Shown one piece after another: positions 1-64,000 of a DNA stretch of 64,000 nt. Source of the stretch: Glycomyces sambucus (lineage in GTDB: Bacteria > Actinomycetota > Actinomycetes > Mycobacteriales > Micromonosporaceae). Position numbers and translations under genes: made by a program. Each line of letters opens with the position of its first letter. The stretch's first letter is position 1. Location of the stretch: the NCBI RefSeq assembly GCF_900102815.1, contig NZ_FNGF01000006.1, forward strand, positions 434,001-498,000, given 5' to 3'. A model generated the notes under the pieces. That model had not been told where the DNA came from. It saw only the letters and a program-made list of their open reading frames with translations, and searched no databases.

Positions 1-218
1 CCGCGCTGGTGCCGTTCGGCGAGTCGGGGCCGCCAGAGCGATTCGGCGGACCGGCTCGGCATTCGGCAGGTCAACGCCACCCGGGCATTCAACAGTTCAG
101 CCCGCCGGGCAATCGGCAGTAGGGCTCCGCAAAGGCACGTCGCTGACCCGTGTCGCAGGTCCGCCGGATCACCGTTGCTCCGAACCTTGCGGCCTCGGCG
201 GGCGCTTGCGAAACCGTC

Positions 219-1058
219 CTACGGCAGCGCGACCAGCGTCCCCTCTGCGGTCTTGACCGCCGAGCCGGACACCGAGACCGAGACCGGAACACCCGCCTCG
301 ACCACGACCTCGCTGTACAGCGAGGACGGGCGGCCGATCTCGGCGCCCTGCGCGATCTCGTAGGCGTGCACGCCGTCGCCGGAGATGAGGCCCGCGTCGA
401 CCAGGTGCACGCCGAGCGCCACGGCGGCCGAGCCGGTCGCCGGGTCCTCCCCCACACCCAGGTGGAACAGGCGCGCGTGCACCGCGGAGGTCTCGGGGTC
501 GAAGCTGAAGACGTACACCTTCTCCAGGTGGCCGGGCACGTCGACCGCGGCGGCCACGTCGGCGTCGGCGACCCGCACGAAGTTGTGGTCGAGCCCGGCG
601 CTCGCGTTCTTGGGGGTGCCGAGGATCTTCCCGGCGTCGAGGCCGACCGCGGCCGCGGCGGTCGCCCGGTCGAGTTCGGGGCCGACCGCGATGGCGGTGG
701 ACGTGAGCTTCGCCGCGTTCCCGTCGACGGCGACGGTCATGAGGCCCGCGCCGCATTCCTGGACCACCCGCCCCTCGGTGGCGGTGACACGGCCGGAGGC
801 GACTGCGGCGACCGCGGCGCCGATCGTGGGATGGCCCGCGAACGGCAGTTCCTCCGCAGGGGTGAAGATGCGTGCGAGGTAATCGGCCCCCGATTCGCTT
901 GCGGGGAGCACGAACACGGTCTCGGAGAAGCCGAACTCCTTGGCGATCGCCTGCATCTGGTCGGTGGCGAGGTCGGCGCCGTCGTAGACGACGGCGAGCT
1001 GGTTGCCCGCGTAGGGGCGGTCGGAGAAGACGTCGTAGATCTCGAACGGAAGCGTCAT
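219..1058 (-). CDS. PhzF family isomerase/epimerase-like protein
   Basis: This is a 279-residue protein of the PhzF (phenazine biosynthesis-like) family, which has a diaminopimelate-epimerase-type fold of two similar halves. Visible family features are the N-terminal YDVFSDRPYAGNQLAV stretch, a glutamate in the GFSETVFV segment near residue 45 that matches the family's catalytic acid, and the ELPFAGHPTIGAA and GEDPATGSAA turns that bind substrate in each half. The length is typical. No phenazine genes are nearby, so it is probably one of the many family members of unknown substrate. Upstream, TATAAG lies six bases before the ATG and no ribosome binding site is present, which suggests a leaderless transcript divergent from mrp. 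Confidence 0.9.
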   Translation of the reverse strand: MTLPFEIYDVFSDRPYAGNQLAVVYDGADLATDQMQAIAKEFGFSETVFVLPASESGADYLARIFTPAEELPFAGHPTIGAAVAAVASGRVTATEGRVVQECGAGLMTVAVDGNAAKLTSTAIAVGPELDRATAAAAVGLDAGKILGTPKNASAGLDHNFVRVADADVAAAVDVPGHLEKVYVFSFDPETSAVHARLFHLGVGEDPATGSAAVALGVHLVDAGLISGDGVHAYEIAQGAEIGRPSSLYSEVVVEAGVPVSVSVSGSAVKTAEGTLVALP

Positions 1059-1064
1059 GCCGCA

Positions 1065-1070
1065 CTTATA
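1065..1070 (-). promoter_or_regulatory. Likely -10 element of the PhzF-like gene
   Basis: Read on the minus strand this is TATAAG, followed by six bases and then the ATG. It fits the leaderless promoter pattern repeated elsewhere in the window. The last base differs from the usual T. Confidence 0.45.
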
Positions 1071-1134
1071 GCTCGCCTGGCTGAGCGAGCGGTGGGTAAG
1101 GCGACGCTCACATTGGCGTCTGCGGGCGTCTGGC

Positions 1135-1140
1135 TACGAT
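1135..1140 (+). promoter_or_regulatory. Likely -10 element for leaderless mrp transcript
   Basis: TACGAT ends seven bases before the A of the mrp ATG, so transcription would start at or next to the start codon. No purine-rich ribosome binding site is present between them. Confidence 0.55.
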
Positions 1141-1146
1141 TGGGGC

Positions 1147-2283
1147 ATGTCTGACAACGCCGCCGTCGTCGAGGCCGTACACGAAGCGCTCTCGCACGTC
1201 AACGACCCCGAGATCCGCCGTCCGATCACCGAGCTGGGGATGGTCGACACCGTCGCGGTCGAGGGCGGGCGCCTGTCCCTGACGATCCTGCTCACCGTCG
1301 CGGGCTGCCCGATGCGCGACACCCTCCAGCGGGACGTCGCCGCCGCCGTCGACGGGGTCGAGGGCGTCGACGAGCTCGAACTCGAGTTCGGCGTCATGAG
1401 CGAGCAGCAGCGCGCCGACCTCCAGGTGAAGCTGCGCGGCCCCAACGCCGGCGCCGAGCCCGTGATCCCGTTCAACCTCCCCGAGTCCCGCACCCGCGTG
1501 TTCGCCATCGCCTCCGGCAAGGGCGGCGTCGGCAAGTCGTCGATGACGGTGAACCTCGCGGCCGCGCTCGCGCAGAAGGGCCTGTCGGTGGGCATCGCCG
1601 ACGCGGACATCTACGGGCACTCGATCCCGCGGATGCTCGGCGTCGAGGGCGCGCCCACGCAGGTCGAGGACATGATCATGCCTCCGCAGGCGCACGGCAT
1701 GAAGGTCATCTCGATCGGCATGTTCACGCCCGGGAACACCGCCGTGGTGTGGCGCGGGCCGATGCTGCACCGCGCGCTCCAGCAGTTCCTCGCCGACGTG
1801 TACTGGGGCGACCTGGACGTGCTCCTGCTCGACCTGCCGCCCGGGACCGGCGACATCGCGATCTCGGTGGCGCAGCTCCTGCCGACCGCCGAGCTGGTCG
1901 TGGTGACCACCCCGCAGCAGGCGGCGGCCGAGGTCGCCGAGCGCGCCGGGGCGATCGTGACCCAGACCCACCAGAAGCTCGCGGGCGTGGTCGAGAACAT
2001 GTCGTGGATGGAGCTGCCCGACGGCTCCCACATCGAGCCGTTCGGCTCCGGCGGCGGCAAGACCGTCGCCGAGGCGCTGACGCGCGACGTCGGCGCCGAC
2101 GTGCCGCTGCTCGGCCAGATCCCGCTCGACCCGAAGCTCCGCGAGGGCGGCGACTCGGGCGTGCCGCTGGTGATCTCCGACCCCGACTGCGAGGCGTCGC
2201 GGGCGATCCGCTCGATCGCCGACCAGCTCGCGGTGCGCAAGGTCTCGCTGGCGGGCAAGCGCCTGGGCCTGAGCCCGGTCTAG
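1147..2283 (+). CDS. mrp: Mrp/ApbC family P-loop iron-sulfur carrier ATPase
   Basis: This 378-residue cytoplasmic protein has an N-terminal MIP18/DUF59 domain (about residues 1-95, with the GCPMRD motif) followed by a ParA/MinD-type ATPase domain with a deviant Walker A, GKGGVGKSS, at about residues 124-132. The family loads Fe-S clusters onto apoproteins. The CxxC pair that bridges the cluster in enterobacterial ApbC is missing: the corresponding segment reads ENMSWMELPDGSHIEPFG. I recall the same substitution in mycobacterial Rv1229c. TACGAT six bases before the ATG and the lack of a ribosome binding site point to a leaderless transcript. A hairpin with a T-run follows the gene. Confidence 0.93.
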   Translation: MSDNAAVVEAVHEALSHVNDPEIRRPITELGMVDTVAVEGGRLSLTILLTVAGCPMRDTLQRDVAAAVDGVEGVDELELEFGVMSEQQRADLQVKLRGPNAGAEPVIPFNLPESRTRVFAIASGKGGVGKSSMTVNLAAALAQKGLSVGIADADIYGHSIPRMLGVEGAPTQVEDMIMPPQAHGMKVISIGMFTPGNTAVVWRGPMLHRALQQFLADVYWGDLDVLLLDLPPGTGDIAISVAQLLPTAELVVVTTPQQAAAEVAERAGAIVTQTHQKLAGVVENMSWMELPDGSHIEPFGSGGGKTVAEALTRDVGADVPLLGQIPLDPKLREGGDSGVPLVISDPDCEASRAIRSIADQLAVRKVSLAGKRLGLSPV

Positions 2284-2491
2284 GCGCCTGCTGGAAGGCG
2301 TCCGCAGGACGCGGGCCCGGCGCTGGTGCGGCCGGGCAGGTCCTCGGCGCCGCGCGGTCGCGGGGTTCGCGGGCGCCTGAGCGCCGACGGTGTCGGCCAG
2401 GGGCGTTCCATGCGGTCGCGCCTTCGGACCTCGACGGCGCCCGCATTCGCCCGCGCGCCGACGGCGTCGGACGGGCTCTAGCACGAACGGA
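2284..2491. other. Intergenic stretch after mrp without a recognised gene
   Basis: About 200 bases lie between the mrp stop and its terminator. Reading frames here lack starts, ribosome sites and any recognisable motif. I see nothing functional in it. Confidence 0.5.
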
Positions 2492-2532
2492 ACGGCGGCA
2501 CCGGTCCTCGCGGATCGGTGCCGCCGTCTTTT
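2492..2532 (+). terminator. Rho-independent terminator after mrp
   Basis: A perfect 12-bp stem (ACGGCGGCACCG with CGGTGCCGCCGT) encloses a 12-base loop and is followed by CTTTTA. The T-run is on the plus-strand side, so it serves mrp. The stem could also stop transcripts coming from the YbjQ gene. Confidence 0.8.
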
Positions 2533-2578
2533 ATCTCCCGGTTTCCTCGAAAGGAATCTGCCCTGAGACGGCCCGGTC

Positions 2579-2950
2579 TCAGGAGACTCTGCGGACGGTC
2601 ACGGCCGTCCCGTACGCGCACACCTCGGTGCCCATGTCGCGGGCGTCCGACACGTCGAAGCGCATCATGACGACCCCGTTGGCGCCCAACGACTTCGCCT
2701 GGTCGACCATGCGGGTCAGGGCCTCCTCGCGGGAGGCCGCGAGGGCCTTGGTGAGGCCCTTGAGCTCGCCGCCGAGGATCGACTTGAAGCCCGACCCGAT
2801 GTCGGAGAACATGTTCCGCGAACGCACCGTGAGCCCGAAGACCTCGCCGTGGGTGTCCACGACCTCGTACCCGGCCACGCGCTCGGTGGTGGTGACGACG
2901 AAACCCGAGGCGGTGGGATTCGCACCGCCGAACTCTCCGACATAGTGCAT
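2579..2950 (-). CDS. YbjQ/UPF0145 family protein
   Basis: This 123-residue protein belongs to the YbjQ (UPF0145, putative heavy-metal-binding) family, which assembles into small homo-pentamers of unknown role. Family features are the [15 protein letters not shown] strand, the [17 protein letters not shown] segment, and the C-terminal [13 protein letters not shown] and ACAYGTAV-like strands. The start at 2950 was chosen over an upstream in-frame ATG because conservation begins there. In addition, TACCGT sits six bases upstream with no ribosome binding site, as for other leaderless genes in this window. It stands alone, convergent with mrp. Confidence 0.88.
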
Positions 2951-3004
2951 GCGTTCACGGTATGCGGATCCGGGCCGCCGCGCGTCGGTCCGGAGAACGA
3001 AAAC

Positions 3005-3030
3005 GCCCCTCATGCTCTGGCATGAGGGGC
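3005..3030 (-). terminator. Terminator downstream of dapD
   Basis: An 11-bp perfect stem (GCCCCTCATGC with GCATGAGGGGC) with a 4-base loop is followed on the minus strand by GTTTTCG. It lies about 80 bases beyond the dapD stop codon. Confidence 0.75.
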
Positions 3031-3108
3031 GGTACTCAGGTACTACACGGCCGGTCGGCGGCCGGTCGGGCGCTTGGGCGCCCGCTGGCACCCGCTACCG
3101 GGCACCCG

Positions 3109-4038
3109 TTACTGGGCACTGTGGAGGACGGCGTTGAGCGAGCCCCACGCGCCCGAGCGCGGGCGGACTTCGAGGACGCCGGTCTGGGTGTTCGTCCAGA
3201 ACTGGAGGTCGTCGCGGCCCGAGAGGGTCGCGGCCTTGACCACGGTCCCGTCGGGGAGGGTCACCTTCGAGCCGGCGGTGACGTAGCAGCCCGCGGCCAC
3301 GACGCAGTTGTCGCCCAAGGAGATCCCGATGCCCGCGTTGGCGCCGAGGAGGCAGTGCTTCCCAATGGAGATGACCTCCTTGCCGCCGCCCGAGAGCGTC
3401 CCCATGATCGAGGAGCCGCCGCCGATGTCGGAGCCGTCGCCCACGACGACCCCGGCGGAGATGCGGCCCTCGACCATCGAGTTGCCGAGCGTCCCGGCGT
3501 TGAAGTTCACGAAGCCCTCGTGCATGACGGTGGTGCCCTCGGCGAGGTGCGCGCCCAGGCGCACGCGCGAGGCGTCGGCGATGCGCACGCCCGGCGGGGT
3601 CACGTAGTCGGCCATCGGCGGGAACTTGTCGAGGGACTTGACCTCCAGGGTCTCCCCCGCGGCGCGCAGCTTCAGGCGCGCGGCGTTCACGTCGTCGGCC
3701 GGGACCGGGCCGTGGTTGGTCCAGGCGTTGTTCGGGAGCAGCCCGAAGATGCCTTCGAGGCTGATGGTGTGCGGGGTGACGAAGCGGTGCGAGAGGAGGT
3801 GCAGGCGCAGGTAGACGTCGGCGGTGTCGACCGGTTCGTCCGCGAGGGACTTCACCTGGACCGACACGCCCTCGGAGCGGGTGCCGGTCGGGTTCTCCCG
3901 GTCGAGCTCCGGGGCGGCCACGCCGGTGGGGGCCTCGCCGAGGCCGAGGCGGGTGAACCACACGTCGAGGACCGTGCCGTCGGGCGCGACCGTGGCCACG
4001 CCGACTCCCCAGGCTGCGTCAGTCAGGAATTCACTCAT
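3109..4038 (-). CDS. dapD: 2,3,4,5-tetrahydropyridine-2,6-dicarboxylate N-succinyltransferase
   Basis: The 309-residue protein is the actinobacterial type of DapD, which succinylates tetrahydrodipicolinate in the succinylase branch of lysine and diaminopimelate synthesis. The C-terminal half (about residues 160-290) shows the left-handed beta-helix hexapeptide pattern ([20 protein letters not shown], then [19 protein letters not shown]). The N-terminal half is the domain typical of the mycobacterial enzyme. It is divergent from dapE, with 39 bases between the starts, so two consecutive steps of the branch share one intergenic region. TAGGCT six bases before the ATG suggests a leaderless transcript. 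A clear terminator follows. Confidence 0.96.
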
Positions 4039-4044
4039 CCTCAG

Positions 4045-4050
4045 AGCCTA
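4045..4050 (-). promoter_or_regulatory. Likely -10 element for leaderless dapD transcript
   Basis: On the minus strand this is TAGGCT, then six bases, then the dapD ATG. The GAGG just before the ATG is too close to act as a normal ribosome binding site. Confidence 0.55.
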
Positions 4051-4077
4051 TCCACGCGGCGGGTATCGTCTGCGGAT

Positions 4078-5148
4078 GTGACAGTTTTGAGTGAGGCAGT
4101 CCTCGCCGACCCGGTCGCGCTGACCAGGGCCCTGTGCGACATCCCGTCCGTCTCCCGCGACGAGGCCGCGATCTGCGACGCGGTCGAGGAAGCCCTCAAG
4201 CGCCTGGGGCACTTGACGGTCGAGCGGGTCGGGAACACGCTCGTGGCCCGCACCGACCTGGGCCTGGGCCGCCGGGTCATGCTCGCCGGGCACCTGGACA
4301 CCGTCCCGGTGAACGACAACTTCCCCACGCGCACCGAGGGGGACGTGATGTGGGGGCTCGGTACCTCGGACATGAAGTCGGGCACCGCGCTCGCCCTGTG
4401 GATCGCCGCGACCGTGGAGCGCCCGAAGTTCGACCTGAGCTTCGCGTTCTACGACTGCGAGGAGATCGAGGCCGACGCTAACGGGCTGAACCGGCTCTCG
4501 AAGTCGCGGCCCGAACTGCTCGCCGCCGACTTCGCGATCCTCCTGGAGCCGACGTACGGCCTGGTCGAGGCCGGGTGCCAGGGCACCATGCGGGTGCGCG
4601 TGACGACCCGTGGGAAGCGGGCCCACTCGGCGCGGTCCTGGAAGGGCGAGAACGCGATCCACCGGCTCGCGCCGGTCCTGGAGCGGCTGAACGCCTACGA
4701 GGCCCGCGAGGTCGAGGTCGACGGCTGCACCTACCGCGAGGGCCTGAACGCGGTGTACATCGGCGGCGGCGTCGCCGGGAACGTCATCCCCGACGAGGGC
4801 TGGGTCGACGTGAACTTCCGCTTCGCGCCCGACCGCGACGAGGCCGCGGCCGAAGCCCATGTGCGCGAGGTGTTCTCGGGCTTCGACGTCGAGGTCTCGG
4901 ACACGGCGCCGTCGTGCCGTCCGGGCCTGGACAGGCCCGAGGCCGCGGAGTTCGTGGCCGCCGCGGGCGGGGAGTTCCGCGCGAAGCTGGGCTGGACCGA
5001 TGTGGCGCGGTTCGCGACACTGGGTATCCCCGCGGTGAACTTCGGGCCGGGCGACCCCAACCTCGCCCACAAGCAGGACGAACGCGTCGAGATCCCGCGC
5101 ATCCGCGAATGCGCGGCGGCGCTGCGAGCCTATGTGGAGGCAACATGA
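4078..5148 (+). CDS. dapE: Succinyl-diaminopimelate desuccinylase
   Basis: The protein has 356 residues and is a peptidase-M20 family zinc enzyme that removes succinate from N-succinyl-LL-diaminopimelate. Metal-binding motifs are visible: [10 protein letters not shown] (His and the Asp two residues on), [10 protein letters not shown], and the YDCEEIEAD glutamate pair. A second metal-side histidine is in the C-terminal [12 protein letters not shown]. The GTG start was chosen because the only nearby ATG runs straight into a stop and because the protein lines up with dapE from this valine. TATCGT eight bases upstream may be the -10. It overlaps the next gene by ATGA, so the two are translationally coupled. 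Confidence 0.95.
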
Positions 5149-5861
5149 CCGAGCGCCGGATCATCGGCGGCGACCACCGCATCACCGCGGACCAGCACCT
5201 GCTGGACGTCGCCCACGAGGAGGAGTGGAAGCAGCGCGCGGCCTGGCGCGTGATGAAGTTCCAGGCCGAGTTCGTCGAGGGCTTCGACGCGATGGAGGAG
5301 GCCGACCTGGGCGACGCCATCGGCGTCTACGGCTCGGCGCGCACCCCCGTCGACTCCGAGGAGTACAAGCGCGGCGTCGAGCTGGGCCGCAAGCTCGGCG
5401 AGGCCGGGTTCTCGGTCATCACCGGCGGCGGGCCCGGCGCGATGGAGGCCGCGAACCGCGGCGCCGCCGAGGCCGGCGTCAAGTCGGTCGGCCTGGGCAT
5501 CGAACTGCCGTTCGAGCAGGGCATCAACGAGTTCGTGCACATCGAACTCGACTTCAAGTACTTCTTCGTCCGCAAGGTCATGTTCCTGAAGTACTCGTGC
5601 GGGTTCTGCGCGCTGCCGGGCGGGTTCGGGACCATGGACGAGCTGTTCGAGGCGCTGACCCTGGAGCAGACGGGCAAGGTCGGCAAGTTCCCGATCGCGC
5701 TCATCGGCACCGACTACTGGGGCGGCCTGGTCGACTGGCTGCGCGACTCGATGCTGGCCCAGGGCAAGATCAACGCCAAGGACGTGGACCTGCTCATGGT
5801 CACCGACGACCTCGACGAGGCCGTCGAGCACATGAAGAAGGCCGAGCGCCACCACCAGTAG
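5145..5861 (+). CDS. LOG family Rossmann-fold protein (TIGR00730; nucleotide 5'-monophosphate nucleosidase type)
   Basis: This 238-residue protein is a Lonely Guy (LOG) family hydrolase, whose members release cytokinin-type bases or ribose 5-phosphate from nucleoside monophosphates. The signature motifs are present: [13 protein letters not shown] near residue 90 and [10 protein letters not shown] near residue 160. The N-terminal 60 residues form a helical extension typical of actinobacterial members. The ATG overlaps the dapE stop, so it is co-transcribed with dapE. The same order, dapE then LOG gene, occurs in mycobacteria (Rv1202, Rv1205). The true substrate here is not known. Confidence 0.93.
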
Positions 5862-5945
5862 GCGGGCCTCCGGACCTCCTGGGCCTCCGCAGCGGCTCGG
5901 GCTCGGTGGTGTCGACTCAATGGCGCCGGCGCAGCGGCGCCGCCT

Positions 5946-6812
5946 TCAGAGGCTCCGGTGCGGGGCCTTCGGGGGCTTGTCGCCCTTGATGGCCGCGACC
6001 ATGTCGAGGACTTCGCGGGTGGCGGCGACGTCGTGGGCGCGGAACACCCGCGCGCCGTTCCAGGCCGAGACCGCGGTGGCCGCCAGCGTCCCGTTCAGGC
6101 GCCGGTCCACCGGCAGGTCCAGGGTCTCGCCCACGAAGTCCTTGCGGGACAGGGCGACCAGCACGGGCCAGCCGGTGTCGGCGAGTTCGCCGAGGCGCCG
6201 GGTCAGGTCGAGCGAGTGGTACGTGGTCTTGCCGAAGTCGTGGGTCGGGTCGATGAGGATCCCGTCGGCCCGCACGCCCGCCGCGACGGCGGCCTCGGCG
6301 CGGTCGACCAGCTCGGACCGGACCTCCTTGACCACGTCGGCGTAGACCGCCTTGGTCGCGATGGTGCGCGGCGCGAGTCCGCCGGTGTGGGAGACGACGA
6401 ACCCGGCGCCGGTGTCGGCGGCGACCTCGATCACCGTCGGGTCCCAGCCGGCCCACGTGTCGTTGATGAGCTCCGCCCCGGCCGCGACCGCCTCGCGGGC
6501 GACCTCGCCGCGCCACGTGTCGACGGAGATCACGAGCTCGGGATGGCGGTCGTGGACGGCGGCGATCAAGGGCACGACCCGCTCGATCTCCTCGGCGGGC
6601 GTCACCTCGGCGCCGATGTCGCCGGCCTTGACGCCGCCGATGTCGACGATGTCGGCGCCGTTCGCGACCGCGCTGTCCACCGCGGCGACGGCCGCTTCGA
6701 ACGCGAAGGTCCGCCCCGCGTCGTAGAACGAGTCGGGCGTGCGGTTGACGATCGCCATCACCGCGTAGTCGCCGTCGTCGAACACCCGTCGGCCAAGTCT
6801 CAGAGCACGCAT
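5946..6812 (-). CDS. folP2: FolP2-type dihydropteroate synthase-like protein
   Basis: The 288-residue protein has the pterin-binding TIM barrel of dihydropteroate synthase: NRTPDSFYD at about residues 23-31, ISVDTW, INDTWAG and LIDPTHDFGK. The pterin/p-aminobenzoate loop that reads GGESTRPG in true FolP1 is GGVKAGDIG here, exactly the type seen in mycobacterial FolP2 (Rv1207). That paralogue is reported to lack dihydropteroate synthase activity, so this gene probably does not provide folate synthesis. It sits near the LOG gene, as Rv1207 sits near Rv1205. Its true substrate is unknown. Confidence 0.9.
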   Translation of the reverse strand: MRALRLGRRVFDDGDYAVMAIVNRTPDSFYDAGRTFAFEAAVAAVDSAVANGADIVDIGGVKAGDIGAEVTPAEEIERVVPLIAAVHDRHPELVISVDTWRGEVAREAVAAGAELINDTWAGWDPTVIEVAADTGAGFVVSHTGGLAPRTIATKAVYADVVKEVRSELVDRAEAAVAAGVRADGILIDPTHDFGKTTYHSLDLTRRLGELADTGWPVLVALSRKDFVGETLDLPVDRRLNGTLAATAVSAWNGARVFRAHDVAATREVLDMVAAIKGDKPPKAPHRSL

Positions 6813-6895
6813 GGCTCTATGCTGACAGCCGCACCAGCCACCCGCCAGTGAACATCGACGCCGGCGGACACGTGAATGAGCCCAGGAGGAGCATC

Positions 6896-8152
6896 ATGGC
6901 CCGCTTCGACAGGTCGCACACCGACGACCTCGCCGCGTTCATCAAGGCCGCTCCCACGCCTTACCACGCGTGCGCGGAGGCGGGGAAGCGCCTGGAAGCG
7001 GCCGGGTTCACGCGCCTCGACGAGACGAAGGAGTGGCCCGCCGCCGACGGCGGGTACTACGTCGTGCGCGACGGGTCGATCATCGCGTGGCGCCAGCGCG
7101 GCGAGTTCGAGGCGTTCCGCATCTTCGGCGCCCACACCGACACCCCCACGTTCAAGGTCAAGCCGAAGCCGGACACGGGCAGCGCGGGCTGGAAGCAGAT
7201 CGCCGTCGAGGTCTACGGCGGCGTGCCGCACCAGACCTGGCTCGACCGGGACCTGAGCGTCGCGGGCCGCCTGGTCCTGCGCGACGGCACCGAGGTGCTC
7301 GTCCACGTCGACCGGCCGCTGCTGCGCATCCCGCGCCTGGCGATCCACCTCGACCGCGCCGCGAACGAGGGCCGCGCGCTCGACGCGCAGGGCCACCTGA
7401 CGCCGGTCTGGGGCCTGGGCCGCCCGCGCGAGGGCGAGTTCCTGGAGTTCATCGCGGGAGAGGCGGGCGTGGACCCCGACGACGTGCTCGGCCACGACCT
7501 GTTCGCCGCGGCGCTCGACGCGCCCGCGTACCTGGGCAAGGACGAGGAGCTGTTCGCGGCCTGGCGCCTGGACAACCTGACCAGCACCCACGCGGGCGTC
7601 GCGGCGCTCATCGCCGCCGAAGACACCGGCGCGAACCTCCCGGTGCTCGCCTCGTTCAACTACGAGGAGACGGGGTCGATGACCCACTCCGGCGCGCAGA
7701 GCCCGTTCCTGGAGACCGTGCTGCGGCGCCTCTCCGGCGACGACTTCGGGCGGTACGCGGCGACCATCGCGCGCTCGGCGATGATGTCCTCCGACACCGG
7801 GAACTCGATCCACCCGAACTACCCCGAGAAGCACGACCCGACCCACCGGCCGATCGCCGGGGGCGGCCCGATGATCAAGGTCAGCGCGAACCAGCGGTAC
7901 GCGAGCGGCGCCGAGGAGGAGGCGCTGTTCCGCCGCTCGGCCGAACACGCGGGCATCCCGTGGCAGTACTACGTCAACCGCAACTCGATCCCCGGCGGCA
8001 CCACGATCGGCCCGATCTCGGGGACGCAGCTCGGCATCCTGACGGTGGACGTCGGCCTGCCGATCCTCTCGATGCACTCCGCGCGCGAGCTGTGCGGCGC
8101 CGACGACCCCGGGCACCTCGCGGATCTGGCCCTCGGGCTCTTCGCGCACTAG
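6896..8152 (+). CDS. M18 family aminopeptidase (aspartyl aminopeptidase type)
   Basis: The 418-residue enzyme is a dinuclear-zinc M18 aminopeptidase that removes N-terminal acidic or neutral residues from peptides in the cytoplasm. Family motifs are FGAHTDTPTFKVKP (first metal His and Asp), LDNLTSTHAG, SFNYEETGSMTHSGAQSP (catalytic and metal glutamates), and the C-terminal SMHSARELCGADD with the last metal histidine. Start 6896 was preferred to an in-frame ATG 48 bases upstream because AGGAGGA ends five bases before it. It is divergent from folP2 and is followed 17 bases after its stop by a large palindrome that may end its transcript. Confidence 0.93.
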   Translation: MARFDRSHTDDLAAFIKAAPTPYHACAEAGKRLEAAGFTRLDETKEWPAADGGYYVVRDGSIIAWRQRGEFEAFRIFGAHTDTPTFKVKPKPDTGSAGWKQIAVEVYGGVPHQTWLDRDLSVAGRLVLRDGTEVLVHVDRPLLRIPRLAIHLDRAANEGRALDAQGHLTPVWGLGRPREGEFLEFIAGEAGVDPDDVLGHDLFAAALDAPAYLGKDEELFAAWRLDNLTSTHAGVAALIAAEDTGANLPVLASFNYEETGSMTHSGAQSPFLETVLRRLSGDDFGRYAATIARSAMMSSDTGNSIHPNYPEKHDPTHRPIAGGGPMIKVSANQRYASGAEEEALFRRSAEHAGIPWQYYVNRNSIPGGTTIGPISGTQLGILTVDVGLPILSMHSARELCGADDPGHLADLALGLFAH

Positions 8153-8169
8153 AACCCCAGCTCAGGACA

Positions 8170-8228
8170 GCCAAAAGTAGTGTGCGGTCAGTGAAACAGT
8201 GTTTCACTGACCGCACACTACTTTTGGC
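8170..8228. repeat. Perfect 59-nt palindrome, 29-bp arms around one base
   Basis: The left arm, 8170-8198, is the exact reverse complement of 8200-8228, with a single G at 8199. Arms begin GCCAAAAGTAGTGTGCGG and are only about 48% GC in a region of more than 70% GC. It starts 17 bases after the aminopeptidase stop. It could be a strong bidirectional terminator (the arms end in CTTTTGGC), a protein-binding site or a mobile REP-like unit. I cannot tell which. Confidence 0.9.
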
Positions 8229-8503
8229 ACCTCTGACCAGGCACGGAACCGCGGCGGGCGGAGCCGTTGGGGCGGTTGGTAAGTGAGACCTCCTCGCGGA
8301 TCTCGCTCCGAAGTGGATCGGATGCGAAGGATCGCCGCGATCGCGGCCCGGCCCGGGCGTGAACCGGGTTGCGGCCTTTGCCGTGGAATGGGCCTCCCAC
8401 CTGGTCACTCGTTCGAGTGGGAGTGGGAGGACGGCGCAACCGGGCTCGTCGGGGGCGGCGTGTTGGGCCTGTCCGTCAGACCCCCTGACCGAAAGGCCCG
8501 AAC
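8229..8503. other. Gap between the palindrome and the lipoprotein gene
   Basis: About 275 bases with no convincing gene. The last 20 bases hold the GAAAGG ribosome binding site of the lipoprotein gene. A short GAGTGGGAGTGGGAGG purine run is the only other visible feature. Confidence 0.4.
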
Positions 8504-9172
8504 ATGAACACCCGCATCCGTCCTGCCGCCTGGTGGGCGCTCGGCGCCGCCGCGACCGCGATCGTCCTCGCCTGCTCCGCGCCGAGCGCCGAGACCGGCT
8601 CCGAAGGAGGCGGCGACGGCGAGTTCTTCAACGAGGCGTTCGACTCGTTCGCTCCCGCCGAGTTCTCCGGCGAGGGCGACGGCGTGGTCGAGCTCCCCGA
8701 GGGGGCTTCGCAGGCGATGGTCACCGCTTCGCACGACGGCGACGCGAACTTCGCGGTCTCCGCGCTCGACGAGGGGAACCAGGCCACCGGCGACCTGCTG
8801 GTCAACACGATCGGCGGCTACGAGGGCGTCACCGCCCTGGGGATGTACGACCTCGGCAACGAGCCGGTGCGGCTCCAGGTGACCGCCGACGGGGCCTGGA
8901 CCGTGCGCCTCGCGCCGCTCGCCGACGCGCCGGCCCTGCCCGGGTCCGGCACCGGGGACGCCGTCTTCCGGTACGAGGGCGAGGCCGTGACCTGGAACGT
9001 GACCCACGACGGCGACTCGAACTTCACGCTCTCGTACCACACCGATGAGGGCTTCGAAATGCCCTTGCTGGTCAACGAGATCGGGGCCTACGACGGCGAG
9101 GTGCCCGCCGGTGCCGGCCCGGGCCTGGTCGTGGTCACCGCGGACGGCGACTGGACCATCGGCAACGCGTGA
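8504..9172 (+). CDS. Lipoprotein with two tandem beta-rich repeats
   Basis: I do not recognise the family. The 222-residue product starts with a lipoprotein signal (hydrophobic AAATAIVLAC, lipid cysteine at about residue 24) followed by a Gly/Glu/Ser linker. The rest is an internal duplication: a unit near residues 75-125 (HDGDANFAVSALDE, LLVNTIGGYEG) and a second near residues 165-215 (HDGDSNFTLSYHTDE, LLVNEIGAYDG), each ending in VTADGxWT. It is therefore an exported, membrane-anchored protein made of two copies of one domain, with pairs of Asp-Gly turns. GAAAGG lies nine bases before the ATG. A terminator hairpin follows at once, so it is monocistronic. Confidence 0.85.
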   Translation: MNTRIRPAAWWALGAAATAIVLACSAPSAETGSEGGGDGEFFNEAFDSFAPAEFSGEGDGVVELPEGASQAMVTASHDGDANFAVSALDEGNQATGDLLVNTIGGYEGVTALGMYDLGNEPVRLQVTADGAWTVRLAPLADAPALPGSGTGDAVFRYEGEAVTWNVTHDGDSNFTLSYHTDEGFEMPLLVNEIGAYDGEVPAGAGPGLVVVTADGDWTIGNA

Positions 9173-9180
9173 GCGAGCCG

Positions 9181-9209
9181 CCGGGCGCCCGCACTCAGCG
9201 GGCGCCCGG
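9181..9209 (+). terminator. Hairpin terminator after the lipoprotein gene
   Basis: A perfect 12-bp stem (CCGGGCGCCCGC with GCGGGCGCCCGG) with a 5-base loop begins eight bases after the stop codon. No T-run follows, as is common in GC-rich actinobacteria. Confidence 0.65.
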
Positions 9210-9730
9210 CCGGGGTCGCTCGGCACTCCAGCCCGTATCGGGTGGCGCTCCAGATCGCATGGGGACGGCCGATCACGCCGTAGCAGCCGACCCGGCCGCG
9301 CAAAGGCGGACTCGTGCCGTCGTGTCGGCTCATGGCGTCGTATTGGTTCATGTCGCGCATGAGAAGGCACGGGCCGCCCGCGATGAGCGGGCGCTCCCGG
9401 TCGCATCGGTCGAGCGCGGCCCGCGACAGGCGGCGCCGTGGCACGCATCGGACCGGCCTTCTCGGACCGAGCAGCTGCGGGCGGGCCGACCGCACCGCCG
9501 CTGGAAAGCCGACCGCACGGTCGCGGGCGCCCCCGCCGAACCGACGCAGGCGCCTTCGACCGCACGGCGACCGTCGGCCCCGGCTGCATCGCATGTACCG
9601 CCCGCACCTCGCTCGCTCCGAATGGGAGGCGGTCCGGAGTCGCCATGCGGGGCTTTCGCATTCGCGCTCCGCTCCGGTCTCCTCACGCGGCGCGGTCCCC
9701 CGGTAAGGTGGTGTCGTCCACGGCACTCCT
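9210..9730. other. 520-base stretch without a recognised gene
   Basis: The frames across this stretch give arginine- and alanine-rich translations without motifs, starts or ribosome sites. It probably holds the promoter of the downstream FtsK-like operon. I could not pick out a convincing -10/-35 pair. Confidence 0.4.
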
Positions 9731-9742
9731 GGGGAGGCGGCA

Positions 9743-12265
9743 TTGACTTGGCGGACCGAACTCGAGCGGGCCGCGGCGCGGCTGCGCGAAGCCGCCGGGG
9801 CCGCTGACCGGGCCGAGCGCCTGCTGGTCGACGCGGCCTCGCGACTCGCCGCCGACGACACCGAGCGGCGCAGGAGCGAACTGGCCGAACGGCTCTCGGC
9901 CGCGGCGGCCGGGGCCGCGAGCGGCTGGCTCGGCGACGACCTCGCCCGGACCGACCCGAACACGCCGCCGCGGACCGAGGCGCCCGACGCGGAGGCCGTG
10001 CGGATCGGCACGGCGCTGCTCGACGACGCGCCCGCGTTCCCCGCGCTCGCGGGCCTCCTCGGCAAGGGCCACCTGGTGTGCGGCGGCGACGCGGCCGACC
10101 CGCGGGTGGCCGGGATGCTCCAGTCGCTGCTGGTGCGGGTCACCGCGGCCCACCCGAACCTCGAACTGTCCCTGGTCGACGGCGTCACGCTCGGGCAGGT
10201 GTTCGCGCCCGCGACCGCGCTGGTCGACGCCGGGATCGCGGCCCCCGTCGCCACCGACCACCTCGCGCTCGGCCGGGTCCTCACCGCCGCCGAGAAGCGG
10301 CTCACCGAACTGCGCGACATCGCCGCGCGCGGCCAGTCGATCGCCGACCGGCCCTACCACCTCATCGTCATCGCCGGACTCCCGCCGGAGGTCGGCAAGT
10401 CCACGCGCGAGCGCCTCGCGGCCCTCGCCCACGCCGGGCCCTCCGCCCGCTGCCACCTCGTGCTGTGCGGCTGGCGCCACCTCCCCCACCGCGAGCCGCT
10501 GCCCGCGATCGAGCACGCCACCTACCTCGACGTCGGCGACGAGGTGCGCCTCGGCAGCCTCCCGCTGCCGGTGGTCCTCGACGCCCCGCCGCCGCCCGCT
10601 CTGGCGCGCAACGTGTTCGGGTCCCGCGCCCGGCAGCGCCGCGAGGCCGGGGAGCTGTCGGTGGCCGACCTCGTGCCCGAGGAGCTGTGGACCGAGTCGA
10701 GCCGCAACGGCCTGACCACCGTCATCGGCCGCGACCAGGCCGGGCACACCGCGGGCGGCGACGTCGAGGTCTCCTTCGACGACGCGACCCCGCACTGGCT
10801 CATCGGCGGGCGCACCGGCGGCGGCAAGACCGTGTTCCTCCTCGACGTCCTCTACGGACTCGCCACCCGCTACTCCCCCGACGAGCTGGAGCTGTACCTC
10901 CTCGACTTCAAGGAGGGCGTCTCGTTCACCGAGTTCACGCCCTCGCCGCTCGACCCGTCGTGGATCCCGCACGTGCGCGCCGTCGGCGTCGAGTCCGACC
11001 GCGAGTACGGGGTGGCGGTCCTCAGCGCGCTCCGCGCCGAGCTCACGCGCCGCGCCGGACTCATGAAGCGGGCCGGGGCGACCCGCCTGGCGCGGCTGCG
11101 GGAGCTGCGGCCGGACGTGCGGCTGCCGCGGATCGTGGCCGTCGTCGACGAGTTCCACGTGCTGTTCGCCGGGAACGACCGGCTCGCGGGCGAAGCCGTC
11201 GCGCACCTGGAGGAGCTGGCGCGCAAGGGCCGCTCGTACGGGGTGCACCTCGTGCTCGCGTCGCAGACGATCTCCGGCATCGAGGCCCTGTACTCCAAGA
11301 AGGACTCGATCTTCGGCCAGTTCCCGCTGCGCGTGGCCCTGCCGGGCGCGAAGCACCTCCTCGACGAGGGCAACGACGCCGCGGTCGAATCGGTCGGGCA
11401 GGCCGTCATCAACGACGCCGGAGGGCTCAAGGGCCGCAACCGGACCTGCCGGTTCCCGGACGCCTCCAGCGCCGACGACCTCCTCGCGCAGCTCCGTCGC
11501 GACCTGTGGGAGCGGCGCGACTCCGACGAGGAGCCGGTCGTCTTCCGCGGCTTCGACGAGCAGCACCTGGGCTCGGACCCGCGGTTCGCGGCGCTGGCGC
11601 CGACGCACGCGCCGCGGGCCCTGGTCGGGCGCGCCGTTGACGTGCACATGTCGACCGTGGGATACCAGTTCGACCGCAGCCCCGGCCGCCACCTCGCCGT
11701 CGTCGGGACCTCCGTGGTCGCCGCCGACGTGCTCACCTCCGCCGCGGTGTCGCTCGCGCACCAGCACGAGCCGGGCGCGGTCGAGTTCCAGGTCGCGGCC
11801 ACCGCGGCCGGTGCGGAGGAGATCGCGCGGGACCTCGTGGAGGAGCTGAAGGCGCTCGGCCACGAATGCCGCGAACTCGAACCCGGCACGATCCTGACCG
11901 CGCCGCGCGGCAGGCCCGTGTACCTCGTGTGGTTCGGCGCCGACGGCGCCGACGGGCAGCCCGGGACCCTGCGCGACCTCCTGCTCCACGGCCCGGCCAC
12001 CGGCGCGCACGTCATCGGCTGGTGGCGCGGCGCGCGGCGGTTCCTCGACGACATCGGCGGCTCCGCCGGACGCGAGCACGTCGCCGGCGTCGTCGCCCTC
12101 AACATCGCCGCCAACGACCTCGCGGCGATCACCGGCGGCTACGAGCGGTCCTGGGACGCCCGCGCCAACCGCTGCCTGGTCATCGACCGGCACGCCGGCA
12201 CCGAGACCCTCGCCGTCCCCTACGTGCGGCCCGGCCGCCTCGACGAGGTCGTGGAGACCCGATGA
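9743..12265 (+). CDS. Soluble FtsK/SpoIIIE-domain ATPase with three RecA-like modules
   Basis: The 840-residue protein starts at a TTG with GGGGAGG five bases upstream. Residues 1-50 form an Ala/Glu/Arg helix of coiled-coil type. Residues about 330-560 are an FtsK/SpoIIIE ATPase with Walker A GGRTGGGKT at 355-363, Walker B IVAVVDEF at about 464-471, and a sensor-like VLASQTISG. On either side lie two domains with RecA-like strand patterns but no Walker A: about 80-290 (HLVCGGDAADPRVAGML, YHLIVIAGLP) and about 610-840 (GRHLAVVGTSVVAADVL). One active and two degenerate modules recalls EccC of type VII secretion. However, there is no transmembrane segment here, and the next two genes encode membrane proteins. 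The substrate (DNA or protein) is unknown. Confidence 0.85.
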   Translation: MTWRTELERAAARLREAAGAADRAERLLVDAASRLAADDTERRRSELAERLSAAAAGAASGWLGDDLARTDPNTPPRTEAPDAEAVRIGTALLDDAPAFPALAGLLGKGHLVCGGDAADPRVAGMLQSLLVRVTAAHPNLELSLVDGVTLGQVFAPATALVDAGIAAPVATDHLALGRVLTAAEKRLTELRDIAARGQSIADRPYHLIVIAGLPPEVGKSTRERLAALAHAGPSARCHLVLCGWRHLPHREPLPAIEHATYLDVGDEVRLGSLPLPVVLDAPPPPALARNVFGSRARQRREAGELSVADLVPEELWTESSRNGLTTVIGRDQAGHTAGGDVEVSFDDATPHWLIGGRTGGGKTVFLLDVLYGLATRYSPDELELYLLDFKEGVSFTEFTPSPLDPSWIPHVRAVGVESDREYGVAVLSALRAELTRRAGLMKRAGATRLARLRELRPDVRLPRIVAVVDEFHVLFAGNDRLAGEAVAHLEELARKGRSYGVHLVLASQTISGIEALYSKKDSIFGQFPLRVALPGAKHLLDEGNDAAVESVGQAVINDAGGLKGRNRTCRFPDASSADDLLAQLRRDLWERRDSDEEPVVFRGFDEQHLGSDPRFAALAPTHAPRALVGRAVDVHMSTVGYQFDRSPGRHLAVVGTSVVAADVLTSAAVSLAHQHEPGAVEFQVAATAAGAEEIARDLVEELKALGHECRELEPGTILTAPRGRPVYLVWFGADGADGQPGTLRDLLLHGPATGAHVIGWWRGARRFLDDIGGSAGREHVAGVVALNIAANDLAAITGGYERSWDARANRCLVIDRHAGTETLAVPYVRPGRLDEVVETR

Positions 12266-12915
12266 GCCTGAGCGCCTACGAAGACCTCGTCCACGAGCTC
12301 GCGCGCCTCGACGCCGACTCCGCGGCCAGCACCGCGCAGGCCCAGCGAAAGCTGGAGCGGCGCAAGGCGGCCCTGAAGGAGGTCCGGACCGCGCTCGACG
12401 CGCAGACCGCCCGGGTCGCCGAGCTGTGCTCGACCCTGCGGCAGTCCACCCCCGACCTCATGCCGACCTCGGCGATCGAGGAGGCCGAAGCGGCCGTAGA
12501 CGAACCGGAGACCGCCCTCGCGCACGCGAACACCGCACTGCGCGAGGCCGAGCTGTCGCTGCGGGCGACCGTGCGGGCGGCCCAGCGGCCCACGCTGCTG
12601 CCGGACGTGCACCACGTGGTCCGCGAACTCCTCGTCTACGGCTCCTGCATGATCGCCTGCCTCATCGGGCAGCTGATCTACCTGGCGGCCACCGGCGGAG
12701 GCGGCGAGGCGAGCTGGTGGGTCATGTTCCTGCCGCCCGTCATGGCCGCGCTCGTCGGATATCTGCTGGTCGGGGCCGCCAACCGGCCCCGGCTGCCCCT
12801 CACCGACCGCAGCGGCAAACCTGTGAAGGCGGTCGTCCCCCACAACCCGCGTCTGGGAGTGACCCTCGCGGTCTGCACAATGGCGCTGTTCGCCTATTTC
12901 GCGTTCTTCGCTTAG
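12262..12915 (+). CDS. Coiled-coil protein with three C-terminal membrane segments
   Basis: I do not recognise a family. The 217-residue product overlaps the ATPase gene by ATGA, so translation is coupled. Residues 1-110 are charged helices with heptad-like Leu/Ala spacing (ELARLDADSA, KLERRKAALKEV, ALAHANTALREAEL). Then come three membrane segments at about 120-140 (YGSCMIACLIGQLIYLAA), 150-170 (WWVMFLPPVMAALVGYLLV) and 197-217 (TLAVCTMALFAYFAFFA). It looks like a membrane anchor that could hold the FtsK-like ATPase, whose own N terminus is also coiled-coil. This role is inferred only from position. Confidence 0.8.
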   Translation: MSLSAYEDLVHELARLDADSAASTAQAQRKLERRKAALKEVRTALDAQTARVAELCSTLRQSTPDLMPTSAIEEAEAAVDEPETALAHANTALREAELSLRATVRAAQRPTLLPDVHHVVRELLVYGSCMIACLIGQLIYLAATGGGGEASWWVMFLPPVMAALVGYLLVGAANRPRLPLTDRSGKPVKAVVPHNPRLGVTLAVCTMALFAYFAFFA

Positions 12916-12933
12916 AGCTGCTTGGAGGAACCC

Positions 12934-13542
12934 GTGGGTTTCGTGCTCCCGGTCATCGTCGCCGTCATCGGCGTGTGGATCGCGTTCTCGATCGTCGTGT
13001 GGGCCACCGGCCGCGACACGCTGCTGGACCTCGCCCCCGCCGGCGCCCCGGCCGGACTCGGCGAGGAGGAGCCCGTCAGCGAGGGCTCCATCGGCGCCCT
13101 CAAGTTCGACACCGGCGCGCGCGGCTACCGCACCGACCAGGTCGACGCCGCCCTGAACCGCCTCGCCTGGGAGATCGGCCGCCGCGACGAGCAGCTCGCG
13201 GCCCTGCGCGCCGAACTGGAGCCCGGTGCGGAGGCGGAGGACAAGGGCGAAGCTGAGGACAGGGCCGAAGCGGAGGCCGAAGTCCTCGCCGCGGCCGACG
13301 AGGGCGTGGCACCCGCCGGAGGGCCCGTCGCGGACGCGGTCGAGGCCGACGCCGCCGAGGCCGAGGAGTCCGCCGCGGGAAGCTCCGATGCCGGGAGGTC
13401 CGAAGCGGACGAGCCGTTCGAGAAGCCCTTGGACGAGGGCGCGTTCCGGTCCGCGGAGGAGTCCGGCACGGACGGCGACGGCGCCGGACGTGAGGCAGGG
13501 CGCGAGGATCAAGGGGAGCAGACGCCGCGCGACCGGTCGTGA
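12934..13542 (+). CDS. Membrane-anchored DivIVA-domain protein (Rv1209-like)
   Basis: The 202-residue protein has one N-terminal membrane segment (residues 2-25, GFVLPVIVAVIGVWIAFSIV) and a short DivIVA-type motif at about 55-85 (KFDTGARGYRTDQVDAALN followed by a predicted helix). The acidic Ala/Glu/Asp tail of about 100 residues is probably disordered. The short DivIVA motif with one membrane segment matches M. tuberculosis Rv1209, which also lies between the folP2 and DUF3117 genes. The GTG start was chosen because GGAGG ends five bases before it; an in-frame TTG lies 12 bases further up. The family is thought to act at cell poles or division sites. The gap from the coiled-coil gene is 18 bases. 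Confidence 0.82.
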   Translation: MGFVLPVIVAVIGVWIAFSIVVWATGRDTLLDLAPAGAPAGLGEEEPVSEGSIGALKFDTGARGYRTDQVDAALNRLAWEIGRRDEQLAALRAELEPGAEAEDKGEAEDRAEAEAEVLAAADEGVAPAGGPVADAVEADAAEAEESAAGSSDAGRSEADEPFEKPLDEGAFRSAEESGTDGDGAGREAGREDQGEQTPRDRS

Positions 13543-13554
13543 TGGGATAAGCCC

Positions 13555-14085
13555 ATGCGTTATTGGCTGCTGGTGTTGAACGAGGACGAGTACGCGGAGC
13601 AACAGGCGTACGAGGTCGAGGCAGTGGAGCCGGGCGCGGCCCTCCCCGACGGCGCCGCGGACGGCGACGAGGTCGCGCTGGCCGGCCCCGAGGGCGTCTT
13701 CGCGCTCGGCGAGCTCGACGGCCCCGCGATCGCGTACCGGCGGCGCCTCGAAGAGCCCGAGAAGACCGACGAGAGCGCCGCGGCGGCCGAGCGCACGCGC
13801 GACGCCGCGGGCGTCGTGGCCGGCGGCTGGACGGCCCTCACGCCGGACGCGTGGGAGGACCTGGTCCGGTCGCTGCCGGTCCCCGAGCGGCGCCGCGACT
13901 GGCTCGTGACGCTGTCGATGCCGATCGAGGCGGTCGACAAGGCCGAGGCCGTGCGCCAGTTCTGGTCGTACATCCGCTCGCTGGGACCCAAGGAGCTGCC
14001 CACGTTCGTGTCGCCGTACGGGCGCGAGATCGAGGGCACGGCGTTCCTGCTGGGGGCCGAACACGAGCAGGATCCGGAAGAGTAG
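13555..14085 (+). CDS. Uncharacterised cytoplasmic protein, last gene of the FtsK-like run
   Basis: I do not recognise this 176-residue product. It has no signal or membrane segment. The start MRYWLLVLNEDEY and the following Glu/Asp/Gly-rich beta segment loosely resemble the opening of EVE/PUA-like domains, but the similarity is too weak to name. The C-terminal half contains a WEDLVRSLPVPERRRDWLVTL helix pair and ends LGAEHEQDPEE. It begins 12 bases after the DivIVA-domain gene, so it is likely the fourth gene of one transcript. Confidence 0.75.
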   Translation: MRYWLLVLNEDEYAEQQAYEVEAVEPGAALPDGAADGDEVALAGPEGVFALGELDGPAIAYRRRLEEPEKTDESAAAAERTRDAAGVVAGGWTALTPDAWEDLVRSLPVPERRRDWLVTLSMPIEAVDKAEAVRQFWSYIRSLGPKELPTFVSPYGREIEGTAFLLGAEHEQDPEE

Positions 14086-14311
14086 TCGGTCCGCGGGACG
14101 GACCGTCACGATCCGGCAGTATTCCAGGGCTCTGCGCATGGAAAACGAAAAACGGCAAATCGGGTGTCCGATTTAAACGGTTTTAAGCACTTTCTCCGCA
14201 ACTTTGTCACATACTCGGAGGGGCGAGTTGGCTCTCGGCCTGCGGATCGGGGAAACTTGATCTAGCAACGTCGAGTCGCAACCTGCGGCCTTGGATCGAG
14301 GGGAGACGAAT
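14086..14311. other. AT-richer gap upstream of the DUF3117 gene
   Basis: This 226-base gap contains an unusually AT-rich segment at about 14138-14215 (AAAACGAAAAACGG, TTTAAACGGTTTTAAGC). It probably holds the promoter of the DUF3117 gene. GGGGAG at about 14300-14305 is that gene's ribosome binding site. Confidence 0.45.
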
Positions 14312-14479
14312 ATGGCGGCCATGAAGCCGCGGACCGGCGATGGTCCGTTGGAGGTTACCCAGGAGGGCCGCGGCATCATCATGCGGGTGCCGCTGGAAGG
14401 CGGCGGCCGACTTGTGGTCGAGATGTCGCCGGAAGAGGCCGAGACCTTGAACAAGGAACTCCAGGGCGCCCTCGAGTAA
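14312..14479 (+). CDS. DUF3117 domain-containing small protein
   Basis: This 55-residue protein is almost entirely the actinobacterial DUF3117 domain: MAAMKPRTGDGPLEVTQEG, RVPLEGGGRLVVEMS, and a short C-terminal helix EEAETLNKELQG. Mycobacterial Rv1211 is the same size. The start at 14312 was chosen over an in-frame ATG 21 bases upstream because the family begins with MAAMKPR and GGGGAG is well placed. Function is unknown. Its strong conservation and its place beside the Rv1209-like gene suggest a housekeeping role in actinobacteria. A compact hairpin follows. Confidence 0.92.
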   Translation: MAAMKPRTGDGPLEVTQEGRGIIMRVPLEGGGRLVVEMSPEEAETLNKELQGALE

Positions 14480-14528
14480 CGGCACCAAGCACCCCACTCG
14501 GCGGTCGCCCCACCGCCGGTCCGGACCG

Positions 14529-14562
14529 AGGACCCGCTTCACGGACCCGTGCAGCGGGTCCT
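14529..14562 (+). terminator. Terminator downstream of the DUF3117 gene
   Basis: AGGACCCGCT pairs with AGCGGGTCCT. The 14-base loop can itself pair (CACGG with CCGTG), and TTCTCC follows. It lies about 50 bases after the stop codon. Confidence 0.6.
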
Positions 14563-14652
14563 TTCTCCATGCCCTCCGACCGGCCGGTGTGGACGTACCG
14601 GCACGAGGCGAGCGGGAATCGCAGCGCGGGTGAAGGGGCGGCAAATGCGGCA

Positions 14653-14658
14653 TAGACT
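14653..14658 (+). promoter_or_regulatory. Likely -10 element for leaderless htrA-type transcript
   Basis: TAGACT, then six bases (CTTCAC), then the ATG. No ribosome binding site is present. Confidence 0.55.
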
Positions 14659-14664
14659 CTTCAC

Positions 14665-16449
14665 ATGACATCCGGCACCCAGCCGCCCCAGGCAGAACCG
14701 GGCGACCAGTGGCGACCCCAGCGGCCATGGCAGCAGTCCGAGGCGGAGCCGCGCTCGGCCCCGCCCGCGCACGGCGAAGCCCCTGCCGAACCGCAGGCGG
14801 CACCGCAACCGGCCGCGGGCCAGGAGTCCGCGTACGGGGACCAGAGCGGGTTCGCGGGCCCGGGTACGGGCGGCGCAGGGGCGACGCTCGACTCGCAGGC
14901 GCCTCCGCAGTCGGCATCCGCGGCGGCCTTCCAGGACTCGGGCGGCTTCACGCATTCCGCTTCGAACCCGGACGTGAACGGCCCGCGGGCGCCGCAGTCC
15001 GCGGCGTACCAGGGCCCGAGCGGTGCGCAGGCCCCGCAATCCGCGGCGTACCAGGGCCCGAGCGGGTTCGTGCCTTCCGGATCGCGCCCGGGCGTGAGCG
15101 GTCCTCAGACCGCGCCCTCCGCGGCTTACCAGGACCAGAGCGGGTTCATGCCGCCCGCGACGCACTCCGGCTCGGGCGGCACCGCACCGGCCGGTCCGCG
15201 GGCGCCCTCAGCCTCGCAGCAGGCCGTTCAGCCCGCCGTCCAGCCCTCCATGCAGTCCGCCGCGCAGTCCGCGGCCTGGTGGAACCCCGCCGCGCCGAGC
15301 GACCCGTGGCGCGACCCGGGGAGCCGGGCCGTGATCGAGACGCACCCGGCTCCCGCCGGGACGCCGGTCGAGCCGCTTCAGGAGCGGCCCAAGGGGACCG
15401 CGCGCGCCGGGCTCGGGCTCGTCGTCGCGGTCAGCGCCGTCACCGCGCTCATCGCCGGGACGCTCGGGGCCGCCATCGGCATCTGGGCCACACGGGGCGA
15501 CGGCGGCGGCGGGATCACCGGGGCCGACCCCGAGACGCAGCGCGACATCACGTCGGTCGCGGGCGTGGTCGAGCAGATCATGCCCTCGGTCGTCACGGTC
15601 CTCACCGCGGACGGCGGCAACGGCTCGGGCTTCATCGTCTCCGACGACGGCTACCTGCTCACCAACCACCATGTGGTCGTCGGCGGCGGCACCGAGCCCG
15701 CCGAGAACCTCCAGGTCCTCTTCAGCGACGGCTCGGTGACCACCGCAGCCGTCATCGGCTCCGACGCCGACTCCGACGTCGCCGTCCTCCAGATCGAGGG
15801 CGGCGACCACCCGGCCATGGTCCTGGCCGACTCCGACAAGGTCGCCGTGGGCGACCCGGTGCTCGCGGTCGGGGCGCCGCTCGGGCTGTCGTCCACGGTC
15901 ACCGAGGGCATCGTCTCGGCGATCGACCGGCCGGTGCTCACCGAGAACAACAACGGCGAGGTCGAGTCGGTGATGGCCGCGATCCAGACCGACGCGGCGA
16001 TCAACCCCGGCAACTCCGGCGGGCCGCTGACCGACATCGCCGGGCAGGTCATCGGCATCAACACCGCGATCGCCTCCACGGCCGCCGAGGGCGAGGCCGG
16101 GAACATCGGCATCGGCTTCGCGATCCCGATCAACCAGGCGAAACGCATCGCCGACGAGATCGTCGCGACCGGCAGCGCCACCCACACCGTCCTGGGCGCC
16201 GAGCTCGGGGAGTCCGAGCTGGGGGTCGGGGTCACGCTGAGCAAGATCGTGGCCGGCTCCCCCGCCGACGACGCGGGCATGGAGGACGGCGACGTCGTGA
16301 CCAGCTTCGACGGCGCCACGGTCACCGAGAACACCCAGTTGATCGCGCTCATCCGCAAACTCGCGCCGGGGACGACCGTGACCGTGGTGTTCGAACGCGG
16401 AGGTGAGGAGCACAGTGCGCAGGTCACTCTAGAAGCGGCCGGGGACTGA
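14665..16449 (+). CDS. HtrA/DegP-type membrane serine protease with PDZ domain
   Basis: The 594-residue protein has a long cytoplasmic, probably disordered Gln/Pro/Ala/Ser region (1-240) that includes several SAAYQGPSG-type repeats. One membrane segment follows (about 248-275), then a trypsin-like protease domain outside the membrane. The catalytic triad is visible: His336 in LLTNHHVV, Asp371 in DSDVAVLQI, Ser451 in NPGNSGGPL. A PDZ domain covers about 500-590 (GVTLSKIVAGSPADDAGM). The family degrades misfolded envelope proteins. In mycobacteria htrA follows sigE-rseA and precedes tatB. Here tatB follows, but no sigma/anti-sigma pair precedes it. Confidence 0.94.
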   Translation: MTSGTQPPQAEPGDQWRPQRPWQQSEAEPRSAPPAHGEAPAEPQAAPQPAAGQESAYGDQSGFAGPGTGGAGATLDSQAPPQSASAAAFQDSGGFTHSASNPDVNGPRAPQSAAYQGPSGAQAPQSAAYQGPSGFVPSGSRPGVSGPQTAPSAAYQDQSGFMPPATHSGSGGTAPAGPRAPSASQQAVQPAVQPSMQSAAQSAAWWNPAAPSDPWRDPGSRAVIETHPAPAGTPVEPLQERPKGTARAGLGLVVAVSAVTALIAGTLGAAIGIWATRGDGGGGITGADPETQRDITSVAGVVEQIMPSVVTVLTADGGNGSGFIVSDDGYLLTNHHVVVGGGTEPAENLQVLFSDGSVTTAAVIGSDADSDVAVLQIEGGDHPAMVLADSDKVAVGDPVLAVGAPLGLSSTVTEGIVSAIDRPVLTENNNGEVESVMAAIQTDAAINPGNSGGPLTDIAGQVIGINTAIASTAAEGEAGNIGIGFAIPINQAKRIADEIVATGSATHTVLGAELGESELGVGVTLSKIVAGSPADDAGMEDGDVVTSFDGATVTENTQLIALIRKLAPGTTVTVVFERGGEEHSAQVTLEAAGD

Positions 16450-16516
16450 CGTGGGGGTACGCTAGGCGGAGGTTTTTCAGGTACCAGCAGTCACAGTCGG
16501 TCATCGGAGGGTCAGC

Positions 16517-17026
16517 GTGTTCGGAGGCTTGGGCGGAACCGAGTTCCTCGTGATCATCCTCATCGCGATCTTCCTTTGGGGCCCCGACAAGCTGCCGAAG
16601 GCCCTCGCGAACCTCCGCCGGTTCATCTCCAAGGCCCGCACGATGGCGTCGAACGCCGCGGCCGATCTGAGCCGGGAGATCGGCACCGACATCAAGCCCG
16701 AGGACCTGAACCCGAAGACGTTCGTCCGCAAGCACATTCTGACCGAAGAGGACCAGGAGATGCTGACGAACCCCCTCAAGTCCACGATGCGCGACCTCCA
16801 GGACGGCACCAAGCCCCTCAAGGACGGCCTGACCGACGCGACCCGCGACGTCGAGACGACCCGCCGCAGTGTCAACCGCGGCGCGATCACGCGCGGGACC
16901 AACGGAAGCACCAACGGCTCCGCGAACGGTGCCGACAGCGGGAGCGCGAACGGGTCCTCGGACGCCGGGGAGTCCCCCACGGAGCGCACGCGCGGCCGCG
17001 CGGCCAGCTTCGACGACGTCACCTGA
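16517..17026 (+). CDS. tatB: Sec-independent protein translocase TatB
   Basis: The 169-residue protein has the TatA/B signature: a short periplasmic stretch, one N-terminal membrane helix (about residues 8-22, TEFLVIILIAIFLWG), the GPDKLP hinge with the TatB-type acidic residue, and then an amphipathic helix (KALANLRRFISKARTMASNA). The tail is long and rich in Asn, Gly and Ser. TatB passes folded twin-arginine substrates to the TatC pore. The GTG start is supported by GGAGGG about six bases upstream. It lies 67 bases after the HtrA-type gene, as in M. tuberculosis (Rv1223-Rv1224). tatA and tatC are not in this window. Confidence 0.92.
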   Translation: MFGGLGGTEFLVIILIAIFLWGPDKLPKALANLRRFISKARTMASNAAADLSREIGTDIKPEDLNPKTFVRKHILTEEDQEMLTNPLKSTMRDLQDGTKPLKDGLTDATRDVETTRRSVNRGAITRGTNGSTNGSANGADSGSANGSSDAGESPTERTRGRAASFDDVT

Positions 17027-17066
17027 TCCGCATCTCGGAGTCGTACCCGGCGGGGACACTGGCCGG

Positions 17067-17423
17067 ATGATCGGTAAATGGCACGGCCTCATCATCGACT
17101 GCCCCGACCCGTCCTCGCTCGCGGCGTTCTACGCGGAGCTGCTGGGCATGGTGAAGGTCCAGGACGACGGCGACTGGGTCGTCATCGGCGACGCACCGGA
17201 CCGGCCCGGCGTGGCCTTCCAGCAGGTCGAGGGCTTCCGGGCGCCGAGCTGGCCCACCCAGGAGGCGCCGCAGCAGATGCACTTCGACGTGCGGGTCGAC
17301 GACCTCGACGCGGGCGAGCGGGCGGTCCTCGAACTCGGCGCGCGGCGCCTCGACGGCGGCGGGGAGACCTACCGGGTCTTCGCCGACCCGATCGGGCATC
17401 CGTTCTGCCTGGTCACCATGTAG
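17067..17423 (+). CDS. VOC/glyoxalase-like single-domain protein
   Basis: This 118-residue protein has the two beta-alpha-beta-beta-beta repeats of the vicinal oxygen chelate fold: WHGLIIDCPDPSSLAAFYAELLGM at the start, QQMHFDVRVDDLDAGERAVLELG in the middle, and YRVFADPIGHPFCLVTM at the end. Such proteins are usually homodimeric metalloenzymes or drug-binding proteins, and the substrate cannot be read from the sequence. The start at 17067 is where the domain begins; a longer in-frame ATG upstream would run through the tatB tail. It may be read through from tatB (40-base gap). Confidence 0.85.
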   Translation: MIGKWHGLIIDCPDPSSLAAFYAELLGMVKVQDDGDWVVIGDAPDRPGVAFQQVEGFRAPSWPTQEAPQQMHFDVRVDDLDAGERAVLELGARRLDGGGETYRVFADPIGHPFCLVTM

Positions 17424-17569
17424 CGGATCGGCGGGCGGGAACGGCGAGGGCGCGCTTCGGTGCGGAGGGCGACCGGCCGCGATGGCGCCCAGGTGCGGAC
17501 GGCGCTCGGGTGCAAGACGGCGCTCGGGAGACGGAAGCGTGCCGACACGAACGGCGAATGAGCACGAGC

Positions 17570-17598
17570 AAGCGGCCCGGGCGATGCCCGGGCCGCTT
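17570..17598 (-). terminator. Hairpin after the DUF4190 gene
   Basis: A 13-bp perfect stem (AAGCGGCCCGGGC with GCCCGGGCCGCTT) and a 3-base loop lie 18 bases past the stop of the minus-strand gene. No T-run follows. Confidence 0.65.
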
Positions 17599-17616
17599 CG
17601 TCGTTACTGGCTCCGA

Positions 17617-18123
17617 TTAGAAGGTCGAGGCGGTGCCCATGCTGAAGATCGAGCCCCAGACCGCGAGCGTGATGATGATGCCGAGCGCGAACGCCGCGAT
17701 GCCCAGGACGAGGCCGGTGACGGCCACGTTCTTGTTCGTGGCGAGGCCCTTGTTGGCGTTCGAGATGCCGATGCCGCCGAAGATGACCGCGAGGATGCAC
17801 ATGATCCAGCCAAAGCAGGCGACGCCGGGGATCCAGGCGGTGACCAGGCCGATGATGCCGAGTACCAGCGAGGTGGTGCCCATGCCGTTCTTGGGCTGCG
17901 GCGGGCCGTAGCCGGGCGCGCCGTAGGCCGGCGGGTAGCCGGGGGCCGCGGGCGGGAGCTGCGGTGCGGCCCCGTAGCCGGGCTGCTGGGGCTGCGAGTA
18001 ACCGGGCTGCTGCGGCTGCGGGCTGTAGCCGGGCTGCTGGGGCTGGGAACCGGGCTGGCTGCCGTACGGGTCGTACTGGAAGCCGCCCTGGCCGGACTGG
18101 TCCGGAGTCGGAGGATAGGTCAT
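17617..18123 (-). CDS. DUF4190 domain membrane protein with Pro/Gln/Gly/Tyr-rich N terminus
   Basis: The 168-residue protein has an N-terminal low-complexity region of about 85 residues built on repeated QQPGY and similar pentapeptides. Two membrane segments of the DUF4190 type follow (SLVLGIIGLVTAWIPGVACF and VTGLVLGIAAFALGIIITL), separated by a GGIGISNANKG turn. Such proteins are common in actinobacteria and have no settled function. The start at 18123 (MTYPPTPDQ) was chosen because an in-frame ATG 63 bases upstream adds an uncharacteristic Arg-rich stretch. It is monocistronic, with its own hairpin. Confidence 0.85.
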   Translation of the reverse strand: MTYPPTPDQSGQGGFQYDPYGSQPGSQPQQPGYSPQPQQPGYSQPQQPGYGAAPQLPPAAPGYPPAYGAPGYGPPQPKNGMGTTSLVLGIIGLVTAWIPGVACFGWIMCILAVIFGGIGISNANKGLATNKNVAVTGLVLGIAAFALGIIITLAVWGSIFSMGTASTF

Positions 18124-18231
18124 CGCTGCACTCTCTGCTCGGGCGGAAACGGCGCGGGGAGGTTCACGATAACCGATCCACGCCACGACACTGTGACGAG
18201 GCCGCTTCGCGAAACGGGCGTATCGGCGAGG

Positions 18232-19323
18232 TCAGGGGCGCAGGAGGCGCCCGCGGAGGACGATCAGCGCAGGTTCGCGGGCCGCGGACAGGTCCTCGCG
18301 GGGATCGCGGTCGTAGACGACGACGTCACCCAGATCGGGGGCGATGCCGAGCCATTCGCGGGCCTCCCAGGAGGCGGCGGCGACCACCTCGGGAGCGGGG
18401 ATGCCCGCGCTCTCGTGGAGCAGGCGCATCTCCTCGGCCGCGAGGCCGTGGTCGATCCCGCCGCCCGCGTCGGTGCCGAGCCGGACCTTGACACCGGCCT
18501 CCCAGGCGGCGCGCACGACCTCGGGGAAGCCGCGCTTGAGGCGGCGCATGTGGTCGGCGTAGCGGGGGAACTTGGCGTCGGCCCCGGCGGCGATGTCGTC
18601 GAAGGTCTCGATGTTGATCATGGTGGGCACCAGAGAGATCCCCTTGGCGGCCATGGTGTCGAGGAGGTCGGTCGACAGGCCCGTGCCGTGCTCGACCGAG
18701 TCGGCGCCGGCCGCGACGACGCAGGCGGCGGCCTCCTCGGAGAAGGTGTGGACGGCGACGCGGGCGCCCTCGGCCTGGGCGGCGTGGATCGCGGCCGTGA
18801 GGACTTCCGGCTCGAACGAGGGGGCGAGGTCGCCCCGGTCGCGGTCGATCCAGTCCCCCACGAGCTTCACCCAGCCGTCGCCGAGCTTCGCCTGGCGGGC
18901 GAGGGCGGCGACGGCCTCGTGGGGCTCGCATTCGAGGCCGATGCCGCGCAGGTAGCGCTTGGAGGCGGCGATGTGGTGGCCGGCGCGGATGAGGCGCGGG
19001 AGGCCGTCCTCGCCGACGAGCTCGGGGTACGGGTAGGGCGATCCGGCGTCGCGGATGGCGAGGACGCCGGCGTCGCGGTCGGTGCGGGCGAGGGCGCGGG
19101 CCTCGTCGAGGCTCTCGATCGGCGCGGCTCCACGGCGGATGCCGATGTGGCAGTGGGCGTCCACGAGGCCGGGGAGCGCGAAGCCGGAGGTCGCGACCGT
19201 CCGGGCGCCCGGAACGGGGTCGAACGTGAGGCGGTCGCCGTCCACGTAGACGTCGCAGACGGTGTCGTACGGGAGCCAGACGACGCGGAGATGGAGCGGC
19301 GGGTGCGGTTCGAGTGCAGTCAT
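18232..19323 (-). CDS. Amidohydrolase family protein (Rv2915c-like)
   Basis: The 363-residue protein is a metal-dependent amidohydrolase. It has a small N-terminal beta-sandwich and then a TIM barrel with the metal motifs DAHCHIG (HxH, about residue 57), a lysine in GWVKLVGDW, AVHTFSE, DSVEHGTG, and GTDAGGGIDHG with the catalytic aspartate. The substrate is not evident; imidazolonepropionase- and prolidase-like enzymes are relatives. It lies downstream of ffh on the same strand, as Rv2915c does beside Rv2916c (ffh). However, a 600-base repeat-filled gap separates them here, so they are probably separate transcripts. Confidence 0.9.
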   Translation of the reverse strand: MTALEPHPPLHLRVVWLPYDTVCDVYVDGDRLTFDPVPGARTVATSGFALPGLVDAHCHIGIRRGAAPIESLDEARALARTDRDAGVLAIRDAGSPYPYPELVGEDGLPRLIRAGHHIAASKRYLRGIGLECEPHEAVAALARQAKLGDGWVKLVGDWIDRDRGDLAPSFEPEVLTAAIHAAQAEGARVAVHTFSEEAAACVVAAGADSVEHGTGLSTDLLDTMAAKGISLVPTMINIETFDDIAAGADAKFPRYADHMRRLKRGFPEVVRAAWEAGVKVRLGTDAGGGIDHGLAAEEMRLLHESAGIPAPEVVAAASWEAREWLGIAPDLGDVVVYDRDPREDLSAAREPALIVLRGRLLRP

Positions 19324-19500
19324 CGCCCCGAAGTATCACCCGGACGGGTCACGATGTCCAGCAACGCGCCCGCGCGCCGGGCCGTGGACGGCAGAGGGCG
19401 GCGAGCGCCGGGCAGCCGAGCGCAGGCGGTCCGGCGCACGAAGTGGCGCGGCACCGCCGCCCTGGGCGGCGGGTCATACCCACCCTGGACGGTGCCCACG

Positions 19501-19528
19501 TGCGGGCTGCGGGCTGCGGGCTGCGGGC
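19501..19528. repeat. Heptanucleotide tandem repeat, 4 copies of TGCGGGC
   Basis: Four exact, adjacent copies of TGCGGGC. The array lies six bases before the 22-nt palindrome and about 150 bases before a second heptamer array. Confidence 0.85.
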
Positions 19529-19533
19529 GGAGT

Positions 19534-19555
19534 TTACCCACCCTTGGGTGGGTAA
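19534..19555. promoter_or_regulatory. Perfect 22-nt palindrome TTACCCACCC-TT-GGGTGGGTAA
   Basis: The 10-base arms are exact reverse complements around TT. It lies about 210 bases upstream of the amidohydrolase start (minus strand) and could be an operator for that gene. It could also be a structural repeat, since a partial ACCCACC copy occurs near 19480. Confidence 0.4.
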
Positions 19556-19676
19556 TGCTCCCGGCCAGATTCGCCCCGGGGTCCGACATGACCGCGCTTG
19601 CACGGTCTCGCCGGTGACTGAGAACACCGGCGGGACCGAAGACAGATCGGAGCGCAGCAGGGGCGCGCAGCCGGGT

Positions 19677-19742
19677 TCGGCGGTCGGCGGTCGGCGGTCG
19701 GCGGTCGGCGGTCGGCGGTCGGCGGTCGGCGGTCGGCGGTCG
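19677..19742. repeat. Heptanucleotide tandem repeat, about 9.4 copies of CGGTCGG
   Basis: The period is exactly 7 over 66 bases with no interruption. It lies in non-coding DNA. A 7-base unit cannot keep a reading frame, so copy-number change would be harmless to coding but could vary between strains. Confidence 0.9.
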
Positions 19743-19874
19743 TATCGTGCGCGAGGGTGCGCGCCGGCCGGAATTCGGATCGCCTCTCGGCGATCCGGCC
19801 CGAGACGCCTCAGCTCCGGACGGCTCCGGGCATACGAACGGGCCCCTCAGTCCCGGGCGTCCAGGCACGCGAAC

Positions 19875-19901
19875 GGGCCCCGGCCGAGACGGCCGGGGCC
19901 C
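19875..19901 (-). terminator. Hairpin terminator of ffh
   Basis: An 11-bp perfect stem (GGGCCCCGGCC with GGCCGGGGCCC) around a 5-base loop lies 18 bases beyond the ffh stop codon. Confidence 0.65.
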
Positions 19902-19919
19902 GCGCTTTCGTCGTCGGGG

Positions 19920-21467
19920 CTACTTGTCCTTGCCCTGGTCCTTGAAACCCTGCTCTTTAAAGAACTGCTCGAGGTCGATGTCGGGCAGGTCGGCCGGGTT
20001 GAAGCCGGAGAGGTCGGGCATCTGGCCGGGGCCGCCCTGCGGGAGCTGGGGGGTGCGCTGCTGGGAGGCGGGGCCGCCGCGGCGGACCGTCTTCTTCTTG
20101 GCGCCCTTCTTGCCCTTGCGCTTGGTGTACGGCGACTTGGTGGCCTTGCCGCTGGGGATGCCCATGGCGCCGCTCATCTGGCGCATCATCTTCTGCGCCT
20201 CCTTGAACCGCGCGAGGAGCTGGTTCACCTCGGAGACGGTCACGCCGGAGCCGTTGGCGATGCGCAGGCGCCGGGAGCCGTTGATGAGCGCGGAGTCGCG
20301 GCGCTCGGCCGGGGTCATGGAGCGGATGATCGCGGTGGTCCGGTCGATCTGCTTGTCGTCGATCGAGTCGATCTGCTGCTTCATCTGGCCCATGCCGGGC
20401 ATCATCTTGAGCAGGTTGCCGATGGGGCCCATCTTGCGGATGGCCTGCATCTGGTCGAGGAAGTCCTCCAGGGTGAAGTCCTCGCCCTTGAGGAGCTTGT
20501 CGGTGTACTCCTCCTTCTGCTTGTCCTCGAAGACGGCCTCGGCCTGCTCGATGAGGGTGAGCATGTCGCCCATGCCGAGGATGCGCGAGGACATCCGGTC
20601 GGGGTGGAAGACGTCGAAGTCCTCCAGCTTCTCCCCGGTGGACGCGAAGAGGATGGGGCGCCCGGTGACGTGGCGGACCGACAGGGCCGCGCCGCCGCGG
20701 GCGTCGCCGTCGAGCTTGGAGAGGACGACGCCGGTGATGCCGACGCCGTCGCGGAACGCCTCGGCGGTGTTGACGGCGTCCTGGCCGATCATGGCGTCGA
20801 TGACGAAGAGGACCTCGTCGGGGTTGACGGCGGCCCGGATGTCGCGGGCCTGCTGCATCATCTCCTCGTCGACGCCGAGGCGGCCGGCGGTGTCGACGAT
20901 GACGACGTCGTGGCCGCGCTGCTTGGCCTCGGCGATGGAGTCCGTGGCGACCTTGACGGGGTCGCCGACGCCCGAGCCGGGCTCGGGGGCGTACGCGGCG
21001 ACGCCGGCGCGCTCGGCGAGGACCTGGAGCTGGCCGACGGCGTTGGGCCGCTGGAGGTCGGCGGCGACCAGGAGCGGGGAGTGCCCGTCGCCCTTGAGCC
21101 ACTTGGCGAGCTTCCCGGCAAGGGTGGTCTTGCCCGCGCCCTGGAGGCCCGCGAGCATGATGACCGTCGGGGGCTGCTTGGCGTAGTTGATCCGCCGGGT
21201 CTCGCCGCCGAGGATCGCGATGAGCTCCTCGTTGACGACCTTGATGATCTGCTGCGCGGGGTTGAGGGCCTTGGAGACCTCCGCGCCCTTGCAGCGCTCC
21301 TTGATCTGGGCGATGAAGGTCTTGACCACCGGGAGGGCCACGTCGGCCTCGAGGAGGGCGAGGCGGATCTCGCGGGCGGTGGCGTCGATGTCGGCATCGG
21401 TCAGGCGGCCCTTGCCGCGGATCGACTCGAAGATTCCCGACAGTCGATCTGACAATGCGTCGAACAC
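19920..21467 (-). CDS. ffh: Signal recognition particle protein Ffh
   Basis: The 515-residue GTPase binds 4.5S RNA and signal peptides and delivers ribosomes making membrane proteins to FtsY. The N domain is at 1-90. The G domain has GLQGAGKTTLAGKLA (G1), DTAGRLGVDEEMM (G3), TKLDG-type LSKLDGDARGG (G4) and the GEKLEDFDVFHPDRM end. The methionine-rich M domain runs from about 325 to 430 with the RNA-binding SGSRRLRIANGSG-type loop (written INGSRRLRIANGSG here). The C-terminal 70 residues are rich in Lys, Gly, Gln and Pro and probably disordered. It starts at GTG with GAGAGG upstream. Confidence 0.97.
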   Translation of the reverse strand: MFDALSDRLSGIFESIRGKGRLTDADIDATAREIRLALLEADVALPVVKTFIAQIKERCKGAEVSKALNPAQQIIKVVNEELIAILGGETRRINYAKQPPTVIMLAGLQGAGKTTLAGKLAKWLKGDGHSPLLVAADLQRPNAVGQLQVLAERAGVAAYAPEPGSGVGDPVKVATDSIAEAKQRGHDVVIVDTAGRLGVDEEMMQQARDIRAAVNPDEVLFVIDAMIGQDAVNTAEAFRDGVGITGVVLSKLDGDARGGAALSVRHVTGRPILFASTGEKLEDFDVFHPDRMSSRILGMGDMLTLIEQAEAVFEDKQKEEYTDKLLKGEDFTLEDFLDQMQAIRKMGPIGNLLKMMPGMGQMKQQIDSIDDKQIDRTTAIIRSMTPAERRDSALINGSRRLRIANGSGVTVSEVNQLLARFKEAQKMMRQMSGAMGIPSGKATKSPYTKRKGKKGAKKKTVRRGGPASQQRTPQLPQGGPGQMPDLSGFNPADLPDIDLEQFFKEQGFKDQGKDK

Positions 21468-21540
21468 GGGTGGACCTCTCGGTGGATTGGCTGGACTACC
21501 TACGAGCTTAACGGGGTGTGCACCGGGGCGCGAAAACAGG

Positions 21541-21567
21541 ACGGCCGCCCCGTGGCGGGGCGGCCGT
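21541..21567 (-). terminator. Rho-independent terminator of amt
   Basis: An 11-bp perfect stem (ACGGCCGCCCC with GGGGCGGCCGT) with a 5-base loop is followed on the minus strand by CCTGTTTTCG. It lies 22 bases after the amt stop. Confidence 0.8.
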
Positions 21568-21588
21568 CTCCAGCGGTGGGATGAAGTC

Positions 21589-22884
21589 CTAGGCGCTGAC
21601 CTTCTCGGCCGCGGCGGCGTTCGTCTCGGGGACGCCGGTGCCGGTGTTGCCGTTGACGGGGAGGTCGTAGCCGGCCTCGCCGTGCTGGGCGGAGTCGATG
21701 CCGGCGAGCTCCTCCTCCTCGCTGATGCGGACCCCGATCGTGAACTTGAGGATCAGGCCGATGATGAGCGAGGCGATGAAGGAGTAGGCGACCACGGCCA
21801 GGACCGCGGCGACCTGCTTGCCGAGGAAGGCGGCCTCGCCGCCGTAGAAGACGCCGTTGGTCCCGGCGACCTCGGCGACCGCGAACAGGCCGACGGAGAT
21901 GGAGCCCCAGATGCCGGCGACCATGTGCAGGCCGACCACGTCGAGGGCGTCGTCGTAGCCGAGCTTGTGCTTGAGGCCGATGGCGAGCGGGCAGATGACG
22001 CCGGCGACGGCGCCGAGGGCGATGGCGCCGATCGGGCTGACGTACCCGGCGGCCGGGGTGATGGCGACCAGGCCCGCGATGACGCCGGAGCAGGCGCCGA
22101 GGACCGAGGGCTTGACGCCGCGGATGCGGTCGACCAGGAGCCAGGCGAGGATCGCGGCGGCGGTGGCGACCTGGGTGTTGAGCAGGGCCAGGCCGGCGGT
22201 GCCGTTCGAGGCGAAGGCGGAGCCGGCGTTGAAGCCGAACCAGCCGAACCACAGCAGCCCGGTGCCGATCACGACGAGGGGCAGGTTGTGGGGGGCGAAG
22301 TTGCCGTCCTTCCACCCGATGCGGCGGCCGACGACCAGGGCCAGCGCGAGGCCGGCGGCACCGGCGTTGGCGTGGACCGCGGTCCCGCCGGCGAAGTCGA
22401 GCACGCCCCAGTCCTCGATCCAGCCCGAGCCCCAGACCCAGTAGGCGACGGGGGCGTAGACGACGATGACCCAGACGGTCGCGAAGATGACCCAGGCGGA
22501 GAACTTCATGCGGTCGGCGACGGCGCCGGCGATGAGGGCGACGGTGATGATCGCGAACATCATGCCGAAGGCGGCGACCGCGGCGTTCGAGACGCCGCCG
22601 GTGTAGCCCTCCAGGTCGGTGGTGTAGCCGAGGAGGAACGAGCTGGAGACGTCGCCCCACAGCGGGTGCTCGCCGGTGAGGTCGCCGACGGCGATCGACT
22701 CGCCGACGACGGTCCAGGCGATGGAGACGACGCCGATCGCGACCAGGCACTTCATCATCATGTTGATGACGGACTTGGCGCGGGTGAGACCGCCGTAGAA
22801 CAGGGCCAGGCCGGGGGTCATGAGCAGAACAAGGGCGGCTGAGGTAAGAATCCAGGCGTTGGAGCCGCTGTCGAACTCGGGCAT
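21589..22884 (-). CDS. amt: Ammonium transporter, Amt family
   Basis: The 431-residue membrane channel has about 11 hydrophobic segments. Family signatures are visible: LVLLMTPGLALFYGGL near the N terminus, DFAGGTAVHANAGAAGL with the first pore histidine, and DVVGLHMVAGIWGSI with the second. The C-terminal tail is cytoplasmic and is where PII proteins would dock. GGAGG is well placed before the ATG. In most actinobacteria amt is followed by glnK and glnD. Here a terminator comes next and then ffh, so the usual PII partner genes are elsewhere or absent. Confidence 0.96.
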   Translation of the reverse strand: MPEFDSGSNAWILTSAALVLLMTPGLALFYGGLTRAKSVINMMMKCLVAIGVVSIAWTVVGESIAVGDLTGEHPLWGDVSSSFLLGYTTDLEGYTGGVSNAAVAAFGMMFAIITVALIAGAVADRMKFSAWVIFATVWVIVVYAPVAYWVWGSGWIEDWGVLDFAGGTAVHANAGAAGLALALVVGRRIGWKDGNFAPHNLPLVVIGTGLLWFGWFGFNAGSAFASNGTAGLALLNTQVATAAAILAWLLVDRIRGVKPSVLGACSGVIAGLVAITPAAGYVSPIGAIALGAVAGVICPLAIGLKHKLGYDDALDVVGLHMVAGIWGSISVGLFAVAEVAGTNGVFYGGEAAFLGKQVAAVLAVVAYSFIASLIIGLILKFTIGVRISEEEELAGIDSAQHGEAGYDLPVNGNTGTGVPETNAAAAEKVSA

Positions 22885-23255
22885 GGCCGCCTCCTCTCTC
22901 CAGAGATAGGTAGAACTGCGGGCGTGAGTAGGTGGTCCGGCGTCGAGGGGAGCGACGGTGCTCAGGAGTTGGTCACGCGCCGGCCTTGCGACCGGCGCGT
23001 GAATCTCCTACCTACCGGAGTGAAGCCAGCTTCACCGCGACGTGTTACGCGGCCCGGGCCTGCGTGTTAAGAAGCTGTCGCCAAAGATTTCGAGTGTGTG
23101 AACTCACCCTCACAAGGGTGGATTTCGGCGTGGTCGGAGGCGCGGGTGGGGTTGATGCGGCTTTTGATGGCATTGATGGGCTCGAATGAACCGTGACTTC
23201 GGCATGACCGGTCCGTTACGGAACTGTGCTCTAATGTCTGTGGACCATCAGATAG
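22885..23255. other. Regulatory gap between amt and the LacI-type gene
   Basis: This 370-base stretch lies between divergent genes and has no coding signal. It contains a hairpin at 22973-23002 (TCACGCGCCGG with CCGGCGCGTGA), a 16-nt palindrome at 23020-23035 (GTGAAGC-CA-GCTTCAC), and an AT-richer part near 23060-23130. A GTAAC on the amt-coding strand near 23046 resembles half a GlnR site, but the second half is missing. Confidence 0.45.
23020..23035. promoter_or_regulatory. 16-nt palindrome upstream of amt
   Basis: GTGAAGC and GCTTCAC are exact inverted copies separated by CA, about 140 bases upstream of the amt start. It is a possible operator; the regulator is unknown. Confidence 0.35.
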
Positions 23256-23267
23256 GTGAACGTTCAC
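23256..23267. promoter_or_regulatory. LacI-family operator GTGAACGTTCAC
   Basis: A perfect 12-bp palindrome with the central CG step typical of LacI-family operators. It lies 90 bases upstream of the LacI-type regulator gene and so probably mediates autoregulation and control of the hydrolase gene behind it. Confidence 0.7.
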
Positions 23268-23357
23268 ACCGGGCGGCGTATCGTCGTATTGAACCGGGGC
23301 GCCCCGCGCGCCCCGGAATGGCGTGCGTGCGAACGAACATGGAAAGCGACGGCAGCG

Positions 23358-24401
23358 ATGGCGCAACCGAAGAAGGCAGCCAGTATCTGGGACGTGGCGC
23401 GGCTGGCCGGCGTCTCGCACCAGACGGTCTCCCGGGTCGTCAACGGCTCCCCCCGCGTGGCCGCGGCCACCCGCGACAAGGTCCTGGAGGCCATCGCGGA
23501 GCTGGGCTACCGGCCGAACCGGCTCGCGCGCAGCCTCGCCGGGGGCGCGGCCGAGTCCGTCACCGTCCTCACCGCCGACACCTCCCTCTACGGGCCCGAG
23601 GCCGCGCTGCGCGGGATCGAGAAGGCGGCGCGAGCGCTCGACTGGAGCGTCCAGATCTCCGTCCTCGACCCGGCCGACACGCACTCGGACGCCGACATCA
23701 TCGCGCGGCTGCCGCGCGCGGGCGAGCCGACGATCATCATGGCGCACGACGAACCCGGCATGCGCGCCAAGCAGGTCCTGCTCGACCAGCAGCCGCACGC
23801 GATGGTCGCGATCGGCCCGTACACGGCCGAGGAGCTGGCGGCCTCGCCGTGGCTGGTGGGCATGGACGACGGCAAGGCCGCCGCCGAGGCCACCCGGTAC
23901 CTCCTCGACCTGGGCCACACCACCGTGCACCACCTGGCGATCCCCACCTCCACCGGCACGTTCGGCGGCGGCAAGGCGCACCGCGCCGAGGGCTGGGCGC
24001 GGGTGCTGCGCGAGGCCGGCCGGCCCGTGCCGGAGCCGGTCCCGTCCGGGTGGACCATCGCCGAGGCGTTCAAGGCGGTGCAGCCGCTGGTGGCCGACCC
24101 GGAGGTGACCGCGATCCTGTGCGGCAACGACCACCTCGCGCTCGCCACGCTGCGCGCCGCGCACCTGGCGGGCCGCTCGGTGCCGGGCGACCTGTCGATC
24201 GTCGGCTTCGACAACACCCCGTTCTCGGCGTACACGACCCCCGCGCTGACGACGGTGAACCAGGACTTCGAGAGCGTCGGGCGCGGCGCGTTCGAGCTGC
24301 TGCGCCACCGCGTGGACGGCTCGATCCCGCGCCCGGTCCCGGGCTGGCCCGAGCCCGAGCTCATCGTCCGCGAGACCTCGGGGCCGCCTTCTTCCTCGTG
24401 A
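23358..24401 (+). CDS. LacI family transcriptional regulator
   Basis: The 347-residue protein has an N-terminal LacI helix-turn-helix (residues 9-55: SIWDVARLAGVSHQTVSRVV, then hinge helix GYRPNRLARSL) and a periplasmic-binding-protein-like sugar domain. That domain shows the expected GMDDGKAAAEATRYLLDLGH, AILCGNDHLALATLRAAH and DLSIVGFDNTPFSAYTTPALTTV segments. The start at 23358 fits the family; an in-frame GTG 102 bases upstream would place the operator inside the gene. It is followed 42 bases later by a glycoside hydrolase gene, which is very likely its target. The inducer is probably a sugar released by that enzyme. Confidence 0.93.
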   Translation: MAQPKKAASIWDVARLAGVSHQTVSRVVNGSPRVAAATRDKVLEAIAELGYRPNRLARSLAGGAAESVTVLTADTSLYGPEAALRGIEKAARALDWSVQISVLDPADTHSDADIIARLPRAGEPTIIMAHDEPGMRAKQVLLDQQPHAMVAIGPYTAEELAASPWLVGMDDGKAAAEATRYLLDLGHTTVHHLAIPTSTGTFGGGKAHRAEGWARVLREAGRPVPEPVPSGWTIAEAFKAVQPLVADPEVTAILCGNDHLALATLRAAHLAGRSVPGDLSIVGFDNTPFSAYTTPALTTVNQDFESVGRGAFELLRHRVDGSIPRPVPGWPEPELIVRETSGPPSSS

Positions 24402-24443
24402 CCTGGGAGGCGACCCTTGCAGCACCCCGAAAGGCCCGAAGCC

Positions 24444-26855
24444 ATGAACCCCGACCCCTCCGATCCCCCGGCGGGGCCCTCCGGCCCTGTACCCCGCACC
24501 CGCCTCGTCGCGGACTTCGCGACCCCCACCGGCCCGGTCCTGCACGGCGCGACCGGGTCGCTGTACGGCGTCGCCGAGGACGGCGTGCCCGGCGACGAGC
24601 TGCTCGACGCGCTCGACCTGACCACGCTCGCGGTCAAGCCCGACGGCGGCGCCCAGCACCCGGGTGGCGACGCCTCCAGCGCGGTCGCGGTCCTGCGGCG
24701 CAACGGGCGCCCGCGCGGGACGGCGGGCGTGGCGTTCGTGTACCTCCAGGACCTGTTCGCCTCCTGGCCCTACGAGGACGTGGGGATCGACGTCTACCAT
24801 GAGCGGCTGTGCGAGATCGTCCCGCCGATGCTCACGGAGGCGAACGAGGGCCGCCTGGTGTTCGTGCCGTTCAACGAGCCGGACTGGATCTGGTACGCGC
24901 TCAAGGAGGACACCCCGGCGCGGTTCGACCGGTTCATGGCCGACTGGACCACGACGGTGCGGCTGCTGCGGCGCCTCGCCCCGGGGGTGCCGGTCGCGGG
25001 GCCGAACGAGGCGTACTTCCACGGCCGGTTCCTGCGGCACTTCCTGCGCCGCGCCCGCGACACCGGGACGCTCCCGGAGTGGACGGCCTGGCACGAGCTG
25101 TCGCCCAAGTCGCTCGCGGAGTTCCGGGGGCACCACGCCGAGTACCGGGCGCTGGAGCGCGACCTGGGGATCGCGCCGCGGCCGGTGAACATCGACGAGT
25201 ACGCGAACAACCGGGACCTGTCGGTGCCGGGGCAGCTGGTGCAGTGGGCGGCGCTGTTCGAGGACGCGAAGGTCCACGCGGACATGGCGTTCTGGACCGC
25301 GGCCGGGGGCTACTCGGGCGCGGCGCCGCAGACGAACGTGCCGAGCGGGGCGTGGTGGCTGCTCAAGACCTACTCGGGGATGACCGGGACGACCGTGGCG
25401 GTGGCGCCGCCGCATCCGGACACCCCGGACACCCTGCAGGGCATCGCGAGCCTGGACGCCGGGCGGCGGACCGCGCAGGTGCTCGCGGGCGGGTGCGACG
25501 GGGACTTCACGATCGGCCTGGAGGGCCTGGACCCCGAGCTGTGGGGCGCGGCGGTCACCGCGACGGTGCACCGGATCGACTGGACAGGCTATGAGGGCGC
25601 CGCGGGGCCGCCGGTGGTGCTGAGCCGGGTGACCGGACCGCCGGGCGGCCTCGAAGTGCATGTGCCGCAGGCGGACCGGATGGCCGCGTACTGGGTGGCC
25701 GTGGCCCCCGGGGAGGCCCCGGCGCTGGAGCCGCCGCCGTGGTGCGGCTCGTGGGAGGCCGAGCACGCGCGGATCACCTCCGGCGAGGTGGCGCGGCAGG
25801 GGCATCCGGGCGAGGGCAACGGGTTCGCCGCGTCCGGCGAGCACGACGTCAGCGGCCTGAACATGAACGACTCGGCCGTGACCTTCACGGTCGAGGTGCC
25901 CGCGGAGGGCGGGTACGACCTCGCGGTCTTCTACTCCCACATGTACGGCCGCGGCGCCGAGGCCACCGAGCCGCAGCCCGCGCAGCAGGTCCTGGCCGTC
26001 AACGGCGCCGAGCGCTTCCTCGACTACCCCTCGACGATGAACTGGCAGCACCGCTCGGTGGTCCACGTGCCGGTGCGCCTGCGCGCGGGCGAGAACACCG
26101 TGGAGCTCTCGAAGTCCGGCGCGATCGGCACCGCCCGCGGCGAGGTCGCGCTCGACAAGATCGTGCTCACCGAGGAGCGGCCGGTGCGCGGCTCCTACGA
26201 CGGCGCGTTCGCGCGCCGCGACCGGGCCGCCGACGGGACCGCCTGCGAGGACCCGGTGTTCGACGTGTACGCCGCCGAGGACCGGTACCACCGGTTCACC
26301 GGCGCCGAGCGCGGCGTGCTGCTGGGGCCGCAGAACCAGTGCGTCCCCGTGGACCTGACGCGGCCGGTGTTCCTGCACGCGGGGATCAACCGGCTCCGGG
26401 CGGGCGCGGCGCGGCTCGACGTGGCGCCGGCGGAGGGCCCGGGGTTCATCGAGGTCGACGCGGCCGAGGCGGTGCGCTCGGGCGGGTCGTGCCTCATCGT
26501 GAACGACTTCGCGCACCGCGGGCACGTGATCGGCTGGAACGGGCGCGGTGCGGGCGCGGCCATCGCGTTCGAGGCCGGCGGGGGGCCGCACGCGCTGCTC
26601 GTCAGCTACGCCAACGGGGAGCGCGCGGAGGGCCACGAGTACAACGTGGACATCGTCACGCGCCACTGCGACCTGGTGGTGAACGGCAAGCCCGCCGGGC
26701 GGTACCCGATGCGCGGCACCTGGACCTGGAACGACTTCTGGACCTACCCGCTGATCGTGGACCTCGTGGCGGGGCGCAACACGATCGCGTTCGGGAACGA
26801 GGACGGCCCGACCGCGGAGTTCGAGCGGTTCCGGATCGCCCCGCTCAACCCGTGA
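24444..26855 (+). CDS. Intracellular clan-A-type glycoside hydrolase with carbohydrate-binding-like modules
   Basis: The 803-residue enzyme has a TIM-barrel catalytic part (about 30-390) with FVPFNEPDWIW (acid/base Glu near residue 145) and PVNIDEYANNRD (nucleophile Glu near 252), the usual pair of retaining clan GH-A enzymes such as GH39. I cannot fix the family. The C-terminal half has two jelly-roll-like modules of CBM6/CBM35 type (about 450-600 and 680-800), marked by YDLAVFYSHMYGRG and HALLVSYANGE. There is no signal peptide, so it acts on imported oligosaccharides. A TTG 27 bases upstream with GGGAGG six bases before it is an alternative start; the ATG has GAAAGG. A hairpin ends the pair. 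Confidence 0.82.
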   Translation: MNPDPSDPPAGPSGPVPRTRLVADFATPTGPVLHGATGSLYGVAEDGVPGDELLDALDLTTLAVKPDGGAQHPGGDASSAVAVLRRNGRPRGTAGVAFVYLQDLFASWPYEDVGIDVYHERLCEIVPPMLTEANEGRLVFVPFNEPDWIWYALKEDTPARFDRFMADWTTTVRLLRRLAPGVPVAGPNEAYFHGRFLRHFLRRARDTGTLPEWTAWHELSPKSLAEFRGHHAEYRALERDLGIAPRPVNIDEYANNRDLSVPGQLVQWAALFEDAKVHADMAFWTAAGGYSGAAPQTNVPSGAWWLLKTYSGMTGTTVAVAPPHPDTPDTLQGIASLDAGRRTAQVLAGGCDGDFTIGLEGLDPELWGAAVTATVHRIDWTGYEGAAGPPVVLSRVTGPPGGLEVHVPQADRMAAYWVAVAPGEAPALEPPPWCGSWEAEHARITSGEVARQGHPGEGNGFAASGEHDVSGLNMNDSAVTFTVEVPAEGGYDLAVFYSHMYGRGAEATEPQPAQQVLAVNGAERFLDYPSTMNWQHRSVVHVPVRLRAGENTVELSKSGAIGTARGEVALDKIVLTEERPVRGSYDGAFARRDRAADGTACEDPVFDVYAAEDRYHRFTGAERGVLLGPQNQCVPVDLTRPVFLHAGINRLRAGAARLDVAPAEGPGFIEVDAAEAVRSGGSCLIVNDFAHRGHVIGWNGRGAGAAIAFEAGGGPHALLVSYANGERAEGHEYNVDIVTRHCDLVVNGKPAGRYPMRGTWTWNDFWTYPLIVDLVAGRNTIAFGNEDGPTAEFERFRIAPLNP

Positions 26856-26858
26856 ACA

Positions 26859-26884
26859 GGGCCCGCGCCGTGCGGCGCGGGCCC
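26859..26884 (+). terminator. Hairpin terminator of the LacI-hydrolase pair
   Basis: An 11-bp perfect stem (GGGCCCGCGCC with GGCGCGGGCCC) with loop GTGC begins four bases after the stop codon. Confidence 0.7.
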
Positions 26885-26937
26885 GGTTCCCTTGGGTGGC
26901 TTCGGGAGCGGACCTCGGGAGGCCGCCGGTCCGGCGC

Positions 26938-27783
26938 CTACGCCGAGGCGAGGCCGTCGAGGGTCGCGTACTGGGCGTCGCTGAGGACCACGCCGCGCGC
27001 GGCGACGTTCTCCTCCAGGTGCGCGATGGAGCTGGTGCCCGGGATCGGCACGATGTTGCTGGAGCGGCGCAGGAGCCACGCCAGCGCGGTCTGCGCGGGG
27101 GTGGCGCCGACCTCGGCGGCGATCTTGCCGACCGGCCCGTCCGGGCCGGCGTGCTCGCCAGCGGCGATCGGGAACCACGGGATGAACGCGATGCCGTGCG
27201 CGGCGGTGTACTCCAGGACGGCCTCGCTCTGGCGGTTGATCAGGTTGTAGAGGTTCTGGACGCTGGCGATGGGGGCGACCGCGCGGGCCTGCTCGATCTG
27301 CTCGACGGTGACCTCGGAGAGGCCGATGTGGCGGATCTTGCCCTGGCGCTGGAGGTCGGCGAGGGTGCCGATCTGGTCGGCGACCGGGAGGGCCGGGTCG
27401 AGGCGGTGGATCTGGTAGAGGTCGATGGCCTCGGTGCGCAGGCGGCGCAGGCTGAGTTCGACCTGCTGGCGGATGTAGGCGGGCTGTCCGAGGGGGACCC
27501 ACTCCTCGGCGGAGGGGCGGGTGTTGCCGCCCTTGGTGGCGATGACGACGCCGTCCGCGTAGGGGTGGAGGGCTTCGGCGATCAGGCGTTCGTTGTCGCC
27601 GAGGGCGTATGCGTCGGCGGTGTCGATGAAGTTCACGCCGAGTTCGACGGCGCGGCGCAGGACCGCGACGGCCGCGGCGCGGTCCCTGGGGGGCGTGAAG
27701 ATGCCGGGGTCGCCGGAGAGGCGCATCGCGCCGTAGCCGAGGCGGTCGACGGTCAGGTCGCCGCCGATGACGAAGTCGCTCAT
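26938..27783 (-). CDS. Aldo/keto reductase family oxidoreductase
   Basis: The 281-residue NADPH-dependent reductase has the AKR barrel and its catalytic tetrad: Asp and Tyr in NFIDTADAYALGDNE, Lys in VVIATKGGN, and His in LYQIHRLDP. The C-terminal IVPIPGTSSIAHLEENV segment binds the cofactor phosphate. It resembles the YajO/Tas-type or plant aldo-keto reductase-like group, and the substrate is unknown. GAAGG lies upstream of the ATG. It is divergent from mscL and convergent with the hydrolase gene. Confidence 0.92.
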   Translation of the reverse strand: MSDFVIGGDLTVDRLGYGAMRLSGDPGIFTPPRDRAAAVAVLRRAVELGVNFIDTADAYALGDNERLIAEALHPYADGVVIATKGGNTRPSAEEWVPLGQPAYIRQQVELSLRRLRTEAIDLYQIHRLDPALPVADQIGTLADLQRQGKIRHIGLSEVTVEQIEQARAVAPIASVQNLYNLINRQSEAVLEYTAAHGIAFIPWFPIAAGEHAGPDGPVGKIAAEVGATPAQTALAWLLRRSSNIVPIPGTSSIAHLEENVAARGVVLSDAQYATLDGLASA

Positions 27784-27960
27784 GGTCGTGCCTTCTTCTC
27801 TCGCTGCTGCTCCGGTGCGGGCGCGGGTGCCGCGGCCGGTGCCTGGTGCAACCGCGGCGGCGGCCGGGCTTGTTCCCGAAAGGGTGGTATCTCCTCGGTC
27901 ACAGCGACACCGCCGACCACGGCGGGGAATGCGGCGGAATCGGATGCGAGACTCTTGGGC

Positions 27961-28347
27961 ATGATCAAAGGCTTCAAAGACTTCCTGATGCGCGGCAACG
28001 TGGTCGAACTGGCCGTGGCCGTGGTCATGGGCGCGGCGATGACGGCGCTCGTGGCCTCCTTCGGCGACGCGTTCCTCAACCCGCTCATCACGCTGGTGAC
28101 GGGCGGCGCCGAGGTGGGCGGCAGCTTCACCGTGAACGGCGTCGCGTTCCCGTACGGCGTGTTCATCAACGGGCTGCTGGTGTTCTTCCTGACGGCGCTG
28201 GCGGTGTACTTCGTGATCGTGCTGCCGATGAACAAGCTCCGCGAGCGGTTCATGGCGCACGAGGACGTGGCCGAGGAGCTCCAGGCGAGCGAAGTGGTGC
28301 TGCTCCAGGAGATCCGGGACCTGCTGCGGGAGCAGCGCCGCGAGTAG
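27961..28347 (+). CDS. mscL: Large-conductance mechanosensitive channel MscL
   Basis: The 128-residue protein matches MscL in length and layout. It has an N-terminal amphipathic helix (MIKGFKDFLMRGNVVELAVAV), a first membrane helix with the VVMGAAMTALVASF pore segment, an extracellular loop, a second membrane helix (NGLLVFFLTALAVYFVIVL) and a charged cytoplasmic helix bundle ending in EQRRE. MscL opens under membrane tension to release solutes during hypo-osmotic shock. The start was chosen by homology; GAGACT seven bases upstream is a poor match to the window's leaderless -10 pattern. Confidence 0.96.
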   Translation: MIKGFKDFLMRGNVVELAVAVVMGAAMTALVASFGDAFLNPLITLVTGGAEVGGSFTVNGVAFPYGVFINGLLVFFLTALAVYFVIVLPMNKLRERFMAHEDVAEELQASEVVLLQEIRDLLREQRRE

Positions 28348-28470
28348 CGGCGGCAGTAGCGGCGGTTTCGGGGGCGGTGGCGCCGGGCATTCCGGGGCCG
28401 CCGCCCCTTGCCAGTGCCCGCACCGGTTTGGGAGGCTGGACGCCACCGAACCGACGGGAGGACCGCAGCC

Positions 28471-29289
28471 ATGCCGACCTCGATTCCCCTGGGCGGCCCG
28501 ATCTGGGCCGACGCCGTGACCCCGGACCTGTCCGGGGACCTGGACTTCTACATGCGCCTGTTCAACTGGGCCGCGTTCGACTCGGGCGAGCAGTTCGGGC
28601 ACTACACCGAGCTGTGCCTGGGCGCGACGGTCTCGGAGGCGCGGGCGGTGGCGGGGATCGCCGAGCGCGCGTCGGGCGAGCCGGGCTCGTCGTGGGGCGT
28701 GGCGTTCCACGCGGGCGACTGCGTGGCGGCGGTGGCGCAGGCGGAGAAGCTGGGGGCGTCGATCACGAGCCACCCGATCCGGGTCGGGGACGACCTGGTG
28801 TACGCGGCGCTGAAGGATCCGGACGGCGGGGCGTTCGGCCTGTTCGAGCCGTTGAGCGACAAGGTCGGATTCACGGCGCGGGACGAGCCGGGCGCGATCG
28901 TGTGGTTCGAGTACGTGTACGACGGGGCGCCGGTGGAGGCGATGCAGTTCTACTCGGAGCTGCTGAACTGGTCGCTCAAGGCCCCCGAGGGCGGGGAGCC
29001 GGACCGGGACGCGCCGTACGTGGGCCTGTGGACCCATGAGGGGCATGCGATCACGGGCGGCCACGTGGAGTTCGGGGGCGCGCGGATGGCGCTGGGGCCG
29101 GAGCTGAAGATGCAGCCGCACTGGACGGTGTGCTTCGGGACGGACTCGGTGGACCTGACGGCCGCGAAGGCCGTGGACCTGGGCGGATCGGTGGCGGTGG
29201 CGCCGGTGGACGACCCGGGCGGGCGGATGGCGGTGCTGGCGTCGCCGACGGGGGCGTTCTTCACGGTCATGTCGTCGCGGGAGCTGTAG
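28471..29289 (+). CDS. Two-domain VOC family protein (copy 1)
   Basis: This 272-residue protein contains two glyoxalase-like domains (about 8-125 and 135-270). The first opens with GGPIWADAVTPDLSGDLDFYMRLFNW and the second with IVWFEYVYDGAPVEAMQFYSELLNW. The repeated FY...L(F/L)NW pattern is typical of the YdhG-like and hydroxylase-like VOC proteins of actinobacteria that bind small ligands or antibiotics. GGGAGG is nine bases before the ATG. It is a tandem paralogue of the next gene, which has the same domain order and the same IPLGxPIWxD opening. Confidence 0.88.
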   Translation: MPTSIPLGGPIWADAVTPDLSGDLDFYMRLFNWAAFDSGEQFGHYTELCLGATVSEARAVAGIAERASGEPGSSWGVAFHAGDCVAAVAQAEKLGASITSHPIRVGDDLVYAALKDPDGGAFGLFEPLSDKVGFTARDEPGAIVWFEYVYDGAPVEAMQFYSELLNWSLKAPEGGEPDRDAPYVGLWTHEGHAITGGHVEFGGARMALGPELKMQPHWTVCFGTDSVDLTAAKAVDLGGSVAVAPVDDPGGRMAVLASPTGAFFTVMSSREL

Positions 29290-29433
29290 GGCCGGTTCAG
29301 GCGGGCGCGCCGTGGACGGGTCAGGCTCGGGCGTGTCCCGCTTCGGGCGGGACTCGCGGTTTCGCGCTCGCGTGTCGCACCCTCGTGCGACGGTGGCGGG
29401 GTCACGACCGACCCTGCGAAGGAGCAGTGAGCC

Positions 29434-30222
29434 ATGGCATCGATTCCACTGGGAGCACCGATCTGGTCGGACTCCCTGACCACCGAACTCGCGGCCGACA
29501 CCGCGTTCTACGAGGGCCTGTTCGGCTGGGACTCGGAGAACGCCGGGGAGGAGTACGGCGGGTTCACGACGTTCTCGCGGGGCGGGCGGCCGGTCATGGG
29601 CATCTCGCCGTGCCCGCCGGGCGAGGCGCCGTCGCGGAGCTGGAACCTGTACTTCAACGTCGCCGACGTGGCCGCGTCCGCCGAGCTGGCGACTCGTCTG
29701 GGCGGGACCGTGGTCCACGGCCCCGAGGAGGTGCCCGGGATGCTGCGCTTCGCGATGTTCACGGACCCGCAGGGGGCGCCGTTCGGGCTGATGGAGGCGA
29801 TCGACCCGGCGAACGGGTTCGGGGTGTGGGGCGAGCCGGGCTCGGTCTCGTGGGCCGAGTACCACTTCGACGGCGCCCCGGCCGATGCGATGCGGTTCTA
29901 CGCGGACCTGCTGGGCTGGAACGCGGTCACGCCGCCGTGGGAGGACCCGGCGAACCCGCGGCCGTACGCGGCGCTGAGCCCGGGCGGGGGCGGCGCGGAG
30001 TTCGGCGGCTGCCATGCGGCCGAGGGCTTCGAGCAGGGCCTGCCGCCGCAGTGGAGCGTCATGGTCGCGGTGGACGACGCGGACGCGGTGTGCGCGCGGG
30101 CGAAGGAGCTGGGCGGGTCGGTGGCGGCGGAGCCGATGGACGTGCCGGGCCTGCGGGTCGCGGGCGTCGCGGCCCCGGGCGGCACCGTGGTGGCGATCCA
30201 CTCCCCGCGCCCCTGGGAGTAG
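29434..30222 (+). CDS. Two-domain VOC family protein (copy 2)
   Basis: The 262-residue protein is a paralogue of the preceding gene: it opens with SIPLGAPIWSDSLTTELAADT, has a second domain starting VSWAEYHFDGAPADAMRFYADLLGW, and ends in the GGTVVAIHSPRPWE strand. Both copies lack obvious catalytic signatures that would name a substrate. AAGGAG lies ten bases before the ATG. The 144-base gap between the copies suggests separate translation and possibly separate promoters. A hairpin shared with vapC follows. Confidence 0.88.
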   Translation: MASIPLGAPIWSDSLTTELAADTAFYEGLFGWDSENAGEEYGGFTTFSRGGRPVMGISPCPPGEAPSRSWNLYFNVADVAASAELATRLGGTVVHGPEEVPGMLRFAMFTDPQGAPFGLMEAIDPANGFGVWGEPGSVSWAEYHFDGAPADAMRFYADLLGWNAVTPPWEDPANPRPYAALSPGGGGAEFGGCHAAEGFEQGLPPQWSVMVAVDDADAVCARAKELGGSVAAEPMDVPGLRVAGVAAPGGTVVAIHSPRPWE

Positions 30223-30263
30223 TCCCGGTACGGACCGCCCTTAGGGTGGTCAGGGAATGACAG

Positions 30264-30283
30264 GGCCCCGCCGCGGCGGGGCC
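30264..30283. terminator. Bidirectional hairpin between the VOC gene and vapC
   Basis: GGCCCCGCC and GGCGGGGCC are perfect inverted copies around GC, followed by TTCGCT. The genes on both sides end here. Confidence 0.65.
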
Positions 30284-30288
30284 TTCGC

Positions 30289-30687
30289 TCAATTCGCCGG
30301 GAAGACGCGGAAGACGCACTCCGTGCCGGGAGCTTCCGCGAGCTTGCGGTCTCGGGTCCAGAGTTCGGCCCCCGTACGCTCTGCCAGGGCGACATAGGCC
30401 GCGTCGTACGAGGTGACGTTGTGGCGCAATTCCCAGACGCGCATTTCGAGCGCATCGGTCGGCACCCGCTCGACGGGCAGTTGCCCCAGGTCGAAGAGCG
30501 CCAGCGCCGCTCGCTCCTCGGTCAGCAGGCTCCGCCTGCACAGTTTGCGAAGCACGGACATCACCTCGAGATTGAGGTGTGCAGGTGCGGCGATCTCCTG
30601 CTGGTCGAGTTCCGCTCGAAGCTGGAGGTCCACCACGGTGAAGGACATCAGTGCCGGGACGACCACTGAAGCGTCGGCGATGATCAC
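30289..30687 (-). CDS. vapC: VapC-type PIN domain toxin
   Basis: The 132-residue protein is a PIN-domain ribonuclease. The acidic residues that bind Mg2+ are present: Asp5 (MIIADASVVV), Glu41 (LNLEVMSVLR), Asp95 (TSYDAAYVALAE) and Asp113 (LWTRDRKLAE). VapC toxins cleave tRNA or rRNA when freed from their antitoxin. It overlaps the antitoxin gene by ATGA, the usual coupling that keeps toxin behind antitoxin. The target RNA cannot be told from sequence. Confidence 0.93.
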   Translation of the reverse strand: MIIADASVVVPALMSFTVVDLQLRAELDQQEIAAPAHLNLEVMSVLRKLCRRSLLTEERAALALFDLGQLPVERVPTDALEMRVWELRHNVTSYDAAYVALAERTGAELWTRDRKLAEAPGTECVFRVFPAN

Positions 30688-30914
30688 CGGGAGTCTCGGT
30701 CCTCTCGGATCATCTCGACGATGAGTTCACCGTCGATCTTCGGTCCACCGCGGTGCTCCACCCTGGCCAGGACTTCAGCAACGGTCGGCTGCTGCGCTTC
30801 CTTGATCAGCTTCCGGTGCAGGTACTCCTGCAATGACATGCCGGCGGCGGCGGCGCGGGTCTTCCACACCCGGTGGACCTCGTCCGGCACGTTCTTCACC
30901 TGGATGTTCTTCAT
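30684..30914 (-). CDS. vapB: VapB/FitA-type antitoxin
   Basis: The 76-residue antitoxin has an N-terminal ribbon-helix-helix motif (NIQVKNVPDEVHRVWKTRAAAAGMSLQEYLHRKL), the FitA-like DNA-binding form, and a C-terminal toxin-binding tail ending VEMIREDRDSR. The start at 30914 was chosen by homology and because TATTCT sits six bases upstream, as in other leaderless genes here. An inverted repeat ATAG-CTCT-CTAT (30924-30935) overlaps that promoter and is a candidate autoregulatory operator. Confidence 0.9.
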   Translation of the reverse strand: MKNIQVKNVPDEVHRVWKTRAAAAGMSLQEYLHRKLIKEAQQPTVAEVLARVEHRGGPKIDGELIVEMIREDRDSR

Positions 30915-30920
30915 GGCTCC

Positions 30921-30935
30921 AGAATAGCTCTCTAT
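30921..30935 (-). promoter_or_regulatory. vapBC promoter -10 with overlapping inverted repeat
   Basis: Minus-strand TATTCT (30926-30921) stands six bases before the ATG. ATAG-CTCT-CTAT overlaps it, as expected if the VapBC complex represses its own promoter. Confidence 0.45.
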
Positions 30936-30995
30936 CATGCGCTGAGCATACGATCAGGTGCGGCGGGATCGTCGCATTCCAGACCCGACGGGGTG

Positions 30996-32708
30996 TCATG
31001 TTCGGCGTGCGGCGCGGGGCAGGGAGACGGCGGCCATGACGGCGAGGGTCATGGCGATCATGGCGGCGGCCGGGGCGAGGGCGGCGAGCGGGGCGCGTTC
31101 GAGGTAGGGCAGGGAGCGGGCGAGGCTGGCGCCCCATTCGGGCGAGTCGGGGCCGGCACCGAGGCCGAGGAAGCCGAGCGAGGCGACGCCGAGCGCCATG
31201 CCGGGGAGGCGGAGTCCCGCGTGGGAGGCGAGCGGGCCGGCGACGAGCGGGAGCGTGTGGCGGCGCAGGACCCACCAGCGGCCGGCGCCGAGGGCGAGGC
31301 GCGCTTCGAGGTGCCCGGCGGTGCGGGCGCGGGCCGCGAGCGCGGCGGCGTGGGCGGCGAGCGGGGGCCAGGAGACGGCGGCGACCGCGACGACCGCGCC
31401 GCTCTGGCCGCGGCCGAGGAGGACCACGACGAGCATCCCGGCGATGGCGACGGGGAACGAGTTGCACGCCTCGGCGAGCGGGTGCGCCAGGCGCGGGGCG
31501 AAGCCGAGGGCCAGCGCGAGCAGGTAGGAGAGGACGCACGCGGCGACCGCCGCACCGACCGTCCACAGTGCTCCTTGGCCGAGGCGGGCGAGGACGTCGC
31601 GGCCGAGTTCGTCGGTGCCGAGCCAGTGCGCGGCGGTGGGCGCTTCGAGGCGGGAGCCGGTGGCGACGGCGCCGGAGCGCACCAGCCCGTAGGCGACGGC
31701 GATGAGCAGGGGCGTTGCGGTGCAGGCGATCCAGAGGACGGCGCCGCGGCGGGACCCGGTGGCGGGCGGGACGGCGGGTGCGGCGGCCTCGGCGGGTCCG
31801 GCGAGGCGGTGGGCGGCGGCGCGGGCGAGGAGTCCGGCGGTGAAGCCGAGGCCGACGAGGAGGGCGATGCAGGCTTGGAGGACGGGGAGGTCCTGGGCGT
31901 CGGCGGCGGCGAGGGCGGCGCGGCCGAGGCCGGGGACGGCGAAGACGGTCTCGACGGCGACGGCGGCGCCGGTGATGGAAACGGCGATGATCGCGGTCTG
32001 CGGGAGCAGGGGCGGGAGGGCGCGGCGCAGGAGGCCGCGCATGATGCGCGTGCGCGTGTATCCGGCGGTGCGCCACTGGCGGACCCAGTCCTCGGCGGCG
32101 ACCTGGCCGAGGGCGTCGCGGGTGAGGCGGGCGAGGACGCCGCCGCCGGAGAGGCCCATGGCGAGGGCGGGGAGGACGAGGTGGCGGGGGCCGGTGAAGC
32201 CGTAGGCGGGGAGGAGGCCGAGCCAGGCGGCGAGGACGGCGACGCCGAGGGCGGCGACGAGGAACTCGGGGAGGGCGGCGAGGCCGGTGACGGCGATGCC
32301 GCCGGTGCCGGCGGGGCGTCCGGCGGCGGCCCGGCGGAGCGCGGGAAGGGTTGCGGCGCAGGTGACGGCGAGGACGACGGCGAGGGCGGCGCCCATGACG
32401 GTGAGGGAGGTCGCGAGGGCGGGGAGGACGGTGTCGGCGACGGGTGTCCCGCTGACCCAGGAGGTGCCGAGGTCGCCGCGGGCGAGCCCGGCGGCCCGGT
32501 CCTGGAGGAGGCGGAGGGGTCCGGCGTCGAGGCCGAGGTCGGCGCGGACGGCGGCGAGGGCGGTGTCGGTGGCCTCGCGTCCGGGGTAGCGGGCGCGCAG
32601 GACGGTGAGGGCGGGGTCGCGGCGGGCGAGCCAAGGCAGGAGGCCGATCGCGGCGAGGACGGCGGCGAGGACGGCGAGCCGTGCGAGGAGGCCCCGGAGG
32701 AGGGCCAC
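30996..32708 (-). CDS. Fused DppB-DppC type ABC permease
   Basis: This 570-residue membrane protein contains both permease subunits of a peptide/nickel-type importer in one chain. Residues about 1-300 match DppB (LARGDLGTSWVSGTPV then FLVAALGVAVLAAWLGLLPAYG and the EAA-like loop DWVRQWRTAGYTRTRIMRG). Residues about 330-570 match DppC (HWLGTDELGRDVLARLGQGA, then EARLALGAGRWWVLRRHTLP). Normally these are two genes. The GTG start lies two bases after the binding-protein stop. No ATPase gene (DppD/DppF) is adjacent, so a shared or distant ATPase must power it. No terminator is obvious. Confidence 0.87.
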   Translation of the reverse strand: MALLRGLLARLAVLAAVLAAIGLLPWLARRDPALTVLRARYPGREATDTALAAVRADLGLDAGPLRLLQDRAAGLARGDLGTSWVSGTPVADTVLPALATSLTVMGAALAVVLAVTCAATLPALRRAAAGRPAGTGGIAVTGLAALPEFLVAALGVAVLAAWLGLLPAYGFTGPRHLVLPALAMGLSGGGVLARLTRDALGQVAAEDWVRQWRTAGYTRTRIMRGLLRRALPPLLPQTAIIAVSITGAAVAVETVFAVPGLGRAALAAADAQDLPVLQACIALLVGLGFTAGLLARAAAHRLAGPAEAAAPAVPPATGSRRGAVLWIACTATPLLIAVAYGLVRSGAVATGSRLEAPTAAHWLGTDELGRDVLARLGQGALWTVGAAVAACVLSYLLALALGFAPRLAHPLAEACNSFPVAIAGMLVVVLLGRGQSGAVVAVAAVSWPPLAAHAAALAARARTAGHLEARLALGAGRWWVLRRHTLPLVAGPLASHAGLRLPGMALGVASLGFLGLGAGPDSPEWGASLARSLPYLERAPLAALAPAAAMIAMTLAVMAAVSLPRAARRT

Positions 32709-32710
32709 GG

Positions 32711-34189
32711 TCAGCCGATCGCGGTGGCGGCGGTGATGATGCGCCGTTCGCGGGGGTCGCTGGCGACGTCGGTGACGCCTGGGGCGACACCGGTGACGAG
32801 GCGTTCGTGGGCGATGGGGACGACGGCGACGGTGGCGAGGACGAGGGCTTCGGCGTCGAGGACGGCGGCCTGGCGGTCGGGGGCGGTGGCGACGGCGGCG
32901 ACGGCCGCGTCGACGGCGGGGTCGGCGAGGCGGGCGACGTTGAAGCCGCCGTCGCCGGTGAAGTCGGAGTCGAGGTAGGTGTAGGCGTCGCCGGAGTCCT
33001 GGACGACGGAGCGGGACATGAGGACGAGGTCGAAGGCGCCGGCGAGCATGTCGGGCTCGATGTCGTTGTACTCGCGGACCTCGGTGGCGACGGTGAACCC
33101 GGCGGCCTCGAGCTGGGCGGCGATGACGGTGAGGGCTTCGGGGAGTTCGGCGCGGTTGGTGTAGGTGGCGAGGGTGACGGCGGTGCCGCCGGGGTCGGCG
33201 GGTGCGGGGAGGTCGTAGGGGCGGTGGTCGGCGGCCCAGGCGAGGGCGGGGCCGAAGAGCCCTTCGGGGGCGTCGGCGCGGCCTTCGTAGATGTCGTCCA
33301 CGATCGGGGCGGGGTCGACGGCGGCGGCGACGGCGGCGCGGAGTGCCGGGTCGGCAAGGGGCCCTTCGGTGTTGAGGTAGAGGCTGACGGTGCGGCCGGT
33401 GGGGGCGTCCTGGAGCCGGGCGTCGTCGAGGTTCGCGATCTGGGCGTAGGGGACGGCCTCGATGACGTGGGCCTCGCCGGAGCGGAGGGCGGCGACGCGG
33501 GTGGCGGCGTCGGGGACGTAGTCGGCGCGGTAGGAGGCCATGGCGGCCCGCTCGCCCCAGTAGTCGTCGTGGCGTTCGAGTTCGACGCCGGTGGTGGTGG
33601 ACGCGGCGATGGCGTAGGGCCCGGTGGCGTGCCCGACCGGGTCGACGGCGTCCCCGGTGTAGGCGGCGGGGGCGAGGATCGCGAGCTGGGGGCTGGAGAG
33701 GCGCTGCGGGAGCACGGGGTCGGGAGCGGCGGTGGCGACCCGGAGGGTGAGAGCGCCGGTGGGCTCGGCGGTGAGGCCGAGGCCGTCGACGACGCGGGGG
33801 ACGGCGGCGGCGTTCGCGGCGGCGGTGAGGGCGGCGGCCGCGGCCGCGGCGTCCAGGAGCGTGCCGTCGTGGAAGCGGACGCCTTCGCGGAGGGTGAGGT
33901 CCCAGGAGCCGTCCTCGGCCTGGGCCCAGTCGGTGGCGAGGAGGGCGCTCGGCAGGCCGTCGTCGTCGAGGGCCAGGAGGGTCTCGGCGACGGACCAGCG
34001 GGCGAGGAGGAACGCGTCCTCGGAGTGCGGGGAGAGGCCCGCGGCGGGGGTGAGGGCGTTGGCGAGGACGAGCGTGCCCGTGCCGCTCTCGCCGGGGGCG
34101 AAGCAGCCGGCGACCGCGGCGGCGGTGAGGCCGAGGGGCGCGGCGGTGAGCAGGGTGCGCCGGGTCAGGGGCGTCCGTCGCTGGGGCAT
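32711..34189 (-). CDS. Peptide/nickel-type ABC substrate-binding lipoprotein with Tat-like signal
   Basis: The 492-residue protein belongs to the extracellular solute-binding family 5 (DppA/OppA/NikA). The N terminus combines a twin-arginine-like RRTLLTAA with a lipobox ending AVAGC (lipid Cys near residue 29). Family features are SVAETLLALDDDG, DGSWDLTLREGVRFHDGT (the family 5 signature region), and ATGPYAI. The ligand could be a peptide, an opine or a metal complex; the sequence does not decide. It is the first gene of a two-gene transcript with the fused permease and is divergent from a GNAT gene. Confidence 0.9.
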   Translation of the reverse strand: MPQRRTPLTRRTLLTAAPLGLTAAAVAGCFAPGESGTGTLVLANALTPAAGLSPHSEDAFLLARWSVAETLLALDDDGLPSALLATDWAQAEDGSWDLTLREGVRFHDGTLLDAAAAAAALTAAANAAAVPRVVDGLGLTAEPTGALTLRVATAAPDPVLPQRLSSPQLAILAPAAYTGDAVDPVGHATGPYAIAASTTTGVELERHDDYWGERAAMASYRADYVPDAATRVAALRSGEAHVIEAVPYAQIANLDDARLQDAPTGRTVSLYLNTEGPLADPALRAAVAAAVDPAPIVDDIYEGRADAPEGLFGPALAWAADHRPYDLPAPADPGGTAVTLATYTNRAELPEALTVIAAQLEAAGFTVATEVREYNDIEPDMLAGAFDLVLMSRSVVQDSGDAYTYLDSDFTGDGGFNVARLADPAVDAAVAAVATAPDRQAAVLDAEALVLATVAVVPIAHERLVTGVAPGVTDVASDPRERRIITAATAIG

Positions 34190-34226
34190 GGAGTGGGCCT
34201 CGTCTCTTGTCGCGAACCGCTACTTG

Positions 34227-34243
34227 TTGCAAAACGCCTGCAA
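34227..34243. promoter_or_regulatory. Inverted repeat TTGCA-N7-TGCAA between divergent genes
   Basis: Exact 5-base arms separated by seven bases. The right arm overlaps AATAAT (34242-34247), the probable -10 of the GNAT gene, and the repeat lies 38 bases upstream of the binding-protein start. It is placed to control both directions. The regulator is unknown. Confidence 0.45.
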
Positions 34244-34254
34244 TAATGGCACAC

Positions 34255-34842
34255 ATGTCGAGCACCGCCACCGCAGACGAGATCAGGGGACTATCGGGTT
34301 ACGTAGTGCGCCAAGCGGAACCGGGCGACATCGCCGACGCCCGCTCGGTGATGCTCGACACCGTCTACCGGGACTTCGGGCACGGCTACCTGCCGCAGTG
34401 GCACGCCGACATCATCGACGTCGAGTCGTTCTACCTGGCGCCCGAGGACAACGCGCTCTTCGTGGCCGAGCGCGGGGGCCGGGTCGTGGCGACCGCGGGC
34501 GTGCGCGGGCAGACGCCGACCTCGCCGCCGCACCCGCCGGAGGTCGCCGACCGGTTCGAGGAGGGCCGCACCGCGAGCCTGTACCGCGTGTACGTGCGGC
34601 CCGAGCACCGCCGCCGCGGCCTCGCGGGCGCGCTCGTGGACGCGTGCCTCGACTTCGCGGCCTCCCGCGAGCGCTACACCGGCGTCTACCTGCACACCGA
34701 CGCGCGCACGCCCGGCGCGGTGGAGTTCTGGTCGCGGCGCGGCGCGGTGCTGTTCGACGAGCGGGTGGCCGTCAACGAGCACCGCGGCGACGCCGGCGAG
34801 CCGTTCGAGACGGTCCACTTCCGGCTGCGCCTGCCCCGCTGA
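34255..34842 (+). CDS. GNAT family N-acetyltransferase
   Basis: The 195-residue enzyme has the GNAT fold: a beta1-alpha1 opening VVRQAEPGDIADARSVM, then the acetyl-CoA-binding motif VYVRPEHRRRGLAGALVDACL (the R-x-x-G-x-G/A pattern) and the late YLHTDARTPGAVEFWSRRGAV segment. The acceptor is unknown. No ribosome binding site precedes the ATG, but AATAAT is seven bases upstream, so a leaderless transcript is likely. An in-frame ATG nine bases upstream would lie inside that element. It is divergent from the peptide-type importer and may share its operator. Confidence 0.87.
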   Translation: MSSTATADEIRGLSGYVVRQAEPGDIADARSVMLDTVYRDFGHGYLPQWHADIIDVESFYLAPEDNALFVAERGGRVVATAGVRGQTPTSPPHPPEVADRFEEGRTASLYRVYVRPEHRRRGLAGALVDACLDFAASRERYTGVYLHTDARTPGAVEFWSRRGAVLFDERVAVNEHRGDAGEPFETVHFRLRLPR

Positions 34843-34925
34843 GGGCCCGGTCGGTCCTGGCATGGCCCGAGCATAACGGGAACGATTTTCATTAATGATG
34901 AGGGGTCGCCTCGGCCGGGGGCTCG

Positions 34926-36089
34926 TCAGCCCTCGTACGGCGGCCCCACGTAGTTCTCCGCCAGCGCGGTCGCCTGCGCCCGCGAACGGGCCACGTAGTC
35001 GAGGTGCGCGCGCTGGAGCCGCCGGTCGTAGGCGTCGGCGTCCGCGAAGCGGTGCAGCAGGGTCGTCATCCACCACGAGAAGTGCTGGGCGCGCCAGACC
35101 CGCTCCAGGCAGGTCGCCGAGTACGCGTCGAGCAGGTCCTCGCGGCCGGAGCGGTAGTACTCCCCCAGGGCGCGGGCGAGCACCCGGACGTCGGCGACGG
35201 CGAGGTTGAGGCCCTTCGCGCCGGTGGGCGGGACGATGTGCGCGGCGTCCCCGGCGAGGAGGAGGCGCCCGAACCGCATGGGCTCGGCCACGAACGAGCG
35301 CATGGCGGCGACGTCGACGGACATGACCGGGCCGGTCGCGAGCGTGAAGCCGGGGACGGTCTCGTGGCGGGCCTTGAGCTCGTCCCAGATCGCGGCGGCG
35401 CTCCAGTCCTCGGGGCGGGTCTCGGGCGGCACCTGGAGGTAGAAGCGGCTGACGGTGTCGCTGCGCATGGAGTGCAGGGAGAACCCGCGGTCGGAGGCGG
35501 AGTAGACGAGCTCGGGGGCGGAGGGGGCGACGGCGGCGAGGACGCCGAGCCACGCGAAGGGGTAGGTCTTCTCGTAGGCGGTGAGGCGCCCGGCGGGGAC
35601 GGAGGCGCGGGAGACGCCGTGGAAGCCGTCGCATCCGGCGATGAAGTCGCAGTCGAGGCGCCCGCCGGCCCACTGGAGGTGCGGTTCGCCGTCGATGCCG
35701 CCGAGGGTGATGCCCTCGACCTCGAAGCGGAGGTCGACCCCGTTGGCGAGGTTCGCGGCGATGAGGTCCTTGACGACCTCCTGCTGGCCGTAGACGGTGA
35801 TGGCGCGGCCGGGCACGAGTTCGTCGAAGGCGATCCGGTGGCCTTCGCCGCCGAAGCGCAGTTCGATGCCGTGGTGGACGTGGCCTTCGGCGCGCATGCG
35901 GTCGCCGACGCCGGCGGCGGTGAGGGTGTCGGCGGTGGCCTGTTCGAGGACGCCGGCGCGGATGCGGGACTCGCAGTGGGCGCGGCTGCGGCGCTCCAGC
36001 ACGACGACGTCGATCCCCTCGGCGGCGAGGAGGTGCGCGAGGAGGAGCCCGGCGGGTCCGGCGCCGACGATCCCGACGCGGGTCCTCAT
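34926..36089 (-). CDS. pobA: 4-hydroxybenzoate 3-monooxygenase
   Basis: The 387-residue FAD enzyme hydroxylates 4-hydroxybenzoate to protocatechuate using NADPH and O2. Motifs of group A flavin monooxygenases are clear: GIVGAGPAGLLLAHLL (FAD), ERRSRAHCESRIRAGVLE (the RIRAGVLE segment is characteristic of PobA), the CDGFHGVSR (DG) motif, and LLLAGDAAHIVPPTGAKGLNLA (GD). The length fits PobA. It is the last gene of an operon with a NitT/TauT-type ABC importer, overlapping the ATPase gene by ATGA. That suggests the importer brings in the aromatic substrate. No protocatechuate dioxygenase genes are in the window. Confidence 0.95.
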   Translation of the reverse strand: MRTRVGIVGAGPAGLLLAHLLAAEGIDVVVLERRSRAHCESRIRAGVLEQATADTLTAAGVGDRMRAEGHVHHGIELRFGGEGHRIAFDELVPGRAITVYGQQEVVKDLIAANLANGVDLRFEVEGITLGGIDGEPHLQWAGGRLDCDFIAGCDGFHGVSRASVPAGRLTAYEKTYPFAWLGVLAAVAPSAPELVYSASDRGFSLHSMRSDTVSRFYLQVPPETRPEDWSAAAIWDELKARHETVPGFTLATGPVMSVDVAAMRSFVAEPMRFGRLLLAGDAAHIVPPTGAKGLNLAVADVRVLARALGEYYRSGREDLLDAYSATCLERVWRAQHFSWWMTTLLHRFADADAYDRRLQRAHLDYVARSRAQATALAENYVGPPYEG

Positions 36090-36859
36090 GCGGCACCTCG
36101 CTTGGCGGCCTGGATCTCGCGCCAGACGGCGGCGCGGAGCTTCGCGAACGCGGGGGCGGAGCGGGTGTCGAGCTGGTCGCGGTCGGGGCCGAGGTCGATG
36201 TGGATCTCGGCGCGGAGCGTGGTCGGCGGGGAGGAGAGGACGAGGACGCGCTGGCCGAGGTAGACCGACTCGTCGATGTCGTGGGTGATGAAGACGACCG
36301 TGATCCCGAGGCGGGACCACAGGTCGCGGATGAGGTCTTCGAGGTCGGCGCGGGTCTGGGCGTCGACGGCGGCGAAGGGCTCGTCCATGAGCAGCAGGCG
36401 GGGCCGGAACGCGACGGCGCGGGCGATGGCGACGCGCTGCTGCATGCCGCCGGAGAGCTGCCAGGGCCAGACCTGTTCCTTCCCTTCGAGGTCGACCAGG
36501 CGCAGGGCCTCGGCGACGCGGTCGCGGCGTTCGGCGCGGGTGAGGCCGAGGCGCTTGAGCGGGAGTTCGACGTTGGCGCCCACGCGCATCCACGGGAAGA
36601 GGCTGCGGCCGTACTCCTGGAAGACGACGGCGGTCCCCTCGGGCGGGCCGTCGACGTCGCGGCCGTCGACGCGGGCGGTGCCGCGGGTGGGCGCGAGGAG
36701 CCCGGCGCACATCCGCAGGAGCGTGGTCTTGCCGCAGCCGGAGGGGCCGACGACGCACACGAGTTCGCCCTCGGCCACATGGAAGCTGAGGGAGTCGACG
36801 GCGGTGAACACTCCCCCGTCGACGCGGTAGTCCTTGCCGATCCCGGCGACTTCGAGCAC
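36086..36859 (-). CDS. NitT/TauT-type ABC importer ATPase
   Basis: The 257-residue nucleotide-binding subunit has Walker A GPSGCGKTT (about residues 39-47), Q-loop EYGRSLFPW, signature LSGGMQQRVAIARA, Walker B LLLMDEPFAAVD and switch histidine FITHDIDES. It matches the SsuB/TauB/NrtD group that energises uptake of small anions. It starts with GTG immediately after the permease stop and overlaps pobA, so five genes form one operon. Confidence 0.94.
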   Translation of the reverse strand: MLEVAGIGKDYRVDGGVFTAVDSLSFHVAEGELVCVVGPSGCGKTTLLRMCAGLLAPTRGTARVDGRDVDGPPEGTAVVFQEYGRSLFPWMRVGANVELPLKRLGLTRAERRDRVAEALRLVDLEGKEQVWPWQLSGGMQQRVAIARAVAFRPRLLLMDEPFAAVDAQTRADLEDLIRDLWSRLGITVVFITHDIDESVYLGQRVLVLSSPPTTLRAEIHIDLGPDRDQLDTRSAPAFAKLRAAVWREIQAAKRGAA

Positions 36860-37630
36860 TCAGACCTCCTCGGCCCGTTGGCGGTGGTGCCAGTGCAGGA
36901 CCGCGCGGTCGAACACCGTGAACAGGGCGGCGAGGGCCGCGCCGAGGCAGCCGAGGAGCAGGATGCCGCTCCACATCGCGGGGATCGCGTAGCTGCGCTG
37001 GAACTGGACGATCGCGAAGCCGAGCCCGGACTGGGCGGCGAACATCTCGCTGACGACCATGAGGATGACGCCGATCGCGAGGGCCTGGCGCATGCCGGTG
37101 ACGATGCGCGGACTCGCGCCGGGCAGGACCACGGCGAGGAGGGTCCTGTTGCGGCCCAGGCGGAACGCGGCGGCGGTGTCGAGCTGGACCGGTTCGACCG
37201 AGCGGACCCCGGCGACGGTGTTGAGCAGGATCGGCCAGACGCAGCCGGAGACGATGACGGCGGTCTTCATGCCGTCGCCGATGCCGGCGAACAGCATGAT
37301 GACCGGGACGAGGACCGGCGGCGGGACGGCGCGGGCGAACTCCAGGACGGGCTCGGTGAGGTGGAAGAGCCAGCGCGTCCGTCCGATGAGGACGCCGAGG
37401 GCGATCCCGGCGGCGGCGGAGGCGGTGTAGCCGGCGGCGAGGCGGGCGACGCTGGGGAGGACGTCGTCGCGCCAGCGCTCGGGCGTCCAGGTCTCGGCGA
37501 ACTCGGCGGTGATCGCGGACAGGGGCGGGAAGTAGAAGCTGGTGGAGCCCGCGGAGGCGAACCACCACAGGGCGAACAGGGCCGCGGGGAGGCCGAGGGC
37601 GAGGAGGGTCTTGCGGGCGAGGGTCACCAC
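36860..37630 (-). CDS. NitT/TauT-type ABC importer permease
   Basis: The 256-residue membrane protein has about six hydrophobic segments and the BPD_transp_1 EAA-like loop (ANTVAGVRSVEPVQLDTAAAF in reading order, then GRNRTLLAVVLPGASP). It resembles SsuC/TauC. It overlaps the preceding permease gene by seven bases. Two different permease genes in one operon suggest a heterodimeric transmembrane pore, whereas most relatives use one permease as a homodimer. Confidence 0.92.
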   Translation of the reverse strand: MVTLARKTLLALGLPAALFALWWFASAGSTSFYFPPLSAITAEFAETWTPERWRDDVLPSVARLAAGYTASAAAGIALGVLIGRTRWLFHLTEPVLEFARAVPPPVLVPVIMLFAGIGDGMKTAVIVSGCVWPILLNTVAGVRSVEPVQLDTAAAFRLGRNRTLLAVVLPGASPRIVTGMRQALAIGVILMVVSEMFAAQSGLGFAIVQFQRSYAIPAMWSGILLLGCLGAALAALFTVFDRAVLHWHHRQRAEEV

Positions 37631-38469
37631 CGCGCGTCACCTCGCACGGCCGGGTGCCAGGAGAGCGCTTCGCGTTCGAGGAGGCGCACGCCGAGGTTGA
37701 CGAGGACGCCGAGGGCGCCCGCGACGAGGATGAGCGCGTACATGCGGTCGGCGGCGCCGGAGGTCTGGGCGACGGCGATCTCGTTGCCGAGGCCGGGCGA
37801 GCCGATGACGAGTTCGGCGGTGACGGCGAGGACGAGCGCGACGGTGGCGGCGAGCCGCACCCCGGTCATGAGGTAGGGCAGGGCGGTGGGCCAGGCGAGG
37901 CGGGTCAGGCGCTGCCATGCGGTGAGCCGCAGGCTCTTCGCGGTGTCGGCGGCGACGGGGTCGATGTCGCGCACGCCCGCGAGGACCTGGACGAGGACCT
38001 GCCAGAACGCGGCGTAGACGACGAGGAGGAGCGTCGAGGGCAGGCGGGTGCCGAACAGCAGGACCGCCAAGGGCACCAGGGCGACCGAGGGGATCGGGCG
38101 CAGGAACTCGATGGTGGAGGCGGTGGCGGCGCGCACGGGCGGGAGGGACCCGATGAGGATGCCGAGGGCGGCGCCCGCGGCGACGGCGATGGCGAGCCCG
38201 AGCGCCCAGGCGGTGAGCGTGTCGGCAAGGGCCCGCCAGAACTCGGCGCGCGCGAGGTCGTCGGCGAGGGCGCCGAGAACGGCGCCGGTGGTCGGAAAGT
38301 ACCTGGGGTCCACCAGGGGCGTGAGCGGGAGGAGCTGGCCGGCGAGCAGGGCCGCGGCGACCCCGGCCGCGCCGAGGAGCAGCGGTGGGACTGGACGCGG
38401 CCGGGGTCTTGAGGAGTGGAGCCGCTGGTCGCTCATGGTGCTCGCGTCGTTCGAACGCTGCGGACTCAT
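37624..38469 (-). CDS. NitT/TauT-type ABC importer permease (second)
   Basis: The 281-residue membrane protein has about six hydrophobic segments and the cytoplasmic coupling loop DIDPVAADTAKSLRLTAWQR followed by LTRLAWPTALPYLMTG. It is a paralogue of the next permease. The start at 38469 overlaps the binding-protein stop by ATGA; an internal ATG 33 bases further in is possible. The first 25 residues are a charged cytoplasmic extension. Confidence 0.91.
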   Translation of the reverse strand: MSPQRSNDASTMSDQRLHSSRPRPRPVPPLLLGAAGVAAALLAGQLLPLTPLVDPRYFPTTGAVLGALADDLARAEFWRALADTLTAWALGLAIAVAAGAALGILIGSLPPVRAATASTIEFLRPIPSVALVPLAVLLFGTRLPSTLLLVVYAAFWQVLVQVLAGVRDIDPVAADTAKSLRLTAWQRLTRLAWPTALPYLMTGVRLAATVALVLAVTAELVIGSPGLGNEIAVAQTSGAADRMYALILVAGALGVLVNLGVRLLEREALSWHPAVRGDARW

Positions 38470-39425
38470 GGCAGGAGCGCGTCCACGTCTGGGGGGTTCT
38501 CGAAGATGCCGTCGGCTTCGCCGAGTTCGGCGAGGCGCTCCACGGAGTCCTTGTTGACCGCTGCGGGGAAGGCCGGCAGGGTCAGGGCGGCGCGGATCTC
38601 GGGACTGATGTCGGTGTAGGTGCCCAGGATATCGCGGACGGCCTCGGGGTTGTCGGTCGCGTACTGGAGCGATTCGGCGATGGCGTCGGCGAAGCGCTGG
38701 ACGAGGTCGGGGTCCTCTTGCACGAGTTGAGAGGTGGCGAAGTAGGCGGCGACGGTGAGGTCGGGGGCGGCGTCGACGTAGTTCCAGGCGACGGGCCGGC
38801 CGCCCTCGGCCTCGATGAGGGACTTGAAGGGCTCCACGACCCAGGCGGCGTCGACGTTCCCGGCGCTGAGCTGCGCGGGCATGTCGGGGAAGGCGATCTC
38901 GGTGAAGCCGATGCCGGTGGGGTCGCCGCCGTCGATGCGGACGGACTCGCGGACGGTCGTGTCGCCGATGTTGTTCAGGGTGTTGACCGCGACGGTGGCG
39001 TCGGCGAGGTCGGCGGCGGTCTGGATCGGACTGTCGGCGGGGACCATGACGGCGCCGAAGTCCTCGCCCGCGACGCCGGTGGAGGCGACCCCGTTCGCGA
39101 CGATCTCGATCGGCAGGCCCGAGGACTGGGCGAGGAGGAGCGAGGTGATGTTGGAGAACCCGAAGTCGAACTCGCCGGCCGCGACCCCGGGGACGATGGC
39201 CGCGCCCCCTTGGGCGGCGGTGAGTTCGAGCTCGATGTCGCGCGCTGCGAAGAAGCCCTGCTCGATGCCGAGGTAGATGGGGGCGACGTCGACGATCGGG
39301 ATGACGCCGACCGAGACGGCGTCCGCTCCCCCGGCGCCGTCCTCCTCGCCGCCGCAGGCGGCGGTGGTCGCGGCGAGCGCGAGGGCCAGGGCTGACATGG
39401 AGGCGAGGGCGAGCGTGCGTCTCAT
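38466..39425 (-). CDS. NitT/TauT-type ABC substrate-binding lipoprotein
   Basis: The 319-residue lipoprotein has a signal ending in ATTAAC (lipid Cys near residue 24) and an SsuA/TauA/NMT1-like fold: VSVGVIPIVDVAPIYLGIEQGFF, then FDFGFSNITSLLLAQ and NVDAAWVVEPF. It is the first gene of the operon with two permeases, an ATPase and pobA. The ligand is inferred to be 4-hydroxybenzoate or a related aromatic acid from the link to pobA; relatives bind nitrate, sulfonates, pyrimidine precursors or aromatic acids. The start at 39425 gives a proper signal peptide; the in-frame start 48 bases upstream does not. Confidence 0.9.
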   Translation of the reverse strand: MRRTLALASMSALALALAATTAACGGEEDGAGGADAVSVGVIPIVDVAPIYLGIEQGFFAARDIELELTAAQGGAAIVPGVAAGEFDFGFSNITSLLLAQSSGLPIEIVANGVASTGVAGEDFGAVMVPADSPIQTAADLADATVAVNTLNNIGDTTVRESVRIDGGDPTGIGFTEIAFPDMPAQLSAGNVDAAWVVEPFKSLIEAEGGRPVAWNYVDAAPDLTVAAYFATSQLVQEDPDLVQRFADAIAESLQYATDNPEAVRDILGTYTDISPEIRAALTLPAFPAAVNKDSVERLAELGEADGIFENPPDVDALLP

Positions 39426-39466
39426 GCGGGTGCCTTCCGGGAGGAGCGAGGCGACGGCACCGAGTG

Positions 39467-39498
39467 TTCGCAATGCGAATACTCGTTCATATATCGAA
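39467..39498. promoter_or_regulatory. Operator-like palindromes upstream of the aromatic uptake operon
   Basis: TTCGCA-A-TGCGAA (39467-39479) is a perfect 13-nt palindrome 42 bases before the binding-protein start. A weaker TTC-N7-GAA follows at 39486-39498. Sites of this kind suit an IclR- or MarR-type regulator of aromatic catabolism, but no such gene is in the window. Confidence 0.45.
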
Positions 39499-39644
39499 AC
39501 TAGTAGATAGCCCCGGCCCGGTCAAGACCCCGCCCGGGCCGCGCCCGCACCGAACCGCCGCAGCCCGCGGGCACCGTTGCCGCCGGGGCGCTCCACTCCG
39601 GACACACCCGGCCGCGGGGGCCGCAGCCGCCCCCGGACACGGGG

Positions 39645-39674
39645 AAGGGCCGCCCCGGCGGCAGGGCGGCCCTT
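39645..39674. terminator. Hairpin downstream of the phosphodiesterase gene
   Basis: AAGGGCCGCCC pairs with GGGCGGCCCTT (11 bp, 8-base loop). The T-rich CTTTCT is on the plus-strand side although the adjacent gene is read on the minus strand, so it may mainly insulate the two regions. Confidence 0.5.
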
Positions 39675-39712
39675 CTTTCTCGGTTGCGAATCCTGGGTTC
39701 GCGACCCGGTCG

Positions 39713-40762
39713 TCAGCAGTCGCGGGCTGCGATCGCCTTGTCCGGGTAGTCACTGAAGACGGCGTCGACGTCGAGCGAGTAGAACAGGTCGTACTCGGAC
39801 TCGAAGTCGCCCCATGCGGCACCGCCGCTCCCCTCGCGGAAGTCGGCGGGGAGGAACTGGTTCTCGTTGCGGAACGTCCACACGTGCACGTCGAGGCCGC
39901 GGTCGTGCGCGCGCTCGACCACGTCGGTCGGCTCCATCAGGTAGCCGTTCGCGTCGCGCGGGACGATGCGGTTCTTGTTCAGGCTCACCGTGTCGAGGGT
40001 GTCGGCGTACTCGTCGAGCTCGGCGTCGGAGATCTCGCCCTGCCCGTCGATGTTCAGCCCGATCCGGTTGTCCACGAGTTCGGCGATGTTGAGCAGGCTC
40101 TGGTACTCGAACGACTGGATCCACACCGGGGAGCGCTTCCGGTCGAGGCGGCGCTCGTCGAGCAGGTCGGCCAGCTCCTCCTCGATGCTCATCCCCTTGT
40201 CCTCGTAGTAGGACGGGTGCTTCATCTCGGGGTAGGTGACGACCTTGCGGTCGAGGTCGTCCACGAAGTCGAGGACCTCGTCGTAGGTGACCAGCTCGAA
40301 CTCGCCGTCGTGCGCGGCGCTCTGCGGGCGCACCGAGGGCAGGCGCTCCTCGGCGCGGAGGGTCTTGAGCTCGGCGAGGGTGAAGTCGTCGGCGAAGAAG
40401 CCGGTGACGGGCGCGCCGTCGATCAGCTTGGTGGTCTTGCGGTCCGCGAACTCGGGATGCTGGGCGATGTCGGTGGTCTCGTCCAGGACCGGCTCGTGGC
40501 GGGCCAGGAGCTCCCCGTCCTTGGTGAGCACCAGGTCCGGCTCGATGACGTCGGCGCCGAGCTCGACCGCGAGGGCGTACGCCTCCAGCGTGTGCTCGGG
40601 CAGGTAGCCGCTGGCGCCGCGGTGGGCGATGACGATCGGGTCCGAGTCGTGGTGGTGCGGCTTGTGCGGCTTGGCGGCGGCCGGGGAGGCCATAAGGCCG
40701 ATCAGCGCGCCGGCGGCGGCGAGAGCCGCCGCGCCGCGAAGGAGGGCGCCCTTGCGGGACAT
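39713..40762 (-). CDS. Secreted glycerophosphodiester phosphodiesterase
   Basis: The 349-residue enzyme has a signal peptide (residues 1-31, ending in SPAAA) and a His-rich linker (KPHKPHHHDSD). The GDPD barrel has IAHRGASGYLPEHTLEAY (catalytic His), GADVIEPDLVLTKDGELLARHEP (metal Glu/Asp and second catalytic His), and a late TYPEMKHP glutamate. It releases glycerol 3-phosphate from phospholipid head groups outside the cell. GlpQ-type secreted enzymes commonly serve phosphate or glycerol scavenging. Four TGAA units spaced exactly 11 bases apart lie 88 bases upstream and match a PHO box, so PhoP control under phosphate starvation is likely. Confidence 0.94.
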   Translation of the reverse strand: MSRKGALLRGAAALAAAGALIGLMASPAAAKPHKPHHHDSDPIVIAHRGASGYLPEHTLEAYALAVELGADVIEPDLVLTKDGELLARHEPVLDETTDIAQHPEFADRKTTKLIDGAPVTGFFADDFTLAELKTLRAEERLPSVRPQSAAHDGEFELVTYDEVLDFVDDLDRKVVTYPEMKHPSYYEDKGMSIEEELADLLDERRLDRKRSPVWIQSFEYQSLLNIAELVDNRIGLNIDGQGEISDAELDEYADTLDTVSLNKNRIVPRDANGYLMEPTDVVERAHDRGLDVHVWTFRNENQFLPADFREGSGGAAWGDFESEYDLFYSLDVDAVFSDYPDKAIAARDC

Positions 40763-40849
40763 GTGCGTCCACCTTTCTGGGGGGAGGGCCCGGAGGGCCT
40801 GGGTGACTTCAGCCAACCGCGCGCGCCCGTATTCGCGCGGGACCAGGGT

Positions 40850-40887
40850 TGAAGCTCTGCTGAACGGCATCTGAAGCCTGGTTGAAA
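40850..40887 (-). promoter_or_regulatory. Probable PHO box of four 11-bp direct repeat units
   Basis: TTCA (minus strand) recurs at an exact 11-base spacing, with plus-strand TGAA at 40850, 40861, 40872 and 40883. Streptomyces PhoP boxes are built from 11-bp direct repeats with a conserved GTTCA core. Units here read CGTTCAGCAGA-like, with CTTCA variants. It lies upstream of the secreted phosphodiesterase. Confidence 0.7.
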
Positions 40888-40889
40888 TC

Positions 40890-41616
40890 GGGCGATTCAC
40901 CCTACGACGGACCACCGGCCACGGTCGGGACGCCGAAGGACACCGCGCGGCGGGTGCAGTCGGCGGCGGCGCGGCCGATCGCGGCGCGGCCGAGTGCCGC
41001 GATCGCGAGCGCTCGGCCCACTCCGCCTGTGCTCACGCTCGGGCGCGGCCCACTCCGCCCGTTCTCACGCTCGGGCGCGGTCCCCCCTGCCCGGTTTTAA
41101 GCTCAGGCGCGGCCCGCCGCTCCGGCGGTGGCGGCCACCCCGGCATGCGCCACCGCGACCATCGGTCCGGTCACCGCAGCGGCGGGCCCAGGCAGAGCAG
41201 AGCGGCCTGCCAGCATCGCTTCGATACGGCTCCGAATCTGCATCGTCGAACCGGGAACCGGTTTCTGATTTCAGCGCCTTATCCGGAGCATGCACAGCGA
41301 GAACCGCTCTGCACCGCCCTGGAAAGCGATAGGAACCGCTTTCTATAACATCCTCATACACCCGCAGCCGAACGTCAAGCATCGACGCCCGCAAATATGA
41401 ATCCACCGCGCATTGCCGCACTGTCGGACCCGCCGGGCATCATCGAATCGGGGGCGCCTGCCCACGCCCGATTTGCGCAGAACCGCCGCAACACTCCCGA
41501 ACCGCAGGCCGCCCAAGCACAGGAACCGGCATCGGCACGGGCACCCACTCCGCATAGGGCCGACACGATGCCGGGCCGATCCTCGAACACGACCGGACCC
41601 GGCTCAGTGAACCCCA
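40890..41616. other. 727-base gap without a recognised gene
   Basis: No frame here has a supported start or motif. The first part is GC-rich and holds a degenerate 32-bp tandem repeat (41015-41117). The part from about 41215 to 41400 is clearly AT-richer than its surroundings (GAACCGGTTTC, GGAACCGCTTTCTATAAC) and could be decayed or imported DNA. I found no transposase remnant. Confidence 0.45.
41015..41117. repeat. Degenerate tandem repeat, period about 32 bases, three copies
   Basis: CTCACGCTCGGGCGCGG recurs at 41032 and 41064, and a diverged copy (AAGCTCAGGCGCGG) follows at the same spacing. The segments between them (CCCACTCCGCC, CCCCCTGCCC) are also related. Confidence 0.6.
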
Positions 41617-41667
41617 CGCGTTGGAGGGGGCCGGACCGCTGCGCGGTCCGGCCCCCTCCAACGCGTT
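41617..41667 (-). terminator. Very long perfect hairpin after the ABC exporter gene
   Basis: Bases 41617-41640 pair exactly with 41644-41667: a 24-bp stem with a 3-base loop, beginning ACGCGTTGGAGGGGGCC. It starts four bases beyond the stop codon of the minus-strand exporter. No T-run follows. Confidence 0.75.
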
Positions 41668-41670
41668 TCC

Positions 41671-43443
41671 TTAAGCGGCCGTGAGGAGCTGCGAGGCCGC
41701 CAGGTCGCGGTAGAGGTCGTCCTTCTCCACCAGTTCGGCGTGGGTGCCGACCGCGCGGACGATGCCGGCGTCGAAGACCACGATCTGGTCGGCGCTGGTC
41801 ACCGTCGACAGCCGGTGGGCCACCACCAGGACGTTGGTGCGCTCGGCCGCGTCGAGCATGACCTGCTTCAGCGACGCCTCGTTCGCGGCGTCGAGCTGCG
41901 AGGTCGCCTCGTCGAGGAGCAGCAGCCGCGGCTTGCGCAGCAGCGCCCGCGCGATCGCGACGCGCTGTCGCTCGCCGCCCGAGAGCGTCGTGCCGCGGTA
42001 GCCGATCCGCGATTCGAGGCCGTCGGGCAGCTTCTCCACGAGTTCGGTGAGCCGCGCCGTCTTCACGACGTCCGCGATCTCCGACTCGGTCGCGTCCTGC
42101 GCGGCCATCACCAGGTTCTCCCGGAGCGTGCCGTCGAGGACCGGGGCGTCCTGCTCGACGTACCCGATGACGCCGCGCAGGTCCTCCAGCGGCCAGTCGC
42201 GCACGTCGACCCCGTCGACCGAGACGGTCCCCGTGGTCACCGGGTAGAACCGCTCGATCAGCGAGAACACCGTGGTCTTGCCCGCGCCCGACGGCCCGAC
42301 GAGCGCGGTCAGCCCGCGCCCGCTCGAAGCGAACGTGACGCCGTGGTGCACGTACGGCAGGTCCTCGGCGTACCGGAACGTGACGTCCTCGAATGTCACC
42401 CCCGCCGGCCCCTCCGAGGCCGCGGCCCGCGGTTCGCCTTGGGCCGCTTCGGAGTCGAGGTTCGCGACCTCCTCGACCCGGTGGATCGCGGCGAGCCCGG
42501 TCTGGAGCTGCGAGAGCGAGGCGACCAGGCCGCTGATCGGCCCCATCAGGTAGAACAGGAGCAGCAGGAACCCGATGAGGGTCCCCACCTCCATCGCCCC
42601 GGAGGCCACGCGCGCGCCACCCACGCCGAGGACCAGCAGGAACGCGATGTTCACCGGCATGAACGCGGCGACCCCGGCCAGCGCCTCCCACAGCGACGCC
42701 TTGACGCCCTTGTCGCGGGCGGTGGTGGCGGCGCCTTCGAGGCGGGCGATCTCGTGGTCCTCGGCGCCGGACGCCTTGACGGTGCGGAACGCGCTGAAGA
42801 TCCGCTCCAGGAGCGAGCCCATGTCGCCCAGGGCCTTCTGCGAGTCGACCGTGGCGTTCTGGATGCGCGGCATGATGAACAGCATCATGACCGTGACCAT
42901 GGCGACCATGGCCATGGTGGTGCCGAACAGGACCGGGTCGAGCCAGGCCATGAGGCCGATGCCGCCGAGGATCATGAACACGTCGGTGACGCCGCCGATG
43001 ACGGTGGTGCTGGCGACGGTGCGCAGGAGGTTCGTGTCGGAGGTGAGGCGGGAGACGAGGTCGCCGGGCTTGAGCCGGTCGACCTCGGCCACCTGGAGGC
43101 GCACGAGGCGCCCGATGAGGTCCTTGCGGACGGTGAGCACGACGTCCTGGCCGGCGATCTGCATGAGGTACGGGCCGAGGGCGGTCAGCGCGCCGCCGAC
43201 CACGACCACGGCCGTGAGGTAGAGCAGCGGCCGGGTGAGGGACTCGTTCGCGGAGAGGGTGTCGATCACGTCCATCGCGATGAGCGGCTGGACGAGGCCG
43301 ACGATCCCGCCGGCGAAGGAGAGGGCGCCGCCGATGAGGAGGAGGCGCAGGTGCTGCCTGGCGTAGACCCACAATCGGGTGATCGGGGCCCGCGCCGGGG
43401 CCTCGGGTGCGGCGGCCGGGGCCGCCGTGGTGGTGTCGGTCAT
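41671..43443 (-). CDS. ABC exporter, fused membrane and ATPase domains
   Basis: The 590-residue half-transporter has a six-helix exporter domain (about 25-310) and an ATPase domain (about 345-580) with Walker A GPSGAGKTT, signature LSGGERQRVAIARALL, Walker B LLLLDEATSQLD and switch VVAHRLSTV. It would function as a homodimer and export lipids, drugs or peptides; the substrate is unknown. The start at 43443 is preferred because GAAGGA precedes it; an ATG 15 bases upstream has no ribosome site. It ends in an exceptionally long hairpin. Confidence 0.92.
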   Translation of the reverse strand: MTDTTTAAPAAAPEAPARAPITRLWVYARQHLRLLLIGGALSFAGGIVGLVQPLIAMDVIDTLSANESLTRPLLYLTAVVVVGGALTALGPYLMQIAGQDVVLTVRKDLIGRLVRLQVAEVDRLKPGDLVSRLTSDTNLLRTVASTTVIGGVTDVFMILGGIGLMAWLDPVLFGTTMAMVAMVTVMMLFIMPRIQNATVDSQKALGDMGSLLERIFSAFRTVKASGAEDHEIARLEGAATTARDKGVKASLWEALAGVAAFMPVNIAFLLVLGVGGARVASGAMEVGTLIGFLLLLFYLMGPISGLVASLSQLQTGLAAIHRVEEVANLDSEAAQGEPRAAASEGPAGVTFEDVTFRYAEDLPYVHHGVTFASSGRGLTALVGPSGAGKTTVFSLIERFYPVTTGTVSVDGVDVRDWPLEDLRGVIGYVEQDAPVLDGTLRENLVMAAQDATESEIADVVKTARLTELVEKLPDGLESRIGYRGTTLSGGERQRVAIARALLRKPRLLLLDEATSQLDAANEASLKQVMLDAAERTNVLVVAHRLSTVTSADQIVVFDAGIVRAVGTHAELVEKDDLYRDLAASQLLTAA

Positions 43444-43584
43444 CCTGGTGTCCTTCATTAGGTGCAGCGTCGTCGGTGCTGCGTCCGCCGGGTGTCGCGG
43501 ACCCTGTCGAAGCTACCTGGAACGACCGACACCGCCCTCCGCTCTGCGGTGTAAATCCGGTTCATCCGAAGGTCGTAAGACCCC

Positions 43585-45456
43585 TCAGTCCTCGGCGAGG
43601 ACCACGATCTTGTCGCTGGCCTGAAGCATCATCTGGACGGATTTGTCCGGGTTGAGGTGGACGCCGTAGCTCGGCGCCTGCTGGGCCTCGGCGACGACGC
43701 GGTAGCCGATCGCGGTCTCGCCGCGGCGCCGGGCCGACTCGGCGACGGTGTAGAAGTTGACCGGCACGCCGGGGCGCACGTAGTGGTCGGCGGGCTTGAG
43801 GTAGATCTCGGAGCCCTCGGGGCTGAAGAGGTTCCCGAACACGTGCGAGAGGTGCGGGTTCTCGGCGGTCTGGGTCAGCAGCAGGCTGATGAGCTTGTCG
43901 CTGACGATGAAGTCGTCGGCCTGCGTGACCTGCGCGAGGGTGCGGTTGCGGTCGTCGGCCATCTCGGAGACGACCTTGAAGCGGGTGTTGGCGCGCTGGG
44001 ACATGTCGCGCAGGTGGAGCAGGGTGACGAGGGTCTTGGAGTCCGCGAGCTGGGGCGGGACGTCGTCGGAGCACAGCGCGATGATGTGGTCGTAGGTCCC
44101 GGGCTTGAGCGATTCGAGCAGGAGGCGGTCGGTGGTGTCGTCCTGCTTGAAGTTGAGGCCCTGGACGCGCATGGTGGGGCCGATCTTGCGGATGGCCTCG
44201 GCGGCGTCGGGGTGGTCGGTGACGACGTCGGTGACCGAGCCGGGGGCCACGTACTGGTCGAGCTGCTCTAGGACCATGCGGGTCTTGGCGTTCCAGCCGA
44301 GGATGAGGGTGCGCTCGGGCCGGTGCTTGGGCTCGGCGCGGGCGATGATCGCGGACTCGTCGATGACGGGGCGGGAGCCGTCGAGCCGGATCGCGGAGTC
44401 GTCGGAGGCGATGAGGATGAGCTTGTCGCCGGGCTGGAGCGAGGCGTTGGAGGGCGGGTTGACGATGCAGCGGCCCTCCTTGGTGAGGACGCCGAGGAAC
44501 GAGGAGGTCCGGTACGAGTGGAGGGCCTGGCTGAGGGGGCGGCCGAACAGGTTCGGCTCCTCGACCATGTAGATCTCGTCGCCGCCGAAGTCGAGCAGGT
44601 CGGTGTAGACGACCGAGAGGCCGGACTGGCGGCAGGTCTGGACCATGAGGCGGGCCATGAGGTCGTTGGCGTCGACGACGTGCGCGCCGCGGCCGCCGGC
44701 GAGGCGGGCGGCGGGGAGGTTGCGGCTCTCGGCGACGGCGCCGACGACGTGGCACTTCAGGTTCCCTTGGCCGCCTTGGGTGACGGCGAGGAGGCTGCGG
44801 ACGAGCTGCGCGTCGGGGTCGTCCTCGGCGGAGGTGAGGAGGATGACGCTCTTGGCCTGGCCGGGGTTGACGATCGCGATGTCGTCGGGGTCGGCGGGGT
44901 CGCCGGTGCGGCAGACGACGTGGGTGGTCTTGAGGTCGGGGAGCTTGGAGCGGATCTCGTCCTCCATCTCGACCTTGTCGCGGTCGGCGAGGATCGCGAT
45001 GACGGCGCGCTTCTCGCTCTCGTTGGCCTCCACGAGTTCGGAGATGACGATGAAGACCTGATCGGACCATCCGAGGACGACGGTGTGGTCCTTCTCGACG
45101 ACGAGCGAGCGGCCTTTGCGGAGGTCTTCGAGTTTCGCGTCGAGTCCGGTGGTGAGGACACCGACGAGTGACGAGAGGATGACCAGTCCGCCGATCGTGG
45201 TGATGAACATGATCACCATGTACGGGGCGCCTTCGCCGTCTCCGGTGATCGTTCCGGCGTCGAGAATGTGGATGAACGAGGTCCACAGTGAACCGCCGAC
45301 GCCGGAGCCCTGGCCTGCGACCAGCAGGAACAGCGCGCCGATGGCGGTGAGTGCGAAGGTGATGACAGTGAGCCATCCGATGAGCGCTTTCGTGCCCTTC
45401 GACATGGTGTTGTCGAACCAGTAGCGTGCCCGCTGCTTGAATGTCGGATCGGACAT
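43585..45456 (-). CDS. CASTOR/POLLUX-type ion channel with RCK-like domains
   Basis: The 623-residue protein has two membrane helices (about 22-45 and 75-100) around a short pore loop (IHILDAGTITGDG; plant CASTOR and POLLUX have a similar DAG/DSG filter). A large cytoplasmic part follows with two TrkA-N/RCK-like Rossmann units (VVEKDHTVVLGWSDQVFIVI near 120 and RTLILGWNAKTRMVLEQL near 385) and a TrkA-C-like end. The plant relatives are nuclear cation channels; bacterial ones probably gate K+ or Ca2+ in response to ligands. The start at 45456 has AAAGGA upstream; a longer in-frame start adds an unlikely extension. Confidence 0.9.
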   Translation of the reverse strand: MSDPTFKQRARYWFDNTMSKGTKALIGWLTVITFALTAIGALFLLVAGQGSGVGGSLWTSFIHILDAGTITGDGEGAPYMVIMFITTIGGLVILSSLVGVLTTGLDAKLEDLRKGRSLVVEKDHTVVLGWSDQVFIVISELVEANESEKRAVIAILADRDKVEMEDEIRSKLPDLKTTHVVCRTGDPADPDDIAIVNPGQAKSVILLTSAEDDPDAQLVRSLLAVTQGGQGNLKCHVVGAVAESRNLPAARLAGGRGAHVVDANDLMARLMVQTCRQSGLSVVYTDLLDFGGDEIYMVEEPNLFGRPLSQALHSYRTSSFLGVLTKEGRCIVNPPSNASLQPGDKLILIASDDSAIRLDGSRPVIDESAIIARAEPKHRPERTLILGWNAKTRMVLEQLDQYVAPGSVTDVVTDHPDAAEAIRKIGPTMRVQGLNFKQDDTTDRLLLESLKPGTYDHIIALCSDDVPPQLADSKTLVTLLHLRDMSQRANTRFKVVSEMADDRNRTLAQVTQADDFIVSDKLISLLLTQTAENPHLSHVFGNLFSPEGSEIYLKPADHYVRPGVPVNFYTVAESARRRGETAIGYRVVAEAQQAPSYGVHLNPDKSVQMMLQASDKIVVLAED

Positions 45457-45698
45457 CGGGGGCGTCCTTTCTGGGAATGCGTGTCGTCCGACCGACTCGG
45501 GGCGGAGGCGAGTGGGGTCGGGAGGGTTCTCGGGGCGCCGACCATTAAAGCGCATTGCGTCCACTGCGACCGGTCGGCGCGGATTCACTACTCGGGGTCA
45601 CCCGGGGGCCGGGAGGGTCGCGGGGGGACGTCGCGGGGCCGGCGGGGACTGACTGACCCCACCATAGAACGGGGGCTGAAAGCGGTTCGGGCAGGCCG

Positions 45699-46937
45699 CT
45701 ATCGGAGGGCGCCGGCCACGGGCGCGACGCGGATCGCCAGGCGGGTGTGGCGTTTGGGGACGGTGAACCGCGGCTCGGCGCCGTCCTCGGGGGACTCGGC
45801 GCGCCCGCCGGTGCGGTAGGCGGTGATCTGGAGGCTGACGCCGTCGCGGCACTCGCGGTCCCACAGGTTCGCCTCGGCGGCGACCCGCGCGGCGAGCGCG
45901 GCGCCGTCGGGGCCGTGGCCGCGCACGCCGATCTCGTTGCCGCCCGGGACCTTCCGGCACACCACGTAGGCGAAGTCGGCGCCTTCGACCACCGCCGGAT
46001 TGGCCCAGCGCATGAGGAGCCGCTGGAGGCCGTGGTCGCCGAAGGGCGCGCTCATGCGGCCGTAGCCGGGGAAGGCGCAGGCGAGCCACAGGGAGAGCTG
46101 GGTGGCGTCCTCGTTCACCTTGAGGCGCACGGAGGTCCAGACGGTGGTGCCGCGGCCGTCGAGGGCGCCTTCGGCGCCGGCGGCCTCGACCTCGCTGTCG
46201 ACGTGGAAGGTGAGGATGCGTCCGGAGGAGAGTTCGACGGTGGTGCCCTCGTGGCTGCCGAGGCCGCGCATGGGCATGAAGCCGCAGCTGACGATGGAGC
46301 GGCTGCGCATCACGCCGCCGGCGTGGTCGAAGGCGACGGAGTGCTCGCAGCCGCGGATGCTCAGGGGCGCGACGAGGCGCCCGCCCTCGGCGAGCTGGTC
46401 CCACCAGGCCGGCGGGAGGTCCCAGGTGCCGACCGTGGCGATGACCCGGTCGTAGGGCGCGCCGTCGGGCCAGCCGTGCTCGCCGTCCGCCCGGACGGTG
46501 CGCACGCGTTCGCAACCGGTCGCGTCGAGGGCGCGGCGGGCGCGGGAGACGGTGTCGGCGTCGATGTCGACGGTGGTGACGGACCCGGTCGGGCCGGTGA
46601 GGGCGTCGAGGAGCGCGGCGTTGTAGCCGGTGCCGGCGCCGATCTCCAGCACCCGGTGGCCGGGTCGGACGTCGAGCTGTTCGAGCATCTCGGCGACGAT
46701 GGACGGCTGGGAGGCGGAGGAGACGGGCTCGCCGTCGCTGTCGCGCTTGGTGACGTACACGTCGTCGGCGTAGGCGGCGCGCAGCGGCGCTTCGGGGAGG
46801 AAGCGGTGGCGGGGGACGGCGAGCATGGCGGTCGCGACCGGTTCGCTCCGGAGCGCACCGCCGGTGCGCAGGCCGCCGACGAGGCGGGTTCGCAGCATAT
46901 GCGCTTCGTTACCGGAGGTATCGGTATGATCACCCAC
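45699..46937 (-). CDS. Protein L-isoaspartate O-methyltransferase relative (FxLD/RiPP type)
   Basis: The 412-residue protein has a PCMT-like N-terminal domain: SSASQPSIVAEMLEQLDVRPGHRVLEIGAGTGYNAALL with SAM motif I, then GSVTTVDIDADTV. An extra C-terminal domain of about 170 residues ends RFTVPKRHTRLAIRV. This layout is that of the actinobacterial 'methyltransferase, FxLD system' group, enzymes that methylate Asp in RiPP precursors, rather than of repair PCMT (about 210 residues). No precursor peptide is visible beside it, so it may act alone or on a distant peptide. It starts at GTG with TACGCT six bases upstream, a leaderless pattern. Confidence 0.85.
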   Translation of the reverse strand: MGDHTDTSGNEAHMLRTRLVGGLRTGGALRSEPVATAMLAVPRHRFLPEAPLRAAYADDVYVTKRDSDGEPVSSASQPSIVAEMLEQLDVRPGHRVLEIGAGTGYNAALLDALTGPTGSVTTVDIDADTVSRARRALDATGCERVRTVRADGEHGWPDGAPYDRVIATVGTWDLPPAWWDQLAEGGRLVAPLSIRGCEHSVAFDHAGGVMRSRSIVSCGFMPMRGLGSHEGTTVELSSGRILTFHVDSEVEAAGAEGALDGRGTTVWTSVRLKVNEDATQLSLWLACAFPGYGRMSAPFGDHGLQRLLMRWANPAVVEGADFAYVVCRKVPGGNEIGVRGHGPDGAALAARVAAEANLWDRECRDGVSLQITAYRTGGRAESPEDGAEPRFTVPKRHTRLAIRVAPVAGALR

Positions 46938-46943
46938 CGGTCA

Positions 46944-46949
46944 AGCGTA
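46944..46949 (-). promoter_or_regulatory. Likely -10 element of the FxLD-type methyltransferase gene
   Basis: Minus-strand TACGCT, then TGACCG, then GTG. This supports the GTG at 46937 as the true start. Confidence 0.5.
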
Positions 46950-47048
46950 CGTCCGATGTGCCCCGACCGCCTCCTCCAGTTCCGCCGTCGAGATCCCGGA
47001 CACGCAGGGGCAGCAGGCGCGGTTGTGGGGCGCGCCCCGGCGGGCCGG

Positions 47049-47948
47049 TCAGCCGTCGTGGTCGCAGCGGGCGTCGAGCATGGCCCACAGGTCCTCGCGC
47101 TGGGGGTCGGGGACGGGGAGCGGCGTGGCGATGGGGTCGGCGCCGTCGATGGTGATCCAGACGGTGAACCCGAAGGGCTGCTTGGCGTCGCCGACGGCGT
47201 GGCCTTCGCACCGGAACGCGTCGAAGACGAGCGGGACGGCGATCTCCTCCCCCGCGGCGCCCGCGACCGGCCCGGCCGCGAGGGGCGGGAAGGCGACGGT
47301 GAACAGGACGCTGCCGCGGACCTCGGTGGCGCCGATCGCGGCGCCGTCGAGGGGCCGCAGGACCAGGTCGCCTTCCAGGGTGCCGTCGGCGGCGGTCGAG
47401 AGGTCGCCGAGTTCGATCGCGGTGGCGGCGGCGACGGCCTGGGCCGCGCAGGCTTCGTGGAGGAGCCGGTCGAGGGTGCCGTTGGGGAACGGCAGGTCGA
47501 GGGTGATCTGGTGGGCCTCGCCGTCCTCGGTCGTCACGTCGAGGACGACGGCGGCGGGCGCGGCGGTCGAGTCGACCCCGTCGGGGCAGCGGGCCTCGCC
47601 GTAGGAGGTGAGCAGGTCGCGGGGGTTCGTGCTCGGGGGCACGTGCGCGTCGAACTCCTGGACGCCCAAGGGCGCGAAGGACTCCGAGCGGAGTTCGACG
47701 CCGCCGATCTGGACGGGGGCTTCGCCGTGGTTGGTCACGGCGATCGCGACGATGCCGGGGGCCATGAAGGAGCGGCGGATCTCGGCGGTCGCGGTGAGGT
47801 CGGGCGGCGCGGAAGGGGTGGTAACGGTCGGTTCGGAGGCGGTGGGCTCGGAACCGCCGCGGTCGCCGCCGGCGAGGGAGCCGCCGACCGCGGCGGTGGC
47901 GGCGGCCAGCAGGAAGGCGCCGATGACGGCGATCCGGATCCAACGCAT
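47049..47948 (-). CDS. Uncharacterised exported or membrane-anchored protein
   Basis: I do not recognise the family. The 299-residue product has an N-terminal hydrophobic segment (IAVIGAFLLAAATAAVGGSL) that is either a signal peptide or an anchor, then a Thr/Ser/Pro linker and about 250 residues of beta-rich sequence. VTNHGEAPVQIGGVELRSE and a paired GEIAVPLVFDAFRCEGHAVGD-like stretch suggest an immunoglobulin-like or DUF4352-like fold. Three of its cysteines (ARCPDG, FRCEG, ARCDHDG) are spaced as possible disulfides. GGAGG is close before the ATG. Confidence 0.75.
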   Translation of the reverse strand: MRWIRIAVIGAFLLAAATAAVGGSLAGGDRGGSEPTASEPTVTTPSAPPDLTATAEIRRSFMAPGIVAIAVTNHGEAPVQIGGVELRSESFAPLGVQEFDAHVPPSTNPRDLLTSYGEARCPDGVDSTAAPAAVVLDVTTEDGEAHQITLDLPFPNGTLDRLLHEACAAQAVAAATAIELGDLSTAADGTLEGDLVLRPLDGAAIGATEVRGSVLFTVAFPPLAAGPVAGAAGEEIAVPLVFDAFRCEGHAVGDAKQPFGFTVWITIDGADPIATPLPVPDPQREDLWAMLDARCDHDG

Positions 47949-48041
47949 GGGGCCTCCTCGCGCACGTCCCGTACGCGGCGCCTCCGTGGCCCCGCGGGCC
48001 CGTCCAGTGTGGCACCGCCGCAGCGGGTTGGGAAGCCCGCG

Positions 48042-48246
48042 TCAGCGGTTGGGCGCCAACCGCTCCGCGGGGTCGCGGCACCAGGCGTGGACGGCGGGCC
48101 GGTTCCCGTACCCGTCGACGCAGGTGATGTGGCCGGCGCCGGGGAGGAGGTCGGTGTCCCGGCCGAGTGGGTCGCCGCAGACCTCCCGGGCCCCTTCGGC
48201 GCAGGACGGGTTGTGCGCCTTCCCGTGCCGCGCGGGGCACCGTCCT
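48042..48246 (-). pseudogene. Possible coding remnant: Cys-containing C-terminal fragment without a start
   Basis: The minus-strand frame ending at the TGA at 48042 reads HNPSCAEGAREVCGDPLG, then GAGHITCVDGYGNRPAVHAW, then CRDPAERLAPNR. Nearly every third base over about 65 codons is G or C, as in real genes here, while the other frames look random. It carries four cysteines. No ATG, GTG or TTG opens this frame, and its upstream end runs into the hairpin that closes the methyltransferase gene. It may be the tail of a secreted protein whose front was lost, or a gene with an unusual start. Confidence 0.4.
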
Positions 48247-48270
48247 GCGGGGCGCCCGGAGGCGCCCCGC
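48247..48270 (-). terminator. Hairpin after the SAM methyltransferase gene
   Basis: GCGGGGCGCC pairs with GGCGCCCCGC (10 bp, loop CGGA), six bases beyond the stop codon of the minus-strand gene. Confidence 0.65.
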
Positions 48271-48276
48271 GCCGGG

Positions 48277-49086
48277 TCATTCGGGGACGGTGGCGGCCGT
48301 CAGGAGGTGGTTGCTCGCGCCGAGGAGCGACGGCTCGCGCTCGATGAGCCGCAGGCCCTCCATGAGGTGGGCGCGGGCGTCCTCGTCGTCGATGAGCGCT
48401 TCGAGTTCGGGGATGTAGCCGGGGAAGCCCTGCACCGCGTACTGCACCGGTTCGAGGCCCGCGTCGGCGAACTCCGACGCGACCTCGCCGGGGTGGGCGA
48501 GATACGCGGTCGTGAAGATCTCCTGGTCGAAGTAGCGCAGGACGCCTTCGCGCACCACCCGCAGGCTCGCCTCAGGGCCGATGCCCTTGTCCCGGCCGCC
48601 GGCCCGGTACAGCAGGTGGTCGCACCAGCCTGCGGTGCGGTTGATCGTCGCCGCCGCGACGACCCCGCCGGGGCGGGCGCACCGGCGGGCCTCCCTGATC
48701 GCCTGGACCCGGTGCTCGCGCGCGGTCAGGTGGTACAGCGGGCCCATGAGCAGCACCGCGTCGAAACCGGCGTCCGCGCACGGCAGTTCGCGCGCGTCGC
48801 CGACGACGGCCGTGACGCCGGGCAGCGCCGCCGCGACCGCCACCTGGTCCGCGACCGGGTCGACCAGGATGACGCGGTGGCCGTCCTCGGCCAGCCACTT
48901 CGCGTGGACCCCGGTCGCGCCGCCGACGTCGAGGACGTCCAGTCCCTCGCCGGGCAGGAGACGGCGCAGCAGGTCCTGCATGCGCGCGAACTCCAGTCGG
49001 CCGCGGGCGTTGCGGGTCAGGCGTTCGCGTTCCTCGCCGCGCCTGTAGTACGACTCGATCTCGGTCTCAAGTTCCCAAGTGCTCAT
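48277..49086 (-). CDS. Class I SAM-dependent methyltransferase
   Basis: The 269-residue protein has the Rossmann-like methyltransferase fold with motif I VLDVGGATGVHAKWLAEDGH, acidic motif II VILVDPV, then VVGDARELPCADAGFDAVLLMGPLYHL and RCARPGGVVAAATIN. It resembles the UbiE/COQ5-like group; the substrate is unknown. The start at 49086 was chosen because the upstream in-frame extension is Arg/Pro-rich and uncharacteristic. CAGGAT lies six bases upstream, close to the leaderless pattern seen elsewhere. Confidence 0.9.
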   Translation of the reverse strand: MSTWELETEIESYYRRGEERERLTRNARGRLEFARMQDLLRRLLPGEGLDVLDVGGATGVHAKWLAEDGHRVILVDPVADQVAVAAALPGVTAVVGDARELPCADAGFDAVLLMGPLYHLTAREHRVQAIREARRCARPGGVVAAATINRTAGWCDHLLYRAGGRDKGIGPEASLRVVREGVLRYFDQEIFTTAYLAHPGEVASEFADAGLEPVQYAVQGFPGYIPELEALIDDEDARAHLMEGLRLIEREPSLLGASNHLLTAATVPE

Positions 49087-49299
49087 GGCGCCATCCTGCC
49101 GAGGCGGGCGCACGCGCGCCACCGGATATCGCCGCGGCGGGCGCACGAACGGCGGCCGGTCTGCCGGTTCAGCGCACTCCCGCAAGTGCGCGGGTCCGGT
49201 CGGCTGGCCGCCGCTGTGCTATCTCACCTCATCGGTCCGGCGCGCCCGCGCGCGGCTCCCCCGGGAGTCGGTCCCGCCATGGCCTGCAACGTAACGGAG

Positions 49300-49914
49300 T
49301 CAGTTCGCGGCGACGCGGACGCCGAGCGCGACCATGACGGCGCCGGTGACCCCGTTGAGCCAGGCGCGCACCCGGGGCCGCTCCAGGACGCGGCGCAGCA
49401 GGCCGATCAGGTTGGCGAGCAGCAGGTAGAACCCGGCGCACACGGCCATGCCGACGGCGGCCAGCTCGGCGATGCGCAGCGGGTCCCCGGTGTCGAGGAA
49501 CTGCGGCATGAGCGCGGTGAACAGCACGACCGCCTTGGGGTTGAGGAGGTTGCACAGCAGGCCCGAGCGGAACGCGGCCCAGCGGCTCATCTCGCGGCCC
49601 AGTTCGATCTCGGCCGCGGGCCGGCGGCGCTCCCTGAGCGCGGTGACGATCGAGCGCGCGCCGAGGTACACGAGGTAGACCGCGCCCGCGAGCTTAACGG
49701 CGGTGAACGCCAGCGCGGAGGCCGCGAGCAGGGCGGCGAGCCCGATCGAGGTGGCGACGACCCACACGGCGATGCCGAGGCCGATGCCGACCGCGGTCCA
49801 CATGCCGCTGCCGCGGCCGGACATGACGGTGTTGCGCACGACCATCGCGAAGTCGGGTCCGGGGACGACGGCGGCGAGGAGGATCGCCAGGCCGAAGACG
49901 AGCAGCATGGTCAT
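49300..49914 (-). CDS. LysE/RhtB family amino acid exporter
   Basis: The 204-residue membrane protein has about six hydrophobic segments. The family opening VVPGPDFAMVVRNTVMSGRGSG matches RhtB-type exporters (PGPxxxxV), and CNLLNPKAVVLFTALMPQFL is the second signature. Members export amino acids such as threonine, homoserine or lysine. The start at 49914 gives the expected N terminus with AAGGGG upstream; a longer frame adds 19 residues. It lies just downstream of a heptamer tandem array. Confidence 0.92.
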   Translation of the reverse strand: MTMLLVFGLAILLAAVVPGPDFAMVVRNTVMSGRGSGMWTAVGIGLGIAVWVVATSIGLAALLAASALAFTAVKLAGAVYLVYLGARSIVTALRERRRPAAEIELGREMSRWAAFRSGLLCNLLNPKAVVLFTALMPQFLDTGDPLRIAELAAVGMAVCAGFYLLLANLIGLLRRVLERPRVRAWLNGVTGAVMVALGVRVAAN

Positions 49915-50070
49915 GCGGGGGCACCCCTTCCGGTGGACTCCGATGGTGCCACCGCCGGGACCGGGCCGCATCGGGCGATCGACCGGGTCGGGCTACCGGG
50001 ATCGCGGGAGTCCCGGGCACGGGATCAAGACGCTAGGTGTCGCGACCCCGCAACTCAGCGGCCCAAGGGC

Positions 50071-50147
50071 CTCGCGCCTCGCGCCTCGCGCCTCGCGCCT
50101 CGCGCCTCGCGCCTCGCGCCTCGCGCCTCGCGCCTCGCGCCTCGCGC
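50071..50147. repeat. Heptanucleotide tandem repeat, 11 perfect copies of CTCGCGC
   Basis: Eleven exact copies of a 7-base unit in the gap between two minus-strand genes, about 157 bases upstream of the LysE-type start. A partial twelfth copy (CTC) follows. No reading frame is preserved by a 7-base unit. Confidence 0.95.
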
Positions 50148-50178
50148 CTCCGCGAGATCGTATGCCGCCGTTCCCTTC

Positions 50179-50880
50179 TCAAGCCGGGTCGGCGAGGCGC
50201 CAGTACTGCTTCTTGTCGCGGTCGCGCACGACCACGTCGAGTCCGGCGAGCTCGTCGCGCAGTTCGGCGAGGTCGCCCTCGTTCGACTTCTCCAGGGCCC
50301 GGTCGCGGGCCTTGAGCAGGGCGTCGGCGCCGCGCGGGAGGCCGTCGGCGCCGGGGACCCAGCGCTTGAGCTCGGCGCCGTACGGGTCGCCGTCGGGGAG
50401 CCAGCCGTAGCCGTGGCGGCGCAGGGCCGCGGCGAGCTTGTCGCGGTCGAGGTCGAACGGGACCTGCGCGAGCTCCTGGCGGCGGTGGCCGAGGACGACG
50501 AGCCGCTTGTCCTCCACGAAGACCGAGGCGATGTCGGCGCGGTCCAGCGAGCGGTCGAGGTCGCCGCGCTTGAGGCGGATCGAGTCGCGCCCGACGGTGA
50601 CCGCGAGCATCTCCGAGACCACCCACAGGGCGAGCACGAATCCGGCGACCGCGCCGAGCGCGATCCCGCCGGTGAGCTGCGCGGCGCGCGGCAGGTCCGT
50701 GACGAGTTCGAACAGGCCCTGGAACGGGAACCAGGAGAGCCCGGTGATCCACTCGGCGATGAGGATCAGGCCCCAGCCGAGGCCGGCGCCGACGATCGGG
50801 AGGACCGCGAGGAACGCCGGGCCGACCCAGGCGGGGTCGGCGACGACGGTGCGGTCGCCGGAGGTGTGCTCGGTGGGCAT
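50179..50880 (-). CDS. YqeB-like membrane protein with PH-like domain
   Basis: The 233-residue protein has two membrane segments (VGPAFLAVLPIVGAGLGWGLIL near residue 20-42 and GGIALGAVAGFVLALWVVSEML near 72-94). A soluble part follows that opens TVGRDSIRLKRGDLDRSLDRADIASVFVEDKRLVVLG, the bacterial PH-like pattern. Actinobacterial proteins of this layout are annotated YqeB. The C-terminal half is charged and ends near DKKQYWRLADPA. Function is unknown. Confidence 0.75.
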   Translation of the reverse strand: MPTEHTSGDRTVVADPAWVGPAFLAVLPIVGAGLGWGLILIAEWITGLSWFPFQGLFELVTDLPRAAQLTGGIALGAVAGFVLALWVVSEMLAVTVGRDSIRLKRGDLDRSLDRADIASVFVEDKRLVVLGHRRQELAQVPFDLDRDKLAAALRRHGYGWLPDGDPYGAELKRWVPGADGLPRGADALLKARDRALEKSNEGDLAELRDELAGLDVVVRDRDKKQYWRLADPA

Positions 50881-51139
50881 CGGTCCGCCGCCTTTCCGTT
50901 GATTGCGAACGCGCTCACCCTACAATACCCGCCTCTACCTGCGGAAATGCAATCCTGAAGGACTAGTCCGGAAGGAGGGGAAGCGGACCGGTCGGCAATA
51001 CCAAAGTCAGGGCGGGTCCTACCCCGGTACCACCGGGCGACGCCGGGATTCCCTTGAAACTAGGAGAAACCGGACAGCCGGGAGCTACGATCCGTTCGGT
51101 TCTGCGGCCGCGCCGCGCACGAGAGAGGTCCGATGCCAT
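50881..51139. other. Promoter-type gap upstream of a secreted protein gene
   Basis: This 259-base divergent gap has no gene. The part near 50920-50990 is AT-richer (CACCCTACAATACCCGCC). No clear operator was found. Confidence 0.4.
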
Positions 51140-51676
51140 ATGCGACAGGGTTTCCCGACACACTGCTTCCGGATTCGACGCAGCTTTCCGGCGCGACACC
51201 GCCTCCCACTCAACCACGTCCCGCTCATCGCTGCCGCCGTCGCCGCGCTCCTGGTCTCCGCCGCGGGCCCGGCGGGCGCCGCCGAGACCGGGCACGCCGC
51301 CGACATCACGCTGTCCGAGAAGGGCGGCAGCTGCGAGGTCCGGGACGTCCCGGTCGCGGCGGCCCCGCCCGCGGAGGTCCGCATCGACGCCGACGACGTG
51401 GCCTTCGACTGCTCCGGGAGCACCGCGTTCCGCCTCGGCCGCGACGCCGCGTTCGCCTTCGACGACGCCGCGGGGACCGCGACCGCTGACGTGCTGCGGA
51501 TCGTCGGCACCAAACTGGGCTTCACGTGCGGATACGAGGCGTCGGACGTGGTCTTCCACCGCGAGGGGCCGTCCCGCGAGTACACGGGCGGGCCGTACAC
51601 CGGGAGGAAGGTCCAGGGCTCGTTCCTGTGCCCGCGGTCGGTGCAGCTCGACAGGGCGGCGTTCGCGTTCCGCTGA
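51140..51676 (+). CDS. Secreted small protein with four conserved-looking cysteines
   Basis: I do not recognise the family. The 178-residue product has a long n-region with HRLPLNHVPLIAAAVAALL leading to a signal cleavage site at about AGPAGAAETG (residue 50). The mature part of about 128 residues is beta-rich with four cysteines (GGSCEV, FDCSGS, FTCGYE, FLCPRS) that could form two disulfides. The start is uncertain: the 51140 ATG gives an unusually long signal, and a GTG about 80 bases later (NHVPLIAAA) is a plausible alternative. It ends six bases before the convergent PrsW gene. Confidence 0.7.
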   Translation: MRQGFPTHCFRIRRSFPARHRLPLNHVPLIAAAVAALLVSAAGPAGAAETGHAADITLSEKGGSCEVRDVPVAAAPPAEVRIDADDVAFDCSGSTAFRLGRDAAFAFDDAAGTATADVLRIVGTKLGFTCGYEASDVVFHREGPSREYTGGPYTGRKVQGSFLCPRSVQLDRAAFAFR

Positions 51677-51681
51677 CGCGG

Positions 51682-52791
51682 TCAGCGCGCCGCGCGGGCC
51701 TCGGCGACCGCGTCCCGCCACGGCTGCACCGCTTCGGCGGGCGCGAGGGCCGGGACGCGTTCCTCCACGAGGGCCAGTTGCAGGCGCTGCACGCGGGCCT
51801 GCGCCTCGCGCTCGGGCCCGGCCGGGAAGGCGCGCAGGTGCAGGCGGCGCGAGCGGCGCCGCGACAGGCTCCGCTCCTCGTCCTCCGTCAGCGTTCCTGC
51901 CGCGGCCTCTTCGGCCGACACCGCGGTCCACCGGGCGCGGAACGCGCGCCGGACCACGAAGTAGACGGCCATCACCACGACGAAGTTGATGAGCGGCTTC
52001 GCGAGCGTCCCGGCGAGGCCGCCGAGGAACGGGCTGTCGAACAGGAAGTGCATGCCCATCGCCAGGAGCAGGCAGCCGATCGCGACCCACACGCGCCGCG
52101 CCGCCGACCGGCCCGACGCGCTCACCAGGTATCCGATGCCCGCGCCCGCGACGGCGCTCATCGCCCAGTGCGAGCCGATGCCGGTGAGGACGATCCGGAT
52201 CCACAGGGTCTGGAACGTCGCCGTGAACGGCTCCACGCCGCCGGCCATGACGATCCCGTTGAGCCCGTAGGTGAAGTTCTCGGTGATCTGGAAGCCGAAG
52301 CCGACCAGGGCGCCGTAGGCGAGGCCGTCGGCGGCGCTGCGCACGAGGCGGGTCGACACGGCCGCGAGCAGGACGACGCCGGCGAGCTTCGCGACCTCCT
52401 CGTTCAGGGGCGCGGTGAGCGCGGCCGACCAGTCCGAGGCGGCCTCCAGGCCGAGGGACTGCGACCACACCGACAGGAGGCGGGTGTTCATGAGGATCGC
52501 GATGCCGCACGCGGCCAGGCCGCCCCACATGAGCGCGAGCCACGTCCCGTTCCACGGCGGCGCCTGCACGGGCCGCATGACCCGCCGCGCCAGCCACACC
52601 CCGACCGCGAGGCACGAGAGCAGGACCGCGACGTTGAGGGCGGCGCTGGGCGGGAACGCCAGCATCGTCGGCACCGAGTTCTGCTTGAGCGTCCACAGCC
52701 CGTAGGCGGAGGCGGCGATCATCACCCAGAACGCGACCGAGCGGACGTCGACGCGGGGGGCGCGCGGGAGCGCGAGGGCCTGGGCGGTCAT
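51682..52791 (-). CDS. PrsW family intramembrane metalloprotease
   Basis: The 369-residue membrane protein has eight or so hydrophobic segments and the PrsW motifs: ALTAPLNEEVAKLAGVVLL (EExxK), ALVGFGFQITENFTYG (FxxxEN), GIGSHWAMSAVAGAGIGYL and GMHFLFDSPF, which together form the intramembrane metal site. In Bacillus PrsW cleaves the anti-sigma factor RsiW. Here the C-terminal 60 residues are a charged cytoplasmic tail. It overlaps the upstream gene by ATGA, so the membrane protein encoded there is a possible partner or substrate. Confidence 0.9.
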   Translation of the reverse strand: MTAQALALPRAPRVDVRSVAFWVMIAASAYGLWTLKQNSVPTMLAFPPSAALNVAVLLSCLAVGVWLARRVMRPVQAPPWNGTWLALMWGGLAACGIAILMNTRLLSVWSQSLGLEAASDWSAALTAPLNEEVAKLAGVVLLAAVSTRLVRSAADGLAYGALVGFGFQITENFTYGLNGIVMAGGVEPFTATFQTLWIRIVLTGIGSHWAMSAVAGAGIGYLVSASGRSAARRVWVAIGCLLLAMGMHFLFDSPFLGGLAGTLAKPLINFVVVMAVYFVVRRAFRARWTAVSAEEAAAGTLTEDEERSLSRRRSRRLHLRAFPAGPEREAQARVQRLQLALVEERVPALAPAEAVQPWRDAVAEARAAR

Positions 52792-53402
52792 GCGGTCTCC
52801 CCGGTGTCGTCGTCCTCGTCGAAGGCCACGGAGTCGATGATCTCAGTGGCCGCGGTCCAGTCGGCCTGGTCGGCGTCGAAGGGCCCCAGGACCTGCGCCT
52901 CGACGGCCTCGGCGTCGTCGTCTGCGGGGAGGACGAACGCGGTCCCGATGGCGGTGTCGACCTGGAGGCTCCCGTAGAGGCCGCCGGTGATCCACTTGGT
53001 GTCGAACTCGGTGGGCTCACCGAGCCACACCTCGGTGCCGGAGTGGCGCGCGACGCCGAGCAGCCGCTCCATGCCGTCCCACATCTCCTGGGCGTTGTCG
53101 GGCTTCCCGGCGCTGAACTCGACGCTCGTGAGGCGCACGGAGACGTCGCCGCGGGTGAGCAGGAGCCCGGAGTGCAGGTCGCTGGCGGTCCGGTCGAGGG
53201 TCCAGCCCTCGCCGACCTGGGCCGAGACCTGCCCGGTGGAGCCGAACTCGATCACGGTCCCGGCGGGGACCGGCTCGCTTGCGGGGAGGGCCTTGGCGAG
53301 CAGGCCCTCCACCGCGGTCAGTGCGAGCAGCACCCCGGCCACGACCAGCGGCACCCATACGCGCCGCGCGCCGTGGACGGCGTTGCCCTTGAAATCATCC
53401 AC
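52788..53402 (-). CDS. Membrane-anchored protein co-encoded with PrsW
   Basis: I do not recognise the family. The 204-residue product has one N-terminal membrane helix (VWVPLVVAGVLLALTAVEGLLA, residues 15-36) and an external domain of about 165 residues. That domain is beta-rich (GSTGQVSAQVGEGWTLDRTAS, LLTRGDVSVRLTSVEFSAGK) and ends in an acidic DEDDDTGETA tail. One membrane pass with an extracytoplasmic domain is the layout of an anti-sigma factor turned around, so it could be a PrsW substrate or regulator. The GTG start is supported by TAGGTT six bases upstream. Confidence 0.72.
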   Translation of the reverse strand: MDDFKGNAVHGARRVWVPLVVAGVLLALTAVEGLLAKALPASEPVPAGTVIEFGSTGQVSAQVGEGWTLDRTASDLHSGLLLTRGDVSVRLTSVEFSAGKPDNAQEMWDGMERLLGVARHSGTEVWLGEPTEFDTKWITGGLYGSLQVDTAIGTAFVLPADDDAEAVEAQVLGPFDADQADWTAATEIIDSVAFDEDDDTGETA

Positions 53403-53408
53403 TCGCCC

Positions 53409-53414
53409 AACCTA
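53409..53414 (-). promoter_or_regulatory. Likely -10 element of the membrane protein-prsW transcript
   Basis: Minus-strand TAGGTT, then GGGCGA, then GTG: the same spacing as the other leaderless starts in this window. Confidence 0.5.
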
Positions 53415-53521
53415 ATCGCCGGACGGGGCCGGGACCGGGGAAACGACGGGTCCGGGGCGCGTTCATACCACCTTCACGTGCCCGAAGACCCGAGAACGCG
53501 AAACCGTGTCGCGATCCGTAC

Positions 53522-53527
53522 TAGTCT
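53522..53527 (+). promoter_or_regulatory. Likely -10 element of the VOC gene at 53534
   Basis: TAGTCT, then CTGGGG, then ATG. The GGGG is too close to the ATG for a normal ribosome binding site. Confidence 0.5.
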
Positions 53528-53533
53528 CTGGGG

Positions 53534-54289
53534 ATGGCGATTCTGTGGACGACCGCGTTCTGGGACTTCCCCGCCGAGGGCTTCGAGGACGGCATCGCCT
53601 TCTGGCTCAAGGCGACCGGTTCGAACCTGTCACCGCGCCGCGGGCCGGAGGGCGCCTTCGCGACCCTGGTGCCCCCGGGAGGGGACCCGTGCCTGCGGGT
53701 GCAGCGGGTACGGGACGGCAAGGGCGGCAACCACCTCGACCTGCACGTGGACGATGTGGAGGCCGAGGCCGAGCGCGCCCAGGTGCTCGGGGCGGCCCCG
53801 GTGTTCGCCGAGCCGGGCCTGTCCGTCCTCCGCTCCCCCGGCGGGTTCGCGTTCTGCCTGGTCGACCACAACGGCGAGGCGAAGGTGCCGGCCCCCGAGT
53901 CGTGGCCCGGCGGCCAGCGCAGCCGTGTCGACCAGGTGTGCCTGGACGTGCCGCCGCAGGCGTTCGACCACGAGCTGGTGTTCTGGCAGAGCCTGACGGG
54001 CTGGCCGCAGGCGGCCACGCGGTCGGCGGAGTTCCGCCGGCTCATCTCGCCGCCGGACATGCCGCTGCGGTTCCTCCTGCAGCGCTTGGACGTGGCAGAG
54101 AAGGGCCAGTCGAGCGCGGCGCACGTGGACCTCGCGTGCAGCGATGTGGACGCCGAGACCGAGCGCCATGTGGCGCTCGGTGCGGAGGCGGTCCGGCGCC
54201 ACCACTGGTGGCAGGTGATGCGCGACCCGGCGGGCCTGGAGTACTGCATCACGAGCCGGGACCCGGACACGGGCGCCGTCCCGGTCTAG
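53534..54289 (+). CDS. Two-domain VOC/glyoxalase-like protein
   Basis: The 251-residue protein has two vicinal-oxygen-chelate domains: 1-115 (LWTTAFWDFPAEGFEDGIAFW, then NHLDLHVDDVEAEAERAQVLG) and about 130-245 (RVDQVCLDVPPQAFDHELVFW, then AAHVDLACSDVDAETERHVALG). It is of the glyoxalase-like DUF4265/YycE style; the substrate is unknown. It is distinct from the VOC pair at 28-30 kb. It is followed nine bases later by a DUF2071 gene, so the two are likely one transcript. Confidence 0.87.
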   Translation: MAILWTTAFWDFPAEGFEDGIAFWLKATGSNLSPRRGPEGAFATLVPPGGDPCLRVQRVRDGKGGNHLDLHVDDVEAEAERAQVLGAAPVFAEPGLSVLRSPGGFAFCLVDHNGEAKVPAPESWPGGQRSRVDQVCLDVPPQAFDHELVFWQSLTGWPQAATRSAEFRRLISPPDMPLRFLLQRLDVAEKGQSSAAHVDLACSDVDAETERHVALGAEAVRRHHWWQVMRDPAGLEYCITSRDPDTGAVPV

Positions 54290-54298
54290 GCGGCCGCG

Positions 54299-55075
54299 GT
54301 GACCCCCGAGTCGGTACCTCCTGAGCCCATGCCTCTTGAACCCGTGTCTCCCGAACCCGTGACGCCCGATCCGCCCCGCGGGATCGGCCGGACGCTCATG
54401 ACCCAGTCGTGGCTGGAGCTGTCGTTCCTGCACTGGGAGGTGTCGCCGGAGGCGGTGGCGCGGCTGCTGCCGCGCGGGACGGTCCCCGACCTGTTCGAGG
54501 GCCGCGCGTACGTGGGGCTGGTGCCGTTCCGGATGCACGCGGTGGGCTGGTTCGGGCTGCCGGGCGTGCCGTACCTCGGGTCGTTCCCGGAGACGAACGT
54601 GCGGCTCTACTCGGTCGACCGCGACGGCAGGCGCGGGGTGGTGTTCCGGTCGCTCGACGCGTCGCGGCTGGTGCCGGTGCTGGCGGCGCGGACGGGGTTC
54701 CGGCTGCCCTACGTGTGGTCGCGGATGCGGATCGCGGCGGCGGGCGGCCTGGTGTCGTACACGAGCCGGCGCCGCTGGCCGGGGCCGCGGGGCGCAGGCG
54801 GCCGCATCGTGGTCCGGCCGGGCGCGCGGCTGGAGGAGCCGAGCCCGCTGGAGCACTTCCTCACGGCCCGCTGGGGACTGCACACCATGATCGCGGGACG
54901 CCTGAGGTTCGTCCCGAACCGCCACCCGCGGTGGCCGCTGCACCGCGCGGAACTGGTGGAGTGCGACGAGGACCTGGTGGCCGCGGCCGGGCTCGACACA
55001 TCGGGGGGCGGTTCGGTGAGCGTCCTGTACTCGCCGGGCGTGCCGGTCCGGTTCGGCCGCCCGGTGCCCGCTTAG
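54299..55075 (+). CDS. DUF2071 (YqjF-like) family protein
   Basis: The 258-residue cytoplasmic protein matches the DUF2071/YqjF family: TQSWLELSFLHWEVSPEAVARLLP at the start of the domain, VGLVPFRMHAVGWFGLPGVPYLGSFPETNVRLY, and the late LEHFLTARWGLH. The fold resembles acetoacetate decarboxylase. Function is not established. The first 30 residues are a Pro/Glu-rich extension that may be disordered; GTG at 54299 was taken as start, but an ATG at 54329 or later could be used. It is probably translated from the VOC transcript. Confidence 0.85.
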   Translation: MTPESVPPEPMPLEPVSPEPVTPDPPRGIGRTLMTQSWLELSFLHWEVSPEAVARLLPRGTVPDLFEGRAYVGLVPFRMHAVGWFGLPGVPYLGSFPETNVRLYSVDRDGRRGVVFRSLDASRLVPVLAARTGFRLPYVWSRMRIAAAGGLVSYTSRRRWPGPRGAGGRIVVRPGARLEEPSPLEHFLTARWGLHTMIAGRLRFVPNRHPRWPLHRAELVECDEDLVAAAGLDTSGGGSVSVLYSPGVPVRFGRPVPA

Positions 55076-55129
55076 GCGCCTCCTGAGGCGCGCGGACCGC
55101 GACTTCTGCAAGACATCGTTTTCAGGCTC

Positions 55130-55158
55130 TTGTGCCGTTCCGATGAAAAAGTTACATT
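55130..55158 (+). promoter_or_regulatory. Candidate promoter of the chitinase gene
   Basis: TTGTGC (55130-55135), a 17-base spacer, and TACATT (55153-55158) fall in an unusually AT-rich upstream segment. AGGTGA at about 55189 is the ribosome binding site. A DasR-type TGGTCTAGACCA site, common before actinobacterial chitinase genes, is not visible. Confidence 0.4.
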
Positions 55159-55198
55159 TATCTATAAGGAAGGCTTCTTAATGATATGAGGTGATCCA

Positions 55199-56113
55199 AT
55201 GCTCCGTCGACCCCGCCGGAAGCTGCTCGCACTGCTCGGCTCGTTCGTCTTCGCACTGGCCCTGGCCACCGGGATCTCGGCGTCCGCCGCCAATGCGCAG
55301 ACCGCGTGCGCCGCGGCCTGGAACTCGGGATCCGTCTACACCCAGGGCAACGTCGTCTCCCACGGCGGCCAGAACTGGACCGCCCAGTGGTGGACGCAGG
55401 GCGAGACGCCCGGCACCACCGGCCAGTGGGGCGTCTGGCGCAACCCCGTCGCCTGCGGCGGCGGCACCGACCCCGGCGGCCCCGGGACCCCCAACGGCCT
55501 CGACGTGACCGAGGCCCAGTTCAACCAGATGTTCCCGGGCCGGAACTCCTTCTACACCTACCAGGGCTTCGTCAACGCCACCGCGTCCTACCCCGGCTTC
55601 AGCAACACCGGGAACGCCACCGTCCAGAAGCAGGAGGTCGCGGCGTTCCTCGCGAACGTCTCCCACGAGACCGGCGGCCTCGTCCACATCGTCGAGCAGA
55701 ACTCCGCGAACTACCCGCACTACTGCGACTGGAGCCAGTCCTACGGCTGCCCGGCCGGGCAGGCCGCCTACTACGGCCGCGGCCCCATCCAGTTGAGCTG
55801 GAACTTCAACTACAACGCCGCGGGCGCCGCCCTCGGCCTGCCGCTGCTGACCAACCCCTGGCTGGTCGAGCAGAACGCCACGGTCGCATGGCAGACCGCC
55901 CTCTGGTACTGGAACACCCAGTCCGGCCCGGGCTCCATGACCGGCCACACCGCGATGACCTCCGGGGCGGGCTTCGGCGAGTCCATCCGGTCCATCAACG
56001 GCTCGATCGAGTGCAACGGCGGCAACCCCGCCCAGGTCCAGAGCCGCGTCACCAAGTACCAGTCCTTCACGTCGATCCTGGGCGTGGCCCCGGGCGCCAA
56101 TCTCTACTGCTGA
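55199..56113 (+). CDS. Secreted GH19 chitinase with N-terminal chitin-binding domain
   Basis: The 304-residue secreted enzyme has a signal peptide (1-34, cut near ANA-QT). A CBM5/12-type chitin-binding domain follows (about 35-83: AWNSGSVYTQGNVVSHGGQN, then WWTQGETPGTTGQWGVW), then a Gly/Pro linker and a GH19 domain from about 100. The catalytic acid is in NVSHETGGLVHIVEQ, with the second glutamate downstream, and YYGRGPIQLSWNFNY is the signature. It cleaves chitin with inversion. Such actinomycete enzymes degrade fungal or insect chitin. It is monocistronic, with a large palindromic terminator. Confidence 0.96.
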   Translation: MLRRPRRKLLALLGSFVFALALATGISASAANAQTACAAAWNSGSVYTQGNVVSHGGQNWTAQWWTQGETPGTTGQWGVWRNPVACGGGTDPGGPGTPNGLDVTEAQFNQMFPGRNSFYTYQGFVNATASYPGFSNTGNATVQKQEVAAFLANVSHETGGLVHIVEQNSANYPHYCDWSQSYGCPAGQAAYYGRGPIQLSWNFNYNAAGAALGLPLLTNPWLVEQNATVAWQTALWYWNTQSGPGSMTGHTAMTSGAGFGESIRSINGSIECNGGNPAQVQSRVTKYQSFTSILGVAPGANLYC

Positions 56114-56123
56114 GGATGAGAAC

Positions 56124-56155
56124 GCGGGCCGGCCGGGGATCCCCGGCCGGCCCGC
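56124..56155. terminator. Palindromic bidirectional terminator after the chitinase gene
   Basis: GCGGGCCGGCCGGGG and CCCCGGCCGGCCCGC are exact inverted copies (15 bp) around AT. Both the chitinase gene and the convergent membrane-protein gene end here. Confidence 0.75.
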
Positions 56156-56169
56156 ACCCGTTGCGGGGG

Positions 56170-56610
56170 TCAGGCGGCCCGGGCCTCGAGGTCGGGGCGG
56201 CGCCGGCCGAAGACCGGCACCAGGACCGCCGCGACGACCACGTGCATGAGGATCAGGACGATCCGCGTGCCGGTGGTGGCCTCGGTGTAGAACGGCGGCA
56301 CCATCTCGACCGCGAACACGGCCGCGGCGCCGATGAGCCAGACCAGGCGGGCCTTGCGGGGAGCGAAGCGGTCGAGGACGGCGCGGGCGATCCAGCCGAG
56401 GCCGCCCGCGAGCAGGGTCATGAAGGCACCGGCGATGAACCCCACCTCGATGGGGTCCTGGCCGGGGTTGGCGGCCTTCATCTCGACGCCGACCGCCGCG
56501 GCGATCACGGCGGTGAGGCCGGCCGCGACGGCGGCGGCGACGAGGGCGATGAGGCGGGCGCGCCAGACGGGGGCGGTCTTCGCGGGCGCGGCGGTCTCGG
56601 TGTCGGACAT
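56170..56610 (-). CDS. DUF6069-like four-helix membrane protein
   Basis: The 146-residue membrane protein has four hydrophobic segments (ARLIALVAAAVAAGLTAVIAA, VGFIAGAFMTLLAGGLGWIA, LVWLIGAAAVFAVEMVPPF, IVLILMHVVVAAVLVPVFG). The FIAGAFMTLLAG and MHVVVA segments fit the DUF6069 group often encoded next to regulators in actinomycetes. The start at 56610 has GGAG upstream; a longer in-frame start adds 13 residues. It is divergent from an AraC-type regulator gene, which probably controls it. Confidence 0.8.
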   Translation of the reverse strand: MSDTETAAPAKTAPVWRARLIALVAAAVAAGLTAVIAAAVGVEMKAANPGQDPIEVGFIAGAFMTLLAGGLGWIARAVLDRFAPRKARLVWLIGAAAVFAVEMVPPFYTEATTGTRIVLILMHVVVAAVLVPVFGRRRPDLEARAA

Positions 56611-56726
56611 GGGGGTCTCCGTTGCATTGGTGTGGATTCCGGTGGACACCGTCGACGGTAGAGGGACGGGCCGACATCGCCAATCCGCGAGCGTCCTCGC
56701 TTCATGTCCGATCGTCCCGCCCCGGT

Positions 56727-56732
56727 TAGGCT
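56727..56732 (+). promoter_or_regulatory. Likely -10 element of the AraC-type gene
   Basis: TAGGCT, then TCGGAG, then ATG. The same hexamer at the same spacing serves dapD and the Smr gene. Confidence 0.55.
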
Positions 56733-56738
56733 TCGGAG

Positions 56739-57704
56739 ATGGACGTGCTCAGCGATGTGATGACGGTGCTGCGGACCGGCCGGCCCTTCGCGGCCCGCTT
56801 CGCGCGGGCGGCCCCCTGGTCGGTGCGGCACGGCGGCCGGTCGAACGGCTGCGGCCTCCAGATCATGGTGCGCGGCACCGCGGTCGCGGTCGCCGAGGAC
56901 GGCCGGACGTTCACGCTCGGACCCGGCGACATGCTCGTGGTCCCCCACGGCGCCCCGCACCTGGTCGCCGACTCGGCGGCGACCCCGCCGGGGCCGGCGT
57001 GCGAGCCGGGCCGGCAGCCGTCGGGGGCCGTGATCCGCGCCGACGACCCTGACGCCACGCACGTCATGCTCTGCATGGCGTACGAGATGGCGCCGAACCG
57101 CACCCACCCGCTCATCGCCACGCTCCCGGACTTCGTCCACGTGCCGGCCGACCCGGCCGCGCGCCCCGAGCTCGCCAACGCGATCGCCATGCTGGACAAC
57201 GAGCTCGCCTCGGAGCTGCGCGGCGGCGACGTCCTCGTCCCGGCCCTGGTGGACGCGGTCCTCATGTACCTGCTGCGGGCGCTCCTGGGCCCGCACACCG
57301 GCGACTGCCGCTCCGGCGGCTGGGCCGTGGCGCTCGGCGACGACGCGGTCGCGGCCGCGCTGGAGGCGATCCACGCCGACCCCGCGCGGCAGTGGACGGT
57401 GGCGTCGCTGGGCGAGCGGGCGGGCCTGTCGCGCTCGGCGTTCTCGCGGCGGTTCACCGAACTGGTCGGCCAGCCGCCGCTCGCGTACCTGACGTCGTGG
57501 CGCTTGACCCTCGCCGCGCGGCTCCTCGCCGACACCGACGCGCCGCTGTCGGCGGTCGCGCGCCGGGTCGGGTACGCCTCGGAGTTCGCGTTCGCGGCCG
57601 CGTTCAAGCGCGACTTCGGGACCCCGCCGGGCCAGTTCCGCAAGCAGACCCCCGCGTGCGAGCCGGCCGACGAGCCGTTCCGGCGCGAACCGGTCCTCCT
57701 CTGA
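56739..57704 (+). CDS. AraC family regulator with cupin N-terminal domain
   Basis: The 321-residue protein has an N-terminal cupin_6 (AraC-binding-like) domain (about 10-190: VAVAEDGRTFTLGPGDMLVVPHGAPH) and a C-terminal double helix-turn-helix (about 215-305: WTVASLGERAGLSRSAFSRRF, then ARRVGYASEFAFAAAFKRDFGTPPGQFR). This is the actinobacterial group whose targets are usually adjacent oxidoreductase or membrane genes. The divergent DUF6069-like gene is the obvious target here. The ligand is unknown. Confidence 0.92.
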   Translation: MDVLSDVMTVLRTGRPFAARFARAAPWSVRHGGRSNGCGLQIMVRGTAVAVAEDGRTFTLGPGDMLVVPHGAPHLVADSAATPPGPACEPGRQPSGAVIRADDPDATHVMLCMAYEMAPNRTHPLIATLPDFVHVPADPAARPELANAIAMLDNELASELRGGDVLVPALVDAVLMYLLRALLGPHTGDCRSGGWAVALGDDAVAAALEAIHADPARQWTVASLGERAGLSRSAFSRRFTELVGQPPLAYLTSWRLTLAARLLADTDAPLSAVARRVGYASEFAFAAAFKRDFGTPPGQFRKQTPACEPADEPFRREPVLL

Positions 57705-57760
57705 CGAATCCCGGCCGCAGGGCCTACGCTCCGATACGCTCCCGCTGACGGGGAGGCGCG

Positions 57761-58435
57761 ATGCGGGCGAAGCGGAGGCGGGCGAGCCGGGTCTGGCACG
57801 GGACGCTGTTCGCGATCGTGCTGGCGGCCTTGGTGACGCAGACGGTCCTGGTGGTGCAGGGCGGTACCGACGTCAACGCCGCCGCGGGCGGCGGGGACGA
57901 GTCCACGCGGGTGCGGCTGGTGCACCTGTTCAGCTACTTCACGATCCAGAGCAACCTCCTGGTGCTGTGGGCCTCGGGCCTCCTGGCGCTGCGGCCCGAC
58001 CGGGACGGGCGCGCGTGGCGGGTGCTGCGCCTGGACGCGCTGCTCGGCATCGTCATCACCGGGATCGTGTTCGCGCTGGTCCTCGCGCCGCTGGTGCATC
58101 CGGTCGGGGTCGCGTGGGCGGTGAACGCGGCGTTCCACTACCTCAGCCCGGCGGCGTTCCTGGTCGGCTGGCTCGTGTTCGGGCCGCGCGGGCAGGTCGA
58201 CGGGGGCACCGCGTGGCTGGCGTTCCTGTGGCCGGTCGCGTGGATCGCCTACACGTTCGCGCAGGGCGCGCGGACCGGCTGGTACCCGTACCCGTTCCTC
58301 GACGCCGCGGCCCTGGGCCACCCGCGGGCCGCGCTCAACACGGCCCTGGTGCTCCTCGCCGCGTTCTGCCTTGCGGCCCTGGCGCAGTGGGTCGACCGGC
58401 GGCTCAGGCGCGGGCGGGCCGGCGCGCGGCCCTGA
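57761..58435 (+). CDS. Pr6Pr family membrane protein
   Basis: The 224-residue protein has about six membrane segments and the Pr6Pr signature region: LFSYFTIQSNLLVLWASGLLAL after the first loop, FALVLAPLVHPVGVAWAVNAAFHYLSPAAFLVGW in the middle, and WIAYTFAQGARTGWYPYPFLD. This family of six-helix proteins is widespread in actinobacteria and has no proven function. GGGGAGG lies upstream of the ATG. Its 3' end overlaps the convergent MFS gene by 32 bases. Confidence 0.86.
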   Translation: MRAKRRRASRVWHGTLFAIVLAALVTQTVLVVQGGTDVNAAAGGGDESTRVRLVHLFSYFTIQSNLLVLWASGLLALRPDRDGRAWRVLRLDALLGIVITGIVFALVLAPLVHPVGVAWAVNAAFHYLSPAAFLVGWLVFGPRGQVDGGTAWLAFLWPVAWIAYTFAQGARTGWYPYPFLDAAALGHPRAALNTALVLLAAFCLAALAQWVDRRLRRGRAGARP

Positions 58436-59624
58436 GGGCGATCACGACGACCGGCACGAGGAGGGCGGCGCCGATCCACAGCACCGTGTCCGGACCCGAC
58501 CGGTCGACGGCGAAGCCGCCCGCGAAGGAGCCGGCCGCGATCGACAGGTTGAACATGACGGTGTTCAGGGAGGTCGCGATCTCGACCTCGCCGGGCTCGA
58601 CCGCGTTCATGTACCAGGTCTGGACGGCCGGGGAGACCAGGCCGTAGCCCGCGCCCCACAGCAGCAGGACCGCGGTGGCCGAGAACAGGTCGCCCACGGC
58701 GAAGGCCATGAGCGCCATGCCGAGCGCCATCGCGACGCCGAGGACGGCGAGTGTGGCGCGCAGGTGCCGCCCGATGAGCGAGCCGGAGGCGACCGTGGCG
58801 ACGAGCGCGGCGGCGCCGAACGCCAGGAGCAGGCCGCTCACCTGGGAGGCGGCGAGACCGTTGGCCTGGAGGATCGGGCTGATGAACGTGTACGCGATGA
58901 AGTGGCCGGTGACGATGAAGAACGTCAGGGCCAGGCCGGTGCGCACGGCCTTGCTGCCGCGCACCACCTTCGGGAGCGACGCGAACGAGACCTGCGAGTT
59001 CGACGGGAGCTTGGGGACGAGGACCGCGATGGCGGCCATGGCGACCAGCGCGAGGCCGGTGAGCGCGACGAGGGCCGCGCGCCAGCCGAAGTGGTCGCCG
59101 ATGAGCGTCCCGAGCGGGACGCCGAGGACGGTGGCGGCGCCGATCCCGCCGTAGACCGCGGCGGTCGCGCGCGGCACGTCCCGGGCGGGGACCAGGCGCA
59201 GCGCGATGCCCCCGGCGACGGCCCAGAACGCGCCGATCGAGACGCCCACGAGCACGCGGGCGGCCAGGAGCGGGCCGAAGCCGGTCGCGGTGGCGGCGCC
59301 GATGTTCGCGCCCGCGACGAGCACGGCGAGGGCGATGAGCACCAGGCGGCGGTCGAGGCGCCGCGAGAGCACGACGCTCAGGGGCGCGGCGATCGCGGCG
59401 ACCAGGCCGGGGACGGTGACCATGAGGCCGGCGGTGCCCTCGCTGACGCCCAGCTCGCCGCTGATCGGCGTGAGCAGGCCCACAGGGAGGACTTCGGAGG
59501 TCATGACGACGAAGACGCCGAGGGAGACGGCGGCCACGGCGAGCCACTGCCTGGGGGTCGCGCGCTCGGGCGCGGCGGGCCCGCGGGTGTCGGTGGGAGA
59601 GAGGGTGCGGTCGAGCGTGGTCAC
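58404..59624 (-). CDS. MFS transporter, DHA1-type drug or sugar efflux protein
   Basis: The 406-residue exporter has 12 hydrophobic segments. It opens QWLAVAAVSLGVFVVMTSEVLPVGLLTPIS and carries the motif A-like loop SRRLDRRLVLIALAVLVAG after helix 2 and an AVAGGIALRLVPARDVPRA loop. It resembles the YdhP/AraJ-type DHA1 group that expels drugs, arabinose or purine nucleosides. The GTG start is preceded by GGAG. A possible structured RNA lies 103 bases upstream in its leader. Confidence 0.9.
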   Translation of the reverse strand: MTTLDRTLSPTDTRGPAAPERATPRQWLAVAAVSLGVFVVMTSEVLPVGLLTPISGELGVSEGTAGLMVTVPGLVAAIAAPLSVVLSRRLDRRLVLIALAVLVAGANIGAATATGFGPLLAARVLVGVSIGAFWAVAGGIALRLVPARDVPRATAAVYGGIGAATVLGVPLGTLIGDHFGWRAALVALTGLALVAMAAIAVLVPKLPSNSQVSFASLPKVVRGSKAVRTGLALTFFIVTGHFIAYTFISPILQANGLAASQVSGLLLAFGAAALVATVASGSLIGRHLRATLAVLGVAMALGMALMAFAVGDLFSATAVLLLWGAGYGLVSPAVQTWYMNAVEPGEVEIATSLNTVMFNLSIAAGSFAGGFAVDRSGPDTVLWIGAALLVPVVVIALRAARRPARA

Positions 59625-60005
59625 GGCGGCGCTCCAGGTCAGAGTCGGTTCTCGGCAGGGACCCTCGCGGGTCGTATTGCCGGAACCGGTCCACCACTCG
59701 GTCCGCGCGCGGGCGACACGGGATCGGCCCGTACAGGGGCTGCCCGCCTCGGAGGGCGGGCGGCCGGGGAGCTGAGGTCCCCTTGGCGGTGTACGGGCGT
59801 CGGCCCTGACCGGGATCGCTCCCGGGGCGTCGCCTGCACCAAGGGTAGAGCCCGCGGGGCCACACCGTCCACCCGTACGCCTGTAGCGTTCACGACTGCA
59901 TGGGACGCGAACCCGGCGCCCGCCGCGGGGTTGCGAAGCCATGACAGACTCGTGTCTGCGCCGCACGCTGCGCGCGCAGGCTTCACCGGAAGGAACGACG
60001 GGCGC
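59625..60005. other. Divergent gap between the MFS and CDF genes
   Basis: The 381 bases contain no gene. They hold a 72-nt three-way-junction structure (59727-59798) and a small hairpin of the GACCC-GGGTC type near 59660-59675. GGAAGGA at 59988-59994 may be a distant ribosome binding site of the CDF gene. Confidence 0.5.
59727..59798. ncRNA. Candidate three-way-junction structured RNA (possible leader element)
   Basis: The 9-bp outer helix GCCCGTACA (59727-59735) with TGTACGGGC (59790-59798) encloses two hairpins: GCCCGCC with GGCGGGC (59742-59761, 6-base loop) and GGGGA with TCCCC (59766-59782, 7-base loop). The layout is that of a small three-way-junction aptamer such as a purine riboswitch, but the sequence matches no class I know. 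It lies 103 bases before the MFS gene (minus) and 208 before the CDF gene (plus), so its strand is uncertain. Confidence 0.35.
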
Positions 60006-60938
60006 ATGTCAGCAGAAGGCGGCACCAAGGCGATCGTGGCGGCCCTCTTGGCCAACACCGGCATCGCGATCTCCAAGTTCGTGGCGGCCGGGATCACCGG
60101 GTCGGCGTCGATGCTGGCCGAGGGCGTGCACTCGGTCGCCGACGCCTCGAACCAGGTCCTGCTCCTCATCGGCGGCAAGGCGTCCCGCAAGGCCGCCAGC
60201 CCCGCCCACCCGTTCGGGTACGGGCGCGAGCGCTACATCTACGCGTTCATCGTCTCGATCGTCCTGTTCTCCATCGGCGGCGTGTACGCCCTCTACGAGG
60301 GCTACCACAAGCTGTCCCACCACGAGGACCTGAAGACGCCGCTGGTCGCCGTCATCGTCCTGGTCATCGCGATCGTCCTGGAGTCGTTCTCGCTGCGCAC
60401 GGCCGTCAAGGAGTCGAACGCGGTGCGCGGCAAGCAGACCTGGGTGCAGTTCATCAAGGGCTCCCGCTCCCCCGAGCTGCCGGTGATCCTCCTGGAGGAC
60501 ATCGGCGCGCTCGTCGGCCTCATCCTCGCCCTCTTCGGCGTGGGCCTGTCCTGGATCACCGGGAACGTCGTCTTCGACGCTCTGGGCACCATGGCGATCG
60601 GCGTGCTCCTCGTCTGCATCGCGGTGGTCCTGGCGATCGAGATCCGCTCCATGCTCATCGGCGAGTCGGCCACCCACGAGGACATCGCGGCCATCGAGGG
60701 CGCCATCAAGCAGGACGGCACGAGCGTCCTCATCCACCTCAAGACCCTCCACGTCGGCCCCGACGAGCTGCTGGTCGCCGCCAAGGTCGGCATCGACCGG
60801 TCCGAGACCGGCGCGCAGGTCGCCGCCGAGATCGACGCCGCCGAGGCGCGCATCCGCGCCGCCGTCCCCAAGGCGAAGCTCATCTACATCGAGCCCGACA
60901 TCCAGCGCACGGACGCCCCCGCGGCCGAGGGCGCATAG
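60006..60938 (+). CDS. Cation diffusion facilitator (CDF) metal exporter
   Basis: The 310-residue membrane protein exports divalent metals, most often Zn2+, in exchange for protons. Helix 2 has the family metal-site pattern SASMLAEGVHSVADASNQVLL (HxxxD), and helix 5 has ELPVILLEDIGALVGLILAL (a second ED/D pair in place of the usual HxxxD). A cytoplasmic dimerisation domain covers about 215-300. The HxxxD and ExxD-type sites suggest a group that may prefer Mn or Fe over Zn, but this is not certain. No metal regulator is adjacent. Confidence 0.92.
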   Translation: MSAEGGTKAIVAALLANTGIAISKFVAAGITGSASMLAEGVHSVADASNQVLLLIGGKASRKAASPAHPFGYGRERYIYAFIVSIVLFSIGGVYALYEGYHKLSHHEDLKTPLVAVIVLVIAIVLESFSLRTAVKESNAVRGKQTWVQFIKGSRSPELPVILLEDIGALVGLILALFGVGLSWITGNVVFDALGTMAIGVLLVCIAVVLAIEIRSMLIGESATHEDIAAIEGAIKQDGTSVLIHLKTLHVGPDELLVAAKVGIDRSETGAQVAAEIDAAEARIRAAVPKAKLIYIEPDIQRTDAPAAEGA

Positions 60939-60941
60939 GCT
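60936..60941 (+). promoter_or_regulatory. Likely -10 element of the Smr gene, overlapping the CDF stop codon
   Basis: TAGGCT, then six bases, then the ATG at 60948. The TAG is also the stop codon of the CDF gene. Confidence 0.5.
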
Positions 60942-60947
60942 CGGGCC

Positions 60948-61238
60948 ATGGCGAAACTGGTGCTGGACCTCCACGACATCTTCAACAAGGGCGACCAGAT
61001 CGAGAAGGCGCTGCGGGACGTGATCCAGGAGGCGGTCGACAAGCGGATCGACCTCGTGGAGATCATCCCCGGCAAGGGATCCGGCCAGCTCAAGAAGAAG
61101 GTGCTGCGGTTCCTGGACCAGAAGGAGGTCAAGGCCCTGTACCACCGGGTCGACAAGGACTCCAAGAACTTCGGCAGACTTTTCGTGCACTTCCGTTTTG
61201 AGCAAAGCCAGCACAAGGACAAGCGCCGCAAGCGATGA
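60948..61238 (+). CDS. Stand-alone Smr (small MutS-related) domain protein
   Basis: The 96-residue protein is a single Smr domain: KLVLDLHDIFNKGDQIEKAL (the LDLH motif), then DLVEIIPGKGSGQLKKKVLRF (the GKGxG motif) and a C-terminal basic tail KDKRRKR. Smr domains nick branched or other DNA structures or act on RNA; here there is no MutS portion. It follows the CDF gene by nine bases but appears to have its own leaderless promoter within the CDF stop codon. A 12-bp hairpin follows. Confidence 0.9.
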   Translation: MAKLVLDLHDIFNKGDQIEKALRDVIQEAVDKRIDLVEIIPGKGSGQLKKKVLRFLDQKEVKALYHRVDKDSKNFGRLFVHFRFEQSQHKDKRRKR

Positions 61239-61250
61239 TGGTACGCAGAC

Positions 61251-61286
61251 GGCGGCGCAACCTTCCTCCCCGTGGGTTGCGCCGCC
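61251..61286 (+). terminator. Hairpin terminator after the Smr gene
   Basis: GGCGGCGCAACC pairs with GGTTGCGCCGCC (12 bp) around a 12-base loop, 12 bases beyond the stop codon. Confidence 0.7.
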
Positions 61287-61334
61287 GCGCCGCGTGCTCA
61301 GGTATGCGGTTGTGACCGCCGAGCGTCCTGCCGC

Positions 61335-61595
61335 TCAGTCGATCCGGTCGCCGTCGGCGCCGAGCACCTCCAGCAGTCGCAGCACCGGTACCCGGTAGCT
61401 GTGGCCGATCCGAAGGACCTGGACGGGGAAGTCGCCGTCCTTCGCCAGCCGGTACGCGACCGTCCGCCCGATCCCGAGGATCTGGGCCGCGGTCTCCACG
61501 TTCGTCATCACGCCGAGCGACTTGACGCGTTCGACCGTCCAGATGTCGTCGATGGTGGCGACACTCGAAGGCCCCACCTTCGCATTCGGTGTCAT
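61335..61595 (-). CDS. Helix-turn-helix (excisionase-like) domain protein
   Basis: The 86-residue protein has one winged-helix/MerR-type DNA-binding domain of the excisionase kind: NVETAAQILGIGRTVAYRLAKDG followed by FPVQVLRIGHSYRVPVLRLLEVLG. Such proteins are found in integrating elements as Xis, but also as free-standing actinobacterial regulators. No integrase is nearby, so a regulator is more likely. AAAGGA precedes the ATG; a longer in-frame start is uncharacteristic. Confidence 0.85.
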   Translation of the reverse strand: MTPNAKVGPSSVATIDDIWTVERVKSLGVMTNVETAAQILGIGRTVAYRLAKDGDFPVQVLRIGHSYRVPVLRLLEVLGADGDRID

Positions 61596-61847
61596 GTTCG
61601 TCCTTTCCTGCGGACCGCGCCGACACGGGGTGCATCGGTGCGGGGCCGCCAAGGACCAGTCGACCCCACGCGGCACGTCCGAGTCCAGAGCGACCCGCCG
61701 GTATTCACTCTTACGCGTGGTGTGCGCGTCCTCACCGGAGGAGGGAGGATTTGGGCGCGAACGGGATTCATTGCCAGAATTGCGCGCGCCAGTACCGCCG
61801 CCGAGTGTTCCCACTCTGTGACCCGGCGAGATGCAAACGAGATCAGC
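61596..61847. other. Gap upstream of the siderophore uptake operon
   Basis: About 250 bases between divergent genes, with no coding signal. The right end leads into the iron box and promoter of the uptake operon. Confidence 0.4.
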
Positions 61848-61866
61848 GTAGGTTAGCCTTACCTAC
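61848..61866 (+). promoter_or_regulatory. IdeR/DtxR-type iron box overlapping the promoter
   Basis: GTAGGTTAGCCTTACCTAC matches the DtxR/IdeR consensus TTAGGTTAGGCTAACCTAA at 15 of 19 positions. It ends directly before the ATG of the ATPase gene. TAGCCT within it (61854-61859) lies seven bases before that ATG and could be the -10 of a leaderless transcript, so repressor binding would block transcription in iron-rich conditions. Confidence 0.85.
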
Positions 61867-62694
61867 ATGCCAGATGACGCAGGCTTGAGCGGCCGCGCCC
61901 TCCGACTCGCCTACTTCGGCGACACCGTCGTCCACGACGCCGACATCGACCTGCGCGGCGGCGAGGTGACGGCCCTCCTGGGACCCAACGGGTCCGGGAA
62001 GTCCACCCTCCTGCGCTCCCTCGCGCGCCTGCACCGGCCCGAGGCCGGCACAGTTGGCTTCCCCGACGGCACCGAATCGGCCGCCCTGAGCCCCAAGGAC
62101 TTCGCGCGCCGCGTCGCGCTGCTCTCCCAGTCCCGCCCCGTCCCCGGCGGCATCCGCGTCACCGACGTCGTCGGCTACGGCCGCCACCCCCACCGCGGCC
62201 GCTGGCGCCACGGCGACCCCGACGGGCCCGTGAAGGTCCAGCGCGCCATGGAGATCTGCGGCGTCGAGCACATGGCCGAACGCGGCATGGAGGCCCTCTC
62301 CGGCGGCGAGCGCCAGCGCGTCTGGCTCGCCTCCTGCCTCGCCCAGGACACCGCCGTGCTCCTCCTCGACGAGCCCACCAACCACCTCGACCTGCGCTAC
62401 CAGGTCGAGATCCTCGACCTGGTCCGCGACCTCGCCGACGAGCACGGCACCGCCGTCGGCGTCGTCCTCCACGACCTCGACCAGGCCGCCGCGGTCGCCG
62501 ACCGCGCCGTGCTCCTCCACGACGGCCGCGTCAAGGCCGCCGGGACCCCGGCCGAGGTGCTCACCGCCGAGAACCTCACCGCCGCATACGGCATCGACAT
62601 CCGCGTCGACGCCGACCCCGTCACCGGCCTGCTCACGGCCCGGCCCATCGGCCGCCACCACTCCCGCAGACTCGCGGGCACCACCACCGAATAG
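61867..62694 (+). CDS. Siderophore/heme-type ABC importer ATPase
   Basis: The 275-residue nucleotide-binding subunit has Walker A GPNGSGKSTLL (about residues 40-49), signature LSGGERQRVWLASCLAQ, Walker B VLLLDEPTNHLD and switch GVVLHDLDQ. It is of the FecE/FepC/BtuD group for iron complexes or cobalamin. The ATG lies directly after an iron box and has no ribosome binding site, so a leaderless transcript is likely. The ATPase gene comes first in this operon, ahead of the binding protein and permease. Confidence 0.94.
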   Translation: MPDDAGLSGRALRLAYFGDTVVHDADIDLRGGEVTALLGPNGSGKSTLLRSLARLHRPEAGTVGFPDGTESAALSPKDFARRVALLSQSRPVPGGIRVTDVVGYGRHPHRGRWRHGDPDGPVKVQRAMEICGVEHMAERGMEALSGGERQRVWLASCLAQDTAVLLLDEPTNHLDLRYQVEILDLVRDLADEHGTAVGVVLHDLDQAAAVADRAVLLHDGRVKAAGTPAEVLTAENLTAAYGIDIRVDADPVTGLLTARPIGRHHSRRLAGTTTE

Positions 62695-62704
62695 AAGGAA
62701 CCCG

Positions 62705-63694
62705 ATGCGAATTCCCGACCTCAAGACGTTCGCCGTGCCCGCAGCACTGGCCGCCGTCCTCGCCGCCGCCGCGTGCGGCACCACCGAACAGGGCGAGGCG
62801 TCCGGCGGCTCCGAGAGCGACGCCGGGCCGGTCTCGGTCACCGACTTCCTCGGCCGCACCGTGGAACTCGACGCCCCCGCCGAGAAGGTCGTGGCGCTCG
62901 AATGGGCCGAGGTCGAGATCGTCGCGAGCCTCGGCGTCATGCCCGTCGGCGTCGCCGACATCGAGGGCTACGACATGTGGGCCGGCGCCGCCGTACCGCT
63001 CGACGACACCGTCACCGACGTCGGCACCCGCCAGGAGCCGTCCATCGACGCCATCGCCGGACTCGACGCCGACCTGGTCGTCATGGAGACCGACGACGAG
63101 GCCCTCATCGCCTCGATCGAGGAGTTCGTGCCGGTCCTGGTCACCGAGGGCTCCAACGAGACCGACAACCTCGCCCGCATGAAGAGCGACGTCGACCTCA
63201 TCGCGACCCTCACCGGCAAGACCGACGAGGCCGCGGCCCTGTGGTCGGACTTCGAGGCCAAGATCGCCGACACCAAGGCCGCCATCGAGGCCGCCGGCAC
63301 CGGCGCCGTCCCGTACCTCTACGCCGACGGCTGGATCGAAGGCGACGCCGTCTCCATCCGCCCCTTCGCCGCGAGCTCCCTCGTCGGCTCCATCGGCACC
63401 GCCGTGGGCCTCACGAACGCCTGGACCGGCGAGACCGACGGGATGTGGGGCCTGGGCGCCACCGACGTCGAGGGCATGGCCCAGTTCACCGACACCGAGC
63501 TCAAGTTCATCTGGAACAACGCCGACGGCACGAACATCTTCAGCGACGGCGTCGCGGGCAACGCGATCTGGGAGAACCTGGCGTTCGTGAAGAACGGCAC
63601 CACGTACGAGCTGCCCGCCGGCACCTGGACCTTCGGCGGCCCCAAGTCCTCCGAGGCGCTCCTCGACTACTTCGCCGAGGTCTACGCCAGTTGA
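62705..63694 (+). CDS. Iron-siderophore ABC substrate-binding lipoprotein
   Basis: The 329-residue lipoprotein has a signal ending in AAAACG (lipid Cys near residue 24) and the two-lobed FecB/FhuD-like fold with a long connecting helix. Family features are VTDFLGRTVELDAPAEKVVALEWAEVEIVASLG, then GTRQEPSIDAIAGLDADLVV, and LWSDFEAKIADTKAAIEAAG. It captures ferric siderophore, or possibly heme or another iron complex, outside the cell. The TGA stop overlaps the TTG start of the permease gene. Confidence 0.94.
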   Translation: MRIPDLKTFAVPAALAAVLAAAACGTTEQGEASGGSESDAGPVSVTDFLGRTVELDAPAEKVVALEWAEVEIVASLGVMPVGVADIEGYDMWAGAAVPLDDTVTDVGTRQEPSIDAIAGLDADLVVMETDDEALIASIEEFVPVLVTEGSNETDNLARMKSDVDLIATLTGKTDEAAALWSDFEAKIADTKAAIEAAGTGAVPYLYADGWIEGDAVSIRPFAASSLVGSIGTAVGLTNAWTGETDGMWGLGATDVEGMAQFTDTELKFIWNNADGTNIFSDGVAGNAIWENLAFVKNGTTYELPAGTWTFGGPKSSEALLDYFAEVYAS

Positions 63695-64000
63695 GCACCC
63701 TGAGCTCGCCGGCGCGACCGGAGGCCCCGGCCCGGAAGGCGCCGCGCCTCGTCCCGACCGCGGCGGCCTTCCTCGTCACGGCCGGAGCCCTGGTCGCGCT
63801 GGCGGTGCTCCACCTCACCCAAGGCACGTCCGAAGTGGACGCCGGTGACCTGCTCGCACTGGTCACCGGCGGCGCCGACGCGGGCGTGTGGCACGTCCTC
63901 GAAGGCGCCCGACTCCCCCGGCTCACCGGGGCGGTGCTCGTCGGAGTCGCGCTCGGCGCGTCCGGCGTGCTGCTCCAGTCGGTGGCGCGCAACGCGCTCG
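63691..64000 (+). CDS. FecCD-type iron ABC permease (partial, cut by window end)
   Basis: The first 103 codons of a FecCD permease are present. TTG at 63691 overlaps the preceding stop (TTGA), so translation is coupled. The protein has a charged N terminus, a first membrane helix (LVPTAAAFLVTAGALVALAVLH), then the LEGARLPRLTGAVLVGVALG and SGVLLQSVARNAL signature of FecCD/BtuC permeases. The gene continues beyond the window, where a second permease gene is often found. Confidence 0.9.
   Translation, partial: MSTLSSPARPEAPARKAPRLVPTAAAFLVTAGALVALAVLHLTQGTSEVDAGDLLALVTGGADAGVWHVLEGARLPRLTGAVLVGVALGASGVLLQSVARNAL

What the first reader, a model, noticed from the sequence alone, without database searches (positions are those of the whole stretch)
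9743..14085. Possible undescribed system: soluble triple-domain FtsK/EccC-like ATPase with membrane anchor and DivIVA-domain partner
Four tightly spaced genes (4-base overlap, then gaps of 18 and 12 bases) encode an 840-residue ATPase with one intact FtsK module between two degenerate RecA-like modules, a coiled-coil protein with three membrane helices, a membrane-tethered DivIVA-domain protein and a small unknown protein. One active and two inactive modules is the EccC plan of type VII secretion, but the membrane part is on a separate protein and no Esx-like substrates or EccB/D/E genes are near. The DivIVA-domain gene is an old neighbour (Rv1209), so the ATPase and coiled-coil genes may have been placed beside a polar or septal marker. 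A role in moving DNA or protein at poles or septa is an inference.
Basis: partly seen in the sequence, partly recalled or inferred. Interest (0 to 1): 0.75.

Follow-up and report, generated by a model that had tools for sequence, protein, structure and literature searches.

The report
Compact type VII-like export motor pair
A Glycomyces bacterium carries a two-gene unit, conserved in many related actinobacteria, made of an ATPase predicted to fold like the motor of type VII secretion and a predicted membrane-anchored partner; the pair likely exports small proteins, predicted to be hairpin-shaped, whose genes sit beside it in many relatives.

Summary
In detail: four tightly packed genes at 9743-14085 in a Glycomyces genome. 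A homologue of the coiled-coil/3-TM gene follows the ATPase in 69 of 71 testable loci. The DivIVA-domain and 176-aa genes adjoin it only in Glycomyces and near relatives. The ATPase model (pLDDT 87.5) has three RecA-like modules; only the middle one keeps its motifs. Its top whole-length match is EccC, and its N-terminal module matches the degenerate DUF domain of EccC5. In 37 of 71 loci an 86-aa gene follows, predicted as a two-helix hairpin. It lacks WXG and shows no sequence link to WXG100. Related hairpins lie in or just upstream of DddA-like toxin frames in 14 of 30 loci. Hairpin genes track this ATPase, not canonical EccC: seven genomes with EccC but without this ATPase have none. Best reading: motor plus anchor of a compact type VII-like exporter. 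A 2012 footnote describes a similar three-module ATPase in Gram-negatives, so this is a new variant. Export itself is inferred.

The parts
9743..12265 (+). Three-module FtsK/EccC-like ATPase, 840 aa, TTG start
   Evidence: Pfam FtsK_SpoIIIE 3.5e-22; model pLDDT 87.5
9926..10651 (+). N-terminal degenerate RecA-like module (residues 62-303), like the DUF domain of EccC5
10808..10831 (+). Walker A GRTGGGKT of the intact middle module
   Evidence: residue 356; GRxGxGKT-type motif in 24 of 24 aligned homologues
11144..11155 (+). Walker B VDEF of the middle module (residues 468-471)
11576..12238 (+). C-terminal degenerate RecA-like module (residues 612-832)
12262..12915 (+). Partner: coiled-coil N-terminus and three predicted membrane helices, 217 aa
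   Evidence: homologue follows the ATPase in 69 of 71 testable loci
12934..13542 (+). DivIVA-domain protein with one predicted membrane helix; judged a bystander
   Evidence: TIGR03544 over cut-off; after the pair only in Glycomyces-type loci
13555..14085 (+). 176-aa protein of unknown family; judged a bystander
   Evidence: match in 57 of 61 family genomes; within about 1.5 kb of the ATPase in five by printed positions

Best explanation
The ATPase and the coiled-coil membrane protein likely form the motor and the membrane anchor of a compact type VII-like protein exporter. The ATPase is predicted to stack a degenerate module like the DUF of EccC, one intact D1-like FtsK core that would hydrolyse ATP, and a degenerate C-terminal module. 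It would dock on the membrane through the coiled coil and three membrane helices of its partner, which would stand in for the membrane helices that EccC carries itself. The cargo would be small proteins of about 86 residues predicted to fold as two-helix hairpins, and toxins that carry a related hairpin at the N-terminus. Shown: gene order, conservation, intact and degenerate motifs, co-occurrence, hairpin-toxin fusions. Predicted: folds and membrane helices. Inferred: hexamer, docking, export, cargo. In this locus the cargo gene is not next door; the genome has one hairpin gene beside a paralogous ATPase and one orphan.
Against: No export was measured. The 86-aa family has no WXG, no C-terminal YxxxD/E and no profile link to WXG100 (probability 6.9, pairwise E 0.005); a two-helix hairpin is a common shape and its Foldseek hits are not significant (best E 0.10, CFP10-ESAT6 rank 4 at 0.26). 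34 of 71 loci, all Glycomyces-type ones included, have no adjacent 86-aa gene. 15 of 193 genomes with the ATPase have no hairpin match. All 200 genomes have canonical EccC, so the toxins could leave by that route. Sixteen of 30 DddA loci show no hairpin match. VIA warns that model parts outside 164-596 are thinly tested. FtsK motors align with the core at a higher Z (28.0) than EccC does with the whole.
Confidence: 0.6

Rival explanations
1. An accessory motor of the canonical type VII system: the pair picks up hairpin cargo and feeds the EccB-EccC-EccD pore instead of having a channel of its own.
For: Canonical EccC in 200 of 200 family genomes; single EccB and EccD in this genome; in five loci picked for closeness the pair lies about 12-14 kb from an EccC gene.
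Against: Seven genomes with canonical EccC lack both the ATPase and the hairpin, so the canonical system does not need it; the partner gives the pair its own membrane part; this genome has three ATPase copies and one EccC match.
Confidence: 0.2
2. A DNA translocase of the FtsK kind, held at the membrane by the partner, moving chromosome or plasmid DNA at septa or poles.
Against: No FtsK gamma domain among the six Pfam families listed; the only whole-length structural matches in the list are EccC/EssC; hairpin and toxin links; DivIVA gene is not next door in other lineages.
Confidence: 0.12
3. An intracellular conflict or defence module: the ATPase acts like HerA/SspH-type motors and the hairpin proteins are scaffolds rather than cargo.
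For: PADLOC hits to SspH (2.8e-20) and mad8 (4.5e-17) in the FtsK core.
Against: Those hits cover the generic core only; the constant partner is a predicted membrane protein; the place beside folE/ftsH-like genes is conserved in many Micromonosporaceae loci.
Confidence: 0.06

Closest known systems
EccC (type VII secretion ATPase)
   Same: RecA-like modules in a row with one intact; core nearest to D1; N-terminal module like the EccC5 DUF
   Different: No N-terminal membrane helices, three modules instead of DUF plus D1-D3, membrane part on a partner protein; NCBIfam EccCa score 95 against cut-off 509
YueA-like ATPase with three HerA/FtsK domains, only the middle active, with solo WXG domains (PMC3482391, Table 1 footnote 6; passages read)
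   Same: Same number of modules and same active one; small helical partner proteins
   Different: Described for Gram-negative lineages as mobile; here actinobacterial and chromosomal, with a dedicated 3-TM partner and a WXG-less hairpin. Orthology between the two was not tested
WXG100/Esx proteins (PF06013)
   Same: About 86 positions, predicted two-helix hairpin with a Gly turn, tandem pairs, related domain on toxins
   Different: 0 of 38 have WxG or a C-terminal YxxxD/E; no profile link
DUF6244 (PF19757)
   Same: 87-aa family found 1.0-6.4 kb after the ATPase in 6 Micromonospora-type loci
   Different: Pfam does not match the 86-aa family to it; no paper in the library holds the name
FtsK DNA translocase
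   Same: Core motor fold
   Different: No gamma domain listed by Pfam; two extra degenerate modules

Membership tests
EccC / canonical type VII ATPase | Score over the NCBIfam EccCa cut-off | tested here: not met
   95 bits against 509.15
EccC / canonical type VII ATPase | N-terminal membrane helices on the ATPase itself | tested here: not met
   only hydrophobic peak is at 651-669, inside the C-terminal module
EccC / canonical type VII ATPase | Several RecA-like modules, one with intact Walker motifs | tested here: met
   model and motifs
EccC / canonical type VII ATPase | EccB and EccD genes in the same locus | tested here: not met
   single match each, on contig C7; the window is on C11
WXG100 (86-aa gene of relatives) | WXG motif between two helices | tested here: not met
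   0 of 38 sequences
WXG100 (86-aa gene of relatives) | Two-helix hairpin of about 100 residues | tested here: met
   predicted model, helices 4-43 and 49-85; shape not specific
WXG100 (86-aa gene of relatives) | Export by a type VII ATPase | not testable with these tools
   needs a secretion assay
FtsK DNA translocase | C-terminal gamma domain | tested here: not met
   not among the six Pfam families listed at E up to 1
Gram-negative three-module YueA-like ATPases | Three FtsK/HerA modules, middle one active | tested here: met
Gram-negative three-module YueA-like ATPases | Common ancestry with that group | not tested
   no such sequence was compared
DivIVA-domain protein (third gene) | DivIVA domain TIGR03544 over cut-off | tested here: met
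   25.9 bits against 22

The most novel reading that the evidence does not exclude
A minimal, self-standing type VII-like secretion machine in actinobacteria: a soluble three-module EccC relative plus one three-helix anchor protein moves a WXG-less hairpin family and hairpin-tagged DNA-deaminase toxins, without EccB, EccD or EccE.
Probability: 0.35. Interest if true: 0.8.

Novelty: new variant of a known kind. Interest (0 to 1): 0.6.

Why it matters
If true, two genes do what canonical type VII systems do with a multi-protein membrane complex, which would open the poorly understood step, how the motor meets the membrane, to simple reconstitution. It would also give a delivery route to hairpin-tagged DddA-like toxins of this bacterial family and a function to a small-protein family found in 178 of 200 family genomes searched.

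Tried and rejected
Four-gene system: rejected, because the DivIVA and 176-aa genes adjoin the ATPase only in Glycomyces and near relatives. Hairpin equals WXG100: not supported. Structure search with the hairpin: not specific. Sequence search of the two flanking modules against PDB: no relative, so their RecA nature rests on the model. T4SS-like genes (TraC/TcpF-like ATPase, M23 peptidase) upstream in Actinoplanes-type loci were considered as part of the system and set aside, since other lineages with the pair lack them. A test by absence of canonical EccC was not possible, since all 200 genomes have it. The partner profile does not find the third proteins of the L120 and L161 operons, so these are partner-like only by place and three membrane stretches. 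Papers: DUF6244 0 hits; Glycomyces with type VII secretion 0 hits; listings were seen with the starts of abstracts, and of these only PMC11154593 (abstract, passages) and PMC3482391 (passages) were opened. I make no claim of absence from print beyond these searches.

Full report
Where it is. The window lies in a Glycomyces genome: the nearest named hits of the ATPase (83-92% identity) and of the partner are Glycomyces; it is G000:C11:434001-498000. Upstream lie an M20 peptidase, a pterin-binding enzyme and an M18 aminopeptidase; downstream a DUF3117 protein, a trypsin/PDZ protease and a TatA/B/E-family protein.

Which genes belong together. I took 80 loci of the ATPase family from named genomes (the best 80 of 565 confirmed stretches), called genes with a script of my own, which cuts some starts short, and clustered them. 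A profile of the partner family finds a copy directly after the ATPase in 69 of the 71 loci that reach far enough; 9 of 80 were too short. The two exceptions are L065, where an 86-aa gene comes first and a partner piece follows, and L066. That profile was built from these loci. A second one, built from 35 sequences without Glycomyces, Stackebrandtia, Phytomonospora or Actinorhabdospora, finds 14 of 14 Glycomyces-type partners at 3e-31 to 3e-23 among the 991 neighbour proteins; the reverse profile finds 31 of 35 below 1e-3. Twenty of 21 aligned partners have three hydrophobic stretches; L115 has two. The single-sequence search with the Glycomyces partner had given 72 proteins whose names, where given, were Glycomyces or Natronoglycomyces, which alone would have looked lineage-specific. 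The DivIVA and 176-aa genes follow the pair only in Glycomyces-type loci. The 176-aa family has one match in 57 of 61 genomes, four of them without the ATPase (G316, G321, G332, G346); by the positions printed it lies within about 1.5 kb of the ATPase in five (G000, G305, G342, G307, G308).

The third gene elsewhere. In 37 of the same 71 loci an 86-aa gene follows the partner; DUF6244-type genes lie 1.0-6.4 kb away in 6 more. The remaining 28, all Glycomyces-type loci included, show neither. All 37 are 86 aa. The model has two helices, 4-43 and 49-85, pLDDT 95. Of 38 sequences (37 plus the L120 copy) none has WxG or a C-terminal YxxxD/E, and all have a G[STA] turn between the helices. Comparison with a profile of 18 WXG100 sequences gives probability 6.9, E 0.005, so I claim no homology. 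In this genome a paralogous operon (L120) reads 88-aa hairpin, 267 aa, 945-aa ATPase, 226-aa protein with three hydrophobic stretches, 184 aa; L161 has the same order of the first four and L165 of the first three, where its fetched stretch ends. The fourth proteins of L120 and L161 are not found by the partner profile. A second paralogue (L119) has ATPase plus a true partner (2.3e-44) and no hairpin gene. An orphan 86-aa hairpin lies at G000:C3:17916-18173. A tree of 78 sequences puts hairpin adjacency in several separate branches, including the deepest, so the window type most likely lost it; some backbone supports are low (0.25, 0.42, 0.50).

Co-occurrence. The same sample of 200 family genomes was searched three times. 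Hairpin family at E <= 1e-3: 178. ATPase family at E <= 1e-60: 193, with at most four candidates scored per genome. Canonical EccC: 200. All seven genomes without the ATPase lack the hairpin; 15 of the 193 with it lack the hairpin too. Hypergeometric chance is 7e-8 by genome and 9e-4 by genus; the genomes are related, four of the seven are one genus, and two of the seven are under 90% complete (69 and 86).

Toxins. DddA-like domains (PF14428) occur in 38 of 101 family genomes. Of the 30 loci returned, hairpin profiles match in 14 at i-E < 0.05: ten in the same frame as the toxin domain, one (L246) at a contig end where I did not check the frame, three (L228, L230, L235) in another frame just upstream. 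Under a slightly looser rule the count is 15 loci, against 1 in reversed and 0 in block-shuffled frames. In L239 a free hairpin frame precedes a hairpin-DddA frame. The other 16 show no match; some of them begin with other helix-like stretches by eye. Hairpin genes also stand in tandem pairs in L155, L164 and L168. Small partners beside tagged toxins are also how known type VII systems are arranged (general knowledge).

Mechanism. The evidence favours a protein exporter over a DNA pump: EccC-like plan, constant membrane partner, hairpin candidates for cargo, and hairpin-tagged toxins. Shown: gene order, conservation, motifs, co-occurrence, fusions. Predicted: folds and membrane helices. Inferred: hexamer, docking, export. 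Whether the machine is self-standing or feeds the canonical pore is open: in five loci picked for closeness the pair lies about 12-14 kb from an EccC gene.

What is known. PMC3482391 (Table 1 footnote 6; [quoted passage not shown] The present family has the same plan but is actinobacterial and chromosomal, has a dedicated membrane partner and a WXG-less hairpin; shared ancestry was not tested. I therefore call it a new variant of a known kind.

Noticed in passing
L267, L268, L269, L270, L271: In five loci picked for closeness the pair lies about 12-14 kb from an EccC gene, with genes between that look like folE, ftsH, hpt, tilS and ppa (names by eye, not searched).
   Followed up: partly
L052, L054, L059, L064, L067, L069, L212: A family of about 200-211 aa that Pfam does not know follows the pair in L052 and L054 and the 86-aa gene in the others; look-alikes follow lone hairpin genes in L154, L158, L162, L166 (by eye).
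   Followed up: partly
L155:2860-3300, L214:3439-3846: Genes of 130-146 aa that look alike lie near hairpin genes and could be immunity or chaperone proteins (by eye; NCBIfam gives no hit for the L155 copy).
   Followed up: no
G000:C3:17916-18173 (L173:4914-5174): Orphan 86-aa hairpin gene in this genome, with no ATPase of the family in the 10 kb read around it.
   Followed up: partly
14312-14479: 55-aa DUF3117 protein (1.8e-27) just downstream of the four genes.
   Followed up: no
L071:1-2796, L071:5327-6466: TraC/TcpF-like ATPase and M23 peptidase genes upstream of the pair in Actinoplanes-type loci.
   Followed up: partly
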